Assembly (NCBI RefSeq): GCF_001402915.1
Contig: NZ_CP012945.1
Span: 4,131,501 to 4,195,500, forward strand
Reading direction: 5' to 3'
Length of the DNA: 64,000 nucleotides
Origin: Devosia sp. A16
Lineage (GTDB): Bacteria > Pseudomonadota > Alphaproteobacteria > Rhizobiales > Devosiaceae
Position 1 is the first letter of the stretch, and each line of letters opens with the position of its first letter. The notes under the pieces are model-generated. The model worked only from the letters and a program-made list of their open reading frames with translations. It did not search any database and was not told where the DNA came from. The position numbers and the translations under genes are program-made. Shown here in pieces: positions 1 to 64,000 of the stretch.

Positions 1-30
1 AAAGGCCCGCTTCGGCGGGCCTTTTTGTTT
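1..30 (+). terminator. Rho-independent terminator
   Basis: A perfect GC-rich stem (AGGCCCGC / GCGGGCCT) with a TTCG-type loop is followed by a T-rich tract. The flanking A and T runs would let it work in both directions: for an unseen plus-strand gene to the left and for the minus-strand DUF2264 gene ending at 44. Confidence 0.85.
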
Positions 31-43
31 TGCGGTCAGTCCT

Positions 44-1444
44 TCAAGGGGTAGGAGCGAGGGCGGAGTAGGCTTCTGCATCATAGGCCGCGGGGCGGTT
101 GTTTGGCCGACGCGCCCGCCGCCGGCGCAACTCGCCGAGCCGGTGCCGCCAGGTGTAGCGCTCCAGCGCCGGACTGTTTCCTCGGTTGAGCGGAATGACG
201 ATCCGGATATCTCCCGAGGACTGCTCGCCTTCGACCACCCAGCCCAACTCGGGCAAGTCGAGCCGATAATCTCCCACTTCCACCGGCAGCGGCTTCTCGG
301 GGGCCGACCAGTAGGGAGAACCTGGTGAATGCAGCAATAGTGGGATCACCGAACGAAGTCCCCAGTGGCTGCTGCCCGGTCCGGAATAGCTGTCGAGGAC
401 GCGCGGATCGTCGCCGAAATAGCCTTGCGTCAGCGTGCCGCCTCGGACCGCTCCGTGTGCAAGGAAATACCGCCAGACGCAGTCGTTGGCGCGTCGCGCA
501 AGACCAAGCCTTGCGGCATCGGGATCGAGTAGGGTGGCAACCGACAGGGGGGCAGCCGCGGCCGTGCGATAGCAGACGCTGCGGCCCATGATCGGAATGC
601 CAAGCGGGCTGATCAGGTGCGCCGTAAGATCTGCGGAAGCCAGCACCGCATCATGCAGGAACCGTCGGTCGTAGTCAGGCTGGATCAGGTGGAGAAACGC
701 CAACTGGTAGGTGATGCCCCACACATTGTAGTAGTCGACCACCCGCCCCGTGGCCGAGTCCGAGAACCAGCCATGTCCGAGGTAGAGTGGCTTGAAGCGC
801 TCATAGCCAGGCAGGCTGGGGACCGGGCGCCCTTCAAGTGTGGCGGCGACTGCCGCGGCCGTCGCACCGAATAGCAGCCAGTTGTTCGTCGGGCGATCTG
901 CGATTGCCGCAAGCCGCAACCAGCCGAGCAGGTTCGACTGCACGGACTGTCGCAGCAGCGGCCACACACTGTCGCGCACCAGCCATAGCGCAATCGCGAT
1001 ATCGCTGGCTTCCACGAGAATCTGGCTGAAGTCGCTTGGAGTACCCCAGTAACCGCGGTGTTGCGGGTCGGAGCCCACGGTGAAGGCCGAGGCGAGCAGG
1101 TCCATGAGATCGACGCTCCCGACGCCTGGCAGTCCGGAGAATACCGGATTGCGCCCGCCGGCGATCCAGGCCGCGAACAGTGGCGCGGTGCGCGCGAAGC
1201 CTTCGACCCCCGCTACTCCATAGCCGTGGGAACTGCCCATGCCACGGTACTGCGCGCGCTCGTAATCGGGTGTTGCAGCGGCGAGGAAACCTCTGAGGAA
1301 ATACCGCACCAGTGCCTCGTACCGGGGTTCGGCGGACGCGCCGGTTGCGAAGAGCTGGGCCAGCTCGGAGTCCGCCGCGTTCGAATAGCGGGGCGCCGGA
1401 CGGTAGCGAAACCATCCCAGATCAGGCATGAACGGCGAGCCCAT
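44..1444 (-). CDS. DUF2264 domain-containing protein
   Basis: Soluble protein of about 466 residues matching the DUF2264 family. Visible landmarks are the early GYGVAGVEGFAR segment, an NNW segment in the middle, a DYYN motif and a GRSVCYR motif, all typical of this (alpha/alpha)6-barrel-like family that tends to sit near carbohydrate genes. No signal peptide is seen. The ATG at 1444 is chosen because a GGGGGA Shine-Dalgarno lies six bases upstream; a TTG at 1573 would overlap the divergent glycosyltransferase start. The gene is divergent from a GT4 glycosyltransferase, so a carbohydrate role is plausible but inferred. The biochemical function of the family is not settled. Confidence 0.8.
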   Translation of the reverse strand: MGSPFMPDLGWFRYRPAPRYSNAADSELAQLFATGASAEPRYEALVRYFLRGFLAAATPDYERAQYRGMGSSHGYGVAGVEGFARTAPLFAAWIAGGRNPVFSGLPGVGSVDLMDLLASAFTVGSDPQHRGYWGTPSDFSQILVEASDIAIALWLVRDSVWPLLRQSVQSNLLGWLRLAAIADRPTNNWLLFGATAAAVAATLEGRPVPSLPGYERFKPLYLGHGWFSDSATGRVVDYYNVWGITYQLAFLHLIQPDYDRRFLHDAVLASADLTAHLISPLGIPIMGRSVCYRTAAAAPLSVATLLDPDAARLGLARRANDCVWRYFLAHGAVRGGTLTQGYFGDDPRVLDSYSGPGSSHWGLRSVIPLLLHSPGSPYWSAPEKPLPVEVGDYRLDLPELGWVVEGEQSSGDIRIVIPLNRGNSPALERYTWRHRLGELRRRRARRPNNRPAAYDAEAYSALAPTP

Positions 1445-1572
1445 CAGGTCCCCCAGTGACCTCGGGAAGTCTACAGCGACGCCGGTGGCGCGGCAATTGG
1501 CGAGGCTTGCGAGCCTCAAGCGTCCGGGATACCCATGGCCCGCATCCTTCCAGGCGCCCAGACGAGCAGCCA

Positions 1573-2598
1573 ATGCCGCAGCCCAAGACCGTTCTCATCG
1601 TCACCGATGCCTGGCACCCGCAGATCAACGGGGTGGTGCGCTCGATCGAGCTGGTGATCAGGGAGATGGAGCAGCGCGGCATCACGGTGAAGCTCTTGAC
1701 CCCGAACGAGTTCAAGACCTTTCCGATGCCGGGCTATGGCGAAATCCGCCTCAGCCGCACACTGATGAAGCCGGTTTACGCGCGGATCGAAGCTGCTGCG
1801 CCGGATGCCATTCATATCGCCACCGAAGGCCCGCTCGGCATCATGGCGCGGCGCTGGTGCAGGAAGCGTCGTTTCGCCTTCTCGACCGCTTATCATACCC
1901 AGTTCCCCGAATACCTGCGCGCCCGGTTGCCGGTACCGCTGCACTGGAGCTATCGGTTCCTGCGCTGGTTCCACGGCGCGGCGAAATACTGCCTCGTCGG
2001 CACGCCGCACCTGAAGACGCTGCTGGAGCGGCGCGGCTTCACCAATGCGGTGATCTGGCAGAAAGGCGTCGATACCGAGCTGTTCAATCCGGCGCGGCGC
2101 GAGCCGCTGGCCTATGACGGACCGGTGTTTCTCTATGTCGGCCGTGTCGCGGTGGAAAAGAACATCGACGCGTTCGTTTCGCTCGATTTGCCCGGCACCA
2201 AGCTGGTGGTCGGGGGAGGACCAAGCCTCGACAAGCTGAAGGCCGAGTACCCCGATGTGGTGTTCGTCGGCCCCAGGCAGGGCGAGGAACTGGCCCGCCT
2301 TTTCGCTTCGGCCGATGTGTTCGTCTTTCCGTCCAGGACCGACACCTTCGGCCTGGTGCTGCTCGAGGCGCTGGCCAGCGGCACACCTGTGGCGGCGTTC
2401 CCGGTGACCGGGCCGATCGACGTAATCGGCGATGCGCCGGTCGGTGTGCTCGACAACGACCTGAAGGCTGCGGCCCTCCGCGCCCTCGACGTATCCCGCG
2501 ACCAGTGCCGTGCCTATGCCGAGCAGTTCTCCTGGGCTGCGAGCACCGATCAGTTTCTGCGCTACCTCCCGGTGAAGGGCGATGCTCATTCGCTTTGA
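1573..2598 (+). CDS. GT4-family glycosyltransferase
   Basis: A 341-residue GT-B fold enzyme. The N-terminal Rossmann half begins VLIVTDAWHPQINGVV, a hallmark of the MgtA/Agt-like GT4 branch. The C-terminal half has FLYVGRVAVEKN and PSRTDTFGLVLLEALASG, which carries the nucleotide-sugar-binding E-x7-E pattern. Members of this branch move hexose or uronic acid from an NDP-sugar onto a lipid such as diacylglycerol (Agrobacterium Agt is similar in length and N-terminal motif), so membrane glycolipid synthesis is the best guess. The ATG at 1573 starts directly with the family N-terminus; longer in-frame starts would run back through the divergent gene's leader. Its stop codon overlaps the -35 box of the next gene. 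Confidence 0.85.
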   Translation: MPQPKTVLIVTDAWHPQINGVVRSIELVIREMEQRGITVKLLTPNEFKTFPMPGYGEIRLSRTLMKPVYARIEAAAPDAIHIATEGPLGIMARRWCRKRRFAFSTAYHTQFPEYLRARLPVPLHWSYRFLRWFHGAAKYCLVGTPHLKTLLERRGFTNAVIWQKGVDTELFNPARREPLAYDGPVFLYVGRVAVEKNIDAFVSLDLPGTKLVVGGGPSLDKLKAEYPDVVFVGPRQGEELARLFASADVFVFPSRTDTFGLVLLEALASGTPVAAFPVTGPIDVIGDAPVGVLDNDLKAAALRALDVSRDQCRAYAEQFSWAASTDQFLRYLPVKGDAHSL

Positions 2599-2623
2599 CT
2601 CTAATTAGAGAAAAGACTAAATA
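2595..2623 (+). promoter_or_regulatory. Promoter with palindromic operator for the SdpR/SdpI-like pair
   Basis: TTGACT (2595-2600), a 17-bp spacer and TAAATA (2618-2623) form a good sigma70-type promoter. A perfect 12-bp palindrome, CTCTAATTAGAG (2599-2610), overlaps the -35 box and spacer, which is where an autorepressor would bind. The AT-rich patch stands out from the GC-rich surroundings. Confidence 0.65.
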
Positions 2624-2650
2624 AGGTCCGTCGCCGAGCGAGCGGATCTT

Positions 2651-2920
2651 ATGGGTATCAATGCCGTCTTCGAAGCGCTGTCGCACCCTGTCCGCCGGGA
2701 GATCCTGCAGCTCCTGCGGTCCGGGCCGATGTCGGCCGGTGCGCTGGCCGAACATTTCACTCTGAGCAAGCCGACGCTGTCGGTGCACTTCGCCAAGCTC
2801 AAGGAGGCCGAGCTGGTCGCCGTCGAGCGGCAGGGCACCAGCCTGATCTACCACCTCAACATGTCCATTCTCGAAGAGGCGCTGTCCAACCTCCTCAGCT
2901 TCAGGGAACCCAAGCCATGA
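2651..2920 (+). CDS. ArsR/SdpR-family winged-helix repressor
   Basis: An 89-residue winged-helix protein. It has the ArsR pattern FEALSHPVRREILQLL, then the recognition region LAEHFTLSKPTLSVHFAKLKEAELV and a wing ending in SLIYHLN. There are no obvious metal-binding cysteines, as expected for the SdpR branch rather than metal sensors. The stop overlaps the start of the next gene (ATGA), so the pair is translationally coupled. By analogy with Bacillus SdpR-SdpI, it probably represses its own operon from the palindrome at 2599-2610. Confidence 0.85.
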   Translation: MGINAVFEALSHPVRREILQLLRSGPMSAGALAEHFTLSKPTLSVHFAKLKEAELVAVERQGTSLIYHLNMSILEEALSNLLSFREPKP

Positions 2921-3564
2921 GCCCGTTCTTTACTCCGGTCCGCATCGCATTGCTCGTCGCGCTGGTCGTGGCTTTCGTCGGCGGCCTGATGCTGGTGCCC
3001 GCGGGCACGATGCTGCCGGTGCATTGGGGGCCGAGCGGCGAGGCCGACGGTTTCCTGCCGCGCGAGTGGGCGCTGCTCGTGCCGCTTCTGATGGTGGCGG
3101 TGGTCTGGGCGATCCTGGTTGCGCTCAACCGCTTCGCGAGGCCGTCCGACCTTGCCGCGGGGCGGCACAGCTACGGCGTAGTGGTTACCGCGATCACCGG
3201 ATTGGCACTGGTCCTGGAGGTGGCGACGGTGCTGATCGGCATCGGCGTGCCTGTCAACATGGTCCAGATGCTGGGCTTTGCCTTGGGGGCGCTGCTGGTG
3301 GTGCTCGGCAACGTCCTGCCGAAGTCCCAGCCCAACACCTTCGCCGGTATCCGGCTACCGACGACGCTGAACGATCCGGCCAACTGGCAGGCCACGCACC
3401 GGCTGACCGGCTGGCTCTGCATCGTCTCAGGGCTGGTGCTGATCGTTGCAGCAGCTCTGCTGCCGGCGCCCTTCCTGATCTGGTGGCTGCTCGGCTGTGT
3501 GTTCGTGCCGATCCTGGTCGGCGTGGTGTATTCGCTCGGCTATTCACGCCGACAGCGCTCTTGA
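2917..3564 (+). CDS. SdpI-family membrane protein (DUF1648)
   Basis: A 215-residue integral membrane protein with about six hydrophobic segments. The DUF1648 signature is visible as LPVHWGPSGEADGF near residue 35, and the SdpI-type cytoplasmic segment as PKSQPNTFAGIRLPTTLNDPANWQ near 130-150. In Bacillus the family gives immunity to the SdpC toxin and signals to SdpR. No sdpC-like toxin gene lies beside it here, so the physiological signal is unknown. It is coupled by ATGA overlap to the repressor. Confidence 0.85.
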   Translation: MSPFFTPVRIALLVALVVAFVGGLMLVPAGTMLPVHWGPSGEADGFLPREWALLVPLLMVAVVWAILVALNRFARPSDLAAGRHSYGVVVTAITGLALVLEVATVLIGIGVPVNMVQMLGFALGALLVVLGNVLPKSQPNTFAGIRLPTTLNDPANWQATHRLTGWLCIVSGLVLIVAAALLPAPFLIWWLLGCVFVPILVGVVYSLGYSRRQRS

Positions 3565-3865
3565 CCACCGGCCGTTTCCGCCACTAAAGCTCCGTAATCC
3601 TCACGCAGGGTTTGGTCATGACTCAGGGAGTAGCAGCGCCAATCGCAGCCGCCGGCTTTGCAGCCGGAGCGGTCGCGCGCGCTAGCGCCCCCGCTCGCTA
3701 GCTCTCCCCGAGCGCCGCCATGCGGCTGGGGAGAGCGGAACCAAACGAGCCCGGCGGCCGGCATCGGCCGCTTAACCGAGTCAAAACCATAATTCCGCGA
3801 TAATCGATGCCTCACTGAAGGCGTCGCGAGTCCCTGAGGGGCGGTCGCGGTCCACCGAGGTTCCA
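3565..3865. other. Intergenic region with three consecutive stem-loops
   Basis: About 300 bases without a convincing gene. Three adjacent inverted repeats are visible: CCGGCT/AGCCGG (3652-3667), GCTAGCG/CGCTAGC (3681-3702) and GCTCTCCCC/GGGGAGAGC (3701-3736). There is no long T-run after them, so they are not a classic terminator. They could be a small structured RNA, a Rho-type terminator region or an intergenic repeat. An AT-richer stretch near 3783-3805 may hold the promoter of the aminotransferase. Confidence 0.4.
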
Positions 3866-5083
3866 ATGAACGAAGATTTCCACCGCATCCGCCGCCTTCC
3901 GCCCTACGTCTTCGCCCATATCGATCCCATCAAGGCCAGGTTGCGCGCCAACGGCGTCGACATCATCGACCTGGGCATGGGCAATCCGGACATGCCGACG
4001 CCCCAGCACATCGTCGACAAGCTCAAGGAGACGGTGAAGGATCCGCGCACCCACCGCTACTCATCGTCCAAGGGTATCCCCGGCCTCAGGAAGGCCCAGG
4101 CCAGCTATTACGGTCGCCGCTTCGGCGTGAAGGTGAATCCCGACACCCAGGTGGTGGCGACGCTCGGCTCCAAGGAAGGCTTCGCCAATATGGCGGCGGC
4201 GATCACCGCGCCCGGCGACGTTGTGCTGGTGCCCAACCCGACTTATCCCATCCATTCATTCGGCTTCATCATGAGCGGCGGCGTCGTCCGCTCGATGCCG
4301 GCCGAGCCGGACGAGAACTTCATGCGCGCGCTCGATCGCGCCGTCAGGCACTCGATCCCCAAGCCCATCGCGCTGATCCTCAACTACCCGGCCAATCCGA
4401 CCGCCTACACGGCGTCGCTGGATTTCTACAAGGAAGTGGTCAAGTACTGCCGCGAGCACTCGATCTTCATCCTCTCCGACCTCGCCTATTCGGAGATCTA
4501 TTTCGATGACGAAGTGCCGCCCTCGGTGCTGCAGGTCGAGGGCGCCATGGACATCACGGTGGAGTTCACCTCGATGTCCAAGACCTACTCGATGCCCGGC
4601 TGGCGCGTCGGCTTCGCCGTCGGCAACGAGCGCTTGATCGCGGCGCTGACCCGCGTGAAGTCGTACCTCGACTACGGCGCGTTCACCCCGATCCAGGTCG
4701 CGGCCGCTTCGGCGCTCAACGGTTCGGACAGCGTCATCGAGGATGTCCGCACCGTCTATCGCGACCGCCGCGATGTGATGGTGGAGAGCTTCGGCCGCGC
4801 TGGCTGGACCATCCCGTCGCCCAAGGCGACGATGTTCGCCTGGGCCCCCATCCCCGACCAGTTCGCGCATCTGGGCTCGCTCGAATTCGCCAAGCTCCTG
4901 ATCCAGGAAACTGGCGTCGCCGTCGCCCCGGGCGTCGGCTTCGGCGAGTACGGCGACCAGTACATTCGCCTGGCGCTGGTGGAGAACGAGCAGCGTATCC
5001 GTCAGGCCGCGCGTAACGTGAAGAAGTTCCTGTCGGGCCAGCCGAGCCACGGCAACGTCGTGCCGATTACCGCCGCGAAGTAA
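3866..5083 (+). CDS. Class I/II PLP-dependent aminotransferase (AlaC/DapL-like)
   Basis: A 405-residue fold-type I aminotransferase. The substrate loop YSSSKGIPGLRKA, the NYPANPTA motif and the PLP-lysine motif SMSKTYSMPGWRVGF (lysine 239) are all present. This subgroup, found just upstream of homoserine dehydrogenase in many Hyphomicrobiales, is usually labelled LL-diaminopimelate or alanine (glutamate-pyruvate) aminotransferase. The substrate cannot be fixed from sequence alone, though the hom neighbour fits an amino-acid biosynthesis role. It is followed by a strong terminator, so it is likely transcribed alone. Confidence 0.9.
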   Translation: MNEDFHRIRRLPPYVFAHIDPIKARLRANGVDIIDLGMGNPDMPTPQHIVDKLKETVKDPRTHRYSSSKGIPGLRKAQASYYGRRFGVKVNPDTQVVATLGSKEGFANMAAAITAPGDVVLVPNPTYPIHSFGFIMSGGVVRSMPAEPDENFMRALDRAVRHSIPKPIALILNYPANPTAYTASLDFYKEVVKYCREHSIFILSDLAYSEIYFDDEVPPSVLQVEGAMDITVEFTSMSKTYSMPGWRVGFAVGNERLIAALTRVKSYLDYGAFTPIQVAAASALNGSDSVIEDVRTVYRDRRDVMVESFGRAGWTIPSPKATMFAWAPIPDQFAHLGSLEFAKLLIQETGVAVAPGVGFGEYGDQYIRLALVENEQRIRQAARNVKKFLSGQPSHGNVVPITAAK

Positions 5084-5105
5084 GCAGACGGACATGAGCT
5101 TGCGG

Positions 5106-5138
5106 CGGCCCGGTCAGTGACCGGGCCGTTTGCCTTTG
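5106..5138 (+). terminator. Rho-independent terminator of the aminotransferase gene
   Basis: Perfect 11-bp arms CGGCCCGGTCA (5106-5116) and TGACCGGGCCG (5118-5128) are followed by TTTGCCTTT. The hairpin lies 23 bases after the stop codon. Confidence 0.85.
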
Positions 5139-5169
5139 TGAGTGCCACCACAGCTTTCCCTCTCTCGGC

Positions 5170-5523
5170 GTCATCCCCGCGAAAGCCCATAAGGGCTAGC
5201 TTAGGGTTGGTGGGTTTGAGGATTGTCGCCGCCATCCCTCGACGATCGTGGCTTACCCCTCATCCGGCGCTACGCGCCACCTTCTCCCCGACGGGGAGAA
5301 GAATACCGAGAGCGCGGCGATCACCTCTATTCCTCTCCCCGTCGGGGAGAGGGTGGATCGGCCGGAGGCCGAGACGGGTGAGGGGTGGCTGGCGCTGACC
5401 ATCCCTCCCAGCGGGACCCATCTTGCGGTGGGAGCACCTAACTTAGCGCACATGCGCTTTCGCGGGGACCTCCGTTTTCTTTCGGGCATCGCAAACAGAG
5501 GTTCCCGCTTTCGCGGGAATGAC
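5170..5523. repeat. Composite MITE-like intergenic repeat
   Basis: The block is bounded by near-perfect 17-bp terminal inverted repeats: GTCATCCCCGCGAAAGC at 5170-5186 and the reverse complement of GTCATTCCCGCGAAAGC at 5507-5523. Nested inside is a second palindromic unit, about 5259-5393, that opens CCCCTCATCCGG, closes GGGTGAGGGG and carries two hairpins of the CTCCCCGACGGGGAG type. Such mosaics are common between genes in Hyphomicrobiales. No transposase is encoded. An open frame running through it into the next gene remnant has no coding character. Confidence 0.7.
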
Positions 5524-5562
5524 CCGGTGGGTTATCAGCTTTCAGTTTGCTGGAGGCATCTC

Positions 5563-5760
5563 ATGTTTCGCCGACTTCTCGTTGCGCTTGCCCTGCTGTT
5601 CGCCGCGGCCCCGGCCCTGGCGCAGTCCTTTCCGGTCACCATCAAACACGCCTTCGGCGAGACGGTGATCGAGAAGGCGCCCGAACGGATCGTCACCTGG
5701 GGTTGGGGCAATCACGATGCGCTGCTGGCGCTGGGTGTGGTGCCTGTGGCCATGCTCAGC
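5563..5760 (+). pseudogene. Truncated iron-siderophore ABC substrate-binding protein (5' fragment)
   Basis: The first 64 or so codons read as an intact start of a FepB/FecB-type periplasmic binding protein: signal peptide MFRRLLVALALLFAAAPALAQ, then FPVTIKHAFGETVIEKAPERIV and a WGNHDALLALGVVPVAM segment. Around 5752-5760 the homology stops and the DNA becomes the inside-out remnant of a PIN-domain toxin gene on the other strand. The remaining roughly 250 codons of the binding protein are absent. A deletion that joined two genes explains this. An intact importer of the same class lies at 16059-19943. Confidence 0.75.
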
Positions 5761-5880
5761 CGCCGTGACAGCGGTGGTCCACAAGTCCCCGATCGGTTGG
5801 GCTGCAAGCCATTCCAGAACGCGCGGAGTCGGGACCGCTGCGATCGCGTCCGAGATGACGTTGGTGTCGAGGATGATCAC
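5755..5880 (-). pseudogene. Truncated VapC-type PIN-domain toxin
   Basis: A GTG start at 5880 overlaps the antitoxin stop, as in intact vapBC operons. About 42 residues match the VapC N-terminus: IILDTNVISDA with the first catalytic aspartate, RVLEWLAAQP, then LWTTAVTAAE. After TAAE the reading frame runs into reversed sequence of the binding-protein fragment and family similarity ends. The later acidic residues needed for RNase activity are missing, so it should be inactive. Confidence 0.75.
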
Positions 5881-6151
5881 TCCGTCGAGCCATCCTTGTA
5901 GCGCTCGTCGTAGTCATCGAGAGCGAAGGGAGGGTCGCGGCCCAGGAAGTGGTTGATGAGGAACAGGTCGGCGCCCCCCAGAGGGCCGAACCTCGCGCGC
6001 AACCGCGTTGCCATATTGTCCGTCTCTGTCAACGCGCGCGCGCCAGCAGATCGCTTGCTTCTTCCTCGCGTGTCCGTCCATGTCCCTTGGCGCGATCGTT
6101 AAGAGCGGCGACCAGGGCGGCGTCATCAACTTTGATGGTGATGTCAGAGAT
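5877..6151 (-). pseudogene. Degraded antitoxin gene (VapB/FitA-like)
   Basis: Reading leftwards from 6151, the sequence is SDITIKVDDAALVAALNDRA, then GRTREEEASDLLARA, a short antitoxin-like pattern. A GGGAGG ribosome site precedes the position where ATG is expected, but the codon is ATC (6149-6151). A further lesion lies in a CG-dinucleotide run near 6030-6040: one extra CG unit shifts the frame to a stop. Removing it restores a frame running through FLINHFLGRDPPFALDDYDERYKDG to a stop at 5877 that overlaps the toxin start. Two independent lesions mark it as decayed. Confidence 0.65.
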
Positions 6152-6213
6152 GGCAACCTCCCGCGAGACAGCGGTTATCAATATGGGTGGCAGCTGCCTG
6201 TCCATCAATCCTA

Positions 6214-6241
6214 TTGACGGATAGGGTCTTTCCTATCCATA
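6214..6241 (+). promoter_or_regulatory. Probable hom promoter with inverted repeat
   Basis: TTGACG (6214-6219) looks like a -35 box; the -10 region near 6234-6241 is less clear. A perfect 7-bp inverted repeat GGATAGG (6219-6225) / CCTATCC (6232-6238) lies between them and could be an operator. Transcription from here would give a leader of about 25 bases before the ATG at 6271. Confidence 0.4.
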
Positions 6242-6270
6242 GCTCTCGCACCAATTCCGAGAGCGTTTCT

Positions 6271-7779
6271 ATGTCCGATATCCAGTCGTTTCGCCAATCC
6301 GTCGAAGCCTTCATTGCGGCGCGCGGCTGGACCCCGACCCGGTTCGGACGGACCATCGCGGGCGACCCGCTCTTCGTGTTCGACCTGAGGGAAGGGCGCG
6401 AACCGCGCTCGGACACGCGGACCCGGATTCTGAAGTCGATGCAGGACCATGCCGATGCGGCGCTCGAAGCGCCGCTGCGCATCGGCGTCGCCGGCCTCGG
6501 CAATGTCGGCGCGACGCTGGTCCGCATCATCCAGAAGGATGGCGAAGAGCTGACCCGCAAGCTCGGCCGCAAGATCACCGTCACTGCCGTCTGCGCCCGT
6601 TCGCGCAGCCGCGACAGGGGCATCGATACGACGAACCTCGAATGGTTCGACGATCCGGTGGCGCTGGCCAAATCCGACGGCATCGACCTGTTCGTCGAAT
6701 TGATCGGCGGCGAGGACGGACCGGCACTGGCCGCGGTGAAGGCGGCGCTGGAGATCGGCCGCCCGGTGGTCACCGCCAATAAGGCACTGCTGGCCCGGCA
6801 CGGCGTCAACCTCGCCAAGGCCGCCGAGGAGTCCGGAGCGCAGCTCGGCTTCGAGGCGGCGGTCGCCGGCGGGATTCCGGTTATCAAGACGCTGCGCGAG
6901 GGCCTCGGCTCGGCCCGTATCGCCCGCGTCTACGGCATCATGAACGGCACCTGCAACTACATCCTGACCCGCATGGGCAATGAGGGCATCAGCTTTGCCG
7001 AGTGCCTCGCCGATGCGCAGAAGCTGGGCTACGCCGAAGCCGATCCGACCTTCGATGTCGAGGGCTTCGATACCGCGCACAAGCTGGCCATCCTCGCTTC
7101 GCTCTGCTTCGGCTGCGAGATCGCGCCCGACGAAATCTTCGTCGAGGGCATCACCAGGATCAGCCAGGCCGACATCAAGGTGGCGGGCGACCTCGGCTAC
7201 AAGATCAAGCTGCTCGGCATCGCCCAGCGCTCGGCCGACGGCATCGATCAGCGCGTGCACCCCACGCTGGTGCCCAAGACGTCGGCAGTGGCCGGGGTCG
7301 ATGGGGTGCTCAACGCCGTGGCGCTCGAAACCGATCACGTGCACGAGCTGCTGCTGGCCGGCCCTGGCGCCGGCGGCCCGCCGACCGCCTCGTCCGTCCT
7401 CTCCGACATTCTCGACATCGCCCGCGGCACCCGGGTGCCGCCGCTCGGCGTGCCGAGCGCCGAGCTGACCCCGTACCGGCGCGCGCCGATCCGGGAGCAT
7501 GAGGGCGGTTACTACATCCGACTAAATGTCAGGGATGTACCCGGTGCGTTTGCGGCTATTGCTACCCGCATGGGTGCCGCCGGCATTTCGCTCGAAAGCG
7601 TCATCCAGCGTCCGGATCTGCGTGTTAGCGAGCCGGGCGTGACGGGGACCGAGTCCCGCACGGTGGTGCTGCTCACGCACTCCACCATGGAGCAGACCGT
7701 CCGCGACGCCCTCCAGGCGATCAAGGGCGACGGCTTCATCGTCGGCGATCCGCAGATGATCCGGATCGAGCAACTCTAG
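6271..7779 (+). CDS. hom: Homoserine dehydrogenase with an N-terminal HTH-like extension
   Basis: A 502-residue protein. Residues 71 onward are a standard alphaproteobacterial homoserine dehydrogenase (aspartate semialdehyde to homoserine, for Thr/Met/Ile): Rossmann motif GLGNVG (75-80), GIMNGTCNYIL, EADPTFDVEGFDTAHK, and a C-terminal ACT domain (VRDVPGAFAAIATRMG) for feedback control. Residues 1-57 are extra: FRQSVEAFIAARGW, TPTRFGRTIAGDP and LREGREPRSDTRTRIL resemble small stand-alone alphaproteobacterial HTH proteins. The ATG at 6271 yields the fused form. An internal ATG at 6439 (residue 57) would give a normal-length enzyme but has a poor ribosome site. I favour the fused start but cannot prove it. 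Confidence 0.9.
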   Translation: MSDIQSFRQSVEAFIAARGWTPTRFGRTIAGDPLFVFDLREGREPRSDTRTRILKSMQDHADAALEAPLRIGVAGLGNVGATLVRIIQKDGEELTRKLGRKITVTAVCARSRSRDRGIDTTNLEWFDDPVALAKSDGIDLFVELIGGEDGPALAAVKAALEIGRPVVTANKALLARHGVNLAKAAEESGAQLGFEAAVAGGIPVIKTLREGLGSARIARVYGIMNGTCNYILTRMGNEGISFAECLADAQKLGYAEADPTFDVEGFDTAHKLAILASLCFGCEIAPDEIFVEGITRISQADIKVAGDLGYKIKLLGIAQRSADGIDQRVHPTLVPKTSAVAGVDGVLNAVALETDHVHELLLAGPGAGGPPTASSVLSDILDIARGTRVPPLGVPSAELTPYRRAPIREHEGGYYIRLNVRDVPGAFAAIATRMGAAGISLESVIQRPDLRVSEPGVTGTESRTVVLLTHSTMEQTVRDALQAIKGDGFIVGDPQMIRIEQL

Positions 7780-7857
7780 GCGCTCTCCCGGCCTGCGGTT
7801 TCGGGACGGCACCGCATAGGCCACGTAAAGCCCCGTGCGGCGGGGCAGGGAGTGTTC

Positions 7858-8838
7858 ATGAAGCTCAGCAAGTCCGACACCGACCGGCAGGCGGCGATCG
7901 ATCGTTCGCTCACCCTCGAACTGGTGCGCGTCACCGAAGCCGCGGCACTGGCCGCCGCCACCTGGCGCGGTAAGGGCAACGAGAAGGCCGCTGACGCCGC
8001 TGCCGTCGAGGCGATGCGGGGCGAGATGGGGAATGTCCACATCCATGGCCGGATTGTCATCGGCGAGGGCGAGCGCGACGAGGCGCCGATGCTGTTCATC
8101 GGCGAGGGGGTCGGCGCGGGCGACGGCCCCGAAGTCGATATCGCCGTCGACCCGCTCGAGGGCACGACCCTGTGCGCCAAGAACCAACCGGATTCGATCT
8201 GCGTCCTGGCCATGGCCGAGCGCGGCGGGTTGCTCAACGCCCCAGACGTCTACATGCACAAGATCGCCATCGGCGCCGGCTATCCCGCCGGTGTGGTCGA
8301 TCTCGACGAGAGCGCTACCGTCAACGTCAAGGCGCTGGCCAAGGCCAAGGGCGTCCCGGTCAACGAGATCACCGCCTGCGTGCTCGACCGGCCGCGCCAT
8401 GCCGCGCTGATCGATGATCTCCGCTCGGCCGGTGTCGCCATCAAGCTGATCTCGGACGGCGACATCGCCGGCATCATCCACGCGGTGAACACCGAGGATA
8501 CCGGCATCGACATCTACCTCGGCTCCGGCGGCGCGCCCGAGGGCGTGCTGGCTGCGGCAGCGCTGCGCTGCATCGGGGGTCAGATGCAGGGCAAGCTCAT
8601 CCTCGATACCGAGGACAAGCGGGCCCGGGCGCTGAAGATGGGGATATCGGACCCGAGCCGGAAATACCGCACTGACGAGCTGGCCTCCGGCGACGTCCTG
8701 TTCGCCGCCACCGGTGTCACCGACGGCAGCCTGCTGAGCGGGGTGCGCTATGGCAAGAACGCGGTCCGCACCAACACCGTGGTGATGCGCTCCTGGAGCC
8801 AGACGGTGCGCTGGATTACCGCCGAACACCGGCGGTAA
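7858..8838 (+). CDS. glpX: Class II fructose-1,6-bisphosphatase
   Basis: A 326-residue GlpX enzyme hydrolysing fructose-1,6-bisphosphate to fructose-6-phosphate in gluconeogenesis. Metal-site signatures are clear: GRIVIGEGERDEAPMLFIGE near residues 62-82, the AVDPLEGT motif near 97-104, and YLGSGGAPEGVLAAAALRCIGG near 220. Its length equals the family norm. The ATG at 7858 has GGGAG upstream. It lies 78 bases after hom in the same direction, the conserved order in this group of bacteria, and probably shares a transcript. Confidence 0.95.
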   Translation: MKLSKSDTDRQAAIDRSLTLELVRVTEAAALAAATWRGKGNEKAADAAAVEAMRGEMGNVHIHGRIVIGEGERDEAPMLFIGEGVGAGDGPEVDIAVDPLEGTTLCAKNQPDSICVLAMAERGGLLNAPDVYMHKIAIGAGYPAGVVDLDESATVNVKALAKAKGVPVNEITACVLDRPRHAALIDDLRSAGVAIKLISDGDIAGIIHAVNTEDTGIDIYLGSGGAPEGVLAAAALRCIGGQMQGKLILDTEDKRARALKMGISDPSRKYRTDELASGDVLFAATGVTDGSLLSGVRYGKNAVRTNTVVMRSWSQTVRWITAEHRR

Positions 8839-8854
8839 GAAACCATACTGACAG

Positions 8855-8980
8855 AGACGGCCCCCTCCCGGCCTCCCCCATAAAGGGGGAGGTGAAGTGT
8901 CGAGGCTCTGTCCTCGATCGTGCCCAGAAAACCGGCAGGGCACCTCCCCCTTCATGGGGGAGGATGGGAGGGGGCCGTCT
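8855..8980. repeat. MITE-like palindromic repeat, copy A
   Basis: A 126-bp element bounded by perfect 15-bp inverted repeats (AGACGGCCCCCTCCC and its complement). Inside, each half carries its own hairpin built on CCTCCCCCAT / TGGGGGAGG. Read in the opposite orientation, the first roughly 110 bases of the element at 19970-20171 match it closely, so this is a dispersed repeat family. It sits between glpX and the convergent Tim44-domain gene and may also end transcription. Confidence 0.8.
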
Positions 8981-8990
8981 CGGCGTGTAG

Positions 8991-9022
8991 AAACAAAACG
9001 GGCCGCCCCAAGGGACGGCCCG
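8991..9022 (-). terminator. Rho-independent terminator of the Tim44-domain gene
   Basis: On the minus strand a CGGGCCGTCCC / GGGCGGCCCG stem is followed by TTTTGTTT, 21 bases after the stop of the minus-strand gene ending at 9043. Confidence 0.8.
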
Positions 9023-9042
9023 CGCATTCAGTAACTCGAAGC

Positions 9043-10005
9043 TTACGCTTCCTGGATGGCGCTGATCAGCCAGCGCCCGCCATTCTGGCGCTGGAAGGTC
9101 CAGACCTCCGTGGTCTCGGTGACCCGGTCGTCACCGGAGACGATCTCGCCGGTGCTGCGGTTGCGGGTGACGTCGCGGCTCTCGTAGCGCATCGCCACGG
9201 TAGCGTAGTCGGTGCCGTCTTCGCGCCAGGCCTCGGCCACGTCGCCGGCCAGCAGGCTCACGTCGAACACCTCGTTGCGCAGGCCCTTGGAGGCGTTCGC
9301 GCCCAGTTCCTCGGCGAGATAGCCCATCACTTCGGGCGTGGTGATCCGGCGCAGCGCCGCATAGTCCTCGCGCGAATAGGCATCCTGCATATCCTTGAGC
9401 TGGGTCTCGAAGCTCGACAGGTCCTGGTCGGTAATGCCCACTTCGTCACGCCGGCCGGCGCGCTGCGAGGCAGCCGAGCGCTGGCCGCGCGCTGTCGTCG
9501 GGCCGGGGCCCATGCCGCCGCCGCGATAGGTGCGGCCCGCATCCGGCGCCTCGTAGTTCAGCGGCCCACCGGCCATCGCCGGGCGCTGCTGCCGACGCCG
9601 CAGGAAGAAGCTGACGATGAGGCCGATGATCACCACCTGCACGAGCAGGGCGAGCATGCCGCCGAAACCACCGAAGCCGAAGCCGAACAGCATGCCGAAC
9701 AGGCCGCTGAACAGCAGGCCGCCTAATAGCGCACCGCCGAACCCGCCGAACAGGCTGGGCCGGGCCGGCGCGGTGGCGTTGCCCACCGTGTTCCGCTGCT
9801 GCGTGCCGTTGGTCATCGTGTTCTGCACCGGCGCGGTGGTCTTGGGCGAGACCTGCGTCGAGGGCACGCTCCGCTCGGTGCGGATACCGCGGCTGCCGAA
9901 GCTGCCGCCGCGCCGCGCCTCGGCGGTATCGACCGCGACGAGCGAGAAGGCCATGATCAGCGTGGCAAGGAGGGCCGAAAACCGGAAGCCCTTCGAAGCG
10001 AACAT
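9043..10005 (-). CDS. Tim44-domain membrane protein
   Basis: A 320-residue protein. An N-terminal signal or anchor (FRFSALLATLIMAFSLVAV, ending near AEARRGG) is followed by a Gln/Thr/Pro-rich linker. Next come a very Gly/Phe-rich hydrophobic stretch (FGGFGGALLGGLLFSGLFGM...) and one transmembrane helix ending in FFLRRR. The C-terminal 130 residues (LSSFETQLKDMQDAYSREDY..., ending TTEVWTFQRQNGGRWLISAIQEA) match the Tim44/MBA1-like fold. Bacterial members are thought to be membrane-tethered adaptor proteins; partners are unknown. The ATG at 10005 is chosen because upstream in-frame codons lack coding character. Confidence 0.85.
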   Translation of the reverse strand: MFASKGFRFSALLATLIMAFSLVAVDTAEARRGGSFGSRGIRTERSVPSTQVSPKTTAPVQNTMTNGTQQRNTVGNATAPARPSLFGGFGGALLGGLLFSGLFGMLFGFGFGGFGGMLALLVQVVIIGLIVSFFLRRRQQRPAMAGGPLNYEAPDAGRTYRGGGMGPGPTTARGQRSAASQRAGRRDEVGITDQDLSSFETQLKDMQDAYSREDYAALRRITTPEVMGYLAEELGANASKGLRNEVFDVSLLAGDVAEAWREDGTDYATVAMRYESRDVTRNRSTGEIVSGDDRVTETTEVWTFQRQNGGRWLISAIQEA

Positions 10006-10174
10006 TGTGGTTCCCCATGTGAAAACGTTGCCGTTGATATGGGGACCATTGCCCCTGAGCGCTAGAGCTTTCCGGTTTCCCCGGTTCGATTTTCCCGGGG
10101 GCGGCGCCTGGCTTGACCGGCTATCGGGCCGGGAGGATAGTCCGCCCACATTCCGGTTTCGACGAGGCATTCGT

Positions 10175-10636
10175 ATGGTCACCGAGAATAAGGTCGTCCT
10201 GGTCCGCTCCGGCGAAGATCGGCACGCCGCTCCACTGAACTTCCTCAACGGTCGTTTCGACTGCAAGATTTCCGGCAGCGATACCGATGGCGCGCTCTGC
10301 GCCTACGACACCTGGCGCTTCAAGCCCGGCGGGCCGCCGTTACACCTGCATTTCGAGCAGGACGAGTGGTTCCAGGTACTGGAGGGAAGGTTCCGCTTCC
10401 AGGTCGGTGACCAGCCCTACGAACTTGGCCCGGGCGACTCCCTGCTTGGTCCGCGCGGCATTCCGCATGCCTTCCGCAACCTCACCGAGACGGCGCGCAT
10501 GATGGTCACCTTCATTCCGGCCGGCAGTATGGAAGCCTTCTTTGCCACGCAGATGGTCGATCCGACCTCCGAAGCGTTCCGCGAACTCAGTCTCAGGCAC
10601 GGCATGCAGGTTGTCGGCCCGCCGCTTCAGCCCTGA
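10175..10636 (+). CDS. Cupin-domain protein
   Basis: A 153-residue single-domain cupin. Motif 1 is GGPPLHLHFEQDEWFQVLEG (two His and a Glu as metal ligands) and motif 2 is GPRGIPHAFRN. The barrel is complete and no second domain is fused. Such stand-alone cupins act as small dioxygenases, isomerases or sugar/metabolite-binding proteins, and the substrate cannot be read from the sequence. It is followed 63 bases later by recJ in the same direction. Confidence 0.85.
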   Translation: MVTENKVVLVRSGEDRHAAPLNFLNGRFDCKISGSDTDGALCAYDTWRFKPGGPPLHLHFEQDEWFQVLEGRFRFQVGDQPYELGPGDSLLGPRGIPHAFRNLTETARMMVTFIPAGSMEAFFATQMVDPTSEAFRELSLRHGMQVVGPPLQP

Positions 10637-10699
10637 TGCGGCGGGAAAACCGCCCCCGCGCCCTCGACTATCGGTATCTTTCTGCTTACCTCGCGGGTG

Positions 10700-12496
10700 A
10701 TGGACGACCCGCGCCCCAACTTCCTCGATGTGTCGAAATCCGCCCTGGGCCGCGCCTGGGTGGATCGGTTGAACCCCGCAGCGGTACGCACCGCTGCCGC
10801 CATCGGTCAGCGGACCGATCTGTCGGAGATTCTTGCCCGCATCGTCGCGGGGCGGGGCGTCGATGTCGATGCGGCTACGACCTACCTGCAGCCCACCATC
10901 CGCGAACTGATGCCGGATCCTTCGACGCTCGCCGGCATGGATGCGCTGGCCGAGCGGCTGGCCCGGGCCATAGCCGACAACGAGCCGGTGGCGCTGTTCG
11001 GCGACTATGACGTCGACGGTGCCTGTTCCTGCGCCCTGATGGCGCGCTATCTCAGGCACTTCGGGTTCGACCCGCAGGTGCACATCCCCGATCGCATCTT
11101 CGAGGGCTATGGTCCCAACACCGCTGCCATCGACAAGCTGGTCGAGGGTGGCGCCAGGCTGCTGATCACCTTGGACTGCGGCACCACCAGCGATGGGCCC
11201 ATAGCCCACGCGCGCCAACGCGGCCTCGACGTATTGGTGATCGACCATCATCTGTCGGACGCTGAACTGCCCCCGGCCAATGCGCTGGTGAACCCCAACC
11301 GCCCCGACGACATTTCAGGCCTCGGCTACCTGTGCGCCGCCGGCGTCACCTTCATGGTGCTGGTGGCGACCAATCGGCTGCTCAAGCAGCGGGGCGACAC
11401 GGGCCTGCCCAACCTGATGACCATGATCGACCTCGTGGCGCTGGCGACGGTCTGCGATGTCGTGCCGCTCAAGGGGTTGAACCGCGCTTTCGTCGCCCGC
11501 GGGCTCGAGGTGGCCCGGACCGGCTCCAATCGCGGCATCGGGGCGCTGGCCCTGGCGGCACGGCTGTCCGGCCCGCTCAATGCTTATCACCTCGGTTACC
11601 TGATCGGGCCGCGCATCAATGCCGGCGGTCGCATCGGCGATGCGGCGCTCGGCACTCGGCTGCTGTCGCTCGACGACGAGCAGCAGGCGCTGATGATCGC
11701 GGCGCAGCTCAACGAGCTCAACAGCGAACGCCAGCGCATCGAGGTCGAAGCGGTGGAGGAAGCGGCTCGTGCCGCAGAAGCCGAGATCGGCGGCGGCGAG
11801 GGCCCCCCGGTGCTGGTGCTGGCATCGGCCAACTGGCACCCCGGCGTGGTCGGGCTGATTGCTGCCCGGCTGCGCGAGCGGTTCGAGCGTCCGACCTTTG
11901 CCATCGCGCTGGCGCCGGATGGCACCGGCACCGGGTCCGGTCGCTCCATGCCGGGCGTCGATCTGGGCAGCGCGGTGATCGAGGCGGTGGAGCTGGGCCT
12001 CGCCGCCAAGGGCGGCGGGCACGCCATGGCGGCCGGGGTGACGCTGAAGCCGGGCCAGCTTGGGCCGTTTCGCGCCCATGTGACCGAGCGGCTGGGCAAC
12101 AGCGTCAGCGAGGCGCGGGCGCTGACGGCGCTCGAGATCGACGCAGCGATGACGGCCCGTGGCGCCAATCCGCAGTTCGTCCATGAGATCGAGCGGGCAG
12201 GACCGTTCGGCGCGGGCAGCCCGCAGCCGGTGTTCGCGTTTCCCGCGCACAAGGCGCGCTTTGCCGAGATCGTCGGCACGGGTGGCCACGTGAAGTTCAC
12301 CTTGACCGCCGACGACGGCGCGCGACTCAAGGCCATCGCGTTCCGTGCCGCCACCACGGCGCTGGGCGAAGCGCTGCTGAGCGCCGGCAACGATACGCCG
12401 CTGCACATGGCCGGAACGCTCTCCATCGACCATTGGCAAGGCCGCGAGGAGGTGCAGTTCCGCCTGCTGGACGCGGCCCGGCCCGGCGGACGCTGA
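10700..12496 (+). CDS. recJ: Single-stranded-DNA-specific exonuclease RecJ
   Basis: A 598-residue RecJ, the 5'-3' ssDNA exonuclease of RecF recombination, mismatch and base-excision repair. DHH-phosphoesterase motifs are intact: FGDYDVDGACS (DYDVDG at 102-107), LDCGTT and IDHHLSD (DHH at 182-184). The DHHA1 motif GGGHAMAAG and a C-terminal OB-fold complete the family layout. A GTG lies three bases before the chosen ATG. The gene keeps the conserved hom-glpX-recJ neighbourhood, here interrupted by the Tim44 and cupin genes. Confidence 0.95.
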   Translation: MDDPRPNFLDVSKSALGRAWVDRLNPAAVRTAAAIGQRTDLSEILARIVAGRGVDVDAATTYLQPTIRELMPDPSTLAGMDALAERLARAIADNEPVALFGDYDVDGACSCALMARYLRHFGFDPQVHIPDRIFEGYGPNTAAIDKLVEGGARLLITLDCGTTSDGPIAHARQRGLDVLVIDHHLSDAELPPANALVNPNRPDDISGLGYLCAAGVTFMVLVATNRLLKQRGDTGLPNLMTMIDLVALATVCDVVPLKGLNRAFVARGLEVARTGSNRGIGALALAARLSGPLNAYHLGYLIGPRINAGGRIGDAALGTRLLSLDDEQQALMIAAQLNELNSERQRIEVEAVEEAARAAEAEIGGGEGPPVLVLASANWHPGVVGLIAARLRERFERPTFAIALAPDGTGTGSGRSMPGVDLGSAVIEAVELGLAAKGGGHAMAAGVTLKPGQLGPFRAHVTERLGNSVSEARALTALEIDAAMTARGANPQFVHEIERAGPFGAGSPQPVFAFPAHKARFAEIVGTGGHVKFTLTADDGARLKAIAFRAATTALGEALLSAGNDTPLHMAGTLSIDHWQGREEVQFRLLDAARPGGR

Positions 12497-12517
12497 GCCG
12501 CAACGGCACCGCTTGCA

Positions 12518-12641
12518 GCTTGAAAGTCCTGCTTGCATATCCACTTATGACGACTAAAGTGCTGCCCTAATTCACGGGGAGCCCCGTTGCCCGGCTGCGT
12601 CACTGCAGCCCCGCCGCGGCGCTGGTTTGGCCGCTCGGCGG
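12518..12641 (+). promoter_or_regulatory. Probable cfa promoter and structured leader
   Basis: TTGAAA near 12518 with an AT-richer stretch 17 bases later (ACTTAT) could be a promoter. It would give a leader of more than 120 bases. The leader contains a CCGCCG...CGGCGG hairpin (12611-12641) shortly before the start codon. I could not match it to any known riboswitch consensus. Confidence 0.3.
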
Positions 12642-12671
12642 AGCGGACCGGTAGTTCTGGAATGTTACGTC

Positions 12672-13907
12672 ATGGATAAGCTTGCGGTTGAAACGAGGGC
12701 AGCGTCGCCCACGCCGTGGACCCATCTGCTCTCGACTATTGCGGCTTTTGTCGGAAAGCGGCTGATCGGCCGCCCCAGGCACGGCGCCGTCACCATCACG
12801 TTCCCCAACGGTCGGGCACGCACCTTCGGCAATCCGGCGACCGGGGTGCATGCGCACCTGACGCTGCGCAACTTCAAGGTGCTGCAGAAGACGCTGCAGC
12901 GCGGCACCGTCGGCTTCGCCCAGGCCTATATCGACGGCGATGTCGAGATCGAAGATCTCACCATGCTGTTCCGCTACTTCCTGCAGAACCGTGACGTGCT
13001 CGATAGCGGCGAGAACTCCTGGTACGGCCGCGCCGCCCAGGACATCACCTATCACCTGAGCCGCCACAACTCGAAAGAGGGTAGTAAGAAGAACATCTCC
13101 GAGCACTACGACCTCGGTAATGACTTCTATGCCGAGTGGCTCGACCCCTCGATGACCTATTCCTCGGCCATCTTCACCTCCGAGGACCAGTCGCTCACCG
13201 ACGCCCAGCACACCAAATACCGGCGCGTCGCCGAACTGGCGGGCGTTGCCGCCGGGCACCGCGTGCTCGAGATCGGCTGTGGCTGGGGCGGCTTTGCCGA
13301 AACTGCGGCCAAGGATTTCGGCGCCGAGGTCTACGGCATTACGCTCTCGGCGGAGCAGCTGAAATACGCCAATGAGCGCCTCCAGCGGCAGGGCCTCGAC
13401 AAGCTTGCCGTCATGCATTTCGAGGACTATCGCGACACCCGGGGCGAGTTCGACCACGTCGCTTCGATCGAGATGATCGAGGCGGTAGGCGAGGAGCATT
13501 GGCCGAGTTACTTCAAGACGGTGCACGACCGGCTGAAGCCGGGAGGCACCGCGTCGATCCAGGCCATCACCATCGGCGAGCGCGACTTTGCCGATTATCG
13601 GGCGCGGCCGGATTTCATCCAGCGCTTCATCTTCCCCGGCGGCATGCTGCTGACCAAGACGGCGATGAAGGAGCAGGGCGACAAGGTAGGGCTGATCCTC
13701 GAGAACGTCGAGACCTTCCGGCTGAGCTACGCCAGGACCCTCAAACTCTGGCGCGAGCGCTTCCTCGACCGCTGGGCCGATATCAAGAAGCTCGGCTACA
13801 CTGAGGAATTCCGCCGCAAGTGGGTCTACTACCTGAGCTATTGCGAGGCTGGATTCTTCGAAGGCTCGATCGACGTCGGCATCTACCAGTACCGCCGTCC
13901 GGCCTGA
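12672..13907 (+). CDS. cfa: Cyclopropane-fatty-acid-phospholipid synthase
   Basis: A 411-residue SAM-dependent enzyme that methylenates cis double bonds of membrane phospholipid acyl chains. It shows the N-terminal lipid-binding domain, then KKNISEHYDLGNDFYAEWLDPSMTYSSAIF. The SAM motif is VLEIGCGWGGFAE, followed by GITLSAEQLKYA and the catalytic-region EMIEAVGEEHWPSYF. The C-terminal RRKWVYYLSYCEAGF includes the conserved tyrosine/cysteine patch. Length and motif order equal the family. The ATG at 12672 is chosen over an upstream in-frame start because homologous sequence begins there. Confidence 0.93.
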   Translation: MDKLAVETRAASPTPWTHLLSTIAAFVGKRLIGRPRHGAVTITFPNGRARTFGNPATGVHAHLTLRNFKVLQKTLQRGTVGFAQAYIDGDVEIEDLTMLFRYFLQNRDVLDSGENSWYGRAAQDITYHLSRHNSKEGSKKNISEHYDLGNDFYAEWLDPSMTYSSAIFTSEDQSLTDAQHTKYRRVAELAGVAAGHRVLEIGCGWGGFAETAAKDFGAEVYGITLSAEQLKYANERLQRQGLDKLAVMHFEDYRDTRGEFDHVASIEMIEAVGEEHWPSYFKTVHDRLKPGGTASIQAITIGERDFADYRARPDFIQRFIFPGGMLLTKTAMKEQGDKVGLILENVETFRLSYARTLKLWRERFLDRWADIKKLGYTEEFRRKWVYYLSYCEAGFFEGSIDVGIYQYRRPA

Positions 13908-13939
13908 GCCGGTGAGTGTGGTGGCGTAAGTGGCCCGCG

Positions 13940-14899
13940 CTACTTCCCCACCAGCGTCTGCCGATAGAACCGCAGCACGGCCTCTGCGTCGACGCCGACC
14001 GCAATCGTCTGCCTCGGCCGGCCGTCCCAGGCACCGGGCGGATAGTTCCGGCCATCCGGCTTGATGATGGTCTGGCCGATGGCGATGCCCTCGGTGACCA
14101 CGCGGATGGCGCCGGTCTCCGTCTGGTAGAACTCCGGGTGCAGCGCCAGCGCTACGGCGCTCGAGTCGTGCACATAGAAGCCGTCGAGGCCTGCACTCTC
14201 GCGGTGGAAGTTCTGGTAGAAGGCCGAAATGGCGCGCACGAACGCGCCGTCCTCGCCGGCATCGGCGGCGAGTTTGGCCACGTAAGCTTCGCTCATCACC
14301 GTCGCCTGCGTCACGTCGAGCCCGGCGATGGCGATCGGCCAGGCCGCGCCGAAGACGATATCTGCCGCATCCGGATCGCCCCAGATGTTGGCCTCGGCCA
14401 CCGGTGTGACATTGCCGGTATGGCCGTTGCGGCCGAAGGCGCCGCCCATTACCACGATCTGCTTCACCAGGGGGACGATCTCGGGCGCCTCGCGCATGGC
14501 GCGCTCGAGATTGGTCATCCGGCCCACGGCAATGATGGTGACCTCGCCCGGGTTGGCTTTCACCAGGTCGATGATCAACTGGTGGGCCGGGCGCAGGTCG
14601 GCGATCGCGGCGATCTGCGGCAGGGCAATGTCGCCGAGCCCGTTCATGCCGTGCACAAAGGTCGGGGGAGTGTCCGCCTCACCCACCAGCGGCGCCCCCG
14701 CGCCCTTCGCCACGGGCGCCGAAAAGCCGAGTTTCTGCTTGAGATAGAGCGCGTTGCGCGTCGTCGTGGCGATATCGGCATTGCCGAACACCGTGGTGAC
14801 GCCGATCAGTTCGACCCGCGGGTGACGGGCGAGCAGCAGCAGGGCCATGGCGTCGTCGACGCCGGGGTCGGTATCGTAGATGACTTTGAGTGTTTGCAT
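13940..14899 (-). CDS. Inosine-uridine-type nucleoside hydrolase
   Basis: A 319-residue enzyme of the IunH family, which cleaves N-glycosidic bonds of ribonucleosides using a calcium-bound water. The metal signature DTDPGVDDA is at residues 9-17. VFGNADIATTTRNAL, VVMGGAFGRNGHTGNVTPVAEANIWGDP and a late HDSSAVALALHP (Asp ligand region) follow. Nucleoside specificity cannot be told. It converges on cfa with a 32-bp gap. Three in-frame ATGs lie within 12 bases (14911, 14908, 14899); the last gives the usual family N-terminus. Confidence 0.9.
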   Translation of the reverse strand: MQTLKVIYDTDPGVDDAMALLLLARHPRVELIGVTTVFGNADIATTTRNALYLKQKLGFSAPVAKGAGAPLVGEADTPPTFVHGMNGLGDIALPQIAAIADLRPAHQLIIDLVKANPGEVTIIAVGRMTNLERAMREAPEIVPLVKQIVVMGGAFGRNGHTGNVTPVAEANIWGDPDAADIVFGAAWPIAIAGLDVTQATVMSEAYVAKLAADAGEDGAFVRAISAFYQNFHRESAGLDGFYVHDSSAVALALHPEFYQTETGAIRVVTEGIAIGQTIIKPDGRNYPPGAWDGRPRQTIAVGVDAEAVLRFYRQTLVGK

Positions 14900-15229
14900 G
14901 GCCGACATCATGCATGCCCGGAAGCGCCGCGCCAGCCATCCCCGCGCGCTGCTCGATACTTCGGCAGCGCGCCTCCCTCATGTAAGCTGCTGGGCAGTTC
15001 CGGCTCGGCGTGCCGGCGTTAGTGGGCTGCTCAAGTGTTCGGCTGGCCGACGGAGCAACTCTCACCTGGGTCCGGACTTGCATTCCGGCAATTCGAGCGC
15101 ATCTTTTCATAAAATGTGCGGGGCCCACAGTCTCGTTCCGACTACGCATTTGTGCGAAACTCATTCCAGATGACGGAACGCCACCAGAATCGGTGATAGC
15201 CGTTCGTGAGCAACAGGGGTGACCACTCG
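14900..15229. other. Intergenic region of 330 bases with one strong stem-loop
   Basis: No convincing gene is seen. A perfect 9-bp stem, GCGCGCTGC (14944-14952) / GCAGCGCGC (14964-14972), with an 11-base loop lies upstream of the nucleoside hydrolase. An AT-rich patch around 15105-15118 (TTTTCATAAAATG) may be part of the promoter of the small gene that follows. Confidence 0.4.
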
Positions 15230-15481
15230 ATGGCCAAGGCGCTCTACCTGGTGATTCAGAGCCGCGACGCCTGGTGGGTCGATTTCGAGGGCAAGGCGCA
15301 GGGCCCCTTCGATTCCCGCTCCAATGCCGCTCTAGAAGCCCAGTCGCTGGCTCGCTTCCAGGCCCATAGCGGCCGCGAAGCCGAAGTCCTGGTGCCCGAC
15401 GAGCAGGGGCGTTACTGGGTCGTCTGGTCGAGCCTCTCCGACAATGGCCGGACCTTCAGCCCGTATCGGGTGGCGAGTTGA
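15230..15481 (+). CDS. Small hypothetical protein (DUF2188-like pattern)
   Basis: An 83-residue soluble protein: a beta strand (ALYLVIQSRDAWWVDFEG), a GPFDSRSNAALEAQSLARFQA helix, then VLVPDEQGRYWVVWSS. The strand-helix-strand layout with GPF before the helix recalls DUF2188-type small proteins, but the match is loose. The ATG at 15230 is preceded by AGGGGTG; a GTG at 15206 is an alternative. No function is known. The small protein at 49181-49426 has a similar layout. Confidence 0.65.
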   Translation: MAKALYLVIQSRDAWWVDFEGKAQGPFDSRSNAALEAQSLARFQAHSGREAEVLVPDEQGRYWVVWSSLSDNGRTFSPYRVAS

Positions 15482-15538
15482 CCCCCGTGCCGTAGACCAC
15501 CGACGATGACATCCGGTGGTGGGTCCAAGGCCAAGCCG

Positions 15539-15910
15539 CTACCTGATCAGCTTCCTCGGCACTTTCCGCACGAAGATTTCTTCGTGCCCATCTTCGTGCG
15601 CTCGCGTCATCCGGTGCACGCCGTCGAGGATCAGCCAGCGGCCCTTGAGCCGGGTGATTTCGATCGGGAACAGCAGGCTGGCCGCCCGCACCCGCCGGTA
15701 TTCCTTGTCGTAGCGATAAGGCGAACGCAGCACCTGGCGTGGCGTTAGTGCGTAGCGATGTCCGTCGAGTTCCCACAGCGGCATGTCGAGATGCCAGAGC
15801 AGCTTGTCGATCGGGAAAGCTTCCGACGGCAGGTCCAGCGCCCACAGCGCTTCGACGTCCCAGTCGAAGGCATACCAGTATTCCTCGATGGCCGGCGGCA
15901 GCTGGATCAT
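15539..15910 (-). CDS. ParB/Srx-fold-like hypothetical protein
   Basis: A 123-residue protein. The C-terminal part (RWLILDGVHRMTRAHEDGHEEIFVRKVP) has the DGxHR core typical of ParB/sulfiredoxin-fold domains. The N-terminal part (YAFDWDVEALWALDLPSEAFPIDKLLWHLDMPLW) has no motif I recognise. There is no HTH domain, so it is not a partition protein. Any nucleotide hydrolysis or binding is inference only. It stands alone between two oppositely oriented genes. Confidence 0.65.
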   Translation of the reverse strand: MIQLPPAIEEYWYAFDWDVEALWALDLPSEAFPIDKLLWHLDMPLWELDGHRYALTPRQVLRSPYRYDKEYRRVRAASLLFPIEITRLKGRWLILDGVHRMTRAHEDGHEEIFVRKVPRKLIR

Positions 15911-15995
15911 GTCCCGGTCCCGTACATGAGCAGCTAAACCATAGCACCGATTGGTGAAACCCGCATGACCCTCGTCGTCGCGGCAGAAACATGAC

Positions 15996-16024
15996 TTGAC
16001 TTATCAGCATAACGTGCTGATAGG
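15996..16024 (+). promoter_or_regulatory. Regulated promoter of the iron-complex importer
   Basis: TTGACT (15996-16001), a 17-bp spacer and GATAGG (16019-16024) form the promoter. A perfect inverted repeat, TATCAGCA-TAACG-TGCTGATA (16002-16022), fills the spacer and overlaps the -10 box, a typical repressor position. It does not look like the known Irr ICE or RirA IRO boxes, so the regulator is unknown. A second inverted repeat, GACCCG/CGGGTC (16026-16052), lies in the leader. Confidence 0.65.
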
Positions 16025-16058
16025 TGACCCGAACTATCAACATATCCGGGTCTCGCTG

Positions 16059-17012
16059 ATGTCCCTCAAGACGCTTGCCGCGGCTGCCTTCGCGACACTT
16101 ATGGTTTCGGCACCAGGAGCCGCCTTCGCCGAGGCCTGGAGCTACGTCGATGGCTCGGGCGCCACCGTGACGCTGGACCATGTGCCGACCCGTATCATCG
16201 CCAGCCAGGATGCGGCAGCTGGCCTCATCCCGCTCGGCATCCGCCCGGTCGGCATCTACGTCGACAGCGCCGTTGCCGAGGCCAAGGCATTGGAAGGGCT
16301 CGACCTGAGCGGCATCGAGATCATCGGCGAGGCTTGGGGCGAGGTCAGCGTGGAAAAGGCTGCCGCCCTGAAGCCGGACCTGGTCGTCGGCGAGTGGTGG
16401 CCGCTCGACCAGACCTGGAGCGGCGGCGCCGACGTGGTCAACGCACTGAAGCCGCTGGCGCCGGTCACGGGCCCGAAGCAGGGGGCCTCGGTCGTCAACC
16501 TGATCGAGGACTATGAGGAACTGGCCCGGAGCCTTGGTGCCGATCTCGCGGCACCCGAGGTCGCCGCGGCCAAGGCCGCCTTCGAAGCGGCTCGCGAAAA
16601 ATTCAAGGCCGCCGTCGCGGCCAAGCCCGACCTCACCGCGCTCGCCGTCTGGGCCGGCACCGACGCTCTCTATGTCGCTGCAACCGAAGGCTCCTCCGAG
16701 CTGATGGATTTCGCCTCCTGGGGCCTCAAGCTGATCGATCCGGCGCTTGCCGATGACCGCGGCTACTGGGAGACGCTGAGCTGGGAGAACGCCGACAAGT
16801 ACCAGCCGGACCTGATCCTCGTCGACAACCGCTCCAAGGCCACCATGGAGACGGCGAAGGCCCAGGCCACCTGGACGACGCTCCGCGCCGCTGCGGCGGG
16901 GCAGGTGACCGACTGGCCGGCGTTCTGGTTGCGCAACTACGCCGCCTATGCCCGCGAGCTCGATAAGCTCAGCACCGCCATAGCCGCCGCCGACGCCAGC
17001 ATCGGCGACTGA
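16059..17012 (+). CDS. Iron-complex ABC transporter substrate-binding protein (FecB-like)
   Basis: A 317-residue periplasmic class III binding protein. Signal peptide: SLKTLAAAAFATLMVSAPGAAFA. The family opening then follows: SGATVTLDHVPTRIIASQDAAAGLIPLGIRPVGIY. A KPDLVVGEWWPLD segment and a late QPDLILVDNRS segment mark the two lobes. It captures a ferric siderophore, haem or related complex for the permeases downstream; the ligand is not predictable. The ATG at 16059 is chosen since an earlier in-frame TTG at 15996 is the -35 box itself. Four bases separate it from the permease gene. Confidence 0.88.
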   Translation: MSLKTLAAAAFATLMVSAPGAAFAEAWSYVDGSGATVTLDHVPTRIIASQDAAAGLIPLGIRPVGIYVDSAVAEAKALEGLDLSGIEIIGEAWGEVSVEKAAALKPDLVVGEWWPLDQTWSGGADVVNALKPLAPVTGPKQGASVVNLIEDYEELARSLGADLAAPEVAAAKAAFEAAREKFKAAVAAKPDLTALAVWAGTDALYVAATEGSSELMDFASWGLKLIDPALADDRGYWETLSWENADKYQPDLILVDNRSKATMETAKAQATWTTLRAAAAGQVTDWPAFWLRNYAAYARELDKLSTAIAAADASIGD

Positions 17013-17016
17013 GGCG

Positions 17017-18048
17017 TTGCCGCCGACCTCGACATCGACGACAGGCCTGCCGCCGGCTACCCGCGCCGGCGGTTTCGTCCTGCTGGCGCTGGGGCTCGTC
17101 GTCGTGTTGGTGTTCTCGATCACCGTGGGCGCGCGTCCGATTGCGCTTGGTGATATCTGGTACGCCCTGACGGCGTTCGACGGAACGCAGACCAACCACA
17201 AGATCATCCTCGACCTGCGCCTGCCGCGCACGCTGGTCGGGCTGCTGGTCGGGGCTGCACTCGGCCTCTCCGGCGCTATCCTCCAGGGGGCGACGCGCAA
17301 TCCGCTGGCCGACCCCGGCATCCTCGGCATCAATGCCGGCGCGACGCTTTGCGTGGTGCTCGGCATCTCGGTATTCGGCATCACCCAGCTCTCGGGCTAC
17401 GTCTGGCTGGCCTTTCTCGGGGCAGGGGGCGCGATGCTGGTGGTCTATCTCGTCGCTTCGCTCGGCCGCGAGGGGGCGACGCCGATGAAGCTGGCGCTGG
17501 CCGGCGCAGCGGTCACCGCCGCGCTCACTTCGGTCACCTCGGCGATCCTCATCACCAATGTCGAAACCCTCGACCAGATTCGCTTCTGGCAGGTGGGCGC
17601 GCTCACCGGCCGCACCACCGATATCCTGCTGCAGGTCGCTCCGTTCATTCTGGCTGGCATCATGCTGGCGCTGCTCACCTCGCGCATCCTCGACGGGCTG
17701 GCGCTGGGGGATGACGTCGCGCGCGGGCTCGGGCTCAAGGTGCAGCGCGGCCGCACCATGGTCGGCGTCGCCGCGGTGATCCTGGCGGGCGCCGCCACGG
17801 CCGCTGCCGGGCCGATCGCCTTTGTCGGCCTGACGGTGCCGCATCTCGCCCGCGCCTTCACCGGCCCGAACTATCGCTGGATCCTGCCTTATTCGATGCT
17901 GCTGGCACCTATCCTGCTGCTCGGCGCCGACATCATCGGCCGCATCATCGTGCCGCCGGGTGAGTTGCAGGTGGGTATCGTGACAGCCGCGCTCGGTGCG
18001 CCGTTCTTCATTGCGCTGGTGCGGCGCAGGAAGCTGGCCGAGCTATGA
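17017..18048 (+). CDS. FecCD-family ABC permease
   Basis: A 343-residue inner-membrane permease with about ten transmembrane helices. FecCD hallmarks are LRLPRTLVGLLVGAALGLSGAILQGATRNPLADPGILGINAGA near residues 68-110 and GPIAFVGLTVPHLAR near 267. It starts with TTG at 17017, four bases after the binding-protein stop. Its own stop overlaps the next start (ATGA). It forms one half of a heterodimeric channel with the following gene. Confidence 0.92.
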   Translation: MPPTSTSTTGLPPATRAGGFVLLALGLVVVLVFSITVGARPIALGDIWYALTAFDGTQTNHKIILDLRLPRTLVGLLVGAALGLSGAILQGATRNPLADPGILGINAGATLCVVLGISVFGITQLSGYVWLAFLGAGGAMLVVYLVASLGREGATPMKLALAGAAVTAALTSVTSAILITNVETLDQIRFWQVGALTGRTTDILLQVAPFILAGIMLALLTSRILDGLALGDDVARGLGLKVQRGRTMVGVAAVILAGAATAAAGPIAFVGLTVPHLARAFTGPNYRWILPYSMLLAPILLLGADIIGRIIVPPGELQVGIVTAALGAPFFIALVRRRKLAEL

Positions 18049-19106
18049 GCGCCACCCACAGCTTTGCTCCGATCGGCGCCGTCGTCGCGGCCCGCCAGCG
18101 CCTGCGGCGGCGCTACGGCCTCGTCGTCTTCGGCCTGGCGCTGCTATCGCTGGCGATAGCCAGTCTCTCGATGTCGATCGGCGACTATCCGCTGCCGCTT
18201 GCCGACGTGGTCGGCTCGCTGCTCTCGCCCTTCACCGGCGCCACCGACGCCGCGAACGATTTCATCGTGCTCGGCGTCCGCCTGCCGCGCGTGATGGCCG
18301 GGCTGCTGTCCGGCGCCGCCTTCGGGCTCTCGGGCGTCATTTTCCAGACCATCCTCCGAAATCCGCTCGCCAGCCCCGACATCGTCGGCATCACCACCGG
18401 CGCCAGCGCCGCGGCGGTGCTGGCGATCATCATCTTCAAGTGGTCCGGGCTGGGCGTCTCGTTGATGGCCTGCGGCGGCGCCGTGCTGACGGCGCTGCTG
18501 ATCTACGGCCTTGCCTGGCGCGACGGCGTCACCCCCTACCGGCTGGTGCTGATCGGCATCGGCATGGCAGCGCTCGCCGGGGCGGTGGTCTCCTACCTCT
18601 TCACCCGCGCTCGCGTCATGGAGGTGCAGGAGGCGCTGAGCTGGCTGACCGGCAGCCTCAACGGCTCCACCTTCGAGAGCCTGACCCCGCTGGCCGTCGC
18701 GCTGCTCGTGCTGGCGCCGGTGGCCGCCTTGCTCTCACGTTCGCTGCGCACGCTGCAGATGGGCGATGATGCCGCGACGGCGCTGGGCACCCGCGTCGAG
18801 TTCTCCCGGCTGGGGCTGATCCTCGTCGCCGTGCTGCTCGCCGCTTTCGCCACAGCTGCGGTAGGACCCGTGTCGTTCGTCGCCTTCATCGCCGGCCCCA
18901 TCGCGCGGCGCCTGCTCGGCCCCTCCGGCAACGCGCTGTTGCCGGCAGCATTGGTTGGCGGGCTCGTCACGAACGCCGCCGACTTCGTTGCCCAGCACAT
19001 GCTGGGCCGCAACCAGTTGCCGGTCGGAGTCGTCACCGGCGCGCTCGGCGCCGGCTTCCTCATCTACCTTCTTGCCGCTGCCCATCGTTCGGGCCGCGGC
19101 GGCTGA
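18045..19106 (+). CDS. FecCD-family ABC permease (second subunit)
   Basis: A 353-residue paralog of the preceding permease, with VRLPRVMAGLLSGAAFGLSGVIFQTILRNPLASPDIVGITTGAS near residues 80-125 and a GPVSFVAFIAGPIARRL segment late. About ten transmembrane helices are visible. The ATG overlaps the previous stop by the ATGA arrangement, giving translational coupling and balanced subunit synthesis. The ATPase gene follows after 12 bases. Confidence 0.92.
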   Translation: MSATHSFAPIGAVVAARQRLRRRYGLVVFGLALLSLAIASLSMSIGDYPLPLADVVGSLLSPFTGATDAANDFIVLGVRLPRVMAGLLSGAAFGLSGVIFQTILRNPLASPDIVGITTGASAAAVLAIIIFKWSGLGVSLMACGGAVLTALLIYGLAWRDGVTPYRLVLIGIGMAALAGAVVSYLFTRARVMEVQEALSWLTGSLNGSTFESLTPLAVALLVLAPVAALLSRSLRTLQMGDDAATALGTRVEFSRLGLILVAVLLAAFATAAVGPVSFVAFIAGPIARRLLGPSGNALLPAALVGGLVTNAADFVAQHMLGRNQLPVGVVTGALGAGFLIYLLAAAHRSGRGG

Positions 19107-19118
19107 TCGGAGGTTCTG

Positions 19119-19943
19119 ATGTCCGTGCACCACCAGCTCTCGGCCGCCGGCCTGACGCTCGGCTATGGCGAGCGCACCATCGTCGACCAGCTGAGCATCG
19201 CGATCCCGCCCGGCAAGTTCACGGTGATCGTCGGCGCCAATGCCTGCGGAAAATCTACCTTGCTGCGCGGGTTGGCGCGGCTGCTGACGGCCAGCGCCGG
19301 CACGGTCTATCTCGATGGTCGCGCCATTCACCAGATGCCGACCCGCGAAGTCGCGACGCTGCTCGGGGTATTGCCGCAAACCCCGGTAGCACCCGACGGC
19401 ATCACCGTCGCCGATCTCGTCGGCCGCGGTCGTTATCCGCATCAGGGCTGGTTCCGCCAGTGGACGGCCGCCGACGATGCCGCCGTCGCCACCGCGCTGC
19501 AGGCGACCGATACGCTCGATCTGGCTGGCCGGACCGTCGATGAGCTTTCCGGCGGCCAGCGGCAGCGCGTCTGGATCGCCATGGCGCTGGCTCAGGAAAC
19601 CGAACTGCTGCTGCTCGATGAGCCCACCACCTTCCTCGACATCAACCACCAGGTCGAAGTGCTGGATCTGCTCACCGACCTGGTGCAGCAGCGCGGCCGT
19701 ACGGTGGTTGCCGTGCTGCACGACCTCAACCTCGCCTGCCGTTACGCCGATCACATCGTCGCCATGCGTCAGGGCAAGGTCGCAGCCTCGGGTGAACCGG
19801 CAGAGGTAGTGACGGCCGAACTGGTGAAGTCGGTGTTCGGTATGGATGCCGAAATCTGCGCCGATCCGGTCTCGCATACGCCGATGATCGTGCCGGTCGG
19901 GCGGCACCGGGTGAAGCCGCGGCTCAAGGCAGCGGCGGAGTAG
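19119..19943 (+). CDS. Iron-complex ABC transporter ATPase (FecE-like)
   Basis: A 274-residue ATPase that energises the FecCD-type channel. The Walker A is [16 protein letters not shown], an unusual variant with NACGKST where GPNGCGKST is common. The signature is [18 protein letters not shown], Walker [13 protein letters not shown], and the switch histidine lies in [20 protein letters not shown] precedes the ATG. This completes a four-gene binding protein-permease-permease-ATPase operon, followed by a palindromic repeat. Confidence 0.92.
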
Positions 19944-19969
19944 GGGACGGAGTGGGGGCAGACTGAAGC

Positions 19970-20171
19970 AGACGGCCCCCTTCCATCCTCCCCCATGAAG
20001 GGCGAGGTGCCCTGCCGATGTATCTGGCACGATGGAAGACAGAGCCTCGTCTCTTCACCTCCCCCTTCATGGGGGACTTCGAGCCGTCCCGAAGGGCAAA
20101 TCGCTCCAGTGGAGCGATTTGAGGGGAGAAGGCCATGAGAGCTATGCTCGAATGGCGAGGGAGGGCCGTCT
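19970..20171. repeat. MITE-like palindromic repeat, copy B (interrupted)
   Basis: A 202-bp element with ends AGACGGCCCCC and GGGCCGTCT. Its first roughly 110 bases match the reverse complement of the element at 8855-8980. About 80 extra bases then follow before the closing repeat, as if a second element had inserted. The insert contains a perfect 23-bp palindrome: AAATCGCTCC (20098-20107), AGT, GGAGCGATTT (20111-20120). It lies between the importer operon and the convergent hydrolase gene. Confidence 0.75.
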
Positions 20172-20196
20172 CCATCAGTATGCCGCCTGCAGAATC

Positions 20197-20988
20197 TCAG
20201 TCCTGGCGCTCGTCGTGCCGGGCGAGGAACTCGCGCACGGCGTCCCAGAACAGGGGCTTGTTGACGGCCTCGTGGCCGACATTGGCAATGATGGAGAGCT
20301 CCCCGGCGCCCAGGTGCCGGTAGAGCCGGTTGGCTTCCTCCACGCCGCCCAGGTGATCGCGGTCGCCCATGATCACCAGCGTCGGGGCCGAGATCGCGGC
20401 CAGCTGTCGTTCGCTGTAACTGGGCAGCGTCAGCCACAGCTCCGAGATCTGGCTGAGGAACGCCTTCCAGTAATCCGGACCGTAGTGATGCATGTGCGTC
20501 ACCTTGATCTGTTCGAAATAGGGGCCGTACTCGGCGGCGACGCGGTCGAAATCGACCTTGCCCGGCGCCGGAAAGCCCCAGCCGTGCAACCCTTCGAGAT
20601 AGGCCTCGGTCGGCCGGCTGATCGTGCCGCCCAAGACCAGTGCTCCCGCCTTGCCGGGATGCCGGAGCCCGAACTCCAGCGCCGTCTGTCCGCCATCGCT
20701 GTAGCCGATGATCAGCGGTCGCCTGAGGCCGAGCGTCGCAATGAAGCCGGCGACGTCGTCGGCGAACTGCGCGTAGCTCATCTTCTGCGAGGGGTTGCTG
20801 GTTTTGCCATGTCCTCGGGTATCGAGGGCGAAGACGCGGTAGCGGTCGGCCAACCGCGGCATCGCCTCGCCCCAGGACGCAGCGGTCGCCGTGCCTCCGT
20901 GCAGCAGCAGCAGCGGCTGCCCGCGGCCTTCCTCGAGGTAATGCACCTCGAGGTCGCCGATCATCAGGCTGTGCGACCTGGCGCTCAT
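20197..20988 (-). CDS. Alpha/beta hydrolase
   Basis: A 263-residue alpha/beta-hydrolase fold enzyme. The oxyanion strand is LLLLHGGTATAASWG, the nucleophile elbow GYSDGGQTAL supplies the serine, the acid lies in IMGDRDHLG and the histidine in VGHEAVNKP. The DTRGHGKTS motif is typical of the lactonase/haloperoxidase-like branch. Substrate unknown. The ATG at 20988 overlaps the preceding stop (ATGA), coupling it to the SRPBCC gene. Last gene of the ArsR-led operon. Confidence 0.88.
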   Translation of the reverse strand: MSARSHSLMIGDLEVHYLEEGRGQPLLLLHGGTATAASWGEAMPRLADRYRVFALDTRGHGKTSNPSQKMSYAQFADDVAGFIATLGLRRPLIIGYSDGGQTALEFGLRHPGKAGALVLGGTISRPTEAYLEGLHGWGFPAPGKVDFDRVAAEYGPYFEQIKVTHMHHYGPDYWKAFLSQISELWLTLPSYSERQLAAISAPTLVIMGDRDHLGGVEEANRLYRHLGAGELSIIANVGHEAVNKPLFWDAVREFLARHDERQD

Positions 20989-21440
20989 TGCTCGTCGAGC
21001 CACTTCCCCATCAGGTCGATCAGGTAGTTGGTGCCGGCCTCCCGATCGGCCATCTTGTCGAGGCCGTCGAGGAAGGCGCCATCCTCTTTCACCACCATCC
21101 GCGTGCCGTCACCGTCGGGGAAAAGCTCGATGGTGGCCAGCGACACCGAGATGCGGTCGCCGTTCTTCAGCATCTCGTAGGTGTAAATGATGCGGTTGTC
21201 CGGCACGATGTCGCGATAGGTGACGTCGAACACATAGGTGTCGCCGCCCATTTCGGCCTCGTTGAACTCACGGCCGCCGACGCGGAAGTCCATGACGTCT
21301 TTCGGCTTGTCCGGGTTCGGCGAGCCGAACCACTGACGCTTGAACTCGGGGTTGGACCAGGCGGAGTACACCTTGCTCGGCGCGTGCTTGTATTTGCGTT
21401 CGACGGTGAAGCTGCCATGCGCGATGGAACGTTCGGTCAT
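20985..21440 (-). CDS. SRPBCC/AHSA1-family protein
   Basis: A 151-residue START-like (SRPBCC) protein. It opens with TVERKYKHAPSKVYSAWSNPEFKRQWFG, the usual AHSA1 N-terminus, and ends with a long helix (GTNYLIDLMGKWLDEQ) that caps the hydrophobic cavity. In bacteria these genes very often sit next to an ArsR regulator and small-molecule enzymes, exactly as here. They bind an unknown hydrophobic ligand. It lies 14 bases after the reductase-like gene and overlaps the hydrolase start. Confidence 0.88.
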   Translation of the reverse strand: MTERSIAHGSFTVERKYKHAPSKVYSAWSNPEFKRQWFGSPNPDKPKDVMDFRVGGREFNEAEMGGDTYVFDVTYRDIVPDNRIIYTYEMLKNGDRISVSLATIELFPDGDGTRMVVKEDGAFLDGLDKMADREAGTNYLIDLMGKWLDEQ

Positions 21441-21454
21441 TTGAGTTTCCTCTT

Positions 21455-22072
21455 TCAGGCTTGGTTGATGACGTTGAATTCGAGGTGGGTGACGCCGGGC
21501 GACGCCGCGACAACCCGGGTGCGGGCGAGCTCGATGTGAGCGTCGCCAAGCTTGTCGAACAGGCGGGTGCCGCCGCCGAGCAGCACGCTGACCACCTGCA
21601 CGCGGATCACGTCGGCGAGCCCGGCGCGCAGCACCTGCTGCGCCGTCGAGGCGCCCATCAGCACCACATCCTTGTCGCCCGCCGCTGCCCGGGCCTGCCG
21701 CACTGCGCTCTCGACACCGTCGGTTACGAAGCGGAAGCTGGCGCTCTTCATCTGCTGTTCGGGCTTTGGATTGTGCGTGAGGACGAACGACGGCACTGGG
21801 TAGGGTGTGTCGTTCCAGTGCTGCAGCCCCACATCGTAGGTGCGACGTCCCACGATCACCGCGCCGACCGTCCTGAAGGCGAGGTCGATCTCGGCTGCGT
21901 CCGCCGCTTCGGTGCTGCTGAAACTGCCGTCACCCGCCTTGGTGCCGCTGCCCGCGAACATCCACTCGTGCAACCGCTCGCCGCCCACGCCCATGCCGTC
22001 GCGCACCGAAACGTGGGGGCCGGCCACGAAGCCGTCGAGCGACATCGAGAAGTTCACCACAATCTTGGCCAT
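21455..22072 (-). CDS. Dihydrofolate reductase-family protein (RibD C-terminal-like)
   Basis: A 205-residue NADPH-dependent reductase-like protein of the DHFR/RibD-C superfamily. It has MAKIVVNFSMSLDGFVAGP at the N-terminus, the cofactor loop VIVGRRTYDVG near residue 85 and KDVVLMGASTAQQVLRAGL near 150, and it ends THLEFNVI. Not a housekeeping DHFR; members act in unidentified reductions. The ATG at 22072 is chosen because AGGAGG lies six bases upstream. Second gene in the ArsR-led operon. Confidence 0.88.
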   Translation of the reverse strand: MAKIVVNFSMSLDGFVAGPHVSVRDGMGVGGERLHEWMFAGSGTKAGDGSFSSTEAADAAEIDLAFRTVGAVIVGRRTYDVGLQHWNDTPYPVPSFVLTHNPKPEQQMKSASFRFVTDGVESAVRQARAAAGDKDVVLMGASTAQQVLRAGLADVIRVQVVSVLLGGGTRLFDKLGDAHIELARTRVVAASPGVTHLEFNVINQA

Positions 22073-22158
22073 TCGATCCTCCTGTTCAGCGGACATGCGA
22101 GCTCATTGCCGGAAACGGCGCTCCGGCATTTCTTCGCTGTTCTGTCGTCGTTGGCGCG

Positions 22159-22512
22159 TTACTTCGTCGGCTTGTCCGGGCCGCCGGGCAGCGCGTCGAG
22201 GAACGCTCCGAGCCGGTCCAGCCGGTGCTCCCAGCCGATGCGTCGATCGTTGATCCACTTCTCGGCCATGCTGAGCGCTCCCGTGTCGATGGTGCAGGTT
22301 CGCACCCGTCCCACCTTCTGCGTCGTCACCAGCCCGCTTTGCTCCAGCACCTGGAGGTGCTGCACGATAGCGGGCAGGCTCATCTTGAACGGCTCGGCCA
22401 GCTCGCTGACCGACGCGGATCCTCGGCTCAGCCGTTCAATCATCCGCCGCCTGGTGGGGTCGGCCAATGCCTGGAACATCAGGTCGAGGGGCTCTGTCTC
22501 TTGGTTAAGCAT
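22159..22512 (-). CDS. ArsR-family transcriptional regulator
   Basis: A 117-residue winged-helix protein: LMFQALADPTRRRMIERLS, then VSELAEPFKMSLPAIVQHLQVLEQSGLV and a wing RVRTCTID. The extended C-terminus (WINDRRIGWEHRLDRLGAFLD) is typical of the SRPBCC-linked ArsR branch, which lacks metal-site cysteines. It probably represses its own operon. The promoter is so close that the start codon falls at the predicted transcription start. Confidence 0.88.
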   Translation of the reverse strand: MLNQETEPLDLMFQALADPTRRRMIERLSRGSASVSELAEPFKMSLPAIVQHLQVLEQSGLVTTQKVGRVRTCTIDTGALSMAEKWINDRRIGWEHRLDRLGAFLDALPGGPDKPTK

Positions 22513-22517
22513 GACCT

Positions 22518-22546
22518 TAAGTATCGTGACGAGCGTACCCTGTCAA
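22518..22546 (-). promoter_or_regulatory. Promoter of the ArsR-led operon, predicted leaderless
   Basis: Reading leftwards: TTGACA (22546-22541), a 17-bp spacer and TACTTA (22523-22518). The -10 box ends only five bases before the A of the ATG at 22512, so transcription should begin at or beside the start codon. Repeated AAGTAAGTGCTTAAGTG sequence just upstream may be the ArsR operator. Confidence 0.7.
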
Positions 22547-22569
22547 TAGCTAAGTAAGTGCTTAAGTGA

Positions 22570-23406
22570 TTAATCGGCTGAGATGCTGACGGCCCCGGTG
22601 GTCCATTCGGCGGGTTGCGGCCCGTCGATGCGTTCGACGCTGATCAGCTTGGGAGGGCCGTTCAACTGGCCGAAATAGCTGGCAAAGGCCGTATCGGCGG
22701 CGTCCCGTCCGACACCGATCCGCACGATGCCGTCGATCGGACACAGCCTCGTGGCATCGAACAGATACCAGCGGTCTCCCAGATAGGCCTCGAAAACGGC
22801 ATGGAAGTCCTGGGGCTGCAGGTCGAGAGCATAGGCGGAGACGAACCGGGCGGGAATACCCAACGCACGGGCAAAGGTGATGCCCAGATGGGCGAAATCC
22901 CGGCACACACCGGCGCGCAACGTGAAGGTGTCGTAAGCCGAAGTGCTGGCGTCGCTCGAGCCTTCCAGATAGTCGACGTTCTCGAAGATCCAGTTGCAGA
23001 TCGCGGTTACCTTCTCGTGGCCGTCCGCAATTCCGTCGAAGGTGCGCCAGGCAAAGCGGCCGAGCTTGTCGGATTGGCAGTAGCGTGACGGCGAGAGGTG
23101 CGCGACCACCTCGAACGGCAGTTCCGCGACCGGCATCTGGGCAATTCGGCCGGGGTCGCCGATGAAGGGGGCGGTTTCGATCTCGGCGCGATAGTCGAGC
23201 CGATGCGCTCCTACCGGAAGAACCATGCGCCGGTACCGATTGCCGGTTTCCGGCACAACATGCGTCTCGGTCGCGAGGTTGCCGGCGGCGCTGAATTCTT
23301 CGCTTACGACATTCTGCCCGGCATTGCGTTGCGCCTCGATGTTGAGGATCAGCGTGGTCTCCGCCGAGACTTCGTATTCGAGGTTGCAGTTGACCCTGAG
23401 CTTCAT
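22570..23406 (-). CDS. Transglutaminase-like cysteine peptidase family protein
   Basis: A 278-residue protein of the transglutaminase-like superfamily. An N-terminal beta-rich domain (LRVNCNLEYEVSAETTLILNIEAQ) precedes the catalytic core. The core carries the active cysteine in RAGVCRDFAHLGITFARALGIPAR, the histidine in DFHAVFEAYLGDRWYLFDAT and the aspartate in that same segment. No signal peptide is seen. Bacterial members are mostly uncharacterised and may be proteases or isopeptidases. It is divergent from a second family member, about 95 bases away. Confidence 0.85.
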   Translation of the reverse strand: MKLRVNCNLEYEVSAETTLILNIEAQRNAGQNVVSEEFSAAGNLATETHVVPETGNRYRRMVLPVGAHRLDYRAEIETAPFIGDPGRIAQMPVAELPFEVVAHLSPSRYCQSDKLGRFAWRTFDGIADGHEKVTAICNWIFENVDYLEGSSDASTSAYDTFTLRAGVCRDFAHLGITFARALGIPARFVSAYALDLQPQDFHAVFEAYLGDRWYLFDATRLCPIDGIVRIGVGRDAADTAFASYFGQLNGPPKLISVERIDGPQPAEWTTGAVSISAD

Positions 23407-23500
23407 CGGTTTCCCCCAAGCTCAGCCACAATTCGCCGGCGGCATGCAAGGTTCCACGGAACCGCGTCGGCAGCCCCGCGGTTCTGCAGCGGCGAAACGG

Positions 23501-24457
23501 ATGCTTGCGATGACCCTGCTCAGAGTGCGCCATGTCACGACCTATACCTATGCGCGCCCCGTGCGGTTCGGCCCGCACCGCCTGCTGTTCCGTCCGCGCG
23601 ACAGCCACGAGCAGCGCCTGCTGGGTGCAGAGCTCGAGGTTTCGCCCGATGCACAGATCCATTGGATTCACGATGTCTTCGGCAATTGCATCACCGTTGC
23701 CGAGTTCGAGGGAGCGTCGAGCGTCCTGCGCTTTGCGACCGACATCCTGCTCGATCACTCATCGCAGATGGTGCCGCAGTTTCGCATCGAGGAGCGCGCC
23801 AAGCTCTGGCCGTTCGAATACGACGCCGGTTCCTTGCCGGATCTCGCGCCCTATATGCGGCCGCACCATCCCGCCCCGGAGGTTGAAGCCTTCGCCCGCC
23901 GATTCCTGCATCCGGGGAGGGAGACCGAGACGGGTCACCTGTTGATGACCATGACCGTCGGAATTCGCGAAAGCTTCAAATATGCGCGTCGCACCGACCC
24001 TGGCACGCAGCCTCCCTTGCAGACCTTGAACAGCCGCACGGGCACCTGCCGAGATTTCGCACTGCTGATGATGGAGGCTTGCCGCAGCCTCGGCTTTGCC
24101 GCGCGCTTCGTGACCGGGTACGTTCACGTGCCCTCCCGCGATAGAGCAGAAGCCCGGCGCGGCGGCGGAGCCACGCATGCCTGGGTGCAGGTGTTCCTGC
24201 CGGGCTCCGGCTGGGTGGAATTCGATCCCACCAACGGCATCATCGGCAGCAGGGACCTGATCCGTGTCGGGGTGGCCCGCGAGCCGCACCAGGCCCGCCC
24301 GCTCAGCGGCAGCTTCATCGGCGACCGCAGGGATTATCTGGGGATGACCGTGGAGGTAGAGGTCAGTGCCGAACCCGCACCCCGCGAGATGCAAGGCGGA
24401 GGCCGCCCCGACCGGCACTCTACCGACCCACGTGGTGTAAACCTCGAACGGAATTAG
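23501..24457 (+). CDS. Transglutaminase family protein
   Basis: A 318-residue two-domain protein: the bacterial transglutaminase-like N-terminal region (LLRVRHVTTYTYARPVRFGPHRLLFRPRDSH) and a catalytic core. The nucleophile lies in NSRTGTCRDFALLMMEACRSLGFAARFVTGYV, the histidine in THAWVQVFLPGSGWVEFDPTNG and the aspartate in that segment. Genes of this type often occur in pairs, as here with the divergent gene at 22570-23406. In-frame ATGs at 23501 and 23510 are both possible. The 3' end overlaps one arm of an inverted repeat reaching into the next gene's leader. Confidence 0.85.
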   Translation: MLAMTLLRVRHVTTYTYARPVRFGPHRLLFRPRDSHEQRLLGAELEVSPDAQIHWIHDVFGNCITVAEFEGASSVLRFATDILLDHSSQMVPQFRIEERAKLWPFEYDAGSLPDLAPYMRPHHPAPEVEAFARRFLHPGRETETGHLLMTMTVGIRESFKYARRTDPGTQPPLQTLNSRTGTCRDFALLMMEACRSLGFAARFVTGYVHVPSRDRAEARRGGGATHAWVQVFLPGSGWVEFDPTNGIIGSRDLIRVGVAREPHQARPLSGSFIGDRRDYLGMTVEVEVSAEPAPREMQGGGRPDRHSTDPRGVNLERN

Positions 24458-24500
24458 CCTTCCGGACCATTGCGCAGTCGGGCCAAGTCGTTACACCACG
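24431..24500. repeat. Perfect 10-bp inverted repeat, arms 50 bp apart
   Basis: CGTGGTGTAA (24431-24440) and TTACACCACG (24491-24500) flank the gap before the oxidoreductase gene starting at 24533. They could be two half-operators for a looping regulator or the base of an RNA stem; nothing else identifies them. Confidence 0.45.
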
Positions 24501-24532
24501 TTTCCGCGACAAGCGTGTCTGGGGAGAAGGCG

Positions 24533-25516
24533 ATGGCCGGTAGCGTCAGGTGGGGGATTTTGGCAACCGGCTGGATCGCCGAGCAGTTCGTGAAGGACCT
24601 CAAGCTGCATGGCCATACGGTGACGGCCGTCGGTTCGCGCAGCCAGTCGGCCGCCGACAAGTTCGCGGCTCAGTTCGGCATCTCAACGGCGCATGGCAGC
24701 TACGAAGCGCTCTGTGCCGATCCCGATGTCGACGCGATCTACATCGCGACGCCGCACCCGATGCACGCCAAAAACGCCAAGCTGGCGCTCAGCCATGGCA
24801 AGCACGTGCTGGTCGAGAAAGCCCTCACGGTCAACGCCCGCGAAGCGCAGGAGATCGTTGACCTGGGCGCGAAGAACGGGCTCGTCGTCCTCGAGGCCAT
24901 GTGGACCCGTTTCCTGCCGCATATGGTTCGCATCCGCGAGATCGTCCGCTCCGGCGTGCTGGGGGAGATCCGCTCGGTGGTCGCCGATCATACCCAGGAT
25001 CTGCCCGACGACCCGGCGCACCGGCTCAACGCCCTGGAGCTCGGCGGTGGGGCGCTGCTCGACCTCGGCATCTACCCGATCTCGTTCACCTTCGATGTGC
25101 TGGGCGCGCCCAGGACCATCGCCGCGACAGCGCGGCTCAAGCAGACCGGTGCCGATGGCACCGTCGCCACCATGTTCACCTACGACTCCGGCGCCATCGC
25201 GCTTACCCTGTCGGGCAGCGACACGGCCGGGCGGAACATCGCCACCATCCACGGCACCGAGGGCCGGATCGAGATCGACAAGGTCTGGTACGCGCCCACC
25301 AGCTTCCGCCGCTACGACGCCACCAACGCCCTGGTCGAAGAGTATGTCTCCAGGGTCGAAGGCCGCGGCATGCAGTACCAGGCCGCCGAGCTCGAGCGCC
25401 TGGTTGCGGAAAACAGCATCGCGGGCACCATCCTCTCACCCACCGAGAGCGTCGCCATCATGGCCTGCCTCGATACCATCCGGCAGCAGATTGGGCTCAA
25501 GTACCCGACCGAGTGA
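24533..25516 (+). CDS. Gfo/Idh/MocA-family oxidoreductase
   Basis: A 327-residue NAD(P)-dependent dehydrogenase. The N-terminal Rossmann domain has RWGILATGWIAEQFVKDL (ATGWIA where GxGxxA is usual). The catalytic lysine lies in the KHVLVEKALTVN motif near residue 95. The C-terminal domain has GGGALLDLGIYPI. It resembles the trans-1,2-dihydrobenzene-1,2-diol dehydrogenase-like branch, which accepts sugars or diols. GGGGAGAAGG precedes the ATG at 24533. An aldo-keto reductase follows in the same direction. Confidence 0.9.
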   Translation: MAGSVRWGILATGWIAEQFVKDLKLHGHTVTAVGSRSQSAADKFAAQFGISTAHGSYEALCADPDVDAIYIATPHPMHAKNAKLALSHGKHVLVEKALTVNAREAQEIVDLGAKNGLVVLEAMWTRFLPHMVRIREIVRSGVLGEIRSVVADHTQDLPDDPAHRLNALELGGGALLDLGIYPISFTFDVLGAPRTIAATARLKQTGADGTVATMFTYDSGAIALTLSGSDTAGRNIATIHGTEGRIEIDKVWYAPTSFRRYDATNALVEEYVSRVEGRGMQYQAAELERLVAENSIAGTILSPTESVAIMACLDTIRQQIGLKYPTE

Positions 25517-25592
25517 TCCCGCCGCCTTTACGCCAGGCGGATTTACCTGTTCGATCCGCCCCCTCGATTGCCGAACGATCCGGAGGAAATTG

Positions 25593-26639
25593 ATGAAATA
25601 TCGTTATCTCGGCCGCAGCGGCCTGTTGGTTTCACGCCTTTGCTTGGGCACCATGACATTCGGCAATTCGCAGTGGGGCTGCGATCAGGAGACTTCGAGC
25701 GCCATCGTCAAACGCTTCATCGAAGGCGGCGGCAACTTCATCGACACGGCCAACGGCTATTCGGGTGGCGCCTCGGAGACGATGCTCGGGGTGGCGTTGA
25801 AAGACCATAGCCGCGACCAGCTGGTGATCGCCACCAAGTGCTGGTTCCCCGCCGACCCGGCAGTGACCTCGCGCGGCCTCAGCCGCAAGCATATCGTCGA
25901 GGCCTGCGAGAAGAGCCTGAAGCGGCTCGGTACCGACTATATCGACCTCTACCAGTTCCACGGGCCCGACCCGTATACCCCAATCGAGGAGAGCCTGCGC
26001 GCCGCCGACGACCTGATCCGGGCCGGCAAGGTCCGCTACCTCGGCTGCTCGAACTTCTATGGCTGGCAGATCGCCAAGGCCAACGGCGTCGCCGAGCTCA
26101 AGGGCTACGAGCCGCTGGTCTCCGCCCAGCACCTCTACAACCTGGTCCGCCGCGACATCGAACGCGAGATTTTGCCGGCCTGTGACGACCAGGGCCTCGG
26201 CATGATCTGCTGGAGCCCGCTGGCTGCCGGCATGCTCACGGGCAAGTATCGCGATCAGGCCAAGCCCGACGAGCAATCCCGTATCGGCCAGCAGGCGGCG
26301 ATCACGCTGCCGCGCTACTGGTTCGAGGATTCGCTGAAGATGATCGACAAGGTGGTCGAAGTGGCGGCCCGCCTCGGCCGCACGCCGAGCCAGGTGGCGC
26401 TCAGCTGGCTGCTCGGTGACGTCAGGGTCACCGCCGCCATCATTGGCGCCCGCCGCGTCGATCAGGTGGCCGAAAACCTCGAGGCCGGCGATTTCGATCT
26501 CCCTGCCGATGTGCGCCGGGAACTCACTGACGCCATGCCGCTGAAGCTCGGCTATCCTTACGAGTGGATGAACACCAACCTGCCGGGGACGTTTGGCAAG
26601 GCGGAACTCGAGCCGACGCACACGCAGAGATTGCCTTGA
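25593..26639 (+). CDS. Aldo/keto reductase
   Basis: A 348-residue NADPH-dependent (beta/alpha)8 oxidoreductase. It opens MKYRYLGRSGLLVSRLCLGTMTFG. The catalytic tetrad can be traced as Asp and Tyr in NFIDTANGYSGG, Lys in LVIATKCWF and His in LYQFHGPD. A late cofactor segment reads IIGARRVDQVAENL. It belongs to the AKR11/YajO-like group of general sugar or aldehyde reductases. A good GGAGGAA site precedes the ATG. It probably shares a transcript with the dehydrogenase 76 bases upstream. Confidence 0.9.
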   Translation: MKYRYLGRSGLLVSRLCLGTMTFGNSQWGCDQETSSAIVKRFIEGGGNFIDTANGYSGGASETMLGVALKDHSRDQLVIATKCWFPADPAVTSRGLSRKHIVEACEKSLKRLGTDYIDLYQFHGPDPYTPIEESLRAADDLIRAGKVRYLGCSNFYGWQIAKANGVAELKGYEPLVSAQHLYNLVRRDIEREILPACDDQGLGMICWSPLAAGMLTGKYRDQAKPDEQSRIGQQAAITLPRYWFEDSLKMIDKVVEVAARLGRTPSQVALSWLLGDVRVTAAIIGARRVDQVAENLEAGDFDLPADVRRELTDAMPLKLGYPYEWMNTNLPGTFGKAELEPTHTQRLP

Positions 26640-26660
26640 GCTAGTCACCGGCGGTGCAAT

Positions 26661-26839
26661 GATCCTCCCCCGCGTGGCGGGGGAGGGGGACCACCCGAAG
26701 GGTGGTGGAGGGGGCGGCTAAACCCTAAGTCGCTCGACGCTCAGCGCCGATCGCGCCGCCCATTCCACTTTAGTGCCTTTTGCCGCCCCCTCCACCGCCT
26801 TCGGCGGTCCCCCTCCCCCGCCACGCGGGGGAGGATCAC
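26661..26839. repeat. MITE-like element with about 57-bp inverted ends
   Basis: Each end begins GATCCTCCCCCGCGTGG and runs through GGGGGAGGGGGACC to GGTGGAGGGGGCGGC, in opposite orientations, around a core of about 65 bp. The tips differ between ends, yet each still folds (ACCACCC-GAA-GGGTGGT on the left, ACCGCC-GAA-GGCGGT on the right), which suggests selection on RNA or cruciform structure. It lies between two convergent genes. No coding capacity. Confidence 0.8.
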
Positions 26840-26855
26840 TGAGAGGCCGGCGCCC

Positions 26856-28037
26856 TCAGTTCCAGTCCGGCTCCCCGGCAAACCGGTGCGCGCTGATCCA
26901 GTCCTGATCCAGCTCCACCCCGAGCCCCGGCGCCATCGACACCTGCATCTTGCCATCCCTTACCTGCAGCGGGTTGGGCGAGGCCCATGCGATCGCGTCC
27001 GCCCGCCGCGTGCACTCGATGCGCGGGCAGTTGAACACCGAGGCCGCCAGCTGCTGGCTCGCCGCGTTCATCAGCAACCCACTGACATTGTGCAGCGTGA
27101 TCGGCGTGCGGTAGAGCGCCGCGAGGTCGGCGATCGCCTTGGTCCCGGTGATGCCGCCCGAACTGATGATGTCGGGCTGCAGGCAATCGACCGCCTGGTG
27201 CTGGAGGAACGGCAGCGCCCCCTCGGGCAGCTCGATGTTCTCGCCCGTCATGATCGGGATGTTGGTCGAGCGCCGGAGCGCCAGCCAGTTCTCGGAAAAG
27301 CCGGGCTGCAGCGGGTCCTCGTAGTAGATCGGCTTGATCGCTTCCACCGCCTCGGCCACCGCGATGGCGCTCGGTGCGTCGAGCTCGTTGTGGCAGTGGA
27401 CGATGATGTCGATTTCGTCGCCCAGGTGCTCGCGCGCCAGCTCGTAGGACCGGCGGATCTTGCGGATGTCACCCGGCGACAGGCTCGGCGTGTATTCCTG
27501 CATCGGTATACCGATGGCGTCGTGGATATCGACCTTGAACGTCCTGAAGCCGTGCGGATCCGACTTGAGGTCGGCGGCTGCTTCGGCCCAGGCGCCGGCA
27601 TCGGTCAGGTCGAAATGCGGGCAGTGCGAATAGAGTTCGAGTTCGGTGCGGAAGGCCCCGCCGAGCAGCTTGCACACCGGCTGCCGCAACAGTTTCCCGG
27701 CGAGGTCCCACAGTGCCATGTCGAGGCCCGAGCAGATCATGATGTGCGCCGGACGCTGACGATAGGCGTAGAACAGGTTGTGGTGGTGCACCCCGATATC
27801 GAGCGGGTCCTTGCCGATCAGCTGGAGATGCGGCAGCCGCGCGCCGCCCTCGGCATGGGTGAGAAGCGCGGCGCGCACCAGATCGCCATCGAGGTCGCCG
27901 CACTCGCCATAGCCGGAGATACCGGCATCGGTGTCGATGCGGACGAGGCAGAAGCCGCTGTCGAGCCGCAACGCCTTGATCGCGGTGATCCGCGCCTGGC
28001 CGCGGTCTCCCTCGGACAGATGACCCACACTCGACAT
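26856..28037 (-). CDS. Enolase-superfamily (mandelate racemase/muconate lactonizing-like) protein
   Basis: A 393-residue protein with the enolase-type capping domain (ITAIKALRL...FCLVRIDTDAGISGYGEC) and a TIM barrel. The second and third metal ligands are in YYEDPL and MTGENIE, and LHNVSG supplies a late histidine. Where sugar-acid dehydratases have an aspartate as first metal ligand, this protein reads IIVHCHNELD, with histidine; this may be typical of its subfamily. Likely an acid-sugar dehydratase or relative; substrate unknown. GGAGGGGA precedes the ATG. Last gene of a five-gene operon that starts at 32223. Confidence 0.85.
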   Translation of the reverse strand: MSSVGHLSEGDRGQARITAIKALRLDSGFCLVRIDTDAGISGYGECGDLDGDLVRAALLTHAEGGARLPHLQLIGKDPLDIGVHHHNLFYAYRQRPAHIMICSGLDMALWDLAGKLLRQPVCKLLGGAFRTELELYSHCPHFDLTDAGAWAEAAADLKSDPHGFRTFKVDIHDAIGIPMQEYTPSLSPGDIRKIRRSYELAREHLGDEIDIIVHCHNELDAPSAIAVAEAVEAIKPIYYEDPLQPGFSENWLALRRSTNIPIMTGENIELPEGALPFLQHQAVDCLQPDIISSGGITGTKAIADLAALYRTPITLHNVSGLLMNAASQQLAASVFNCPRIECTRRADAIAWASPNPLQVRDGKMQVSMAPGLGVELDQDWISAHRFAGEPDWN

Positions 28038-28096
28038 GGCAAATCCCCTCCCTTTTGTCGCCCTCTATAGCGGGGAGGGGAGTGACGGCAAAGCCG

Positions 28097-29446
28097 TCAG
28101 ATGCCTCGCGCGCCGCGTTGCGGGATGTCGAGCCCCAGATGCGAGCGCAGCGTCGTGCCTTCGTATTCAGTGCGGAACAGCCCGCGCTGCTGCAGGATCG
28201 GCACCACGTCCGAGAAAAACAGGCCCGAGCCCTCGGGGTGATAGGTCGGCATCACCACATAGCCATCGCAGGCGTCGGCGAGGAAGCGCTCCGCCATCTG
28301 GTCGGCGATCTGCTCGGGGCTGCCGGTCAGCGTCCAGTGACCGTCGGAACGGCCGGTGAGCTTCACCAGTTCACGCAGCGTCCAGCCGTCGTTGAGCGTC
28401 AGGTCGGCAAAGATCTTGTAGCGGCTCTGCCGGCCCTGCACCGCCGAGACATCCGGCAGCGCCTCACGCGGGATCGGCTTGTCGAGATCGAACGCCGAGA
28501 GGTCGACCCCGGGGATATAGCTGTTGAGCTTCCTCAGCGACGCCTTGATGTCGATGAATTCGCCCAGCTCCCGTTCGGTCGCCTTAGCTTCCGCCTCGGT
28601 GGCCCCGATGATCGGAGTGATGCCGAGCAGCAGCTTCACCCGGCGCGGGTCGCGGCCGGCGGCAGCGACACGGGCGCGCATGTCATGGGCAAATTCGAGG
28701 CTGTCCTCCAGCGTCTGCTGCGCCGTGAACACACCCTCGGCGGTCTGGGCGGCAAAGCCACGACCGATCGGCGAGGCGCCGGCCTGGAACAGCACCGGCC
28801 AGCCCTGCGGCGGGCGCTGGATATTGAGCGGTCCGGTCACGTCGAAGAACTTGCCGTGAAAGTCGGTGGGGCGGATGTCGCCGACATCGGCAAACCGGCC
28901 GCCGGCACGATCGATCTTCAGCGTCTGCTGGTCCCAGCTGTCCCACAGGCGCTTGGCGATCTCGACGAACTCGGCTGCCTGCGCATAGCGCACATCCTGG
29001 TCGGGCAGGGGCGTCGCACCGTAGTTCTTTTCGCCGGTCGCCGAGGTGACGATGTTCCAGCCGGCGCGGCCGCCCGAAGCGCGATCGAGCGAGGCGAACT
29101 GCCGCGCCACGGTGTAGGGCTCGGAGAAACTGGTCGAAACGCTGGAGACCAGCCCGACGCGGCTGGTGAACGCCGCGAGGTATGAGGTCAGCACCACCGG
29201 CTCGAAGGCGTTGAGCACCGGGTTTACCCCCAGCGCCTTGGGGTCGAGGGACGGGATATCGGCAAAGAAGATCGCGTCGATCTTGGCCGCCTCGGCGGCC
29301 TGCGCGAACGCCACATAGAAGCCGGGCGTATTGGCGAGCTCGATATTGCTGCCGTTGCGCCGCCAGGCCCCCTGGTGGTTGCCGCCGCCGGAAACGAGCA
29401 CGGCTATGTTCATCTTGTCATTGCCGGTTGGCCGGGCGCTGGACAT
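28097..29446 (-). CDS. NtaA/SnaA/DszA-type FMN-dependent monooxygenase
   Basis: A 449-residue bacterial-luciferase-like (LLM class) monooxygenase. Motifs include AEAAKIDAIFFADIP, SLDRASGGRAGWNIVTS (flavin phosphate site), QAAEFVEIAKRLWDSWD, the GPLNIQRPPQGWPVLFQAGAS stretch and a late VMPTYHPEGSGLFFSDVVPILQQRGLFR. Enzymes of this branch oxidise nitrilotriacetate, dibenzothiophene sulfone and other N- or S-containing compounds with FMNH2 from a separate reductase, which is not encoded here. Beside an ABC importer it suggests scavenging of an organosulfur or amino compound. The start among TTG 29461, ATG 29446 and ATG 29413 is uncertain. Confidence 0.85.
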   Translation of the reverse strand: MSSARPTGNDKMNIAVLVSGGGNHQGAWRRNGSNIELANTPGFYVAFAQAAEAAKIDAIFFADIPSLDPKALGVNPVLNAFEPVVLTSYLAAFTSRVGLVSSVSTSFSEPYTVARQFASLDRASGGRAGWNIVTSATGEKNYGATPLPDQDVRYAQAAEFVEIAKRLWDSWDQQTLKIDRAGGRFADVGDIRPTDFHGKFFDVTGPLNIQRPPQGWPVLFQAGASPIGRGFAAQTAEGVFTAQQTLEDSLEFAHDMRARVAAAGRDPRRVKLLLGITPIIGATEAEAKATERELGEFIDIKASLRKLNSYIPGVDLSAFDLDKPIPREALPDVSAVQGRQSRYKIFADLTLNDGWTLRELVKLTGRSDGHWTLTGSPEQIADQMAERFLADACDGYVVMPTYHPEGSGLFFSDVVPILQQRGLFRTEYEGTTLRSHLGLDIPQRGARGI

Positions 29447-29518
29447 GGTCGAAATACCCAATGGAAATGAGGCGGGCGCCGGCGGTTGCCGGCGCCCTGG
29501 TCTGGATTACCGGCGCGA

Positions 29519-30442
29519 TCAGCTCTTCGGCTTGGGTTGCACCCAGTTCGAGGCGTTCTGGCCGATATTGACGCCCGGCGCGTCGAGCTTGAGGTCGGTA
29601 ATGTTGTAGGCGGCGAGGATCTCGGCGTATTTGCCGTTGTCGAACAGGATCTTCAGCGCCGCCTCGATGGCGTTGGCCAGTTCCGTGTTCCCCTTGTCGA
29701 CGATGAAGCCGATATAGAGGTCGCCCAGCTCGGGCGCCGGGACCAGGATCTGGCCTGGATTGAGCCCCGCCGCCTCACGGTAGCGGCCCACCGCAGTGGC
29801 CGAAATGTCGGCGCGCGGCAGTCGGCCGGATTGGATAGCCTGGTCCTTGGCGGTGGCATCGGGGAACTCGATGAAGTTCGCCGGCTTCAGCCCCTTGCTC
29901 TCGCACTGCGACAGCGCCTTGAAGATGATGTTGGTGGTGCCCTGCACGATCCCGAGGTCGCGGCCGCAGAGGTCGAACACCGTCTTGATGCTGTCCTTGT
30001 CGGCTTCATCGATCAGGAGCTGGAAGGTCAGCCGGGTATGGTCGATGAAGTCCACCTGCTCGCGGCGCAGGTCGTTGTCGCCGAGATCGCCCAGCGACAC
30101 ATCCGAACGCCCCGACTTCACCCCGGCGATCAACTGCTGAAACGGCGCTTCGGTGTAGACTGGCTTCACCCCGAGGATCTCGCTCACCGCGTTGAACAGC
30201 TCGATCTCGTAGCCGGTGAACTCGGTCGTGCCTTCCTTGAAGAACGAGTGCGGTGCATAGACCGTCGAGGCGCCGACATTCAGCACGCCGGCATCGCGGT
30301 ATTTGGCCGGCAGCAGGGCACGGGCGGCTTCGGCCGCGGCATCCTGGGCGAAGGCCGGTGCGGCCAGCAGCGGCGCCGCCACCGCGAGCGTCAGGGCGGC
30401 GGCGCGTAGCCCTTTGGTTACCAGTATCGAAAGCTTGGTCAC
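29519..30442 (-). CDS. Polar amino-acid-type ABC substrate-binding protein
   Basis: A 307-residue family 3 periplasmic binding protein. Signal peptide: LRAAALTLAVAAPLLAAPAFAQ. The mature part shows GVLNVGASTVYAPHSFF, FTGYEIELFNAVSEILGVKPVY, AGVKSGRSDVSLGDLGDNDLRREQVDFIDH and a late DLYIGFIVDKGNTELANAIEAALKILFDNGKYAEILAAYNI. It delivers a small zwitterionic or sulfur-containing ligand to the permease encoded upstream in the operon. The monooxygenase partner suggests the ligand is oxidised after import. Confidence 0.9.
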   Translation of the reverse strand: MTKLSILVTKGLRAAALTLAVAAPLLAAPAFAQDAAAEAARALLPAKYRDAGVLNVGASTVYAPHSFFKEGTTEFTGYEIELFNAVSEILGVKPVYTEAPFQQLIAGVKSGRSDVSLGDLGDNDLRREQVDFIDHTRLTFQLLIDEADKDSIKTVFDLCGRDLGIVQGTTNIIFKALSQCESKGLKPANFIEFPDATAKDQAIQSGRLPRADISATAVGRYREAAGLNPGQILVPAPELGDLYIGFIVDKGNTELANAIEAALKILFDNGKYAEILAAYNITDLKLDAPGVNIGQNASNWVQPKPKS

Positions 30443-30484
30443 GATCAGTCTCTTCCTTGCATGAGGGGCCCCCGGCCCGGTGGT

Positions 30485-31321
30485 TCAGGCGTGGCCGCGC
30501 CGGCCCTCGGCCGGGGCGAACCTGAAATGATCCCTGAGGAACTCGGCAGTGCGCGGCTGGCGCGGTCGGCTGAAGATCTCGCTCGCCGGTCCGTCCTCGA
30601 TGATGCGGCCGGCATCCATCACCGCGATGCGGTCGCCGGCTTCCTCGGCGAAGCGCATCTCGTGGGTGACGACCACCATGGTCATGCCGTCGCTGGCCAG
30701 CGCCTGCATGACCCCCAGCACTTCGCCCACCAGTTCGGGGTCGAGCGCGCTGGTCGCCTCGTCGAACAGCATTACCTTGGGGGTCATCGCCAGCGCCCGT
30801 GCGATGGCGGCGCGCTGCTGCTGCCCGCCGGAGAGCTGGCTGGGATAGCTGTCATGCTTGTCGGCGAGCCCGACCCGCGACAGCAGGTCCGTCGCCGCGC
30901 GCACCGCCGCGCTGCGGCCCACACCCAGCACCTGTACCGGACCCTCGATGACGTTCTCCAGCACCGTGCGGTGCGAGAACAGGTTCACATGCTGTGACAC
31001 CAGCCCGACCCGGCTGCGGAATGCCGCGGCTTCCCGTCCGCTCCACGGCTTCAGCACGCCGTTGCGTTCGGTGTAACCCACCCGGGTTTCGTCCAGCACC
31101 ACGGCGCCGCTGTCGAAATCCGTGAGCCCATTGAGGCACCGGAGCAGGGTGCTCTTGCCCGAGCCGGACGGCCCGATGATGCAGCGCACTTCGCCCTGCC
31201 GGACATCGAGGTTGACCCCATCCAGCACCCGGTTGGCGCCATAGGCTTTGGTGACGTTGCGCACGCGGATCAGCGCCGGTACCTCGGCGGCGACCCGGAT
31301 ATCGGGCGGGGAGAAGTTCAT
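30485..31321 (-). CDS. Polar amino-acid-type ABC transporter ATPase
   Basis: A 278-residue GlnQ-like ATPase: Walker [19 protein letters not shown]-loop [12 protein letters not shown], signature [17 protein letters not shown], Walker [15 protein letters not shown] and H-loop [12 protein letters not shown]. The Q-loop phenylalanine of GMVFQ is replaced by serine. The ATG at 31321 overlaps the permease stop (ATGA). The frame is open upstream as well, but that part lies inside the permease gene and is not coding. Confidence 0.92.
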
Positions 31322-32223
31322 CGCGCCACCCCGGCCGAAAACCGCCGCTCCAGCAGGCCCTGCACGAAGGTGAACACGATGGTCAGCACCAGGTACCAGA
31401 TGCTGGCGACGATCAGCAGCGGGATCACCTGGTAGTTGCTGGCATAGATGCCCTGCGCCCGGGTCATCAGGTCGCCGACTCCCACCACCGACACCAGCGA
31501 AGTCGCCTTCAGCAGGTTGATCATGTCGTTGCCGAGCGGCGGGATGATCGATTTGGCCGCCTGGGGCGCGACCACCCGGCGGAACGCTTTGGCGCGCGTC
31601 ATCCCCAGCGCGATCGCAGCCTCGACCTGGCCCGGCTGCACCGACAGCAGCCCGCCGCGGATGATCTCGCCCATATAGGCGGCCTGGTTGAGGCCTATGG
31701 CGATCAGGCACGCCACCAGCGGGCTCACCAGCACGTTAGTGTCGCCATAAAGCCCGATATCGGTGAACGGGATGCCGAAGCCGAGCTGCGGAAAGAACGT
31801 GCCGAGATTGTACCAGATGAGGATTTGCACCAGCAGCGGCACGGCCCGGAACAGCCCGAGATAGCCGACTGCGATGGTCTTGAGCAGTGGGTTGGACGAC
31901 ATCCGCATCAGCGCGATCACCAGCCCGCCGACGAGCCCGATCACCGCCGAGAGGAAGGTGATAAGCAGCGTCGTCAGCAAGCCCGAGAGAATGATGGGTG
32001 CAGTGAGGAACTTGCCGATCGAATCCCAGCGCATCGCCGGGTTGGTGGCGACCACCGACACTGCGTAGGCGGCAACCAGCACCGCCAAACCCCAGACGAG
32101 GCCGCTTCGAACCAGATGTGCAAAGCCTGAGCGCGGCCGCTCCACGGGCCGCTCTTCGAGCGGCACGTCGGTGCGTTCGGCGATATCGAGCGTCAGTGGC
32201 GTCAAACCAGGCCCCCGCTGCAT
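31318..32223 (-). CDS. Polar amino-acid-type ABC permease
   Basis: A 301-residue HisM/GlnP-family permease. After a 45-residue cytoplasmic N-terminus come about six transmembrane helices. The coupling motif is [48 protein letters not shown] (EAA loop). It is the only permease gene here, so the channel is probably a homodimer. First gene of the operon permease-ATPase-binding protein-monooxygenase-enolase-like. Its promoter must lie in the 185-bp gap shared with the divergent FAD protein, which has AT-rich sequence around 32240-32272. Confidence 0.92.
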
Positions 32224-32408
32224 CCCGACAGGATACAGTGTTGATTAAATCGACTGGATTAGTAGTCTATACGTCCAAACCGGTCGAGGAACTCCGGCAG
32301 CGCGCCGGTCGCAGGTGACGAAAAAACCTGCCCTCGGAGAACGTTAGCTTAGGACGGACGTTTCAATCGGGACGTTTTGCGTCGTGACCAGGCCACAAGG
32401 AAACACGC

Positions 32409-33773
32409 ATGAACGAAGCGCATCCACGCCTCTCCATTCTCATTGTCGGCGGCGGCGCCAGCGGCGTGCTGCTTGCCGCGCATCTGTTGCGCAGCGCTGC
32501 CGATACTCGCGTCACGCTGGTCGAGAAGCGCCCGAGCCTCGGTCGCGGCGTGGCCTATTCGACCCGGCAACTCGATCACGTGCTGAACGTCGCCGCCCCG
32601 GGCATGAGCGCCTTCGCCGACGATCCGGATCACTTCTGGCGCTGGCTGCGCGAGCGGAAACTGGTAACAGAAGGCGAACGGTTCGTCTTTGTCCCGCGCC
32701 GGCATTATGGCAGCTACCTGGCCGACGTGCTGGCCGAGGTCGAAGCGGCGGCCCCTGGCCGCCTGCACATCGTCCATGACGAGTGCATCGACATCCTGAC
32801 CACGGGGGCAGGGGTGGAAGCCAGGCTCCAGGGCGGCGCCAGCCTGATGGCGCACGTCGCGGTCCTGGCGGTGGGGCACGAAACCAATCCGGCCCGTGCC
32901 AAGGGAATTGCCGTCCGCGTCGGCTCCGACGCCGATACGCCGCTTGATCCCGAGGCCGCGGTGCTGCTGCTCGGCTCGGGCCTGTCGATGGTCGATGCCT
33001 GGCTGTCGCTGGCCGAGGCGCGACATCGCGGCCCGATCACCGTCGTCTCGCGCCACGGCCTCCTGCCCAAGTCGCATCGGCAAGTGTTGCCGATCCCGCT
33101 CGAGGCCGCCGACGTGCCGTTCGGCACCGAGCTCCACTACTTCACCGCCTGGTTTCGCGACCTGGTCGAGGAAGCGGCCGGACGCGGTGAGGATTGGCGC
33201 AGCGTCGTCGATGCACTGCGGCCGTTCAACCAGCGCATCTGGCAGAACTGGTCGCTCGGCTCGCGTCGCCGCTTTCTCAGCCATGTCAGGCCGTTCTGGA
33301 ACATCCACCGCCACCGCCTGCCACCGGAGCTGCATGCGCGCCTCGAGCAGGCGGTGGGGGCAGGGCAGGTCCGGCTGGTCGCCGGCACCTACCTGGACAT
33401 CGAGCGGCGCGGCGCCGAAGTCCGCGCCACCGTGCGTCGCAAGGGTGCCAGCAATCTCACCTTTTTCGACGTTGCCCGGGTCTACGATTGCGGCGGCATC
33501 AGCGTCGATGTCGAGCACTCGAGCAACCCGACGATCCGCGCGCTGCTCTCCCGCGGCGACATCCGGCCCGATCCGCTGCACATCGGCCTCGAGGTGGACG
33601 CCGAATGCCGCACGATCGACCGCTTCGGCACCCCATCCGACCGGCTGCTGGCGGTAGGCCCGCTCACGCGCGGCACCTTCTTCGAGATCGAGGCGATACC
33701 CGATATCCGAGTGCAGTGCGCGGACCTGGCGGCAAGGCTGGCGCTGGAAACGCTCCGCCGACCTCAAGGCTGA
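32409..33773 (+). CDS. FAD/NAD(P)-binding protein
   Basis: A 454-residue flavoprotein. The N-terminal dinucleotide-binding motif is LSILIVGGGASGVLLAAHLL. HVLNVAAPGMSAFADDPDHFWRWL is the typical signature of the FAD-NAD(P)-binding family that includes HpyO-like and cyclic-imide-linked proteins. A second Rossmann stretch reads VLLLGSGLSMVDAWLSL. The LLAVGPLTRGTFFEIEAIPDIRVQ ending is also family-like. The reaction is unknown. AAGGAAA precedes the ATG. It is divergent from the amino-acid-type ABC operon and may be co-regulated. Confidence 0.85.
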   Translation: MNEAHPRLSILIVGGGASGVLLAAHLLRSAADTRVTLVEKRPSLGRGVAYSTRQLDHVLNVAAPGMSAFADDPDHFWRWLRERKLVTEGERFVFVPRRHYGSYLADVLAEVEAAAPGRLHIVHDECIDILTTGAGVEARLQGGASLMAHVAVLAVGHETNPARAKGIAVRVGSDADTPLDPEAAVLLLGSGLSMVDAWLSLAEARHRGPITVVSRHGLLPKSHRQVLPIPLEAADVPFGTELHYFTAWFRDLVEEAAGRGEDWRSVVDALRPFNQRIWQNWSLGSRRRFLSHVRPFWNIHRHRLPPELHARLEQAVGAGQVRLVAGTYLDIERRGAEVRATVRRKGASNLTFFDVARVYDCGGISVDVEHSSNPTIRALLSRGDIRPDPLHIGLEVDAECRTIDRFGTPSDRLLAVGPLTRGTFFEIEAIPDIRVQCADLAARLALETLRRPQG

Positions 33774-33777
33774 ACGG

Positions 33778-35967
33778 TCACTGATCGCCCGTCGGGGCGT
33801 TGCCGAACCGTCGAGTAAGGTCGGCCGCCAGCTGCTGCAACCTCGCCAGATCCTCCTCCCCGAACGCGTGCGGTTCGTAGTCGACGATGACCAGCGAGCC
33901 TACCGTCAGCCCGTCGTCCAACGTAAGCGGAACGCCGGCGTAGAAGTCGATCCCGTTTCCGATCAGGTAGGGATTGTCGGCGAACTCCTCACCTTCGGCA
34001 CCGGGAGAGACCACAAGCGGAGCGCCACGCTCTGCGATTGTTTCCGTAAGCTTGTACGCCCCCTCTTCGTCCCGGTGCCTTTCGTCGTCCAAGAGGTTGA
34101 TCGTCGCCAAGGGAACCTGCATAGCCTCGGCCACCGCCTGCAACGCTCGCCCAAGCTCGTCGTCGCCCCGCCCCGCTCCACGGAAGGGTTGATGCCCCGC
34201 CAGCTTGATGGCCGCCGCCGCGATGTCGAGGTAGCTGTCGATCTCGGCCAGCGTGTCCTCAAAACCCTGCGTGACGCTGTCCACGCGTAGAGCGTCCCCG
34301 GACAGGGCAGGGGGCGTTGCGCCGAGATGGGCGACGATGACTTTCAGTTTGGGGCGGACGGACTTGAGCCGGCGCGCAACGTAACGCGTTTGAGCCTTGA
34401 TGTCGGCGCCGAGATAGAAGAGGCAGACGACTTCCGCGCCTTCGATGTCGATACGACCGATGCTCTCCTGGCGGACAGCCATCGGCGGCAGGACGCGAGA
34501 TCCCACACTTTGCGCAGCCAACCGCTGTGCAACCACTCTTGCGGCGCTCTCGTCGATTTCGCTTCGTCCTCCTATGAGAACGACCGCATTGCCCTCCAGC
34601 GGCTCGGTTTGTCCCAGTTCCTCGATGAGCGTGTCGATGCTGGTCGCGAGCACCCGCCGCTGCGCCAGCGCCTCCGGTGTGTCGACCAGTTCGGCGCTCG
34701 CCAGCCTGAGGGCCGGAAGCAACGTATTCTCCTGGAAGCTTTCGAGACCGTTTTTCTCGACGATCTCTTCGGCGAGTTCGATCGCTTCTTCCACGCTGCC
34801 CTTGAGCATGCGCTGATAGAGCCGCTCGGGCGGTTCGAGCACCGGTTCGCTGCCCAGAAGGGTTTCAAGCACCTGAAACTGCGGAATGTAGCGGCCGATC
34901 ACGACCAGACAAACCGTCATCGGCGTGGCAAGGATGAGACCGACCGGTCCCCACAGGGTGGCCCAGAACATCGCGGAAAGCAGGATGGCAACCGGAGAAA
35001 CTCCGGTGCTGGCGCCATAGATGCGCGGCTCCACCACGTTGGCGACCGTAAGATCGATGATGACAAACAGTCCGACCGTTGCCAGCAGCATGCCCCAGCC
35101 TGAATCCACCGCAAAGGCGAGCAGCATCGGTATGGACGCGACCAGCAGCCCGCCGACGAACGGGATGTAGCGGAAGAGCATTATCATCAGGCCCCACAGG
35201 ATCGCTCCCGGCACCCCGATGACCAGCAGACCGAGGCCGAAGACCGTCCCGTAGCCCACGTTGATGAAGAACTGCAGCTGCAGATAGCGGCCTACACGCT
35301 GGCTTGCGTCGCTCATCGCCAGGTTCGTGGTGCTGTAACCGCCGCGGCTGACCAGTCGAATGAACCTTTCCTGCAGTTCGCCTCGGCCCATCAGCAGGAA
35401 GATCAGGAAGATCACGACGATTGCAGCCGTCGCCAGGGGGCCTGCAAGCGTGCCCAGTAAAGTGCTCACCACTCCCAGTGGATTGCCCACCTCGTTGGCG
35501 ATCGTCACCGGAATGGGAGTACCTGATCGTGGCGCGGAGGAGCCGACATGCGGAGCCGAGGACAGCTGATCGGTGAGTGACCCCAACGCCGCTGTCAGTC
35601 CGTCGAGGAATCCGCCACCCTCGAGTTGCTGTTGCACAACGCGGAGCTTGTTCGCGATGGTCGTCTGGTAGGCAGGGAGCTCGGCACCGATATGGATAAG
35701 CTGCGTTGCCGCCACATAGGCGAACAGGCCGAGAATCAGAAGTGCTGCGAGGACGCTGACGATCACCGCGACGGGGTCGGGAAAATGAAGCTTTCGACTT
35801 AGCAGCTCAACCATCGGGTTGAGGGCAAAGGCCAGGAGAACGGCCAGCACCAGCGGTACGAGAATACCCGCGCCCAGATACAGAATGGCGACGACCAGCG
35901 CGAAGGTCGCCACCGTCTCGAAAATCCCACGACGCGTCAGCGGCGGCCGCTCGGAAAGACGCAACAT
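33778..35967 (-). CDS. AI-2E/PerM-family membrane protein fused to a cobalamin-binding-like and a GAF domain
   Basis: A 729-residue protein. Residues 1-365 form the AI-2E/PerM fold: about eight helices, the long loop 90-170, and PFVGGLLVASIPMLLAFAVD and WGPVGLILATPMTVCLVVIGRY. Residues 380-450 are helical (VEEAIELAEEIVEKNGLESFQENTLLPALRLA), resembling the cap of B12-binding modules, and 460-590 look like a Rossmann-type B12-binding-like domain, though without a clear DxHxxG motif. Residues about 605-720 are a GAF domain (VPLATINLLDDERH..., FYAGVPLTLDDGLTVGSLVIVD). The ATG at 35967 is chosen over an earlier in-frame start because the membrane domain begins there. Function unknown: an exporter or membrane protein with built-in cytoplasmic sensing. 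Confidence 0.85.
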   Translation of the reverse strand: MLRLSERPPLTRRGIFETVATFALVVAILYLGAGILVPLVLAVLLAFALNPMVELLSRKLHFPDPVAVIVSVLAALLILGLFAYVAATQLIHIGAELPAYQTTIANKLRVVQQQLEGGGFLDGLTAALGSLTDQLSSAPHVGSSAPRSGTPIPVTIANEVGNPLGVVSTLLGTLAGPLATAAIVVIFLIFLLMGRGELQERFIRLVSRGGYSTTNLAMSDASQRVGRYLQLQFFINVGYGTVFGLGLLVIGVPGAILWGLMIMLFRYIPFVGGLLVASIPMLLAFAVDSGWGMLLATVGLFVIIDLTVANVVEPRIYGASTGVSPVAILLSAMFWATLWGPVGLILATPMTVCLVVIGRYIPQFQVLETLLGSEPVLEPPERLYQRMLKGSVEEAIELAEEIVEKNGLESFQENTLLPALRLASAELVDTPEALAQRRVLATSIDTLIEELGQTEPLEGNAVVLIGGRSEIDESAARVVAQRLAAQSVGSRVLPPMAVRQESIGRIDIEGAEVVCLFYLGADIKAQTRYVARRLKSVRPKLKVIVAHLGATPPALSGDALRVDSVTQGFEDTLAEIDSYLDIAAAAIKLAGHQPFRGAGRGDDELGRALQAVAEAMQVPLATINLLDDERHRDEEGAYKLTETIAERGAPLVVSPGAEGEEFADNPYLIGNGIDFYAGVPLTLDDGLTVGSLVIVDYEPHAFGEEDLARLQQLAADLTRRFGNAPTGDQ

Positions 35968-36215
35968 CGTTATGCCTCGCCCCAGATGACACACAATGGC
36001 CGATGAGGGAGGAAGTTGCGGCGCCAAACGCAATATCGGCGCCACGGAGGCCAAGGGATCATGGCACTTGTAGCCCCCCGCAGTAAGGCTTCATGGCGAG
36101 ATTCCTCCAGGCTGCGCGCTGGCGCGGCAGCCAATCGCAGCCGGACGAATGGCGAGTTGCCGGCGCCGGCCGGTCGGTGCGGCAACCGGCGCAATGGCCG
36201 ACCACCGCGCTTCAC

Positions 36216-36764
36216 TCAGGGAGAGGCGGGAACAATCTCGCCCATCGGACCGGCAGGGCCGATCGGTCCGGTATCTCCCTTGGGGCCGGGCGGGCCGGCG
36301 TCGCCCTTGGGGCCAGCGACACCCGGATCGCCCTTGGGGCCGGCGGGGCCGACTGGGCCGACATCGCCCTTGGGTCCGGTGGGGCCGGTATCCCCCTTCG
36401 GACCTGCAGGGCCGGTCGGGCCGGTATTTCCTTTTGGACCGATTGGTCCGGAATCACCTTTCGGGCCTGCGGGGCCAACGGGGCCGGTGCTTCCAGCCGG
36501 ACCCACCGGGCCTGTCTCCCCAACCGGGCCCGCGGGGCCGACGGCACCTGTGTCGCCCTTGGGACCGGCGGGTCCCGCATCTCCCTTGGGACCTGCCGGC
36601 CCGGCGAGCAGTTGCACCGCATCAATGTCGGCGGATCTGGCTCCTCCAAAGGCGTTCACGATCGTACCGCCCGTGACGCTGTTCCAGATCAGCAACAAGA
36701 CAAAGAAGATGAAGGCTCCGACAAAGCCCGGCAGCACTCTGCCGACCCACCATTCCCGATCCAT
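36216..36764 (-). CDS. Membrane-anchored collagen-like repeat protein
   Basis: A 182-residue protein. Residues 11-30 form one transmembrane helix ([20 protein letters not shown]), then a short spacer, then 41 uninterrupted Gly-X-Y triplets (residues 55-177) rich in GPA, GPK, GDT and GPV, ending with VPASP. Such repeats form a collagen-type triple helix in bacteria. With the positive-inside N-terminus, the stalk should lie in the periplasm or outside. A GGGAGG site precedes the ATG. It follows the same direction as the AI-2E-like gene, about 250 bases upstream of it. No globular head or trimerisation domain is visible beyond the helix. Confidence 0.9.
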
Positions 36765-37014
36765 GGCAACCTCCCGTTTGGGACGAGCGTGTCACGCTCC
36801 GGCGTCCAATGCATGTCAGTTTGTTAATTGATCCACCAGAACGGTGCCGGGCATCGATGCTGATCCCGGCGTGCTTGTCGCTGGCGCCGCGCTTTCATCG
36901 CTGCCGGCTCGGGAACAGATGCGCGTGGTTTTGGCTCGGCGTCCCATCCAGAAGAAGGTCCTTGGCGCCTAGTGGGCGAAAAAGGCTGGAACCCGGCAGA
37001 TGATCTGAAGAGAT

Positions 37015-37089
37015 TGGCGCGCCCAAGGGGAATCGAACCCCTGTTCCCGCCGTGAGAGGGCGGTGTCCTGACCGCTAGACGATGGGCGC
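37015..37089 (-). tRNA. tRNA-Glu (anticodon CTC)
   Basis: Minus-strand cloverleaf: acceptor GCGCCCA pairs with TGGGCGC, anticodon loop CTCTCAC inside a CCGCC/GGCGG stem, T-loop GTTCGATTC, discriminator G and encoded CCA. Reads GAG codons. Confidence 0.95.
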
Positions 37090-37151
37090 GGAGGAACTCT
37101 GTTATCGGCGATGAGCGCCGTACCGTCAACCACCGGCCCATGAGGGGAAGG

Positions 37152-37226
37152 TGGCGCGCCCTAGGGGAGTCGAACCCCTCTCTGCACCGTGAAAGGGTGC
37201 CGTCCTAACCGATAGACGAAGGGCGC
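37152..37226 (-). tRNA. tRNA-Glu (anticodon TTC)
   Basis: Minus-strand cloverleaf 62 bases from the previous tRNA: acceptor GCGCCCT/AGGGCGC, anticodon loop CTTTCAC inside GCACC/GGTGC, T-loop GTTCGACTC, discriminator G and encoded CCA. Reads GAA codons. The pair covers both glutamate codons and is probably co-transcribed. Confidence 0.95.
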
Positions 37227-37314
37227 CGCGGTGGCGTCCGTATAGGGAGGTTCATCCGGGCTGGCAAGGGTGTTTTTCGAAGAACTGGTCGCTAACTCCG
37301 GCCCTGTGGAACAA

Positions 37315-37770
37315 CTAGCATCCCGAGAACGTGACGGGCTTCTTCCAGCCGCGCGGCCGGTCGCGCACATCGACATGGATGAAGTTGCGTCCGGGGTAGC
37401 AGCCGAGGCCGCCGACCTGCTCGTTGCGCATGGCAAAGGCGACGAGCTGGCCCTTGTTGACACCCGGAATGAAGAAGTCCACCGCCATGCAGCGCATGTG
37501 GTAGCTCGAGTCCTCGCCGCCGCCGATGATGTTGCGGATCGGGTCGCGATATTGCGAGTTGACGACGATCTTCCTGCCGAACTTGCGTTCGAACGAAGCG
37601 ATCACCGAGCGCAGCTTCGGCGAGACGCAGGAATTGTCGACGTCCTCGGACGACAGGTACATGCCGGCGCGCTGTACGTAGCCGCTGTACGAGGCGCCGC
37701 CGCCGCCACCCACGAAGAAGCAGCCGCTCAGCAGCAGGGCGCTCGCGAGCGCCGCAATCAGTCGGATCAT
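37315..37770 (-). CDS. M15-type (YcbK/DUF882-like) murein peptidase-like lipoprotein
   Basis: A 151-residue lipoprotein: signal LIAALASALLLSGC with the lipobox cysteine, then a Gly-rich spacer. The catalytic-type domain has IVVNSQYRDP, SSYHMRCMAVDFFIPGV (the H-x6-D zinc motif of M15A D,D-carboxypeptidases) and a late FIHVDVR histidine. These residues fit a zinc-dependent murein carboxypeptidase or L,D-peptidase anchored in the envelope. Whether it is active is not known. It lies just downstream of the two tRNA-Glu genes in their direction. Confidence 0.88.
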   Translation of the reverse strand: MIRLIAALASALLLSGCFFVGGGGGASYSGYVQRAGMYLSSEDVDNSCVSPKLRSVIASFERKFGRKIVVNSQYRDPIRNIIGGGEDSSYHMRCMAVDFFIPGVNKGQLVAFAMRNEQVGGLGCYPGRNFIHVDVRDRPRGWKKPVTFSGC

Positions 37771-37913
37771 TGGTCACTTCCCATGCCGCCGGAGGGCGGT
37801 AGCAGAACGCCGGCCCTTGCCCGGCCGGCGCTCGAGGAAGCTACTCAGTCTTGGCTAACTGCCCGCTAAGCCGATTGGTTAGCGCTCGGTTACCGCATCT
37901 GCCCCGAAGGCCG

Positions 37914-38333
37914 TTACCAGGCGCCGGTGTTCGGCATCGACAGCCACGGCTCGGCCGGAGCGAGCGCCGCGCCTTCCTGCAGGATCTCCACCGAGATGTT
38001 GTCGGGCGAACGAACGAAGGCCATGCGGCCGTCGCGGGGAGGGCGGTTGATGGTGTAGCCGAGCTTCTGCATGTGGGCGCAGAACTCGTAGATATTCTCG
38101 ACCTCATAGGCGAGGTGGCCGAAATTGCGGCCGCCCGTGTAGACCTCGGGGTCCCAGTTATAGGTGAGCTCGACCGGCGTCTCGTGCTGTCCCTTGGGGG
38201 CGAGAAAGATCAGCGTATAGCGACCCTTCTCGTTCTCGGTGCGGCGGATCTCCTCGAGCCCGAGGCCATCGCGATAAAACCGAAGGCTGGCCTCGACATC
38301 GGTGACCCGCACCATGGTGTGGAGATATTTCAA
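37914..38333 (-). CDS. gloA: Lactoylglutathione lyase (glyoxalase I)
   Basis: A 139-residue VOC-fold enzyme. The metal ligands of glyoxalase I are in place: His5, Glu55 (VELTYN), His73 (FGHLAYEV) and Glu116 (SVEILQ). It converts the methylglyoxal-glutathione hemithioacetal to S-lactoylglutathione. The start is a TTG at 38333, preceded by GGGAGG at good spacing; no ATG fits the usual N-terminus. The frame stays open far upstream, but that part is non-coding. It stands alone. Confidence 0.88.
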
Positions 38334-38606
38334 GTCTTGTCCTCCCTGCAACTGTGGTGCGTGCGGCCTACAACGGCTGGCCGCCCGCATCAAGTTGGAC
38401 ACTCGTCGGCAGCGGGTGGTGAAAAACGGCGGATGATGCTGTCGACCGCGCTGATTTCGCTGCGCCACCGGCGGCTCCGAGGCAGTTGCGAAAAACCCCT
38501 GACAAAATCGTAAACGCTTCTTAACTTCCTGTGCTGAATCGGACACAGTGTCCCACATGTGGCGTACCCCGATCAGCAGCGGGGCGAGTACGAAAAGGCT
38601 TGACGC
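38334..38606. promoter_or_regulatory. Divergent intergenic region upstream of the cold-shock gene
   Basis: No gene is seen. A perfect palindrome, GGACAC-A-GTGTCC (38541-38553), and an AT-richer stretch (38485-38525) mark the probable promoter and long leader of the cold-shock gene. Long structured leaders are usual for this family. Confidence 0.35.
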
Positions 38607-39230
38607 ATGGGGGCCAAGTTTACAGCCGATGGTGGCGAACCCGGGTTCCGGTCCGATGAGACCGACCCGCGTCGACAGCATACGGCAACCGATCACGGCG
38701 GGGACGCCAATCTCGATGTCATCGAGGTTGTTGGGTCGATCAAGTGGTTCGACGTGTCCAAGGGATTTGGCTTCATCGTCCCCGACGATGGCCGCCCCGA
38801 TGTGTTGCTGCACGTGACCTGTCTAAGGCGCGATGGCTACCAGACCGCCTATGAGGGCTCGCGCATCGTCGTCGAGGCCCTGGCGCGGCCGGGTGGGTTG
38901 CAGGCCTTCCGTATTCTCTCGATGGACGATTCGACTGCCAAGCACCCGGCTCAGATGCCGGCGCCGCGGACGCACGTCACGGTCGAGCCGACCAGCCGCC
39001 TCGAGCGGCTGGAGGTCAAGTGGTTCAACCGCATCCGCGGCTTCGGCTTCCTGTCGGCCGGCGACGGGGCTCCGGACATCTTCGTCCACATGGAGACCTT
39101 GCGGCGCTTCGGCATCACCGAGCTGCGTCCCGGCCAGCACGTGCTGGTGCGTTACGGCACCGGCCCCAAGGGACTGATGGTCGCCGAAATCCGCCCCGAC
39201 GGCTGGGGCGACGCTCCATCCTCGCACTGA
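38607..39230 (+). CDS. Double cold-shock-domain protein
   Basis: A 207-residue protein with two CspA-type domains. Domain 1 (about 40-105) has [20 protein letters not shown] and DVLLHVT. Domain 2 (about 133-200) has [19 protein letters not shown] and [13 protein letters not shown]. Both keep the RNP1-like KGFGF/RGFGF patch that binds single-stranded nucleic acid. The first 38 residues are charged and probably disordered. Two-domain versions are usual in Hyphomicrobiales, commonly beside a DUF192 gene as here. Likely RNA chaperone. Confidence 0.9.
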
Positions 39231-39379
39231 TCTCCTGCTGATCGTCCTCCGGAAGCCATGCTCACGGGGATGGAGTGACGAGGGGTGCCGGAGAGCCCAA
39301 GCGGACTCGCAACGCTGTTCCCGAACCCGGAGCGTCGCGCTAAGGTGACGCCGATCCACACCTGACCCTAAAGCTCTCC

Positions 39380-39841
39380 ATGAACATCTTCCGGGCCCTG
39401 CATGGCGCCTTCGTCGCCTTCCTGTTCCTGACGCTCACGGCGTGCGCCTCCGACGACCGGCTGGTCATCGAGTCGCGCAACGGCAGCCACAGCTTCACCG
39501 TCGAGGTGGTGGATACGCCGGAAGGCCGAGCCAAGGGGCTGATGTATCGCGAGACCCTCGCACCCGATGCCGGCATGCTGTTCGACTTCAAGGAAAGCCG
39601 CGAAGTCAGCTTCTGGATGAGCAACACGCTGATCCCGCTCGACATGGTGTTCATCACCGCCGAGGGCCTGGTGGCCAATATTCACGCCAACGCCCGCCCG
39701 CTCGACCTCACGTCTATCCCATCCGACGGCCCGGTGATGTTCGTGCTCGAAATCCCCGGCGGCCGCGCCAAGGAACTGGGAATTGCCGCCGGCGACCGGG
39801 TGGTGCACGACCGGATCAAGAACGGCGCTATAGCCGGCTGA
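39380..39841 (+). CDS. DUF192-family exported protein
   Basis: A 153-residue protein with a lipoprotein-like signal (GAFVAFLFLTLTAC). The DUF192 fold follows: FTVEVVDTPEGRAKGLMYRETLAPDAGMLFDF, VSFWMSNTLIPLDMVFI and the closing VLEIPGGRAKELGIAAGDRV. The family is widespread and of unknown function. It follows the cold-shock gene, a conserved pairing. Its last 14 bases overlap the convergent hemolysin III gene. Confidence 0.88.
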   Translation: MNIFRALHGAFVAFLFLTLTACASDDRLVIESRNGSHSFTVEVVDTPEGRAKGLMYRETLAPDAGMLFDFKESREVSFWMSNTLIPLDMVFITAEGLVANIHANARPLDLTSIPSDGPVMFVLEIPGGRAKELGIAAGDRVVHDRIKNGAIAG

Positions 39842-40514
39842 TCACCATGCAGTCGAGCACCGCGACGAGGTGGAGGCTGGCGCCGGCCACCACGAAGCCG
39901 TGCCATACGGCATTGTGGAAGGTCAGCCGTTCCCACAGGTGGAAGATCAGCCCGACGCTGTAGCAGAGCCCGCCCGCCACTAGCAGCCACAGTGCTGCGC
40001 TGGGCAGGTGCGAGGCCAGCGCCTGGAACACGAACACGCCGCTCCAGCCGATCCCCAGATAGAGCACGATCGCGCCGCGCCCGAACCGGTGCGGCACGAA
40101 CAGTTTCAGCGCCATGCCGGTGAGCGCCGATCCCCAGATCAGCACGCCGGTAATGATGCTGGAGGGCGTCGCCCCTAGCAGCACCAGGAACGGCGTGTAG
40201 GTGCCGGCGATGAACAGGAAGATCGCCGCCTGGTCCAGCCGCGCCAGGGTGCGCTTGGCCGGCGAGGCGATCGGGCAGAGGTTGAAGGCGAGCGAGATGC
40301 CGAGCACCAGCAACAGGCTCCCCACGTACAGCACCAGGGCCGGCAACTCGTTGGGCGCTGTCTCGTAGCCGGCAAAGGCCAGCAGCACCGCGCCAAGCGC
40401 TACCGCCACGACGATGCCGATGCCGTGCACCACCCCGTCCGCGATCAGCTCGGGCAGCGTGAAGGGGCGGCCTCGGGTCCACCAGGTGCGGGCAATGGTC
40501 GTTTCGGTCGTCAA
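39828..40514 (-). CDS. Hemolysin III / TrhA-family membrane protein
   Basis: A 228-residue protein with seven predicted transmembrane helices. It keeps the PAQR-family residues: ELIADGVVHGIGI near the N-terminus, an Asp/Phe region (LDQAAIFLFIAGTYTPF) and the C-terminal FHLWERLTFHNAVWHGFVVAGASLHLVAV with the metal-ligand histidines. TrhA-type members affect membrane energetics and lipid homeostasis; the haemolysin name is historical. It is divergent from an ArsR gene with palindromes between, so probably under its control. Confidence 0.88.
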   Translation of the reverse strand: MTTETTIARTWWTRGRPFTLPELIADGVVHGIGIVVAVALGAVLLAFAGYETAPNELPALVLYVGSLLLVLGISLAFNLCPIASPAKRTLARLDQAAIFLFIAGTYTPFLVLLGATPSSIITGVLIWGSALTGMALKLFVPHRFGRGAIVLYLGIGWSGVFVFQALASHLPSAALWLLVAGGLCYSVGLIFHLWERLTFHNAVWHGFVVAGASLHLVAVLDCMVISRL

Positions 40515-40537
40515 AGCTGGTCTTTCGCGAAAATAAG

Positions 40538-40620
40538 CTGTGACAATCCCGTCATCGGACTGTCACAGTCAACCCATTCGCGCGTCGAGCGCTTGACACG
40601 TAACGCAGTTGTTACAACTG
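40538..40620. promoter_or_regulatory. Two operator-like palindromes in a divergent promoter region
   Basis: CTGTGACA (40538-40545) / TGTCACAG (40561-40568) is a perfect inverted repeat close to the hemolysin III gene. CAGTTGT-T-ACAACTG (40606-40620) is a 15-bp palindrome close to the ArsR gene, just after a TTGACA box (40593-40598). This fits one regulator acting on both genes. Confidence 0.6.
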
Positions 40621-40650
40621 TCCGCGCAGTTCATTGTTTCGGAAGACGAA

Positions 40651-41232
40651 ATGAGTCTCGCCGACCTCTATTCTGCCCTCGCCGATCCCACCCGCCTCAG
40701 AGTGCTGGAACTGCTGCACGCCAAGGCTCGCCCGGTGCACGAACTGGCCGCGGCCTTCGACATCAGTCGTCCTGCCATTTCGCGGCACCTGAGGGTGCTG
40801 AAGGAGGCCGGGCTGGTGCAGGAAGTGAAGCAGGGACGGGAGAACCTCTATTCGTTCCAGCGCGACGAGCTGAAGCCTGGCATTGCCTGGCTGGACTGCC
40901 ACCGCAAGCCGCCGGGCAAGTCGAGGAAGGCCGCGCTCGTCGAGGCTGTCGCTGCCGTGCCGGAAGTGCCGGCCCCGGTAGAAACACCGATCGTCGTCGC
41001 GGAACCGATCATCATGCCCGAGCCGATCGCCCCTCAGGTGCTCGCGCCGGAGCCTGTGGTGGCCGCCGAGCCCGCGCCCCCGCCTGCCGTCGCCGAGGCG
41101 GTTCCCGAGGCGATCATCGTCAAGCCAAAGGCGCCGGCCAAGCCGCGTGTTGCCAAGCCGAAGGCCGAAGCGGAACCGGTCGCCCCGCCGCCGCCCAAGC
41201 AGACTCCCCAGCTGTCGTTCTTCGACCTGTAG
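40651..41232 (+). CDS. ArsR-family regulator with a long disordered tail ending in QLSFFDL
   Basis: A 193-residue protein. Residues 1-85 form an ArsR winged helix (YSALADPTRLRVLELL, ISRPAISRHLRVLKEAGLV, wing ENLYSF). Residues 90-186 are a low-complexity tail of Ala, Pro, Val, Glu and Lys. The last seven residues, QLSFFDL, look like a sliding-clamp-binding peptide (consensus QLxLF). No metal-site cysteine pair is seen. The ATG at 40651 has GGAAG upstream. It probably represses itself and the divergent hemolysin III gene through the palindromes between them. Confidence 0.85.
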   Translation: MSLADLYSALADPTRLRVLELLHAKARPVHELAAAFDISRPAISRHLRVLKEAGLVQEVKQGRENLYSFQRDELKPGIAWLDCHRKPPGKSRKAALVEAVAAVPEVPAPVETPIVVAEPIIMPEPIAPQVLAPEPVVAAEPAPPPAVAEAVPEAIIVKPKAPAKPRVAKPKAEAEPVAPPPPKQTPQLSFFDL

Positions 41233-41305
41233 CCCGGACGCCGTCGCCGCGACGTCCGCACGCGTACGCAGATGCCCCGCGGAACCCGGGACCTGCGGCA
41301 GCCTG

Positions 41306-42184
41306 TCAGGGCCCTGGCAGCACTTCGTCGATCCGCCCGGTCAGATAGTAACCGAGGAGGCCGGCCCATTCGCGCAAGGCGAGGCTGCTCACCGAGATAT
41401 TTTCGGTGGATTGATCCGGCTTGATCCCCAGACCTTCGGCGCCGCTGGCCAGGTAGTCTGCCGGCCAGGGGACCACCGCGAAATCCGCCTTGCGAAACAA
41501 CCCTACGGCGCGCGGCATATGAAACGCCGAGGTGACCAGAAGCCAGGTCTGCCCATCGGTCGCTCCTGCCAGTTGCTTGGCGAACCGGGCATTTTCTTCC
41601 GTGTTGCGGGATTGGTCGTCGGTCAGGATTCGCTCGGGTGCGACGCCGAAAGCCTCGAAAAATCGCTTACCCGCCAGCGCTTCCGGCTCCTGCTGGACCA
41701 GCGCTGCGGGGCCGCCCGCAATGACGATCCGCGCGCCGGGATGTCGAATCGCGAGGCGCAGGGCCTCGACATAGCGGTCGCCCGAGCGGTTCAGTTCGTA
41801 GCCGCGGCGCACCGAGTTCACCTCGCCATCCATGCCGCCGCCCAGCACCACGATCCCGTCGACCTGCGCCGGCTCGGATGGTCGCTCGAACCGCTGCTCC
41901 AGCGGTGTGATCAGCACATAGCCGAACGTGGTGAAGCAGCAGACGAACAGCAGCAGCAGGGCCGATCCGACAAAGAGGCGGGCGATCCACCGGCGCTTCA
42001 GCCAGCTCAGCGCCAGCCCGGCCAGCAGCAGCAACACGACCAGCGACAACGGTTGTACGACGAGCCAGAAGATCCGCGTGAGATAGGGGAACAGGGCAGG
42101 GTCTCCACGGCGGTCGGTCTGTGGGAGAAGTCTGTTTCCGGCTTCGAAGCGTGGATCAAACCCGGCGTCCTCGCACCCTGCCAT
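41306..42184 (-). CDS. YdcF/DUF218-family membrane protein
   Basis: About 292 residues from the ATG at 42184, though the first 30 or so residues look non-coding and the true start may lie closer to the first membrane helix (FWLVVQPLSLVVLLLLAGLAL). A second helix follows (LFVGSALLLLFVCCF). The DUF218 domain shows DGIVVLGGGMDGEV, RIVIAGGPAAL, SRNTEENARFAKQL and LLVTSAFHMPRAVGLFR. SanA/YdcF/ElyC relatives act in envelope polysaccharide metabolism. It lies next to tRNA-Arg and close to the glycan block. Confidence 0.85.
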   Translation of the reverse strand: MAGCEDAGFDPRFEAGNRLLPQTDRRGDPALFPYLTRIFWLVVQPLSLVVLLLLAGLALSWLKRRWIARLFVGSALLLLFVCCFTTFGYVLITPLEQRFERPSEPAQVDGIVVLGGGMDGEVNSVRRGYELNRSGDRYVEALRLAIRHPGARIVIAGGPAALVQQEPEALAGKRFFEAFGVAPERILTDDQSRNTEENARFAKQLAGATDGQTWLLVTSAFHMPRAVGLFRKADFAVVPWPADYLASGAEGLGIKPDQSTENISVSSLALREWAGLLGYYLTGRIDEVLPGP

Positions 42185-42249
42185 CGCGATTGGGAGTCGG
42201 CAAACCCGAGGCCTGACATTCCGTCCCGATTGCGCTACACCCCCGCCAT

Positions 42250-42325
42250 GGCCTCGTAGCTCAGGGGATAGAGCAGCAGCCTTCTAAGCTGTTGGTCGCA
42301 GGTTCGAATCCTGCCGAGGTCACCA
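42250..42325 (+). tRNA. tRNA-Arg (anticodon TCT)
   Basis: Plus-strand cloverleaf: acceptor GGCCTCG/CGAGGTC, D-loop region TAGCTCAGGGGATAGAGC, anticodon loop CTTCTAA, T-loop GGTTCGAATCC, discriminator A and encoded CCA. Reads AGA codons, rare in this GC-rich genome. Confidence 0.95.
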
Positions 42326-42346
42326 GAAATTCCCGTTTGCACGGTG

Positions 42347-44128
42347 TCATGCCGAGGGAGCCGGCTCGAACAATTGCCGGTACGATGGGCTGGTCAGCAA
42401 AAGTTCGTCATTGGTGCCCGCCGCTGCGATCCGGCCGGCGTCGAGCACCAGCACGCGGTCGGCATTCTCGACGGTCGAGCGGCGATGCGCGATCAGCAGC
42501 GTCGTTCGGCCGGCCATCAGCCGGCGCAAGGCGGCATGGACGTGCCGTTCGGTTTCACCATCCAATGCCGACGTCGCCTCGTCGAGGATGAGGATCGGCG
42601 CATCCTTGAGCAGCGCCCGGGCGATGGAGATGCGCTGCAGCTGTCCGCCCGAAAGTGTCGACCCGCGTTCGCTGACCGGCGTATCCCAGCCCAGCGGCAG
42701 GGCCTTGATGAACGGCAGCGCTCCGGCTGCCTCCGCCGCCGCCTCGATCTCGAGATCGGATGCCCCCTCGCGACCTAAGGCTATGTTCTGCCTCACTGTG
42801 CCTGCGAACACTGCCGGGTCCTGGCTCACCACGGCGATGCTGCGGCGCAGGCTGGCGCGGTTGACGGTCGAGATATCTGTGCCGCCGATGCTGATGCCTC
42901 CCTGGCGTGGAGCGTAAAAGCCCTGCAACAATCCGGCGATGGTCGACTTGCCCGCCCCTGAAGCCCCCACCAAGGCTGCGACTTCGCCGGGCGCGATCGA
43001 GAGCGAGACTCCATCGAGCACCGGGCGGCCCGGTCCATAGTCGAAGGCTACGTCGGAGAAGCTGATCGGGCCGCGGGCCGTCGCCAGATCGGGGCGTGGA
43101 TCGAAATCCGGCTCCGGTTCCGGCTGATCGAGGAAATCGTACATCTTTTCGATTCCCACGATATCGCGCTGCAGCAGCACATGGGCCTTGGCCAGGCGCT
43201 TGGCCGGCTCGTAGGCGAGAAGAAAGGCCAGGATGAAGGCGATGAACTCCCCGGCCGACTTGTCCGCAGCGATCGTCTGCCAGCCGGAATAAAGGATGAA
43301 GCCGGCAATCAGGACGCCGCCGAGCCCCTCCATCAGCGGCGACGTCCAGGCGCGGATGCGCACCACGCCGTTGGCCCGTCCCAGCGAATCGCGGCTGGCC
43401 GCCTCGAACCGCCTCCGCATCGCGTCCTCGGCGGCATACGACTTCACCACCCGCACCCCTTGAACCGTCTCCTGCATCGACTGGATCACGCCGGCGACGC
43501 TCTGCTGCTCGCGCGCCGCGAGATCGCGGATGCGGCGCATGATACGGTTGAGGCCGAGCAGGGCGAATGGCGCCACGAGGATGGTGGCGAGGCCCATGGC
43601 GACGTCCTGGGCGATCATTACCGCGGTCAGCAGGATCACCGTCAGCAGGTCGCATCCGACGCTGGTCGAGATCCGCACCAGTACGTTGCGGGCGGCGCCG
43701 GCATGGCCGATGAGGCGGTTGATCAGCTTGGCCGAGTGCGAGCGCGCCACATCATCGACCCCGAGCGTCAGCACCTTGTCGAAGATGCGGCGCTGCAGCC
43801 CGGCGACCAGTTCGTTGCCGACGCCGGCAAGCAGCACCGTCTGGCCGTAATCGGCGAGCCCCCTGGTCAGTGAGACGGCGAGGACGGCGCCGGCGGTCAG
43901 CCACATGGCCGGTTGCGCACGAGCAACCAGCACGTCATTGACGACATGGCGCATCAGCCAGGCCAGCGCGGCGGTGGCCACAGCCACCAGCACCATGCAG
44001 ATCACCGCCCCGAAATAACTGGCCCGGCGCCCGCCTATCGCTTCGGCCAGAAGTCGCCTGACCACCGGCAACTGACCCGGCTTCGGGATGCTTTCCACCC
44101 GCGGCTTTCGGCTGTTGCTGGTCGTCAC
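42347..44128 (-). CDS. MsbA-like ABC exporter (fused membrane and ATPase domains)
   Basis: About 593 residues: an N-terminal six-helix ABC-exporter membrane domain (to about 310) and a C-terminal ATPase. Walker A is ALVGASGAGKSTIAGLL, Q-loop AVVSQDPAVFAG, signature STLSGGQLQRISIARALL, Walker [13 protein letters not shown] and H-loop LLIAHRRST. It works as a dimer to flip lipids, lipid-linked glycans or peptides across the inner membrane. It is divergent from the large glycosyltransferase-like gene, so a glycolipid substrate is likely by context. A GTG at 44128 and a TTG at 44188 are both possible starts. Confidence 0.9.
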   Translation of the reverse strand: MTTSNSRKPRVESIPKPGQLPVVRRLLAEAIGGRRASYFGAVICMVLVAVATAALAWLMRHVVNDVLVARAQPAMWLTAGAVLAVSLTRGLADYGQTVLLAGVGNELVAGLQRRIFDKVLTLGVDDVARSHSAKLINRLIGHAGAARNVLVRISTSVGCDLLTVILLTAVMIAQDVAMGLATILVAPFALLGLNRIMRRIRDLAAREQQSVAGVIQSMQETVQGVRVVKSYAAEDAMRRRFEAASRDSLGRANGVVRIRAWTSPLMEGLGGVLIAGFILYSGWQTIAADKSAGEFIAFILAFLLAYEPAKRLAKAHVLLQRDIVGIEKMYDFLDQPEPEPDFDPRPDLATARGPISFSDVAFDYGPGRPVLDGVSLSIAPGEVAALVGASGAGKSTIAGLLQGFYAPRQGGISIGGTDISTVNRASLRRSIAVVSQDPAVFAGTVRQNIALGREGASDLEIEAAAEAAGALPFIKALPLGWDTPVSERGSTLSGGQLQRISIARALLKDAPILILDEATSALDGETERHVHAALRRLMAGRTTLLIAHRRSTVENADRVLVLDAGRIAAAGTNDELLLTSPSYRQLFEPAPSA

Positions 44129-44382
44129 GCCTGTTGGTCCACTTCCCGCCAGTGCCCGGTCAGTACCCCTGAAAGCGGGCGCTGACAACGTCCTCGGCCC
44201 CGCGTTGCGGCCTCCCGGTAGGCATGTGGATAGCCCGGTCAGTCATTTCAGGTTCAGGAAGAACGTCTTAGCGCTGGCACTATTGTCACTTTCGATCGCC
44301 GACAGTCGTCTGCACACGGCAATGGCGTGTTCGAGGCCGAATACCGTGATAACGATTGTCATTACCCTGGTGCACGCGTTCG

Positions 44383-47300
44383 ATGCTTCACGCCCGAATA
44401 TTCACCGACAGCGTCAGCTTCACCGACATCTCGCGGTTCGGCGTTGAAGGAATGCAGGTTACGCCGACAAGGGGGTGGCTCTACCAGCCCTGCGACGTCG
44501 CCATCATGTACGGCCTTGCCAATCCGCAGCGTCGGTCGCTGCAGGGGCAACTGCGCAACTCCATTTACCGCGAGCACAAGGGCCCCATCGTCGTCATCGA
44601 GAGCAGCCTGCTCGGGCGCAGCTTCAGGCCGGCGCTGCCGAACTGGCTGGCGGCGTTGCGTCGCCGGCCCCTCAGACCGCGACAGGTCCACCCCTATTTC
44701 AGGGTGGCGCTCGATGGCGCGCTCGGCGACGATGCCGACTTTTGCGCCGCAAACAGCCCGCCGGATCGATGGGAAGCCCAGCGCCGGGAACTGGGCCTCG
44801 AGGTTGCAGCCTATCGCCGCTCCGGTCGGCACGTGCTGATCCTGGGACAGGTCGGGCGGGACGCATCGTTGCGCGGCCTCGATATCGCTCAATGGCTGGG
44901 AGAAACCGCGAGGGCGGTACGCGAGCGATCCGATCGGCCGATCCGCGTGCGGTTGCATCCCAGCATGCGCTGGCGCGACCGGGAGAAAGCCATTGCGGCC
45001 TGCAGCGAGGTTGCCGATCTGACGATCTCGCCGATCGAGAACACCTTCTCCGCCGACATCAACGATGCGTGGACCTGCATCACCTACTCATCGGGCGGCG
45101 CCGTGGATGCGCTGTTGGCCGGCGTACCGCCGATCTGCCTGTCGCCGGCCAATCTCGCCTATCGTCTCTGTTCCACGAGCCTCGACGACATCGAGGCGCC
45201 GCTGGAGCCGGATCGCGCCCAGTTCCTCTGCGACCTGGCCTACAGTCAATGGACCCCCGTGGAGATGGCGAACGGTGCCGCCTGGCGACATCTGCTGCCG
45301 GCGATCGAGCGGCGGCTCGGCGAAACGGCCGAAGCTCGGGCGGCGCAGCGCCTGCCGGGCGGCGACCTTCCAGCGCGCCGGCGGCGCCAGCTGATCTGGC
45401 GCCTCAATGCCTTCACCTGGCTCGGCCAGGTGCTGCCCAAATCCAGTCACGCGCTGCAGGGCAGGGCGGAGGCCCTGCTGCGCCTTGGCCATGCGGTAGA
45501 GGCCAAGGCGACGTTCGAAACCTGGCAGCGGCTGCGGCCCGACCGGGCGTCGGCCTTTCGGGGCGCGGCCAAGGCCGCCGAGCAGCTGGAACTGTGGGAA
45601 GATGCGCTCGCCGCCTGGGGTGTAGTCGGCAGGCTCAGGCCGCAACAACTCGGGGCGCTGTCGGGCGTCGGCCGGGCGGCGCTGCGGCTCGGTCGGCTCG
45701 ACGAGGCCGAACTTGCCTATCGCAAGCTCACGGCGCTCGCTCCGGATCTGGTGGAAGGGCTTCGCGGTCTTGAGCGGATCACCAACGAGCGCGGCAACTG
45801 GGCCGAAGCAATCGAGCTCCAGCGCCGGATCTGGGCGTTGTCGCGCGATGCTGCCGTGGCCCAGCGGCATGCGCTCCTGCTCTGCCGGTTGGACCGGCTG
45901 GATGAGGCGAAGCAGTTCGTCGCGGCAATAAGCGAGCAGGACGAACCCCTGGCTTACCTGTTCGCCGTGACCCAGCTTTACTCGGCCATGCATGATTGGG
46001 CAGGGATGGACGAGCTGTTGGCACGGCATCGCGCCGTGACCGAAGGCGACTGGGAACTCCTGGGGATGCACGTCACGGCCCTGCGGCGGTTGGGCCGCAT
46101 CGACGATGCCCTGCACCTGGTGCAGCGCAGCTCCGCCGGCAGCAGCACTCAACGTGCGTCGCTGACGATCGGGTGCCTGGTCGAGGCGCGCCGCTATGCC
46201 GAAGCCGACGGGTTGCTGCAGGCCGCCTGGGAACAGGGAACGATCGAGAAGATCGGGGGCGGCAACCTTGCGGCCATGGTGACGGCTGCTCAGCAGATCG
46301 GCGGCGTTCCGCTGGCCAGGTCGGTGCTCGAGGGGTTGCCGATCTCGGCGGGGCGAGCAGGCCGGGCGCTGAAGCTGAACCGACTGTTTCAGCACCTTCG
46401 GCTCGACAGCTACGAGGCGTTGATCCAGGGCAGGCTGATGACGCCGGACCAGCCGTCGGAACAACGGGTGCTGGTGGCGATGGATGACGAGGGAGCTGCC
46501 GAGGGGACGGACGTCCTGAGAGAGCTTGTCGAGACGCTGGCGCGACATCGTCGCCTGACCCCGGATGCGCACCTGCTCGATGCATCGTTCCTGCTGCAGG
46601 ACGCACTGGAGGTGGCGCTGCGCATCACCGACGCAGCGGACGCAAAGACGCCGTTCTCGCTGCTTCGGCTCGGCGACGGGGAAGGCGCCATGCTGCCTTA
46701 TCGGCCCCAGTTGCAGACGTTCCGAGCCATCGATCTTGCCGAAAATAGCAGGACCTGGTGGGGGCGGGACGGTTCGCCGACGCTCGAACTCGTCGGCGAA
46801 CTGCAACAGGCGATACGCGCCGCGGATGTAATCGGCATCCCCGACCTCGATCGAGCGACCCGCATCTTCTATCAGACGGCGCGAACCGCCTTTCTGGCTA
46901 ACGGTCGAAACATGCGCGGGCTGCTCGCCGCCACGGATTTTGTCGCGACCAACTGCGCTTCCGCCGCCTGGACCACGTGCCACGTCCATCAATCGCTTGC
47001 CTTCTGGGGCTTGTGGGACCTCATTCTGCCGCGTCTCGGCCAGCTCGATCTGATCACCTGCCACGCCGAGCTTGGCGAAGTGCTGGCACGCGCGCACGGC
47101 GTTCGCATCGGCCGGACGCATCGCATTCCCCCGGAGCGTAAATACGCAGCGGCTTTTGCCAATGGCAATGGCGAGCAGCACTTCCCTGCCGTCTTCGAGC
47201 ACTTGCGGGGCGTGCTGCCGGAAACATTGCCGGGGCGAACTGTCCTGGTGTCGGCAGGCATGCTGGGCAAGATCTACTGTCATTGGATCAAGCGGGCCGG

Positions 47301-47499
47301 GGGGATAGCCATCGATATCGGGAGTGCAGCCGATCATTGGTGTGGCTACGGCACCAGAGGCATCGCCGATGTCGCCATCTACCGCTCGCCCACCGGGACG
47401 ACGGACAGGGTGCGCTCGCTCATCGCAGCGCATTGGCGCTATGCGCGACTGCTCGGACCCGATGGTGAGTGTCGCGGCCTCAGGAGTTCCACTGCGTGA
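44383..47499 (+). CDS. Large glycosyltransferase-like / TPR / GT-D-like domain protein
   Basis: A 1038-residue cytosolic protein with three parts. Residues 1-330 resemble the donor-side half of capsule-type glycosyltransferases (HVLILGQVGRDAS, RVRLHPSMRWRDRE, CITYSSGGAVDALLAGVPPICLS). Residues 355-690 are TPR-like helical repeats (EDALAAWGVVGRLRPQQLGALSGVGRAALRLGRLDEAE and similar). Residues about 735-1003 match the GT-D glycosyltransferase fold: FSLLRLGDGEGAML at 758-771 and VLVSAGMLGKIYCHWIKRAGGIAIDIGSAADHW. The start is uncertain (44383, or ATG at 44452). Its stop overlaps the next ATG by one base. Probably assembles a surface glycan with a template-like TPR scaffold; the reaction is unknown. 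Confidence 0.8.
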   Translation: MLHARIFTDSVSFTDISRFGVEGMQVTPTRGWLYQPCDVAIMYGLANPQRRSLQGQLRNSIYREHKGPIVVIESSLLGRSFRPALPNWLAALRRRPLRPRQVHPYFRVALDGALGDDADFCAANSPPDRWEAQRRELGLEVAAYRRSGRHVLILGQVGRDASLRGLDIAQWLGETARAVRERSDRPIRVRLHPSMRWRDREKAIAACSEVADLTISPIENTFSADINDAWTCITYSSGGAVDALLAGVPPICLSPANLAYRLCSTSLDDIEAPLEPDRAQFLCDLAYSQWTPVEMANGAAWRHLLPAIERRLGETAEARAAQRLPGGDLPARRRRQLIWRLNAFTWLGQVLPKSSHALQGRAEALLRLGHAVEAKATFETWQRLRPDRASAFRGAAKAAEQLELWEDALAAWGVVGRLRPQQLGALSGVGRAALRLGRLDEAELAYRKLTALAPDLVEGLRGLERITNERGNWAEAIELQRRIWALSRDAAVAQRHALLLCRLDRLDEAKQFVAAISEQDEPLAYLFAVTQLYSAMHDWAGMDELLARHRAVTEGDWELLGMHVTALRRLGRIDDALHLVQRSSAGSSTQRASLTIGCLVEARRYAEADGLLQAAWEQGTIEKIGGGNLAAMVTAAQQIGGVPLARSVLEGLPISAGRAGRALKLNRLFQHLRLDSYEALIQGRLMTPDQPSEQRVLVAMDDEGAAEGTDVLRELVETLARHRRLTPDAHLLDASFLLQDALEVALRITDAADAKTPFSLLRLGDGEGAMLPYRPQLQTFRAIDLAENSRTWWGRDGSPTLELVGELQQAIRAADVIGIPDLDRATRIFYQTARTAFLANGRNMRGLLAATDFVATNCASAAWTTCHVHQSLAFWGLWDLILPRLGQLDLITCHAELGEVLARAHGVRIGRTHRIPPERKYAAAFANGNGEQHFPAVFEHLRGVLPETLPGRTVLVSAGMLGKIYCHWIKRAGGIAIDIGSAADHWCGYGTRGIADVAIYRSPTGTTDRVRSLIAAHWRYARLLGPDGECRGLRSSTA

Positions 47500-48998
47500 T
47501 GGAACCTGAACTCGCCGTCGTCGTGCTGTCGGTCGGCGCGCCGCCGGAACTGCGGCTCGCGATAGACTCGCTGCTCAGGCAACCCGAGCCGCTCGAGATC
47601 GTGGTGGTCAACTCCGGTGGCGGGAAGCTCTCCGGCCTGGTGCCGGATGGGCAGGGTATCCGAAGCATCGAGATCCCCGAACTGCTTTGGCCCGGTGCGG
47701 CGCGCAATGTCGGTATCCGAGCGACACGGGCGCGCTGGGTGGCCTTTCTTGCATCCGACCTGATTGCGGCGCACGATTGGGCGGCCGAGCGCCTCGCCTT
47801 GCACCGGGCGGGCAAGAGCGCTGTGGCATCCGCGGTCGGTAACAGCCAGACCCGCAACATTTTTGCTTGGGCCGCCCATGTCACGCTGCATGCGCGGCGA
47901 ATGGCGGGCCTGCCGAAGCGAAAGGCGCATCGATATGGTGCCAGCTACGAGCGCAGCCTGTTCGATCGCTATGGGCTGTTCAGGGAAGACCTGCGCATAG
48001 GCGAGGATACCGAATTCCACCGGCGTATGCGCCGCCGGGACCGCCCGGTCTGGGCGCCGAAGGTGGTTGCCGCGCATCGCTATCCCCAGACCTGGCGCGA
48101 TCTGATCGCCGAGCATAAGGTCCGCGGCGAGCGTTGGGCAGTGCATTGGCCGACACCGCAGCGCGGAACATGGTTCGGGCGGGGGCTCAAGCGCTTCGCG
48201 GGAACCCTGCCGCTCGCACTACGTGCCTCGCGGGGGCGGGACAGGCTGATGGTGCTGGCCGCATCGCCGGTCGTCCTCGCTGCCTGTCTGGCGTACGAAG
48301 CGGGTGCGTCGAGCGCCGGTGCCCATAAGGCAGCCACGCGCCGCTACACGGTCGCCGTTGCGATACTCGACCGCGACGACTGGTCGGCCAATACGGATGT
48401 CATCGTGCTGGTCGATCCGGTGATGCGCCATCTGACCTGGGTGCCGCGAGATCTGTGGGTGCCTGGGCTCGACGATCGCCTCAATGCCGCGTTCGCGCGG
48501 GGCGGTGGGGCGCTTTTGATAGAGGCGCTGGCCGAGGTTCGGCTGCCGGTCGAAGGGCTGCTGTGCCTGCGCAGAGCCGCGACCGAGGCGGCGCTGGCCG
48601 GGGTCGAGGCGACTGTCCCGGTGAGCGAGCCGATGGATTTCTGGTACCCCCTGACGCCGACGCAGCCGATCGAGGCGGGGCGCAAGCAGATATCGTTTCG
48701 CCCGCCGAGCGAGCGCCTGTCCGGCGAGCGGCTGCATCAATGGATCGGGGCGCGAACCCGGGTCAGCGGAGCAGGATCGGATCTGCAACGGATCGAACGT
48801 CAGCAGGTGCTGGTGCAGGCGCTGTTGGCAGACGGCTTCGATTTTGCCGCCACGCTCGCCGACCGGGGCTTGTTCAGAACAACTGGGCGCGACCCTATCC
48901 CCATTCTGAGCATGGTCCGCCGGGATTGGAGCTGTTGCCTCTTCGACTCCGTGTCGGACGCCACTATCAACGGAAAGGCGGTGCTGATCCGATCATAG
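47499..48998 (+). CDS. GT2 glycosyltransferase fused to a LytR-CpsA-Psr (LCP) domain
   Basis: A 499-residue protein. Residues 1-215 form a GT-A fold family 2 glycosyltransferase (LAVVVLSVGAPPELRLAIDSLL, GAARNVGIRA, LRIGEDTEFHRRMRRRD). Residues about 247-268 are hydrophobic (LMVLAASPVVLAACLAYEAG) and could span the membrane. Residues about 283-447 match the LCP phosphotransferase domain: NTDVIVLVD, LTWVPRDLWVPG, DRLNAAFARGG and the closing RIERQQVLVQALL, with the conserved Asp and Arg residues. LCP enzymes attach lipid-linked glycans to cell-wall polymers, mainly in Gram-positives. The ATG at 47499 has AGGAG upstream and overlaps the previous stop (TGATG). Confidence 0.8.
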   Translation: MEPELAVVVLSVGAPPELRLAIDSLLRQPEPLEIVVVNSGGGKLSGLVPDGQGIRSIEIPELLWPGAARNVGIRATRARWVAFLASDLIAAHDWAAERLALHRAGKSAVASAVGNSQTRNIFAWAAHVTLHARRMAGLPKRKAHRYGASYERSLFDRYGLFREDLRIGEDTEFHRRMRRRDRPVWAPKVVAAHRYPQTWRDLIAEHKVRGERWAVHWPTPQRGTWFGRGLKRFAGTLPLALRASRGRDRLMVLAASPVVLAACLAYEAGASSAGAHKAATRRYTVAVAILDRDDWSANTDVIVLVDPVMRHLTWVPRDLWVPGLDDRLNAAFARGGGALLIEALAEVRLPVEGLLCLRRAATEAALAGVEATVPVSEPMDFWYPLTPTQPIEAGRKQISFRPPSERLSGERLHQWIGARTRVSGAGSDLQRIERQQVLVQALLADGFDFAATLADRGLFRTTGRDPIPILSMVRRDWSCCLFDSVSDATINGKAVLIRS

Positions 48999-49180
48999 TT
49001 CCACCGATCACGGCAACACCAAAATGCCAGCACAAACAGAGAGATATCGACCTTGGTCGGATTGTGATAACGATGAGCATCCGGCTTGATGAGGTTGCCC
49101 GACACCGCGTCCACATCGCCAATCGGGTGGGCCGGGTGTTGTATCCTCACGGAGCAGCATCCGGTTCCCCCTTGCGGGCC

Positions 49181-49426
49181 TCAATGCTTGCGCCAGACTT
49201 GAACGTCTTCGTCGGCGACCAGGCGCAAACCGTCGCTGTTTTCCACATAGACCGACGCGTTCTCGCCCAGCGCCCGCAGCATGCGGGCCGCGAACAGCGC
49301 ATCCGAGATAGCCTCGTCGCGCTGAGTATAGGGGCGCGGGCCGCCTGAAGTGTCGAGATCGCGCCCTGGGCTGGCGATCCGCCAGCCGGCGCCGTCGTGT
49401 CGCACGAGTATTCTCACGGTGGTCAT
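49181..49426 (-). CDS. Small hypothetical protein
   Basis: An 81-residue soluble protein: strand TVRILVRHDGAGWRIAS, then a helix RDEAISDALFAARMLRALGENA and strand SVYVENSDGLRLVADEDVQVW. The fold pattern resembles the small protein at 15230-15481, though identity is low. The ATG at 49426 has GGAGAG upstream. Function unknown. It lies between the GT2-LCP gene and the LacI repressor. Confidence 0.6.
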   Translation of the reverse strand: MTTVRILVRHDGAGWRIASPGRDLDTSGGPRPYTQRDEAISDALFAARMLRALGENASVYVENSDGLRLVADEDVQVWRKH

Positions 49427-49564
49427 CAGTGGGCGCTCTCCGATCGGTTCTCTGAACGTCCCAACCCGACTCGCGGTTGCCTCGCAAAGCCGTGGCCGCG
49501 GCGACACATAACCCCTCTCGTGTCGTGCCGGCGTGATGCAACTGTTTGCCGGACGTCTGTCGCC

Positions 49565-50593
49565 TCAGCGCAAGCTGCGGGTGCTGTCGCGCACGATCAG
49601 CTCGGAGTTCAGCACCACGTGAATCGGATCATCGTCCGGAACCACTCCATCGATGATGTCGATCAGCGTCCGGGTCGCCATCCGGCCGATATCTTCGCGC
49701 GGCTGGCGCATCGTGGTGAGCGGCGGGTCGAAGAAGCGCGCCACCGCGATGTCATCGAACCCGATCACCGAAATGTCGCGGGGGCAGTCGATGCCCTCCT
49801 GCCGCAACCGATGGATCAGCCCGATCGCCATCTCATCATTGCCCGCGAACACCGCCGTCGGCAGCTCGCCGCTGGCCAGGAGGTGCTCGGCCGCCGCCGT
49901 CCCCGACTCCATGTTGTAGGTGCCGGGGAACAGCCAGTCCTGACGCAGCTCGAGCCCCGCATCCCGCATCGCCTCGGTGAAGCCGAGGAAGCGCTCGTTG
50001 GTCGACTGGTTGCGCGATGGTCCGATGACGTGGCCGATCCGGGTATGGCCAAGCTCGACCAGGTAGCGCAATGCCCGCTTGGCGGCGAGCCGGTTGTCGG
50101 TGATCACCGAGTGGACCTTGGGATCGGGGATCTCGTCATAGGCCGCGACCAGCGGCAGCGCCACGCCATCGTCGCGCAGCCCATGCAGCCGGTTGGTGTC
50201 GAGCGAGCCATCGAACAGCAGCAGGCCATCGGCCCGGTTCGACAGCAGGTAGTCGCTGAGCCAGCGGTTGGGGTCGTCGCCGATGCGGCTCGCCACCAGC
50301 ACGCTGTAGCCGCGCGCCGCCGCCTCGCGGATCACTGCATCGACGATGGTCGAGTAGAACGGGTTGCCGATATTGGGCGCCGCCATCAGAATCGTGCGGG
50401 CCGCCTTCAGCCGCAACGAGCGCGCCGCCTGGTTGATGGTGTAGCCGGTCTCGCGCACCGCGGCGTAAACCCGCTCGCGTGTCGACTCGGTTACCCGTTC
50501 GGGTGAGCTGAGCACACGGCTGACGGTGGCCGCGGACACGCTGGCGTGCCGAGCAACATCTTGAATTGTCGGTGTTTTTCTGGCCGGAGTCAT
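49565..50593 (-). CDS. LacI-family transcriptional repressor
   Basis: A 342-residue repressor. The HTH and hinge helix are TIQDVARHASVSAATVSRVLSSPERVTESTRERVYAAVRETGY. The periplasmic-binding-protein-like effector domain follows: GNPFYSTIVDAVIREAAARGYSVLV, DGLLLFDGSL, GHTRIGHVIG, AVFAGNDEMAIGLIHRLRQEGI and VIGFDDIAVARFFDPPLTTMRQP. The effector should be a sugar or sugar derivative taken up by the divergent ABC system. Two palindromic operators with ATCGAT cores lie between the genes. Confidence 0.93.
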   Translation of the reverse strand: MTPARKTPTIQDVARHASVSAATVSRVLSSPERVTESTRERVYAAVRETGYTINQAARSLRLKAARTILMAAPNIGNPFYSTIVDAVIREAAARGYSVLVASRIGDDPNRWLSDYLLSNRADGLLLFDGSLDTNRLHGLRDDGVALPLVAAYDEIPDPKVHSVITDNRLAAKRALRYLVELGHTRIGHVIGPSRNQSTNERFLGFTEAMRDAGLELRQDWLFPGTYNMESGTAAAEHLLASGELPTAVFAGNDEMAIGLIHRLRQEGIDCPRDISVIGFDDIAVARFFDPPLTTMRQPREDIGRMATRTLIDIIDGVVPDDDPIHVVLNSELIVRDSTRSLR

Positions 50594-50676
50594 CGCTTGG
50601 CAGCACTCCCTCACCGCTGCGCGTACGCCCTGTCTAGATCGACCTTGACAGCCGCGCAAGGAATGTCTGAAACTCC

Positions 50677-50726
50677 TGCAATCGATTGCATTGACCTTCT
50701 GCAACGGGTTGTGTAATCGATTACAC
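50677..50726. promoter_or_regulatory. Two LacI-type operators in the divergent promoter region
   Basis: TGCAATCGATTGCA (50677-50690) and GTGTAATCGATTACAC (50711-50726) are perfect palindromes with the same ATCGAT core, centres 35 bp apart. A TTGACC box at 50691-50696 lies between them, and the second operator covers the expected -10 site of the transporter operon. Binding would block that promoter. Confidence 0.85.
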
Positions 50727-50830
50727 GCAGCCAGCACCGGAGGCTTTACCCGCGAAGAGGGGGCCCTGCGCGGCTGGCAAATTTCGCGAGGGGCGTTTTG
50801 CTCCTGGGTGAACGTTGGGAGGACTACATT

Positions 50831-52081
50831 ATGAAGTCAGTCGTGTCGGTGGTGGCCCTGGTGGCCGCCGCCTTGATTGGCAGCACCTCGGTGCGCGCCG
50901 CGGACGTTGAAGTCATTCACTGGTGGACGTCGGGTGGCGAGCAGGCTGCCGTTTCGGTTTTCGCGAAGGAGTTCGATGCCACCGGCGACCATTGGGTGGA
51001 CGGCGCGATCGCCCTGGGCGAAACCGCTCGTGCGACCATCATGCAGCGCGCCCTCGGTGGCGATCCGCCGGATGCCGCGCAGTTCAACCCGGGTCGTCAG
51101 TACGAAGAACTGATCGCCGCCGGCCTGCTGCTTGACCTCACGCCGCTGGCCGAAAAAGAAGGCTGGGACAAGATCATCCGTCCCGACTCGCTGAAGGCCC
51201 CTTGCCAGATCGATGGCAAATGGTGGTGCGTTCCGGTCAACCTTCACCTGCAGAACTGGGCTTGGGCCTCGATCCCGGCCTTCAAGAAGGCGGGCCTCGA
51301 GGTCCCCAACGACTGGGACACCTATCTGGCCGACCTGCCCAAGCTGAAGGAAGCGGGCGTGATCCCGTTCGCCGTCGGCGGTGACGGTGGTGGCTGGCAG
51401 ATTTCGCTGCTCGCCAACCAGCTCATCCTTTCGCAGCTTGGCGCTGCGAGCGTGGAGAAGATCTGGAAGGACAAGGATCTCGAGCTGGCCGGTGGCCCCG
51501 AGGTGCTGAAGGCCTTCACCACTCTCAAGACACTGGGTGAATACGCCGACGACGGTTCGCCGAACCGCTCGTGGGCCGACACTGCCGCGCTTGTCATCAA
51601 GGGCGATGCGGCTCTCCAGGTGATGGGCGACTGGGCCCAGGGCGAGTTCCAGGTGGCCGGTCAGAAGCCGGGCGTCGACTACGCCTGTCTGCTGGGGCCG
51701 CTTTCGCCTGATCCGCAGAACGTGCGTGGCGGCGGCGACATCTTCGTATTCTTCAAGCAGGGCGATCCGGACGTCGAGCGCGCTCAGCTCTCGCTTGCCT
51801 CGTTGATGCTCAGCCCGGCGGTTCAGGCGAAGTTCAATACGGCCAAGGGTTCGGCCCCCGTCCGCGACGACGTCGACATGTCGCTTGCGAACGACTGCAT
51901 GAAGAAGGCCCTGACCGTTCTCGCCAAGCCCGGTGCGCTGGTTCCCGATCAGAACATCTGGCGCAACGAAGCCTTCGCGACGGCCCAGAACGCCATCTTC
52001 TCGGACCTGATCTACAACAAGGCGACAACTCCTGAGTCCGCTCAGGCGCAGTTCGTCGAACTGCTGAAGAACGCCGAGTAA
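50831..52081 (+). CDS. Sugar ABC transporter substrate-binding protein
   Basis: A 416-residue family 1 (COG1653-type) binding protein. Signal peptide: VVSVVALVAAALIGSTSVRAA. The mature protein opens VEVIHWWTSGGEQAAVSVFAKEF, followed by GDPPDAAQFNPGRQYEELIAAGLLLDLT, IPFAVGGDGGGWQISLLANQLIL and GDWAQGEFQ. It resembles glucose/mannose-type binding proteins; the sugar is not predictable by eye. GGGAGG precedes the ATG. First gene of the LacI-controlled operon, set apart by a strong terminator. Confidence 0.92.
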   Translation: MKSVVSVVALVAAALIGSTSVRAADVEVIHWWTSGGEQAAVSVFAKEFDATGDHWVDGAIALGETARATIMQRALGGDPPDAAQFNPGRQYEELIAAGLLLDLTPLAEKEGWDKIIRPDSLKAPCQIDGKWWCVPVNLHLQNWAWASIPAFKKAGLEVPNDWDTYLADLPKLKEAGVIPFAVGGDGGGWQISLLANQLILSQLGAASVEKIWKDKDLELAGGPEVLKAFTTLKTLGEYADDGSPNRSWADTAALVIKGDAALQVMGDWAQGEFQVAGQKPGVDYACLLGPLSPDPQNVRGGGDIFVFFKQGDPDVERAQLSLASLMLSPAVQAKFNTAKGSAPVRDDVDMSLANDCMKKALTVLAKPGALVPDQNIWRNEAFATAQNAIFSDLIYNKATTPESAQAQFVELLKNAE

Positions 52082-52095
52082 GGTGTTCTGATCTG

Positions 52096-52134
52096 GCGGC
52101 GGCCCGGTTACCAATCGGGCGGCCGCTTTTTTTT
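52096..52134 (+). terminator. Intra-operon Rho-independent terminator
   Basis: A GC-rich stem (GCGGCGGCCCGG at 52096-52107 with CGGGCGGCCGC at 52116-52126) precedes eight T residues (52127-52134). It lies between the binding-protein and permease genes, where partial termination makes binding protein more abundant than membrane subunits. Confidence 0.85.
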
Positions 52135-52168
52135 CTGGCCATCGGCCACTTGCGGGGGTTGAACTCGA

Positions 52169-53116
52169 GTGACCACCATTACTGCCAGTGAGCGGGCGCT
52201 CTCCGAGCGCCAGCTCAAATCGAGGGCCAGTCGGCGGCGCCTCCTGAGCAAACTGCCCGCCATCATCGGTACAGTTCCGATGATGATCGTGGCGATCGGG
52301 GTGTTCGTGATCGGCATCGGCTTTACGATCGTCCTGTCCTTCACCAACGTGAAGTTCTTCCTGATCAACATCGATTTTGTTGGACTGAAGCAGTACGACG
52401 TCCTCTGGTCGACAGCCCGTTGGGTAGAGTCGGTCAAGCACATCTGGTTCTACGGATTCGGCCACATTGCCCTGTGCCTCGTGGGCGGCTTCCTCCTTGC
52501 GGTCTTCATGGACCAGCGGATCAGAGCGGAAGACGCGTTCCGCACGATCTTCCTTTATCCCTTTGCCCTCTCGGCGGTGATCACCGGCTTGGTTTGGCAG
52601 CTTATGCTCGATCCGATCTGGGGCCTTCAGGCCTATGTGCGCAGCCTCGGTTTTTCGGATTTCAACTTCGCTCCGCTCGCCGACGGCAATACCGCGCTCA
52701 TCGGCATGGTCGTTGCCAGTAGCTGGAATGGCGCCGGCGTGACCATGGCCATCCTGCTGGCCGGCCTGCGCGGGGTTGACGAAGAGATCTGGAAAGCGGC
52801 CAGGATCGACGGCATCCCCACCTGGCGCACTTACATTTCCATAGTCATCCCGATGATGCGTGGTGCCGTCGCCACAGCGCTCGTTCTGCTGGTGGTCAAT
52901 GTGGTCCGCACCTTCGATATCGTCATTGCCATGACCGGCGGTGGCCCGGGCATCTCGACGCAGATGCCAGCCACCTACGTCATCGACAACATCAACTCGC
53001 GCAACGTGGGGCAGGGCATGGCCGCAGCGACCATCATGCTGCTGCCGATCGCCGTGCTGATCCTCCTCCAGTTCTTCTTCCGCTGGCGCGCTTCGCTCAA
53101 GGGGAGAACGACGTGA
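52169..53116 (+). CDS. Sugar ABC transporter permease (MalF/UgpA-like)
   Basis: A 315-residue permease with six transmembrane helices. The N-terminus is cytosolic and basic (LKSRASRRRLLSKLP). The EAA motif region reads EEIWKAARIDGIPTWRTYISIVIPMMRGAVATALVLLVV. It starts with GTG at 52169, 34 bases after the terminator T-run. Its TGA overlaps the GTG start of the next permease, coupling the two subunits. Confidence 0.92.
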   Translation: MTTITASERALSERQLKSRASRRRLLSKLPAIIGTVPMMIVAIGVFVIGIGFTIVLSFTNVKFFLINIDFVGLKQYDVLWSTARWVESVKHIWFYGFGHIALCLVGGFLLAVFMDQRIRAEDAFRTIFLYPFALSAVITGLVWQLMLDPIWGLQAYVRSLGFSDFNFAPLADGNTALIGMVVASSWNGAGVTMAILLAGLRGVDEEIWKAARIDGIPTWRTYISIVIPMMRGAVATALVLLVVNVVRTFDIVIAMTGGGPGISTQMPATYVIDNINSRNVGQGMAAATIMLLPIAVLILLQFFFRWRASLKGRTT

Positions 53117-54018
53117 GCGTCGCTACCGCAAACAGCCTGGGCGTCGAGCCGTCGGGTCCTAAGCCCCGGCGCCTCACCCCCGGCCGCATCGGCATCTACG
53201 CCTTCCTGATCATGGCGGCGGTCTTTTTCCTGCTTCCCCTCGCGGTGATGATCCTCACTTCGATGAAGTCTATGAACGAGATCCGCGGCGGCAACATCTT
53301 CGCGTTGCCGACCCAGCCGACCTTCGACTACTGGATCAAGGCGTGGAGTTCGGCCTGCACCGGTGTTACTTGTAGCGGCCTCGCACCCGGCTTCTTCAAC
53401 TCGGTGAAGATTACCTTACTGGCCGTGCCAATCTCGATCATCTTGTCAATGATCAATGGCTACGCGCTAAGCTTCTGGCGCTTCCGCGGTTCGGAATTGA
53501 TGTTCGGCCTGTTGGTGTTCGGTGCCTTTGTGCCGTTCCAGGTGCTGGTCTACCCGATCATCTTCGGGCTCAGCCGCGTTGGCTTGTTCGGGACGCTGCC
53601 TGGCATCGTCATCGTGCATTCGGTCTTCGGCATGCCGATCCTGACACTGCTTTTCCGCAACTTCTTCAGCTCGTTGCCGAGCGAGCTGTTCAAGGCGGCC
53701 CGCGTCGATGGGGCAGGGTTCTGGCGCATCTTCTTTTCGGTGATGCTGCCGATGTCGGTGCCGATCACTATCGTGGCGGTCATCCTGCAGGTCACCGGCA
53801 TCTGGAATGATTTCATCTTCGGTCTGGTCTTCGCCGGCCGTGAGAATCTCCCGATGACCGTCCAGCTTAACAATATCGTGCGCACCTCTACCGGTACGGT
53901 CGAGTACAGCACCAACATGGCGGCCACCATCCTCACGGGTGCCGTGCCGCTGATCGTCTACTTCGTCTCCGGCAAGTGGTTCGTCCGTGGCATCGCCGCC
54001 GGCGCCGTGAAAGGCTGA
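53113..54018 (+). CDS. Sugar ABC transporter permease (MalG/UgpE-like)
   Basis: A 301-residue second permease with six helices and the EAA region SELFKAARVDGAGFWRIFFSVMLPMSVPITIVAVILQVTGIWNDF, typical of MalG-type subunits. The two cysteines in CTGVTCSG within the periplasmic loop are common in this branch. It starts with GTG overlapping the previous stop. The ATPase gene follows two bases later. Confidence 0.92.
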   Translation: MSVATANSLGVEPSGPKPRRLTPGRIGIYAFLIMAAVFFLLPLAVMILTSMKSMNEIRGGNIFALPTQPTFDYWIKAWSSACTGVTCSGLAPGFFNSVKITLLAVPISIILSMINGYALSFWRFRGSELMFGLLVFGAFVPFQVLVYPIIFGLSRVGLFGTLPGIVIVHSVFGMPILTLLFRNFFSSLPSELFKAARVDGAGFWRIFFSVMLPMSVPITIVAVILQVTGIWNDFIFGLVFAGRENLPMTVQLNNIVRTSTGTVEYSTNMAATILTGAVPLIVYFVSGKWFVRGIAAGAVKG

Positions 54019-54020
54019 CT

Positions 54021-55097
54021 ATGGCTACCAGCGTACAGATCAAGGATCTCTCCCTCAGCTATGGCAACGTGACGGTGCTCGACCGGCTGAATCTCGATAT
54101 TGCCGATGGCGAGTTCATCGTGCTGCTCGGGCCGTCTGGCTGCGGCAAGTCCACGCTCCTCAACTGCATTGCCGGACTGCTCGACGTCTCGGAAGGTCAG
54201 ATTTTCATCTCGGGCAAGAACGTCACCTGGGACGAGCCCAAGGATCGCGGCATCGGCATGGTGTTCCAGTCCTACGCGCTCTACCCTCAGATGACGGTCG
54301 AAAAGAACCTGTCGTTCGGCCTGCGTGTGGCGCGCATGCCCAAGGCGGAGATCGAGGCCCGCGTCAAGCGCGCCTCGGAAATCCTGCAGATCGAGCCGCT
54401 GCTGCAGCGCAAGCCCGTCGAACTCTCCGGCGGCCAGCGTCAGCGTGTCGCCATCGGTCGCGCCCTGGTACGCGACGTCGATGTGTTCCTGTTCGACGAG
54501 CCGCTTTCCAACCTCGACGCCAAGCTCCGTAACGACCTGCGCGTCGAGATCAAGCGGCTGCATGCCCGGCTCAAGAACACCATGATCTACGTCACGCACG
54601 ACCAGATCGAGGCGATGACGCTGGCCGACCGGATCGCCATCATGAAGAATGGCGTGATCCAGCAGCTCGCCGACCCCCACACCATCTACAACAAGCCGGT
54701 GAACCTGTTCGTCGCGGGCTTTATCGGCTCGCCTTCGATGAATTTCATCAAGGGCGACCTCAGCGGCACGACGCTGAACGTCGACGGGCAGGCTTCGATC
54801 CCGCTCACCAACTATCAGTTCGCCGACCAGACCAACGGCGCCTCTATCCTTGGTATTCGCCCCGAGCACATCGCCGTCGGCGAGGAAGCCCGGAAAATGC
54901 CGGTGCAGATGGAATCGGAGATCGAGATCGTCGAGCCGATGGGGGCCGACACCGTCGCCTGGACCAAGATCGCCGGCCAATCGCTGACCTTCCGCGCCGC
55001 CGCTGAAGTGCATCTCGAGCCCGGCCAGAAGGTGCTGATCGGCTTCGATCCGGGTCGCGGCTCGGTCTTCAACGCAGCGAGTGGCAACCGCATCTGA
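54021..55097 (+). CDS. Sugar ABC transporter ATPase (MsmK/UgpC-like)
   Basis: A 358-residue MalK-type ATPase. Walker A GPSGCGKSTLLNCIAG, Q-loop GMVFQSYALYPQMTV, signature [19 protein letters not shown], Walker B VFLFDEPLSNLDAKLR and H-loop YVTHDQIEAMTLADRI are present. The C-terminal TOBE/OB domain (GIRPEHIAVGEE..., VEPMGADTVAW) can carry regulatory contacts. It completes the importer. A hairpin terminator-like structure lies 75 bases downstream. Confidence 0.95.
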   Translation: MATSVQIKDLSLSYGNVTVLDRLNLDIADGEFIVLLGPSGCGKSTLLNCIAGLLDVSEGQIFISGKNVTWDEPKDRGIGMVFQSYALYPQMTVEKNLSFGLRVARMPKAEIEARVKRASEILQIEPLLQRKPVELSGGQRQRVAIGRALVRDVDVFLFDEPLSNLDAKLRNDLRVEIKRLHARLKNTMIYVTHDQIEAMTLADRIAIMKNGVIQQLADPHTIYNKPVNLFVAGFIGSPSMNFIKGDLSGTTLNVDGQASIPLTNYQFADQTNGASILGIRPEHIAVGEEARKMPVQMESEIEIVEPMGADTVAWTKIAGQSLTFRAAAEVHLEPGQKVLIGFDPGRGSVFNAASGNRI

Positions 55098-55172
55098 CCT
55101 TTCGGCTCATCGAGCTTACCGGAAGCGTAGCGGCGCGCCGGACGGGCTGTTACGAACTGCGATGAATCAGCA

Positions 55173-55204
55173 GCCGCCCCGGCAACGACCGGGGCGGCGG
55201 CTTT
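55173..55204 (+). terminator. Terminator-like hairpin after the sugar importer
   Basis: Stem GCCGCCCCGG (55173-55182) / CCGGGGCGGC (55189-55198), a perfect 10-bp match, followed by a weak T tract. It may end or reduce transcription before the catabolic genes. Confidence 0.6.
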
Positions 55205-55270
55205 ACTCGAGCGTTTTCAGGAAAGGTTGCAGACTTTTCCACCTCGAAAGCGCGACAAACCGAGGATCGA

Positions 55271-55307
55271 GTGCATTTCTCCGTTTCAGCGAAACGGAGA
55301 AATGCAC
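55271..55307. promoter_or_regulatory. 37-bp perfect palindrome before the isomerase gene
   Basis: Perfect 17-bp arms (55271-55287 and 55291-55307) around AGC; the inner part reads CCGTTTC-AGC-GAAACGG. It ends five bases before the GGAGGAG ribosome site of the next gene. No T-run follows, so it is not a simple terminator. It could be a strong operator, or an RNA hairpin acting in attenuation, mRNA protection or start-site control. Confidence 0.75.
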
Positions 55308-55326
55308 GAGTGGAGGAGATAATCGT

Positions 55327-56079
55327 TTGGACTTTTCATTCCAGCTCTACAGCGCCCGAAATTTCCCGCCGCTGGACGGTGTGCTGGGCCGCCTCGCCAG
55401 GCTCGGCTACAAGCAGGTCGAGGGTTTTGGCGGGCTCTACGCCGAGGCCGATAGCCTCGCCGTCTCATTGAAGAAGCATGGCCTCACCATGCCGACCGGG
55501 CATTTCGGCCTGGCGCAGCTCAAGGACACCGACGCCGCGCTGAAGACCGCCGAAACGCTAGGCATGAAGTTCCTCTACTGCCCGGCGATCCCCAAGGAAG
55601 AACGCGAGGCTGGGCAGGGCGACAGCAGGTGGATCGAGCTGGGCGAAACGCTCGCCAAGCTCGGCGAGGCCTTCCGCCGACGCGGTTTCGGCTTCGGCTG
55701 GCACAACCACGATTTCGAGTTTCGCCCCACCGCCACCGGCAAGCTGCCGATGGATATCATCCTCGACACTGCGCCCAATAATGATTGGGAGATGGATGTC
55801 GCCTGGGTGGTCAAGGGCGGCCACGATCCGATCGAATGGATCAGAAAGCACGGCCGCCGCATCAACGCCGTGCACGTCAAGGACATTGCACCCTCGGGCG
55901 AGAACGCCGACGAAGACGGCTGGGCCGATGTCGGCCACGGCACGCTCGACTGGCAGGCGCTCTCGGATGCCATCAAAAGCCATACCAACGCCCGCTATTG
56001 GGTGATGGAACACGACAACCCCGCTGACGTCGACCGTTTCGCATCCCGCTCGATCGCCGCCGTCACCGCCTGGAAGTGA
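55327..56079 (+). CDS. TIM-barrel sugar phosphate isomerase/epimerase-like protein
   Basis: A 250-residue xylose-isomerase-like TIM barrel (COG1082 type). It starts with TTG at 55327, eight bases after GGAGGAG. Metal-site motifs: GFGWHNHDFEFRP, MDVAWVVKGGHDP, INAVHVKDIA and YWVMEHDNPADVDRFASRSI. No substrate can be assigned; relatives isomerise, epimerise or cleave keto-sugars and inosose. The next gene, 14 bases on, is a close paralog. Confidence 0.9.
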   Translation: MDFSFQLYSARNFPPLDGVLGRLARLGYKQVEGFGGLYAEADSLAVSLKKHGLTMPTGHFGLAQLKDTDAALKTAETLGMKFLYCPAIPKEEREAGQGDSRWIELGETLAKLGEAFRRRGFGFGWHNHDFEFRPTATGKLPMDIILDTAPNNDWEMDVAWVVKGGHDPIEWIRKHGRRINAVHVKDIAPSGENADEDGWADVGHGTLDWQALSDAIKSHTNARYWVMEHDNPADVDRFASRSIAAVTAWK

Positions 56080-56092
56080 AAGAGGCCACATA

Positions 56093-56836
56093 ATGGATAT
56101 CGGTTTTCAGCTGTTCAGCGCCCGCAATTACCCCCTCGCGGACGTGCTCAGGAAGGTTGCCGCGCTCGGCTACACCCATGTCGAGGGCTATGGCTCTCTC
56201 TACACCGACCCGCAGGCGCTGAAGGCACAGCTCGATGCCAACGGCCTCACCATGCCGACCGCGCATATCAGCCTCGGCGACCTCGAGGATACCAGCAAGA
56301 CCCTGAAGCTCGCCGAGACGCTGGGCATCAAGGTCGTCGTCTGCCCCTGGCTCGCCCCCACCGATCGGCCCACCTCGGCCGATGGCTGGAAGACGTTCGG
56401 CGATCGCCTGCAGAAGATCGGCAAGCCGTTCCAGGATGCCGGCCTGACCTTCGGCTATCACAACCACGATTTCGAGTTTGCGACCTACGACGGCAAGTAC
56501 GCCATGGATTGGCTGCTCGAGGCAGCCCCGGCGGTGAACGTCGAGGCCGACGTCGCCTGGATCGTCCGCGGCAAGGCCGACCCGGCCACCTGGCTGCCCA
56601 GGTTCGGCGACCGCATCGTCGCCGTGCACGTCAAGGATATCGCTCCGGCAGGCCAGAACGCCGACGAGGATGGCTGGGCCGATGCCGGCCAGGGCGTCGT
56701 GCCGTGGAAGACGCTGTGGCCGATCGTGCGAACCGAGACCAAGGCCCGGTACTTCGTCGCCGAACACGACAACCCCAACGATATCGACCGCTTCGCCTCG
56801 CGCTCGATCGCCTTCATCAAGACCCTCGGAGCCTAA
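56093..56836 (+). CDS. TIM-barrel sugar phosphate isomerase/epimerase-like protein (paralog)
   Basis: A 247-residue tandem paralog of the previous protein. It shares the DIGFQLFSARNYPLADVLRKVAALGYTHVEGYGSLY opening, FGYHNHDFEFA, VEADVAWIVRGKADP, IVAVHVKDIAPAGQNADEDGWAD and FVAEHDNPNDIDRFASRSI. The metal-binding Glu, Asp and His positions look intact in both copies, so both are probably active, perhaps on related substrates. The dehydrogenase gene follows four bases later. Confidence 0.9.
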   Translation: MDIGFQLFSARNYPLADVLRKVAALGYTHVEGYGSLYTDPQALKAQLDANGLTMPTAHISLGDLEDTSKTLKLAETLGIKVVVCPWLAPTDRPTSADGWKTFGDRLQKIGKPFQDAGLTFGYHNHDFEFATYDGKYAMDWLLEAAPAVNVEADVAWIVRGKADPATWLPRFGDRIVAVHVKDIAPAGQNADEDGWADAGQGVVPWKTLWPIVRTETKARYFVAEHDNPNDIDRFASRSIAFIKTLGA

Positions 56837-56840
56837 GACA

Positions 56841-57979
56841 ATGGCAAAGACCTATGGCGTCGGCATCATGGGTGCCGGCAACATCTCGGCCGCCTATCTG
56901 CGCCTCGCGCCGCTGTTCAGGAACCTCGAAGTCCGCGCCATCGCCGACATCCTGCCCGAGGCCGCGAGGAAGCGCGCAGCGGAGTACAACGTCGCCGCGC
57001 AGACCCCCGACGAGTTGCTGAAGAACTCGGAAGTCGACGTGATCGTCAATCTCACGATCCCCTCGACCCACTTCTCGGTTTCCAAGGACATCCTCTCGGC
57101 CGGCAAGCACGCCTATTCCGAAAAGCCGTTCGTGCTCAGCGTCGAAGAGGGCATCCAGCTCAAGGCGCTGGCCGCCGAGCATAAGCTCAAGGTCGGTTCG
57201 GCGCCGGACACTTTCCTCGGCGGCGCGCACCAGCAGGCGCGCGCCATCATCGATGCGGGCAAGGTGGGCAAGATCGCCTCGGGCACCATGCACGTCTTGA
57301 GCCGCGGCATGGAGCACTGGCACCCCAATCCGGATTTCTTCTTCCAGCCCGGTGGCGGTCCGATCCTCGACCTCGGCCCGTACTACATCACCGACCTGAT
57401 CAGCCTCGTCGGCCCGATCAAGCGCGTCACCGCCTTCACCGGTTCAGCTCGGGCCGAGCGCGAGGTGACCGCCGAGGGCCCGTTCAAGGGCACGTTCATC
57501 AAGGTCGGCACTCCGACCACCATTCACGCCATCCTCGAGTTCCACTCGGGGCGATCATCACGCTGGGCGCCAGCTGGGACGTTTCCAGCCATGGCCATCA
57601 CAATATCGAACTCTACGGCACCGAAGGCTCGGTCTATGTGCCCGATCCGAACTTCTTCAATGGCGACGTCACCATCACCAACCGCGCCGGCGACAAGGAG
57701 AAGGTGACGCCGTGGGATCACCCGTTCGGCAAGGCCAACCAGGATCTCGACAAGCCCAACCCGCGCGCCAACTACCGCAATGCCGGGCTTGCCGACATGA
57801 TGGACTCGATCGAGACCGGCAAGAAGGCCCGCTGCGACCTCGATGTGGCGCTGCACGCGGTCGACGTCATGACTTCGATCCTCCGCGCCGGCGAGACCGG
57901 CCAGGTGATCACCCTGCAGACCACCTGCGAGCGCCCCGCCGCCCTCGGCATCGAAGAAGCCCGCGCGCTGCTGCGCTGA
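56841..57979 (+). pseudogene. Gfo/Idh/MocA oxidoreductase with a single-base frameshift
   Basis: The ATG at 56841 opens a dehydrogenase (GVGIMGAGNISAAYLRLAPLF, the catalytic-lysine motif KHAYSEKPFVLS, GGGPILDLGPYYITDLIS). At the GGGG run at 57549-57552 the frame breaks. Adding one G restores AIITLGASWDVSSHGHHNIELYGTEGS and the conserved C-terminus PDPNFFNGDVTI..., ending at 57979. The rest of the 379-codon gene has no other lesion. A mutation in a homopolymer, or a base missed in sequencing, would explain it. If intact it would oxidise a sugar for the neighbouring isomerases. Confidence 0.85.
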
Positions 57980-58001
57980 GCCGCTGAAGTTCGGCGCTTT
58001 C

Positions 58002-58031
58002 GAGGCCCGGGCAGCGCTCGGGCCTCTTTTT
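58002..58031 (+). terminator. Rho-independent terminator
   Basis: Stem GAGGCCCG (58002-58009) / CGGGCCTC (58019-58026) followed by TTTTT, 22 bases after the stop of the oxidoreductase. It ends the importer/isomerase transcription unit. Confidence 0.85.
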
Positions 58032-58168
58032 CAGGCGCCGCGCCGTGGCTCACGCACGATACTTCACCGACGGGCTGGACGCCTCCGACGGTTGACATAG
58101 GTCAGATGAGGCACGTCCGGCCCGGCTATCGTCGCACGTCCGGGGATACGCCCCGTGGGGAGACAGCC

Positions 58169-58639
58169 GTGATAGCAGTCCAGCATGTTCATCCGATGCT
58201 CGTGCATTTTCCGATCGTACTGATCATCCTTCTGGCGGCGATCGAGTTGGTGGCCGTATTCCTGGGGCGCGATGTCTCCGGCCGAACGCCCGTCGGCAAT
58301 CTGGCGACGGGAATGGTCGTCATTGCGGCGCTGGCCGCCGTCGCCGCCTTCTACTTCGGCGACTACGCGCTCAGTTTTGCGGAGGCGGGCGGTTTCGAGA
58401 GCGGCGTTGCCGAAGTTCACGAGTCCCTTGGCAAGCTGGTAGCCGTCGCGGCTTCCATCTGGGCAATCGTTCGTTCCGTCCTGTGGTTGCGCGACGTCAG
58501 GATAGTGCGCCCGCTGGCGTTTGTCTTCCCGCTGGTGTCCATCGTCGGCGCCGGCCTGATCGTCTGGACGGCGTACTACGGCGGATTGCTGGTATTCGAT
58601 CTCGGGGTCAACGTTTCCAAGGCGGCGTTGAGCGGCTGA
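58169..58639 (+). CDS. DUF2231-family membrane protein
   Basis: A 156-residue protein with four transmembrane helices. It begins with the DUF2231 motif VHPMLVHFPIVLIILLAAIEL, then FYFGDYALSFAEA with acidic loop residues, HESLGKLVAVAASIWAIVRSVLW and VGAGLIVWTAYYGGLLVFDLG. The family is linked in some bacteria to haem or copper membrane redox, but no function is proven. A GTG start at 58169 has GGGGAGA upstream. Adjacent to, but not obviously part of, the sugar operon, since a terminator precedes it. Confidence 0.85.
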   Translation: MIAVQHVHPMLVHFPIVLIILLAAIELVAVFLGRDVSGRTPVGNLATGMVVIAALAAVAAFYFGDYALSFAEAGGFESGVAEVHESLGKLVAVAASIWAIVRSVLWLRDVRIVRPLAFVFPLVSIVGAGLIVWTAYYGGLLVFDLGVNVSKAALSG

Positions 58640-58856
58640 ACATCCGGCGACCCTGGTCAGGGCAGACTGGCGAACGGTCGTTTCCTCAGCGGCATCACCT
58701 TGACAGTTTCGAGCCGAGCATGAAGGTAACTGCCGACATGTCAGCGGCGGCTCGGCTCCATCCATACGCGGGACTCCAAGCGAGCAGGGCGTCCGACTGA
58801 TCTGAGGTACGTGCACAACCGACGGCGGAACCGCGCCGTCCCAGGGAGGTATTCTA

Positions 58857-59912
58857 ATGCGCACCATCAAAGGGCCGGCGATTTTTCTTGCCCAGTTCGC
58901 GGGCGACAGGGCCCCCTTCGACACGCTCGACAACATCTGCGCCTGGGCCGCCGAGCTCGGCTACAAGGGCGTGCAGATCCCGACCTGGCTGACGCATTTC
59001 GTCGATGTGGAAAAGGCCGCAACCTCGAAGACCTATGCCGACGAGGTAAAGGGCACGGTACAGAGCCACGGGCTCGAGATCGCCGAGCTGGCAAGCCATA
59101 TCATTGGCCAGCTCGTGGCCGTGCATCCCGCCTACGACACGCTGTCCGACGGCTTTGCCATCCCCGAAGTGCGCGGCAACCCCAAGGCACGCCAGGAGTG
59201 GGCGGTAAGGCACCTCAAGGCCTGCGCCGCAGCATCCAAGAATCTTGGCCTCAAGGCCCACGCCACCTTCTCGGGCGCGCTTGCCTGGCCGTACCTTTAC
59301 CCGTTCCCGCAGCGCCCGGCCGGTCTGGTCGAGGAAGCCTTCGACGAACTCGCCCGGCGCTGGACCCCGATCCTCGACGAGTTCGACCGGCACGGCGTCG
59401 ACGTCTGCTATGAGATCCATCCGAGCGAGGATCTGTTCGACGGCGCCACTTACGAGATGTTCCTCGAGCGGGTGAACAACCACCCGCGCGCCAACCTGCT
59501 CTACGACCCGAGCCACTTCGTGCTGCAGCAGCTCGACTATCTGCAGTACATCGATTTTTACCACGAGCGGATCCGGATGTTCCACGTCAAGGACGCCGAG
59601 TTCAACCCGACCGGCAAGCAGGGTGTCTATTCCGGCTTCCAGTCCTGGGTGAACCGGGCCGGTCGCTTCCGCTCGCTGGGCGACGGGCAGGTTGATTTCG
59701 CCGGCATCTTTTCCAAGCTCTCGGCCTACGGCTTCGATGGCTGGGCGGTGCTCGAATGGGAATGCGCCATCAAGTCGGCGGAGCAGGGCGCGGCTGAAGG
59801 CGCTCCCTTCATCGCAAGCCACATCATCAATGTCACCGAGAAGGCGTTTGACGATTTCGCCGCATCGGGCACCGACAAGGCGGCCAATCGCCGGATCCTC
59901 GGCCTGAGCTGA
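58857..59912 (+). CDS. TIM-barrel sugar phosphate isomerase/epimerase-like protein (long form)
   Basis: A 351-residue TIM barrel of the xylose-isomerase-like group, about 100 residues longer than the two upstream. Metal ligands are readable: Glu in VDVCYEIHPSEDLFDG, Asp and His in NLLYDPSHFVLQQLDYLQYI, His in IRMFHVKDAEF and Glu in WAVLEWECAI. The C-terminal extension (IINVTEKAFDDFAASGTDKAANRRILG) is typical of partners of Gfo/Idh/MocA dehydrogenases in keto-sugar pathways. GGAGGT precedes the ATG. It lies 85 bases before its likely dehydrogenase partner. Confidence 0.9.
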   Translation: MRTIKGPAIFLAQFAGDRAPFDTLDNICAWAAELGYKGVQIPTWLTHFVDVEKAATSKTYADEVKGTVQSHGLEIAELASHIIGQLVAVHPAYDTLSDGFAIPEVRGNPKARQEWAVRHLKACAAASKNLGLKAHATFSGALAWPYLYPFPQRPAGLVEEAFDELARRWTPILDEFDRHGVDVCYEIHPSEDLFDGATYEMFLERVNNHPRANLLYDPSHFVLQQLDYLQYIDFYHERIRMFHVKDAEFNPTGKQGVYSGFQSWVNRAGRFRSLGDGQVDFAGIFSKLSAYGFDGWAVLEWECAIKSAEQGAAEGAPFIASHIINVTEKAFDDFAASGTDKAANRRILGLS

Positions 59913-59997
59913 AGAACAGACGCGGGGACGCACGCTCGGGTGTCACCCCTGCGTGCGGCGGGACCTTCGCCAACACCACAAGGGAGCAGGAACAAAA

Positions 59998-61149
<1,152 letters not shown>

Positions 61150-61174
61150 GCCGGGCGCTATCGAGTTCGCGGCC

Positions 61175-61286
61175 CCACCCCCACCCCTAATCCCTCCCCT
61201 TGAAGGGGAGGGAAGAGCGATAGAACCGAAATGCCGGTGATGGCGTCTCCCTCCCCCTTGTGGGGAGGGATCAAGGGTGGGGGTGG
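61175..61286. repeat. MITE-like palindromic repeat
   Basis: A 112-bp element with ends of about 38 bp in opposite orientation: CCACCCCCACCC..., then ATCCCTCCCC with inner hairpins TCCCCTTGAAGGGGA and CCCCCTTGTGGGG. It sits between convergent genes and is a third sequence type of the same general design as the elements at 8855 and 26661. Confidence 0.75.
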
Positions 61287-61306
61287 TCACAGCCGCGATG
61301 CGGCCG

Positions 61307-62050
61307 TTACACCCACGCCGTCACCGCCCCCCAGATCAGCACCAGCCCCGACGCCGTCAGCCCGAGCAGCACCACGCGGCGAAACCCGATAGTGCTGAGC
61401 CGCCGGAACACCAGCACGCCCAGGATGGCGAAGGGCGCCAGCACGACGCCGGTCAGCGCCAGTGCGCCGACCATGCCTGTCTCGATCGTCCCCATGATCA
61501 GGTAGATCGTCAGCGTCGCCGTGTGCATGGCGATGTTGAAGCCTTGCAGCACCCCGCGCTGTTCGTCCTTGCTCCAGCCGCGCAGCGTCGTCCACAGCGT
61601 CGGCACCGGTCCGGAGATCGCCGCCATGCCGCCGAGCACGCCGCCGATCCAGCCGATGGCAGCGTCCGCAAGCCGTCCGCCCCAGCGGAAACGGATGTCG
61701 GGCCGCAGCAACAACATCAGCGGACAGTAGGCGACGAGGAACAGTCCGAGCCCGAACTTGAACAGGTTGGGATCTGCCGCGCCTACCAGTTGCGCGCCGA
61801 TCGGCACGCCCGCCAGTCCGCCAACGATGAACGGCAGCGCCATCCTGATGCTGAACCCGCGCCACACGAATGGGAGCGTCACCAGCTGTCCGACCAGCGA
61901 ACCGAACACCGACAGCACCACCGCCAGCTTCGGGTCGACGCCCCAAGCCCAGACCGAGAGCGCCACTAACGCAAAGGCAAAGCCCGAAACGCCTTGCGCA
62001 AAGCCCGCCAGCGCCGCGCCAACGGCGATCAATACCATGGCCTGGTCCAT
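61307..62050 (-). CDS. TauE/SafE-family membrane transporter
   Basis: A 247-residue protein with about eight transmembrane helices. Typical features are AGFAQGVSGFAFALVALSVWAW in helix 1, GSLVGQLVTLPFVWRG, GGLAGVPIGAQLV, and the second half repeat IGGVLGGMAAISGPVPTLWTTLRGWSKDEQRG. Family members export sulfite, sulfoacetate or other organosulfur anions; the substrate here is unknown. It converges on the sugar locus and is followed, four bases apart, by the TraB gene in the same transcription direction. Confidence 0.9.
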   Translation of the reverse strand: MDQAMVLIAVGAALAGFAQGVSGFAFALVALSVWAWGVDPKLAVVLSVFGSLVGQLVTLPFVWRGFSIRMALPFIVGGLAGVPIGAQLVGAADPNLFKFGLGLFLVAYCPLMLLLRPDIRFRWGGRLADAAIGWIGGVLGGMAAISGPVPTLWTTLRGWSKDEQRGVLQGFNIAMHTATLTIYLIMGTIETGMVGALALTGVVLAPFAILGVLVFRRLSTIGFRRVVLLGLTASGLVLIWGAVTAWV

Positions 62051-62053
62051 CGC

Positions 62054-62986
62054 CTAGCGGCGCCGGTTCGGCCGGCCGGGGGTAGGGGCAGGCGCCATCG
62101 AGCGATCCATCCGCTCGACCTTGAACCCGGCCGCGCCGAGCAGCGTCGGCACCCCGACCGGACCGGCGAGGTGCCCGGCGCCGACGATGATCATCGCGTC
62201 TTCGTTGTCGGCCAGCATCTGGCCGATCTGTGCCGCCCAGCGCCGGTTCCGATCGCTCAGCAACCGCTTGTACATCGGCGAGTCGACCGACCCGAGCGCC
62301 TGGTTCATCGTCCGCGCCAGGGCCTCGACGTCACCGGCATGCCAGAGTTCGGCCAGCGTACCGAGCGACTGCTCCGGGCTGCCGCCGATCTCGATCGTGC
62401 GCATCAGCGATTCGACCTGAACCGCGTCGGGTGGGCCGGCGAACATCCGGAACTGCGCCTCCGCCGTTTCCAGTTCGCGCCGGCGGTCCTCGTCGATTTC
62501 ATCGAGCAGCACCAGTTCGACGCCGGCCTGCTGCGTCAGGGCCGCTTCGCCGCCGGCGGCAAGGGTTACGCTCATCAGCGTCAGATCCGCCATCCAGGGG
62601 CGCATCGGCTCGATCAGTTCGCGCGATAATCCGTGCGCATCGAGAAAGGCCTGCAGCCGCGCCTGCTGCTCGGCCGTCAGGTAGTCGCTGAGCTGGCGTC
62701 CGTCGCGGTTGTTGCCATAGAGCATCGAGAGCCGGGTCAGCGTGGCATAGGCATCCACATCCAGCACGATCTCGAAATATACATGGTCAGCTGCCGCGAG
62801 CGCCGCATCGAAGCGCGGCGTCCGCCAGTCCCGGTCCTTATCGAGAACGTGGATCGAGCCGAACAGCCACACCGAGCTGTCGGCGTCGCTGATGCGCCAC
62901 AGCGCCGGGGCCGCCTGCGTCGAGGCCGGCAGCAGACCGACCAGCAACGACAGCAGCGGCAGGGTGCGGCGGAGGAAGTTCCTCAT
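62054..62986 (-). CDS. TraB/GumN-family exported protein
   Basis: A 310-residue protein with a signal peptide (LRRTLPLLSLLVGLLPASTQA). The TraB/GumN core follows: ALWRISDADSSVWLFGSIHVLDKD with the GSIH motif, DHVYFEIVLD, MYKRLLSDRNRRWAAQI and AMIIVGAGHLAGPVGVPTLL with the GxxH motif. These conserved Glu, His and Arg positions suggest a metal-dependent hydrolase, related to Tiki-type proteases and PrgY. Substrate unknown. Located just upstream of the TauE gene, probably one transcript. Confidence 0.88.
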   Translation of the reverse strand: MRNFLRRTLPLLSLLVGLLPASTQAAPALWRISDADSSVWLFGSIHVLDKDRDWRTPRFDAALAAADHVYFEIVLDVDAYATLTRLSMLYGNNRDGRQLSDYLTAEQQARLQAFLDAHGLSRELIEPMRPWMADLTLMSVTLAAGGEAALTQQAGVELVLLDEIDEDRRRELETAEAQFRMFAGPPDAVQVESLMRTIEIGGSPEQSLGTLAELWHAGDVEALARTMNQALGSVDSPMYKRLLSDRNRRWAAQIGQMLADNEDAMIIVGAGHLAGPVGVPTLLGAAGFKVERMDRSMAPAPTPGRPNRRR

Positions 62987-62998
62987 CGCCGCACGCTC

Positions 62999-63304
62999 TC
63001 AGTGCGTCCAGGGCGTTTTGCGGTCGGAGCGAAAATTGTCCGAGTAGGTGGTGCGCTTCACCGTCGGCTTATGCTCGGGCAGCACCTGGTAGGCGATGCC
63101 GTTCTTGTGCGCATAGGCTTCTGCTTCCTCGAGCGTATCGAAGGTGAGGCGAATCTGCGCGCGTGTGTCGGTAGTCGAGGTGTAACCCATCAGCGGTTCG
63201 ATCGTGCGGGCGGCAGCCGGTTCGTAGGTGAGAATCCATTCCTTGGATTTGCCCCGGCCGGACTGCATGGCGTTGGGCGCAGGCCGGTAGATTCGTGCCG
63301 TCAT
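62999..63304 (-). CDS. Complex I accessory subunit (NDUFS4-like, ETC_C1 family)
   Basis: A 101-residue protein matching the alphaproteobacterial homolog of the mitochondrial 18-kDa complex I subunit NDUFS4: TARIYRPAPNAMQSGRGKSKEWILTYEP, DTRAQIRLTFDTLEEAEAYAHKNGIAYQVLPEH and KTPWTH at the end. It stabilises the NADH-binding module of complex I. The ATG at 63304 has GAGGAAG upstream; longer frames run into tRNA-Pro and are rejected. Confidence 0.93.
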   Translation of the reverse strand: MTARIYRPAPNAMQSGRGKSKEWILTYEPAAARTIEPLMGYTSTTDTRAQIRLTFDTLEEAEAYAHKNGIAYQVLPEHKPTVKRTTYSDNFRSDRKTPWTH

Positions 63305-63377
63305 CGCTTCCTCGTCGGACCCATCTTCGTTGGGCTTGGAGCAGGAACGTCTCCCGACTTTCCGCCAAGCGCTCCAG

Positions 63378-63454
63378 TGGTCGGGGCAGAGTGATTCGAA
63401 CACTCGACCCCCGGTTCCCAAAACCGGTGCTCTACCAGACTGAGCTATACCCCG
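63378..63454 (-). tRNA. tRNA-Pro (anticodon TGG)
   Basis: Minus-strand cloverleaf: acceptor CGGGGTA/TGCCCCG, D-arm TAGCTCAGTCTGGTAGAGC, anticodon loop TTTGGGA in a CCGGT/ACCGG stem, T-loop GTTCGAATC, discriminator A and encoded CCA. Confidence 0.95.
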
Positions 63455-63555
63455 AACTGTCGCTCTTCCGTTATCGGGAGTTGCTGCAAAGAGCAAGCTG
63501 GGCAAGCCAATTGACACCCGTTGACGGCGTGCCCCTCTGCGCCGACAAGAGCGGC

Positions 63556-64000
63556 ATGATCGATCTGGGCAAATCCTGGCCGTTTGGCCTCAGTCGTCGC
63601 AACGGGCTGTGGTTCGTGCTGGGGTTCATCGTGCTGATCGCGGCGCTCTACTGGCTCGATCGGCCGATCTCGGCCTGGGGGCAGGGGCTGCCGGACAGTG
63701 TCCGCGAGGTGTTCTTCCGCATCACCCAGTGGGGCAAGTCGGATTGGATCCTGGTCCCCAGCTTCGCCGCCTGGCTGGTCGCCTGGCTGCTGTCACTGCT
63801 GACCCGGGACACAATTCGTCTCGCGCTGCGCGAACTGGCAGCGCTCGCCGGGTTCGTCTTCGTCGGGGTCGGCCTGACCGGCCTCGTCGCAACCTTGCTG
63901 AAGCGCGGTATCGGCCGCGGCCGCCCCGAGACTTGGGCCGTCGACGCGCCGCTCAGCTTCCAGTCGCTGAACTGGAGCGCCTACAATTACCAGAGCTTTC
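63556..64000 (+). CDS. PAP2-family phosphatase, cut by the window edge
   Basis: The first 148 codons of a membrane phosphatase. Helices are visible at NGLWFVLGFIVLIAALYWL, SFAAWLVAWLLSLL and LAALAGFVFVGVGLTGLVATLL. The first PAP2 motif, K-x6-RP, reads KRGIGRGRP near residues 114-122, followed by SAYNYQSF, which normally leads into PSGH just past the window. PAP2 enzymes dephosphorylate phosphatidate, undecaprenyl pyrophosphate or lipid A. AAGAG precedes the ATG. The 3' part and second catalytic motif are not in view. Confidence 0.85.
   Translation, partial: MIDLGKSWPFGLSRRNGLWFVLGFIVLIAALYWLDRPISAWGQGLPDSVREVFFRITQWGKSDWILVPSFAAWLVAWLLSLLTRDTIRLALRELAALAGFVFVGVGLTGLVATLLKRGIGRGRPETWAVDAPLSFQSLNWSAYNYQSF

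Follow-up and report, generated by a model that had tools for sequence, protein, structure and literature searches.

A GT2 glycosyltransferase fused to a predicted LCP-fold domain, probably cytoplasmic, in Devosia sp. A16

The window analyzed here, a stretch of 64,000 nucleotides from Devosia sp. A16, encodes a 499-residue protein in which a GT2 glycosyltransferase is followed by a domain related to the LCP (LytR-CpsA-Psr) family. LCP enzymes are usually regarded as extracytoplasmic cell-wall ligases. We lean slightly towards reading the protein as a GT2 that carries a C-terminal member of a cytoplasmic LCP-fold subfamily at the inner face of the membrane, where it would act on a lipid-pyrophosphate-linked glycan. 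The features of the locus are as follows.

47499..48998, + strand: GT2-LCP fusion gene, 499 amino acids; open frame with two Pfam domains over cut-off
47499..48143, + strand: GT2 domain, residues 1-215; PF00535, and solved glycosyltransferases match the full-length model
48246..48302, + strand: hydrophobic segment of the GT2, residues 250-268; Kyte-Doolittle mean 1.88
48345..48995, + strand: LCP domain, residues 283-499; PF03816, predicted model and Foldseek matches
44383..47499, + strand: partner gene encoding, in order, about 337 residues, TPR and a GT-D-like domain; overlaps the fusion gene translationally
42347..44188, - strand: MsbA-like ABC exporter, divergent, beside the gene pair; TIGR02203 460.5 bits, below the cut-off of 602

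The fusion gene, its neighbors and its recurrence

In the Pfam search, Glycos_transf_2 (PF00535) matched residues 7-127 (E 2.2e-12, 47.7 bits against a cut-off of 23.3) and LytR_cpsA_psr (PF03816) matched residues 311-443 (E 4.4e-6, 27.4 bits against a cut-off of 24.6). Both domains thus exceed their cut-offs, in agreement with the original prediction that a single alphaproteobacterial protein contains a GT2 and an LCP domain. The LCP-homologous unit comprises 217 amino acids and extends from about residue 283 as far as the C-terminus, stand-alone relatives aligning to the end. Of the extent first proposed for it, 283-447, the start was retained and the end was not, since the unit reaches the C-terminus. 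The hydrophobic segment expected at about 247-268 was present, with its limits corrected to residues 250-268. The fusion protein is the sole PF03816 match in the Devosia sp. A16 genome (5.03 Mb, single contig), and no canonical LCP was found elsewhere in it by this search. For the GT2 part, 6yv7 was the best PDB match to the full-length model (E 2.8e-12); the best 28 PDB matches are all glycosyltransferases by title, which we took as indicating a GT-A-like fold. The ED motif, presumably the base, is retained in 11 of 11 rows of the GT2 alignment. In the DXD motif, which we take to be the metal motif, the first Asp is replaced by Ala in all 11 rows and the last Asp is retained.

The fusion gene begins at a TGATG junction, where its ATG and the TGA of the preceding partner gene have one base in common. 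The ATG start of the partner gene was chosen in this analysis; the listed frame starts at 44356. No Pfam family was found at E<=0.1 for the first ~337 residues of the partner protein (window 44389-45400). The pair of partner and fusion genes is also present in Devosia sp. 66-14 (L074) and in L064 and L065 of another genus. The MsbA-like exporter neighbors the pair in L074 and L023 and is not part of it in the other genus. A DUF218/ElyC-like protein (41306-42184) adjoins the gene pair together with the exporter, and both are conserved in L074.

The nearest named relative is a full-length fusion in Devosia sp. 66-14 (L022), 85% identical over all 499 residues. Two further fusions are interrupted by contig ends: L023 (86%, residues 1-366) and L024 (73%, residues 127-498). 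In the relatives search, 14 of 101 genomes matched the fusion protein; it is whole in two (G000 and G011) and split over contigs in a third (G014), and the remaining matches are a decayed LCP remnant in G005 and the GT2 part in 10 others. Outside the genus, L061 and L062 are fusions in another genus (g76) of the same order and share about 60% identity with the window protein along its full length. A single origin of the fusion has weak support (64/56) in a tree, where the five fusions fall on one side of a branch. The NG86 dN/dS ratios between the window protein and L022 are 0.141 for the GT2, 0.123 for the linker and 0.108 for the LCP domain. Purifying selection is acting on both halves of the fusion.

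A trivial explanation of the protein would be that its LCP match is spurious or that its two parts were joined in assembly. It could draw on the margin of PF03816 over its cut-off, just 2.8 bits, and on the NCBIfam LCP model TIGR00350, with which the fusion protein scores 21.8 bits, under the cut-off of 62.3. Against this, the fusion recurs in further assemblies, which span two genera, PF03816 matches 22 of 23 relatives at E<=0.01, the predicted fold matches LCPs in Foldseek, and dN/dS lies at 0.11-0.14. We regard chance or artefact as refuted by these findings and give it hardly any probability. Spread by plasmids or viruses was also rejected: the LCP domain of the window had no match in 72,556 plasmid records, and none of the 24 pattern matches to it in viral contigs was confirmed.

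The contig of L023 (MKTG01000059.1) is filed under 'Burkholderiales bacterium 68-10'. The protein adjoining its fusion is 100% identical to the counterpart in Devosia sp. 66-14 (L074), and L023 is probably Devosia DNA that was misbinned. G005, a genome of the genus to which the window belongs, has a decayed stand-alone LCP copy (L027:2441-2910) and gave no GT2 match at E<=1e-10.

Fold and active site of the LCP domain

The original prediction had proposed structure prediction as a check of the LCP fold, and the outcome supported it. The AlphaFold2 model of residues 279-499, built with 23 rows, has a pLDDT of 84.2 and a pTM of 0.81. Foldseek against the PDB gave 31 matches to this model at E<=0.001, and the next match had an E value of 0.48. 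The best match was 8qty (E 7.4e-11); TagT (6mpt) matched at E 1.1e-9. Titles or gene names identify 21 of the 31 as LCPs; the remaining 10 come from structural genomics, and we take them to be LCPs as well. The TM-scores by query length were moderate, 0.48-0.68. At the level of profiles, the family profile reached S. aureus MsrR (6uex) with an E value of 1.8e-4, and PF03816 was found at E<=0.01 in 22 of the 23 rows of the LCP alignment. The LCP part is thus predicted to adopt the LCP alpha-beta-alpha fold.

All 23 rows of alignment A4 have the same residue at eight positions: D13, D22, R39, R141, D150, R153, R156 and Q157. The reported site residues of Cps2A are D234, D246, R267, R362, D371, R374 and Q378 (PMC7831098). 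The counterparts of all seven are invariant in the 23 rows, where the mapping of Cps2A numbers to motifs was made in this analysis with the aid of profile alignments to MsrR, TagV and TagT; D234 lies outside these alignments, and its counterpart was inferred. In A. oris LcpA, R149 and R266 are reported to be essential for GspA glycosylation and R128 to be dispensable (PMC6381275). The counterparts of R149 and R266, with numbers mapped here, are likewise invariant in the 23 rows. Two other Arg positions are altered. Where canonical LCPs have an Arg ahead of the second Asp (A. oris R128 by our inferred mapping), all 23 rows have Asn. The second Arg of ARxR (TagT R219, mapping also inferred) is retained in two of the 23 rows, those of the window protein and L022. 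The retained Mg2+/pyrophosphate residues would favor catalysis by the domain. The altered Arg positions would fit an acceptor other than peptidoglycan.

Stand-alone relatives, topology and the GT2 partner

The same LCP domain also occurs as a stand-alone protein of about 230 residues, 56-65% identical to the domain of the window. It was found in G281, G236, G669, G405 and other genomes of g76, the genus to which G281 belongs. At least 26 of 146 genomes of this genus matched; the match is nearly full length in 19, of which two have fusions, and partial in seven. A membrane-span-like stretch before the first strand was found in none of 21 stand-alone loci. The highest 19-residue mean was 1.35, at L034, where the frame before the first strand crosses a tRNA gene. 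A stop codon lies 24 residues or less upstream of the first strand in six of the 21 loci. The starts are mainly TTG or GTG, with ATG in four (L035, L040, L044 and L059), and L048 has no ATG, GTG or TTG ahead of the first strand. A tRNA-Pro gene immediately precedes the stand-alone LCP gene at 17 of the 18 g76 loci scanned (L034, L045-L055, L057-L060 and L063). A basic C-terminal tail with two tryptophans is present in all of the 18 g76 stand-alone loci except the truncated L063, and its charge is +8 in both 18-residue stretches computed. The five fusions are without this tail, which may anchor the stand-alone protein to the membrane surface. Because an N-terminal membrane segment is absent from all 21 stand-alone loci, we name the domain an LCP-fold subfamily and not a canonical extracytoplasmic LCP ligase.

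The hydrophobic segment of the fusion has a Kyte-Doolittle 19-residue mean of 1.88 and includes a proline and a glutamate. Its N-side is positively charged, and positive charges are found on its C-side too. In the full-length model (pLDDT 84.5, pTM 0.59), helices 225-243, 247-254 and 256-279 lie between the domains, and the segment is part of the last of these. Hydropathy of the fusion alone could allow one span, that is, a type II reading. GT2 relatives that lack an LCP domain have a corresponding segment, with 19-residue means of 0.77-1.96 over 12 sequences. The same GT2 subfamily precedes a GT-D domain in three proteins (L025, L028 and L029), two of which have a Pfam TPR, and the segment ahead of the GT-D has means of 1.38, 0.77 (weak) and 1.79, respectively. 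Judged by this distribution, the segment is a part of the GT2. Enzymes of the GT-D type would be expected to require sugar nucleotides from the cytosol. Because the segment is shared with GT2s lacking LCP, the GT2 stands before GT-D in other proteins and a TPR/GT-D protein is encoded next to the fusion in the window, we place the LCP domain in the cytoplasm, and an inner-leaflet location seems to us quite likely.

The periplasmic ligase held by one span, as originally envisaged, thus found no support in the stand-alone LCPs, none of which has an export signal (21 of 21 loci), or in the occurrence of the same GT2 before GT-D. These two lines suggest that both domains are probably cytoplasmic, the placement which had been named in advance as speaking against that model.

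The LCP domain is linked to the GT2 subfamily outside the fusions as well. In G236 and G405, a separate gene of the subfamily (49% and 48% identical to the window, respectively) lies upstream of the stand-alone LCP in a same-strand cluster, and in G236 the start of the LCP gene and the stop of the gene ahead of it overlap. In g76, the stand-alone LCP sits elsewhere in the genome from the GT2. We compared the occurrence of the two in this genus, testing 18 of the 19 genomes with near-full-length matches (G1242 left out), six of the seven with partial matches (G1282 left out) and 65 of the 120 without a match. With the two fusions excluded, all 16 genomes that have an intact stand-alone LCP also had the GT2, one of these GT2 matches (G1279) having an in-frame TAG. 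The GT2 was present in two of six genomes with LCP remnants (G1262 and G1288) and in 14 of 65 without any LCP copy. The difference between 16 of 16 and 14 of 65 has a Fisher p of 4e-9, with genomes counted without correction for kinship. In G669, the LCP copy lies at a contig end and a GT2 match was not found. The third gene of the G236 cluster (L066:7766-8479) matched no Pfam family at E<=0.1. A relative of it occurs in eight of ten g76 GT2 regions examined, eight regions being from LCP-bearing genomes and two from genomes without LCP. Since both LCP-less regions have this relative, the G236-type cluster is independent of the LCP.

Proposed function and relation to known systems

We propose that the hydrophobic segment of the GT2 holds both domains to the cytoplasmic membrane, on its inner face, and that stand-alone copies would use their basic C-terminal tail in its place. 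The GT2 and its coupled TPR/GT-D partner would build a lipid-pyrophosphate-linked glycan at the inner leaflet, and the LCP domain would bind the lipid-pyrophosphate end of this glycan. It might then pass glycosyl-phosphate on to a cytoplasmic acceptor, or the lipid-pyrophosphate intermediate might be hydrolysed or handed over. Judged from the sequence, action of the LCP domain on such a glycan appears reasonably probable. A more specific version is put forward as a tentative idea, which we hold to be less probable than its negation: an LCP-fold phosphotransferase may have shifted to the cytoplasmic face of the membrane in a Gram-negative bacterium, joined one GT2 subfamily by fusion or as a partner, and come to transfer glycosyl-phosphate from inner-leaflet polyprenyl-pyrophosphate glycans to a new cytoplasmic acceptor.

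Two other readings were weighed against this. In the model first suggested for the protein, a type II arrangement, the GT2 is cytoplasmic and a periplasmic LCP domain, reached through one span, ligates the finished glycan to peptidoglycan or another envelope acceptor. This topology is that of canonical LCPs in a 2008 survey (PMC2632651). The mean of 1.88 and the positive N-side of segment 250-268 would suit it, as would the retained core catalytic residues and the second Arg of ARxR in the window protein and L022 (two of 23 rows). We nevertheless find it unlikely, because the stand-alone relatives lack an export signal at 21 of 21 loci, the same GT2 stands before GT-D domains, and the segment has positive charges on its C-side as well and is conserved in GT2s without LCP.

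A domain with no catalytic role, a lipid-pyrophosphate-binding module that offers the GT2 its acceptor lipid on the inner leaflet, would also be compatible with the absence of an export signal in the stand-alone copies. Fusion to and co-occurrence with one GT2 subfamily would suit such a module, and the alteration of two canonical Arg positions, one of them to Asn in 23 of 23 rows, also points in this direction. The Asp pair for Mg2+ and the counterparts of the two Arg residues essential in A. oris LcpA (PMC6381275) are invariant in the 23 rows, however, and binding alone would not obviously need them. A purely binding role is in our judgment rather improbable, and we prefer a cytoplasmic LCP-fold domain that acts on the lipid-linked glycan.

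Comparison with canonical LCPs (TagT/U/V, Cps2A and S. aureus LcpA/MsrR) reveals likeness in profile, in predicted fold and in most of the Mg2+/pyrophosphate site. Unlike them, the stand-alone copies here have no membrane span or signal; this subfamily has Asn before the second Asp (23 of 23) and mostly lacks the second Arg of ARxR (present in 2 of 23), is fused to or co-occurs with one GT2 subfamily, and is alphaproteobacterial. A. oris LcpA, described as an LCP phosphotransferase that glycosylates a protein, indicates that the acceptor need not be peptidoglycan (PMC6381275). Its essential R149 and R266 have counterparts here by our mapping, whereas the enzyme itself is extracellular and Gram-positive. 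In the 2008 survey, LCP domains are extracellular behind a membrane segment, and Proteobacteria are without LCP except for one fragment (PMC2632651); a 2025 review links LCP capsule attachment to Gram-positives (PMC12220298). Among the open-access papers listed, no description of a cytoplasmic LCP or a GT2-LCP fusion was found; for the fusion, this agrees with the statement at the outset that no such system was known. Transfer of glycosyl-phosphate by an LCP to a cytoplasmic acceptor was likewise not found described in the literature searched. The protein would thus combine the predicted fold and core site of LCPs with a different place and partner.

The subfamily is rare. PF03816 was found in at least three of 397 genomes of the order sample, all with this subfamily, and in at least three of 385 of the class sample, one of which (G689) is a likely contaminant. 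The PF03816 search of the order missed at least G405, whose copy was found by the subfamily profile. This profile matched at least two of 385 genomes in the class, three of 398 in the phylum and four of 19 in the window's own genus, where G005 contributes a decayed remnant. These prevalences are lower bounds, with up to seven candidates scored per genome in class and phylum and up to 19 in g76. G689 (L075) was set aside as a class member with LCP; its LCP has a membrane segment and an adjoining sortase-like frame in a 1.4-Mb draft. The contig is likely a Gram-positive contaminant, and its LCP a canonical one.

If the proposed placement is correct, LCP chemistry would be separable from the cell wall, the same core site being present with no export signal and with a recurring glycosyltransferase partner. 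The stand-alone protein, of about 230 residues and without a membrane span, offers a simple test of the LCP fold in the absence of peptidoglycan.

The GT2-(TPR)-GT-D proteins (L025, L028 and L029) share the GT2 subfamily of the fusion and the modules of the window's partner gene. They differ in being without LCP and in having these modules on one chain instead of in two overlapping genes. One of them, L025:1001-4690, has a polysaccharide deacetylase (PF01522) in one chain with this GT2, TPR and GT-D, and its contig is filed as Akkermansiaceae.
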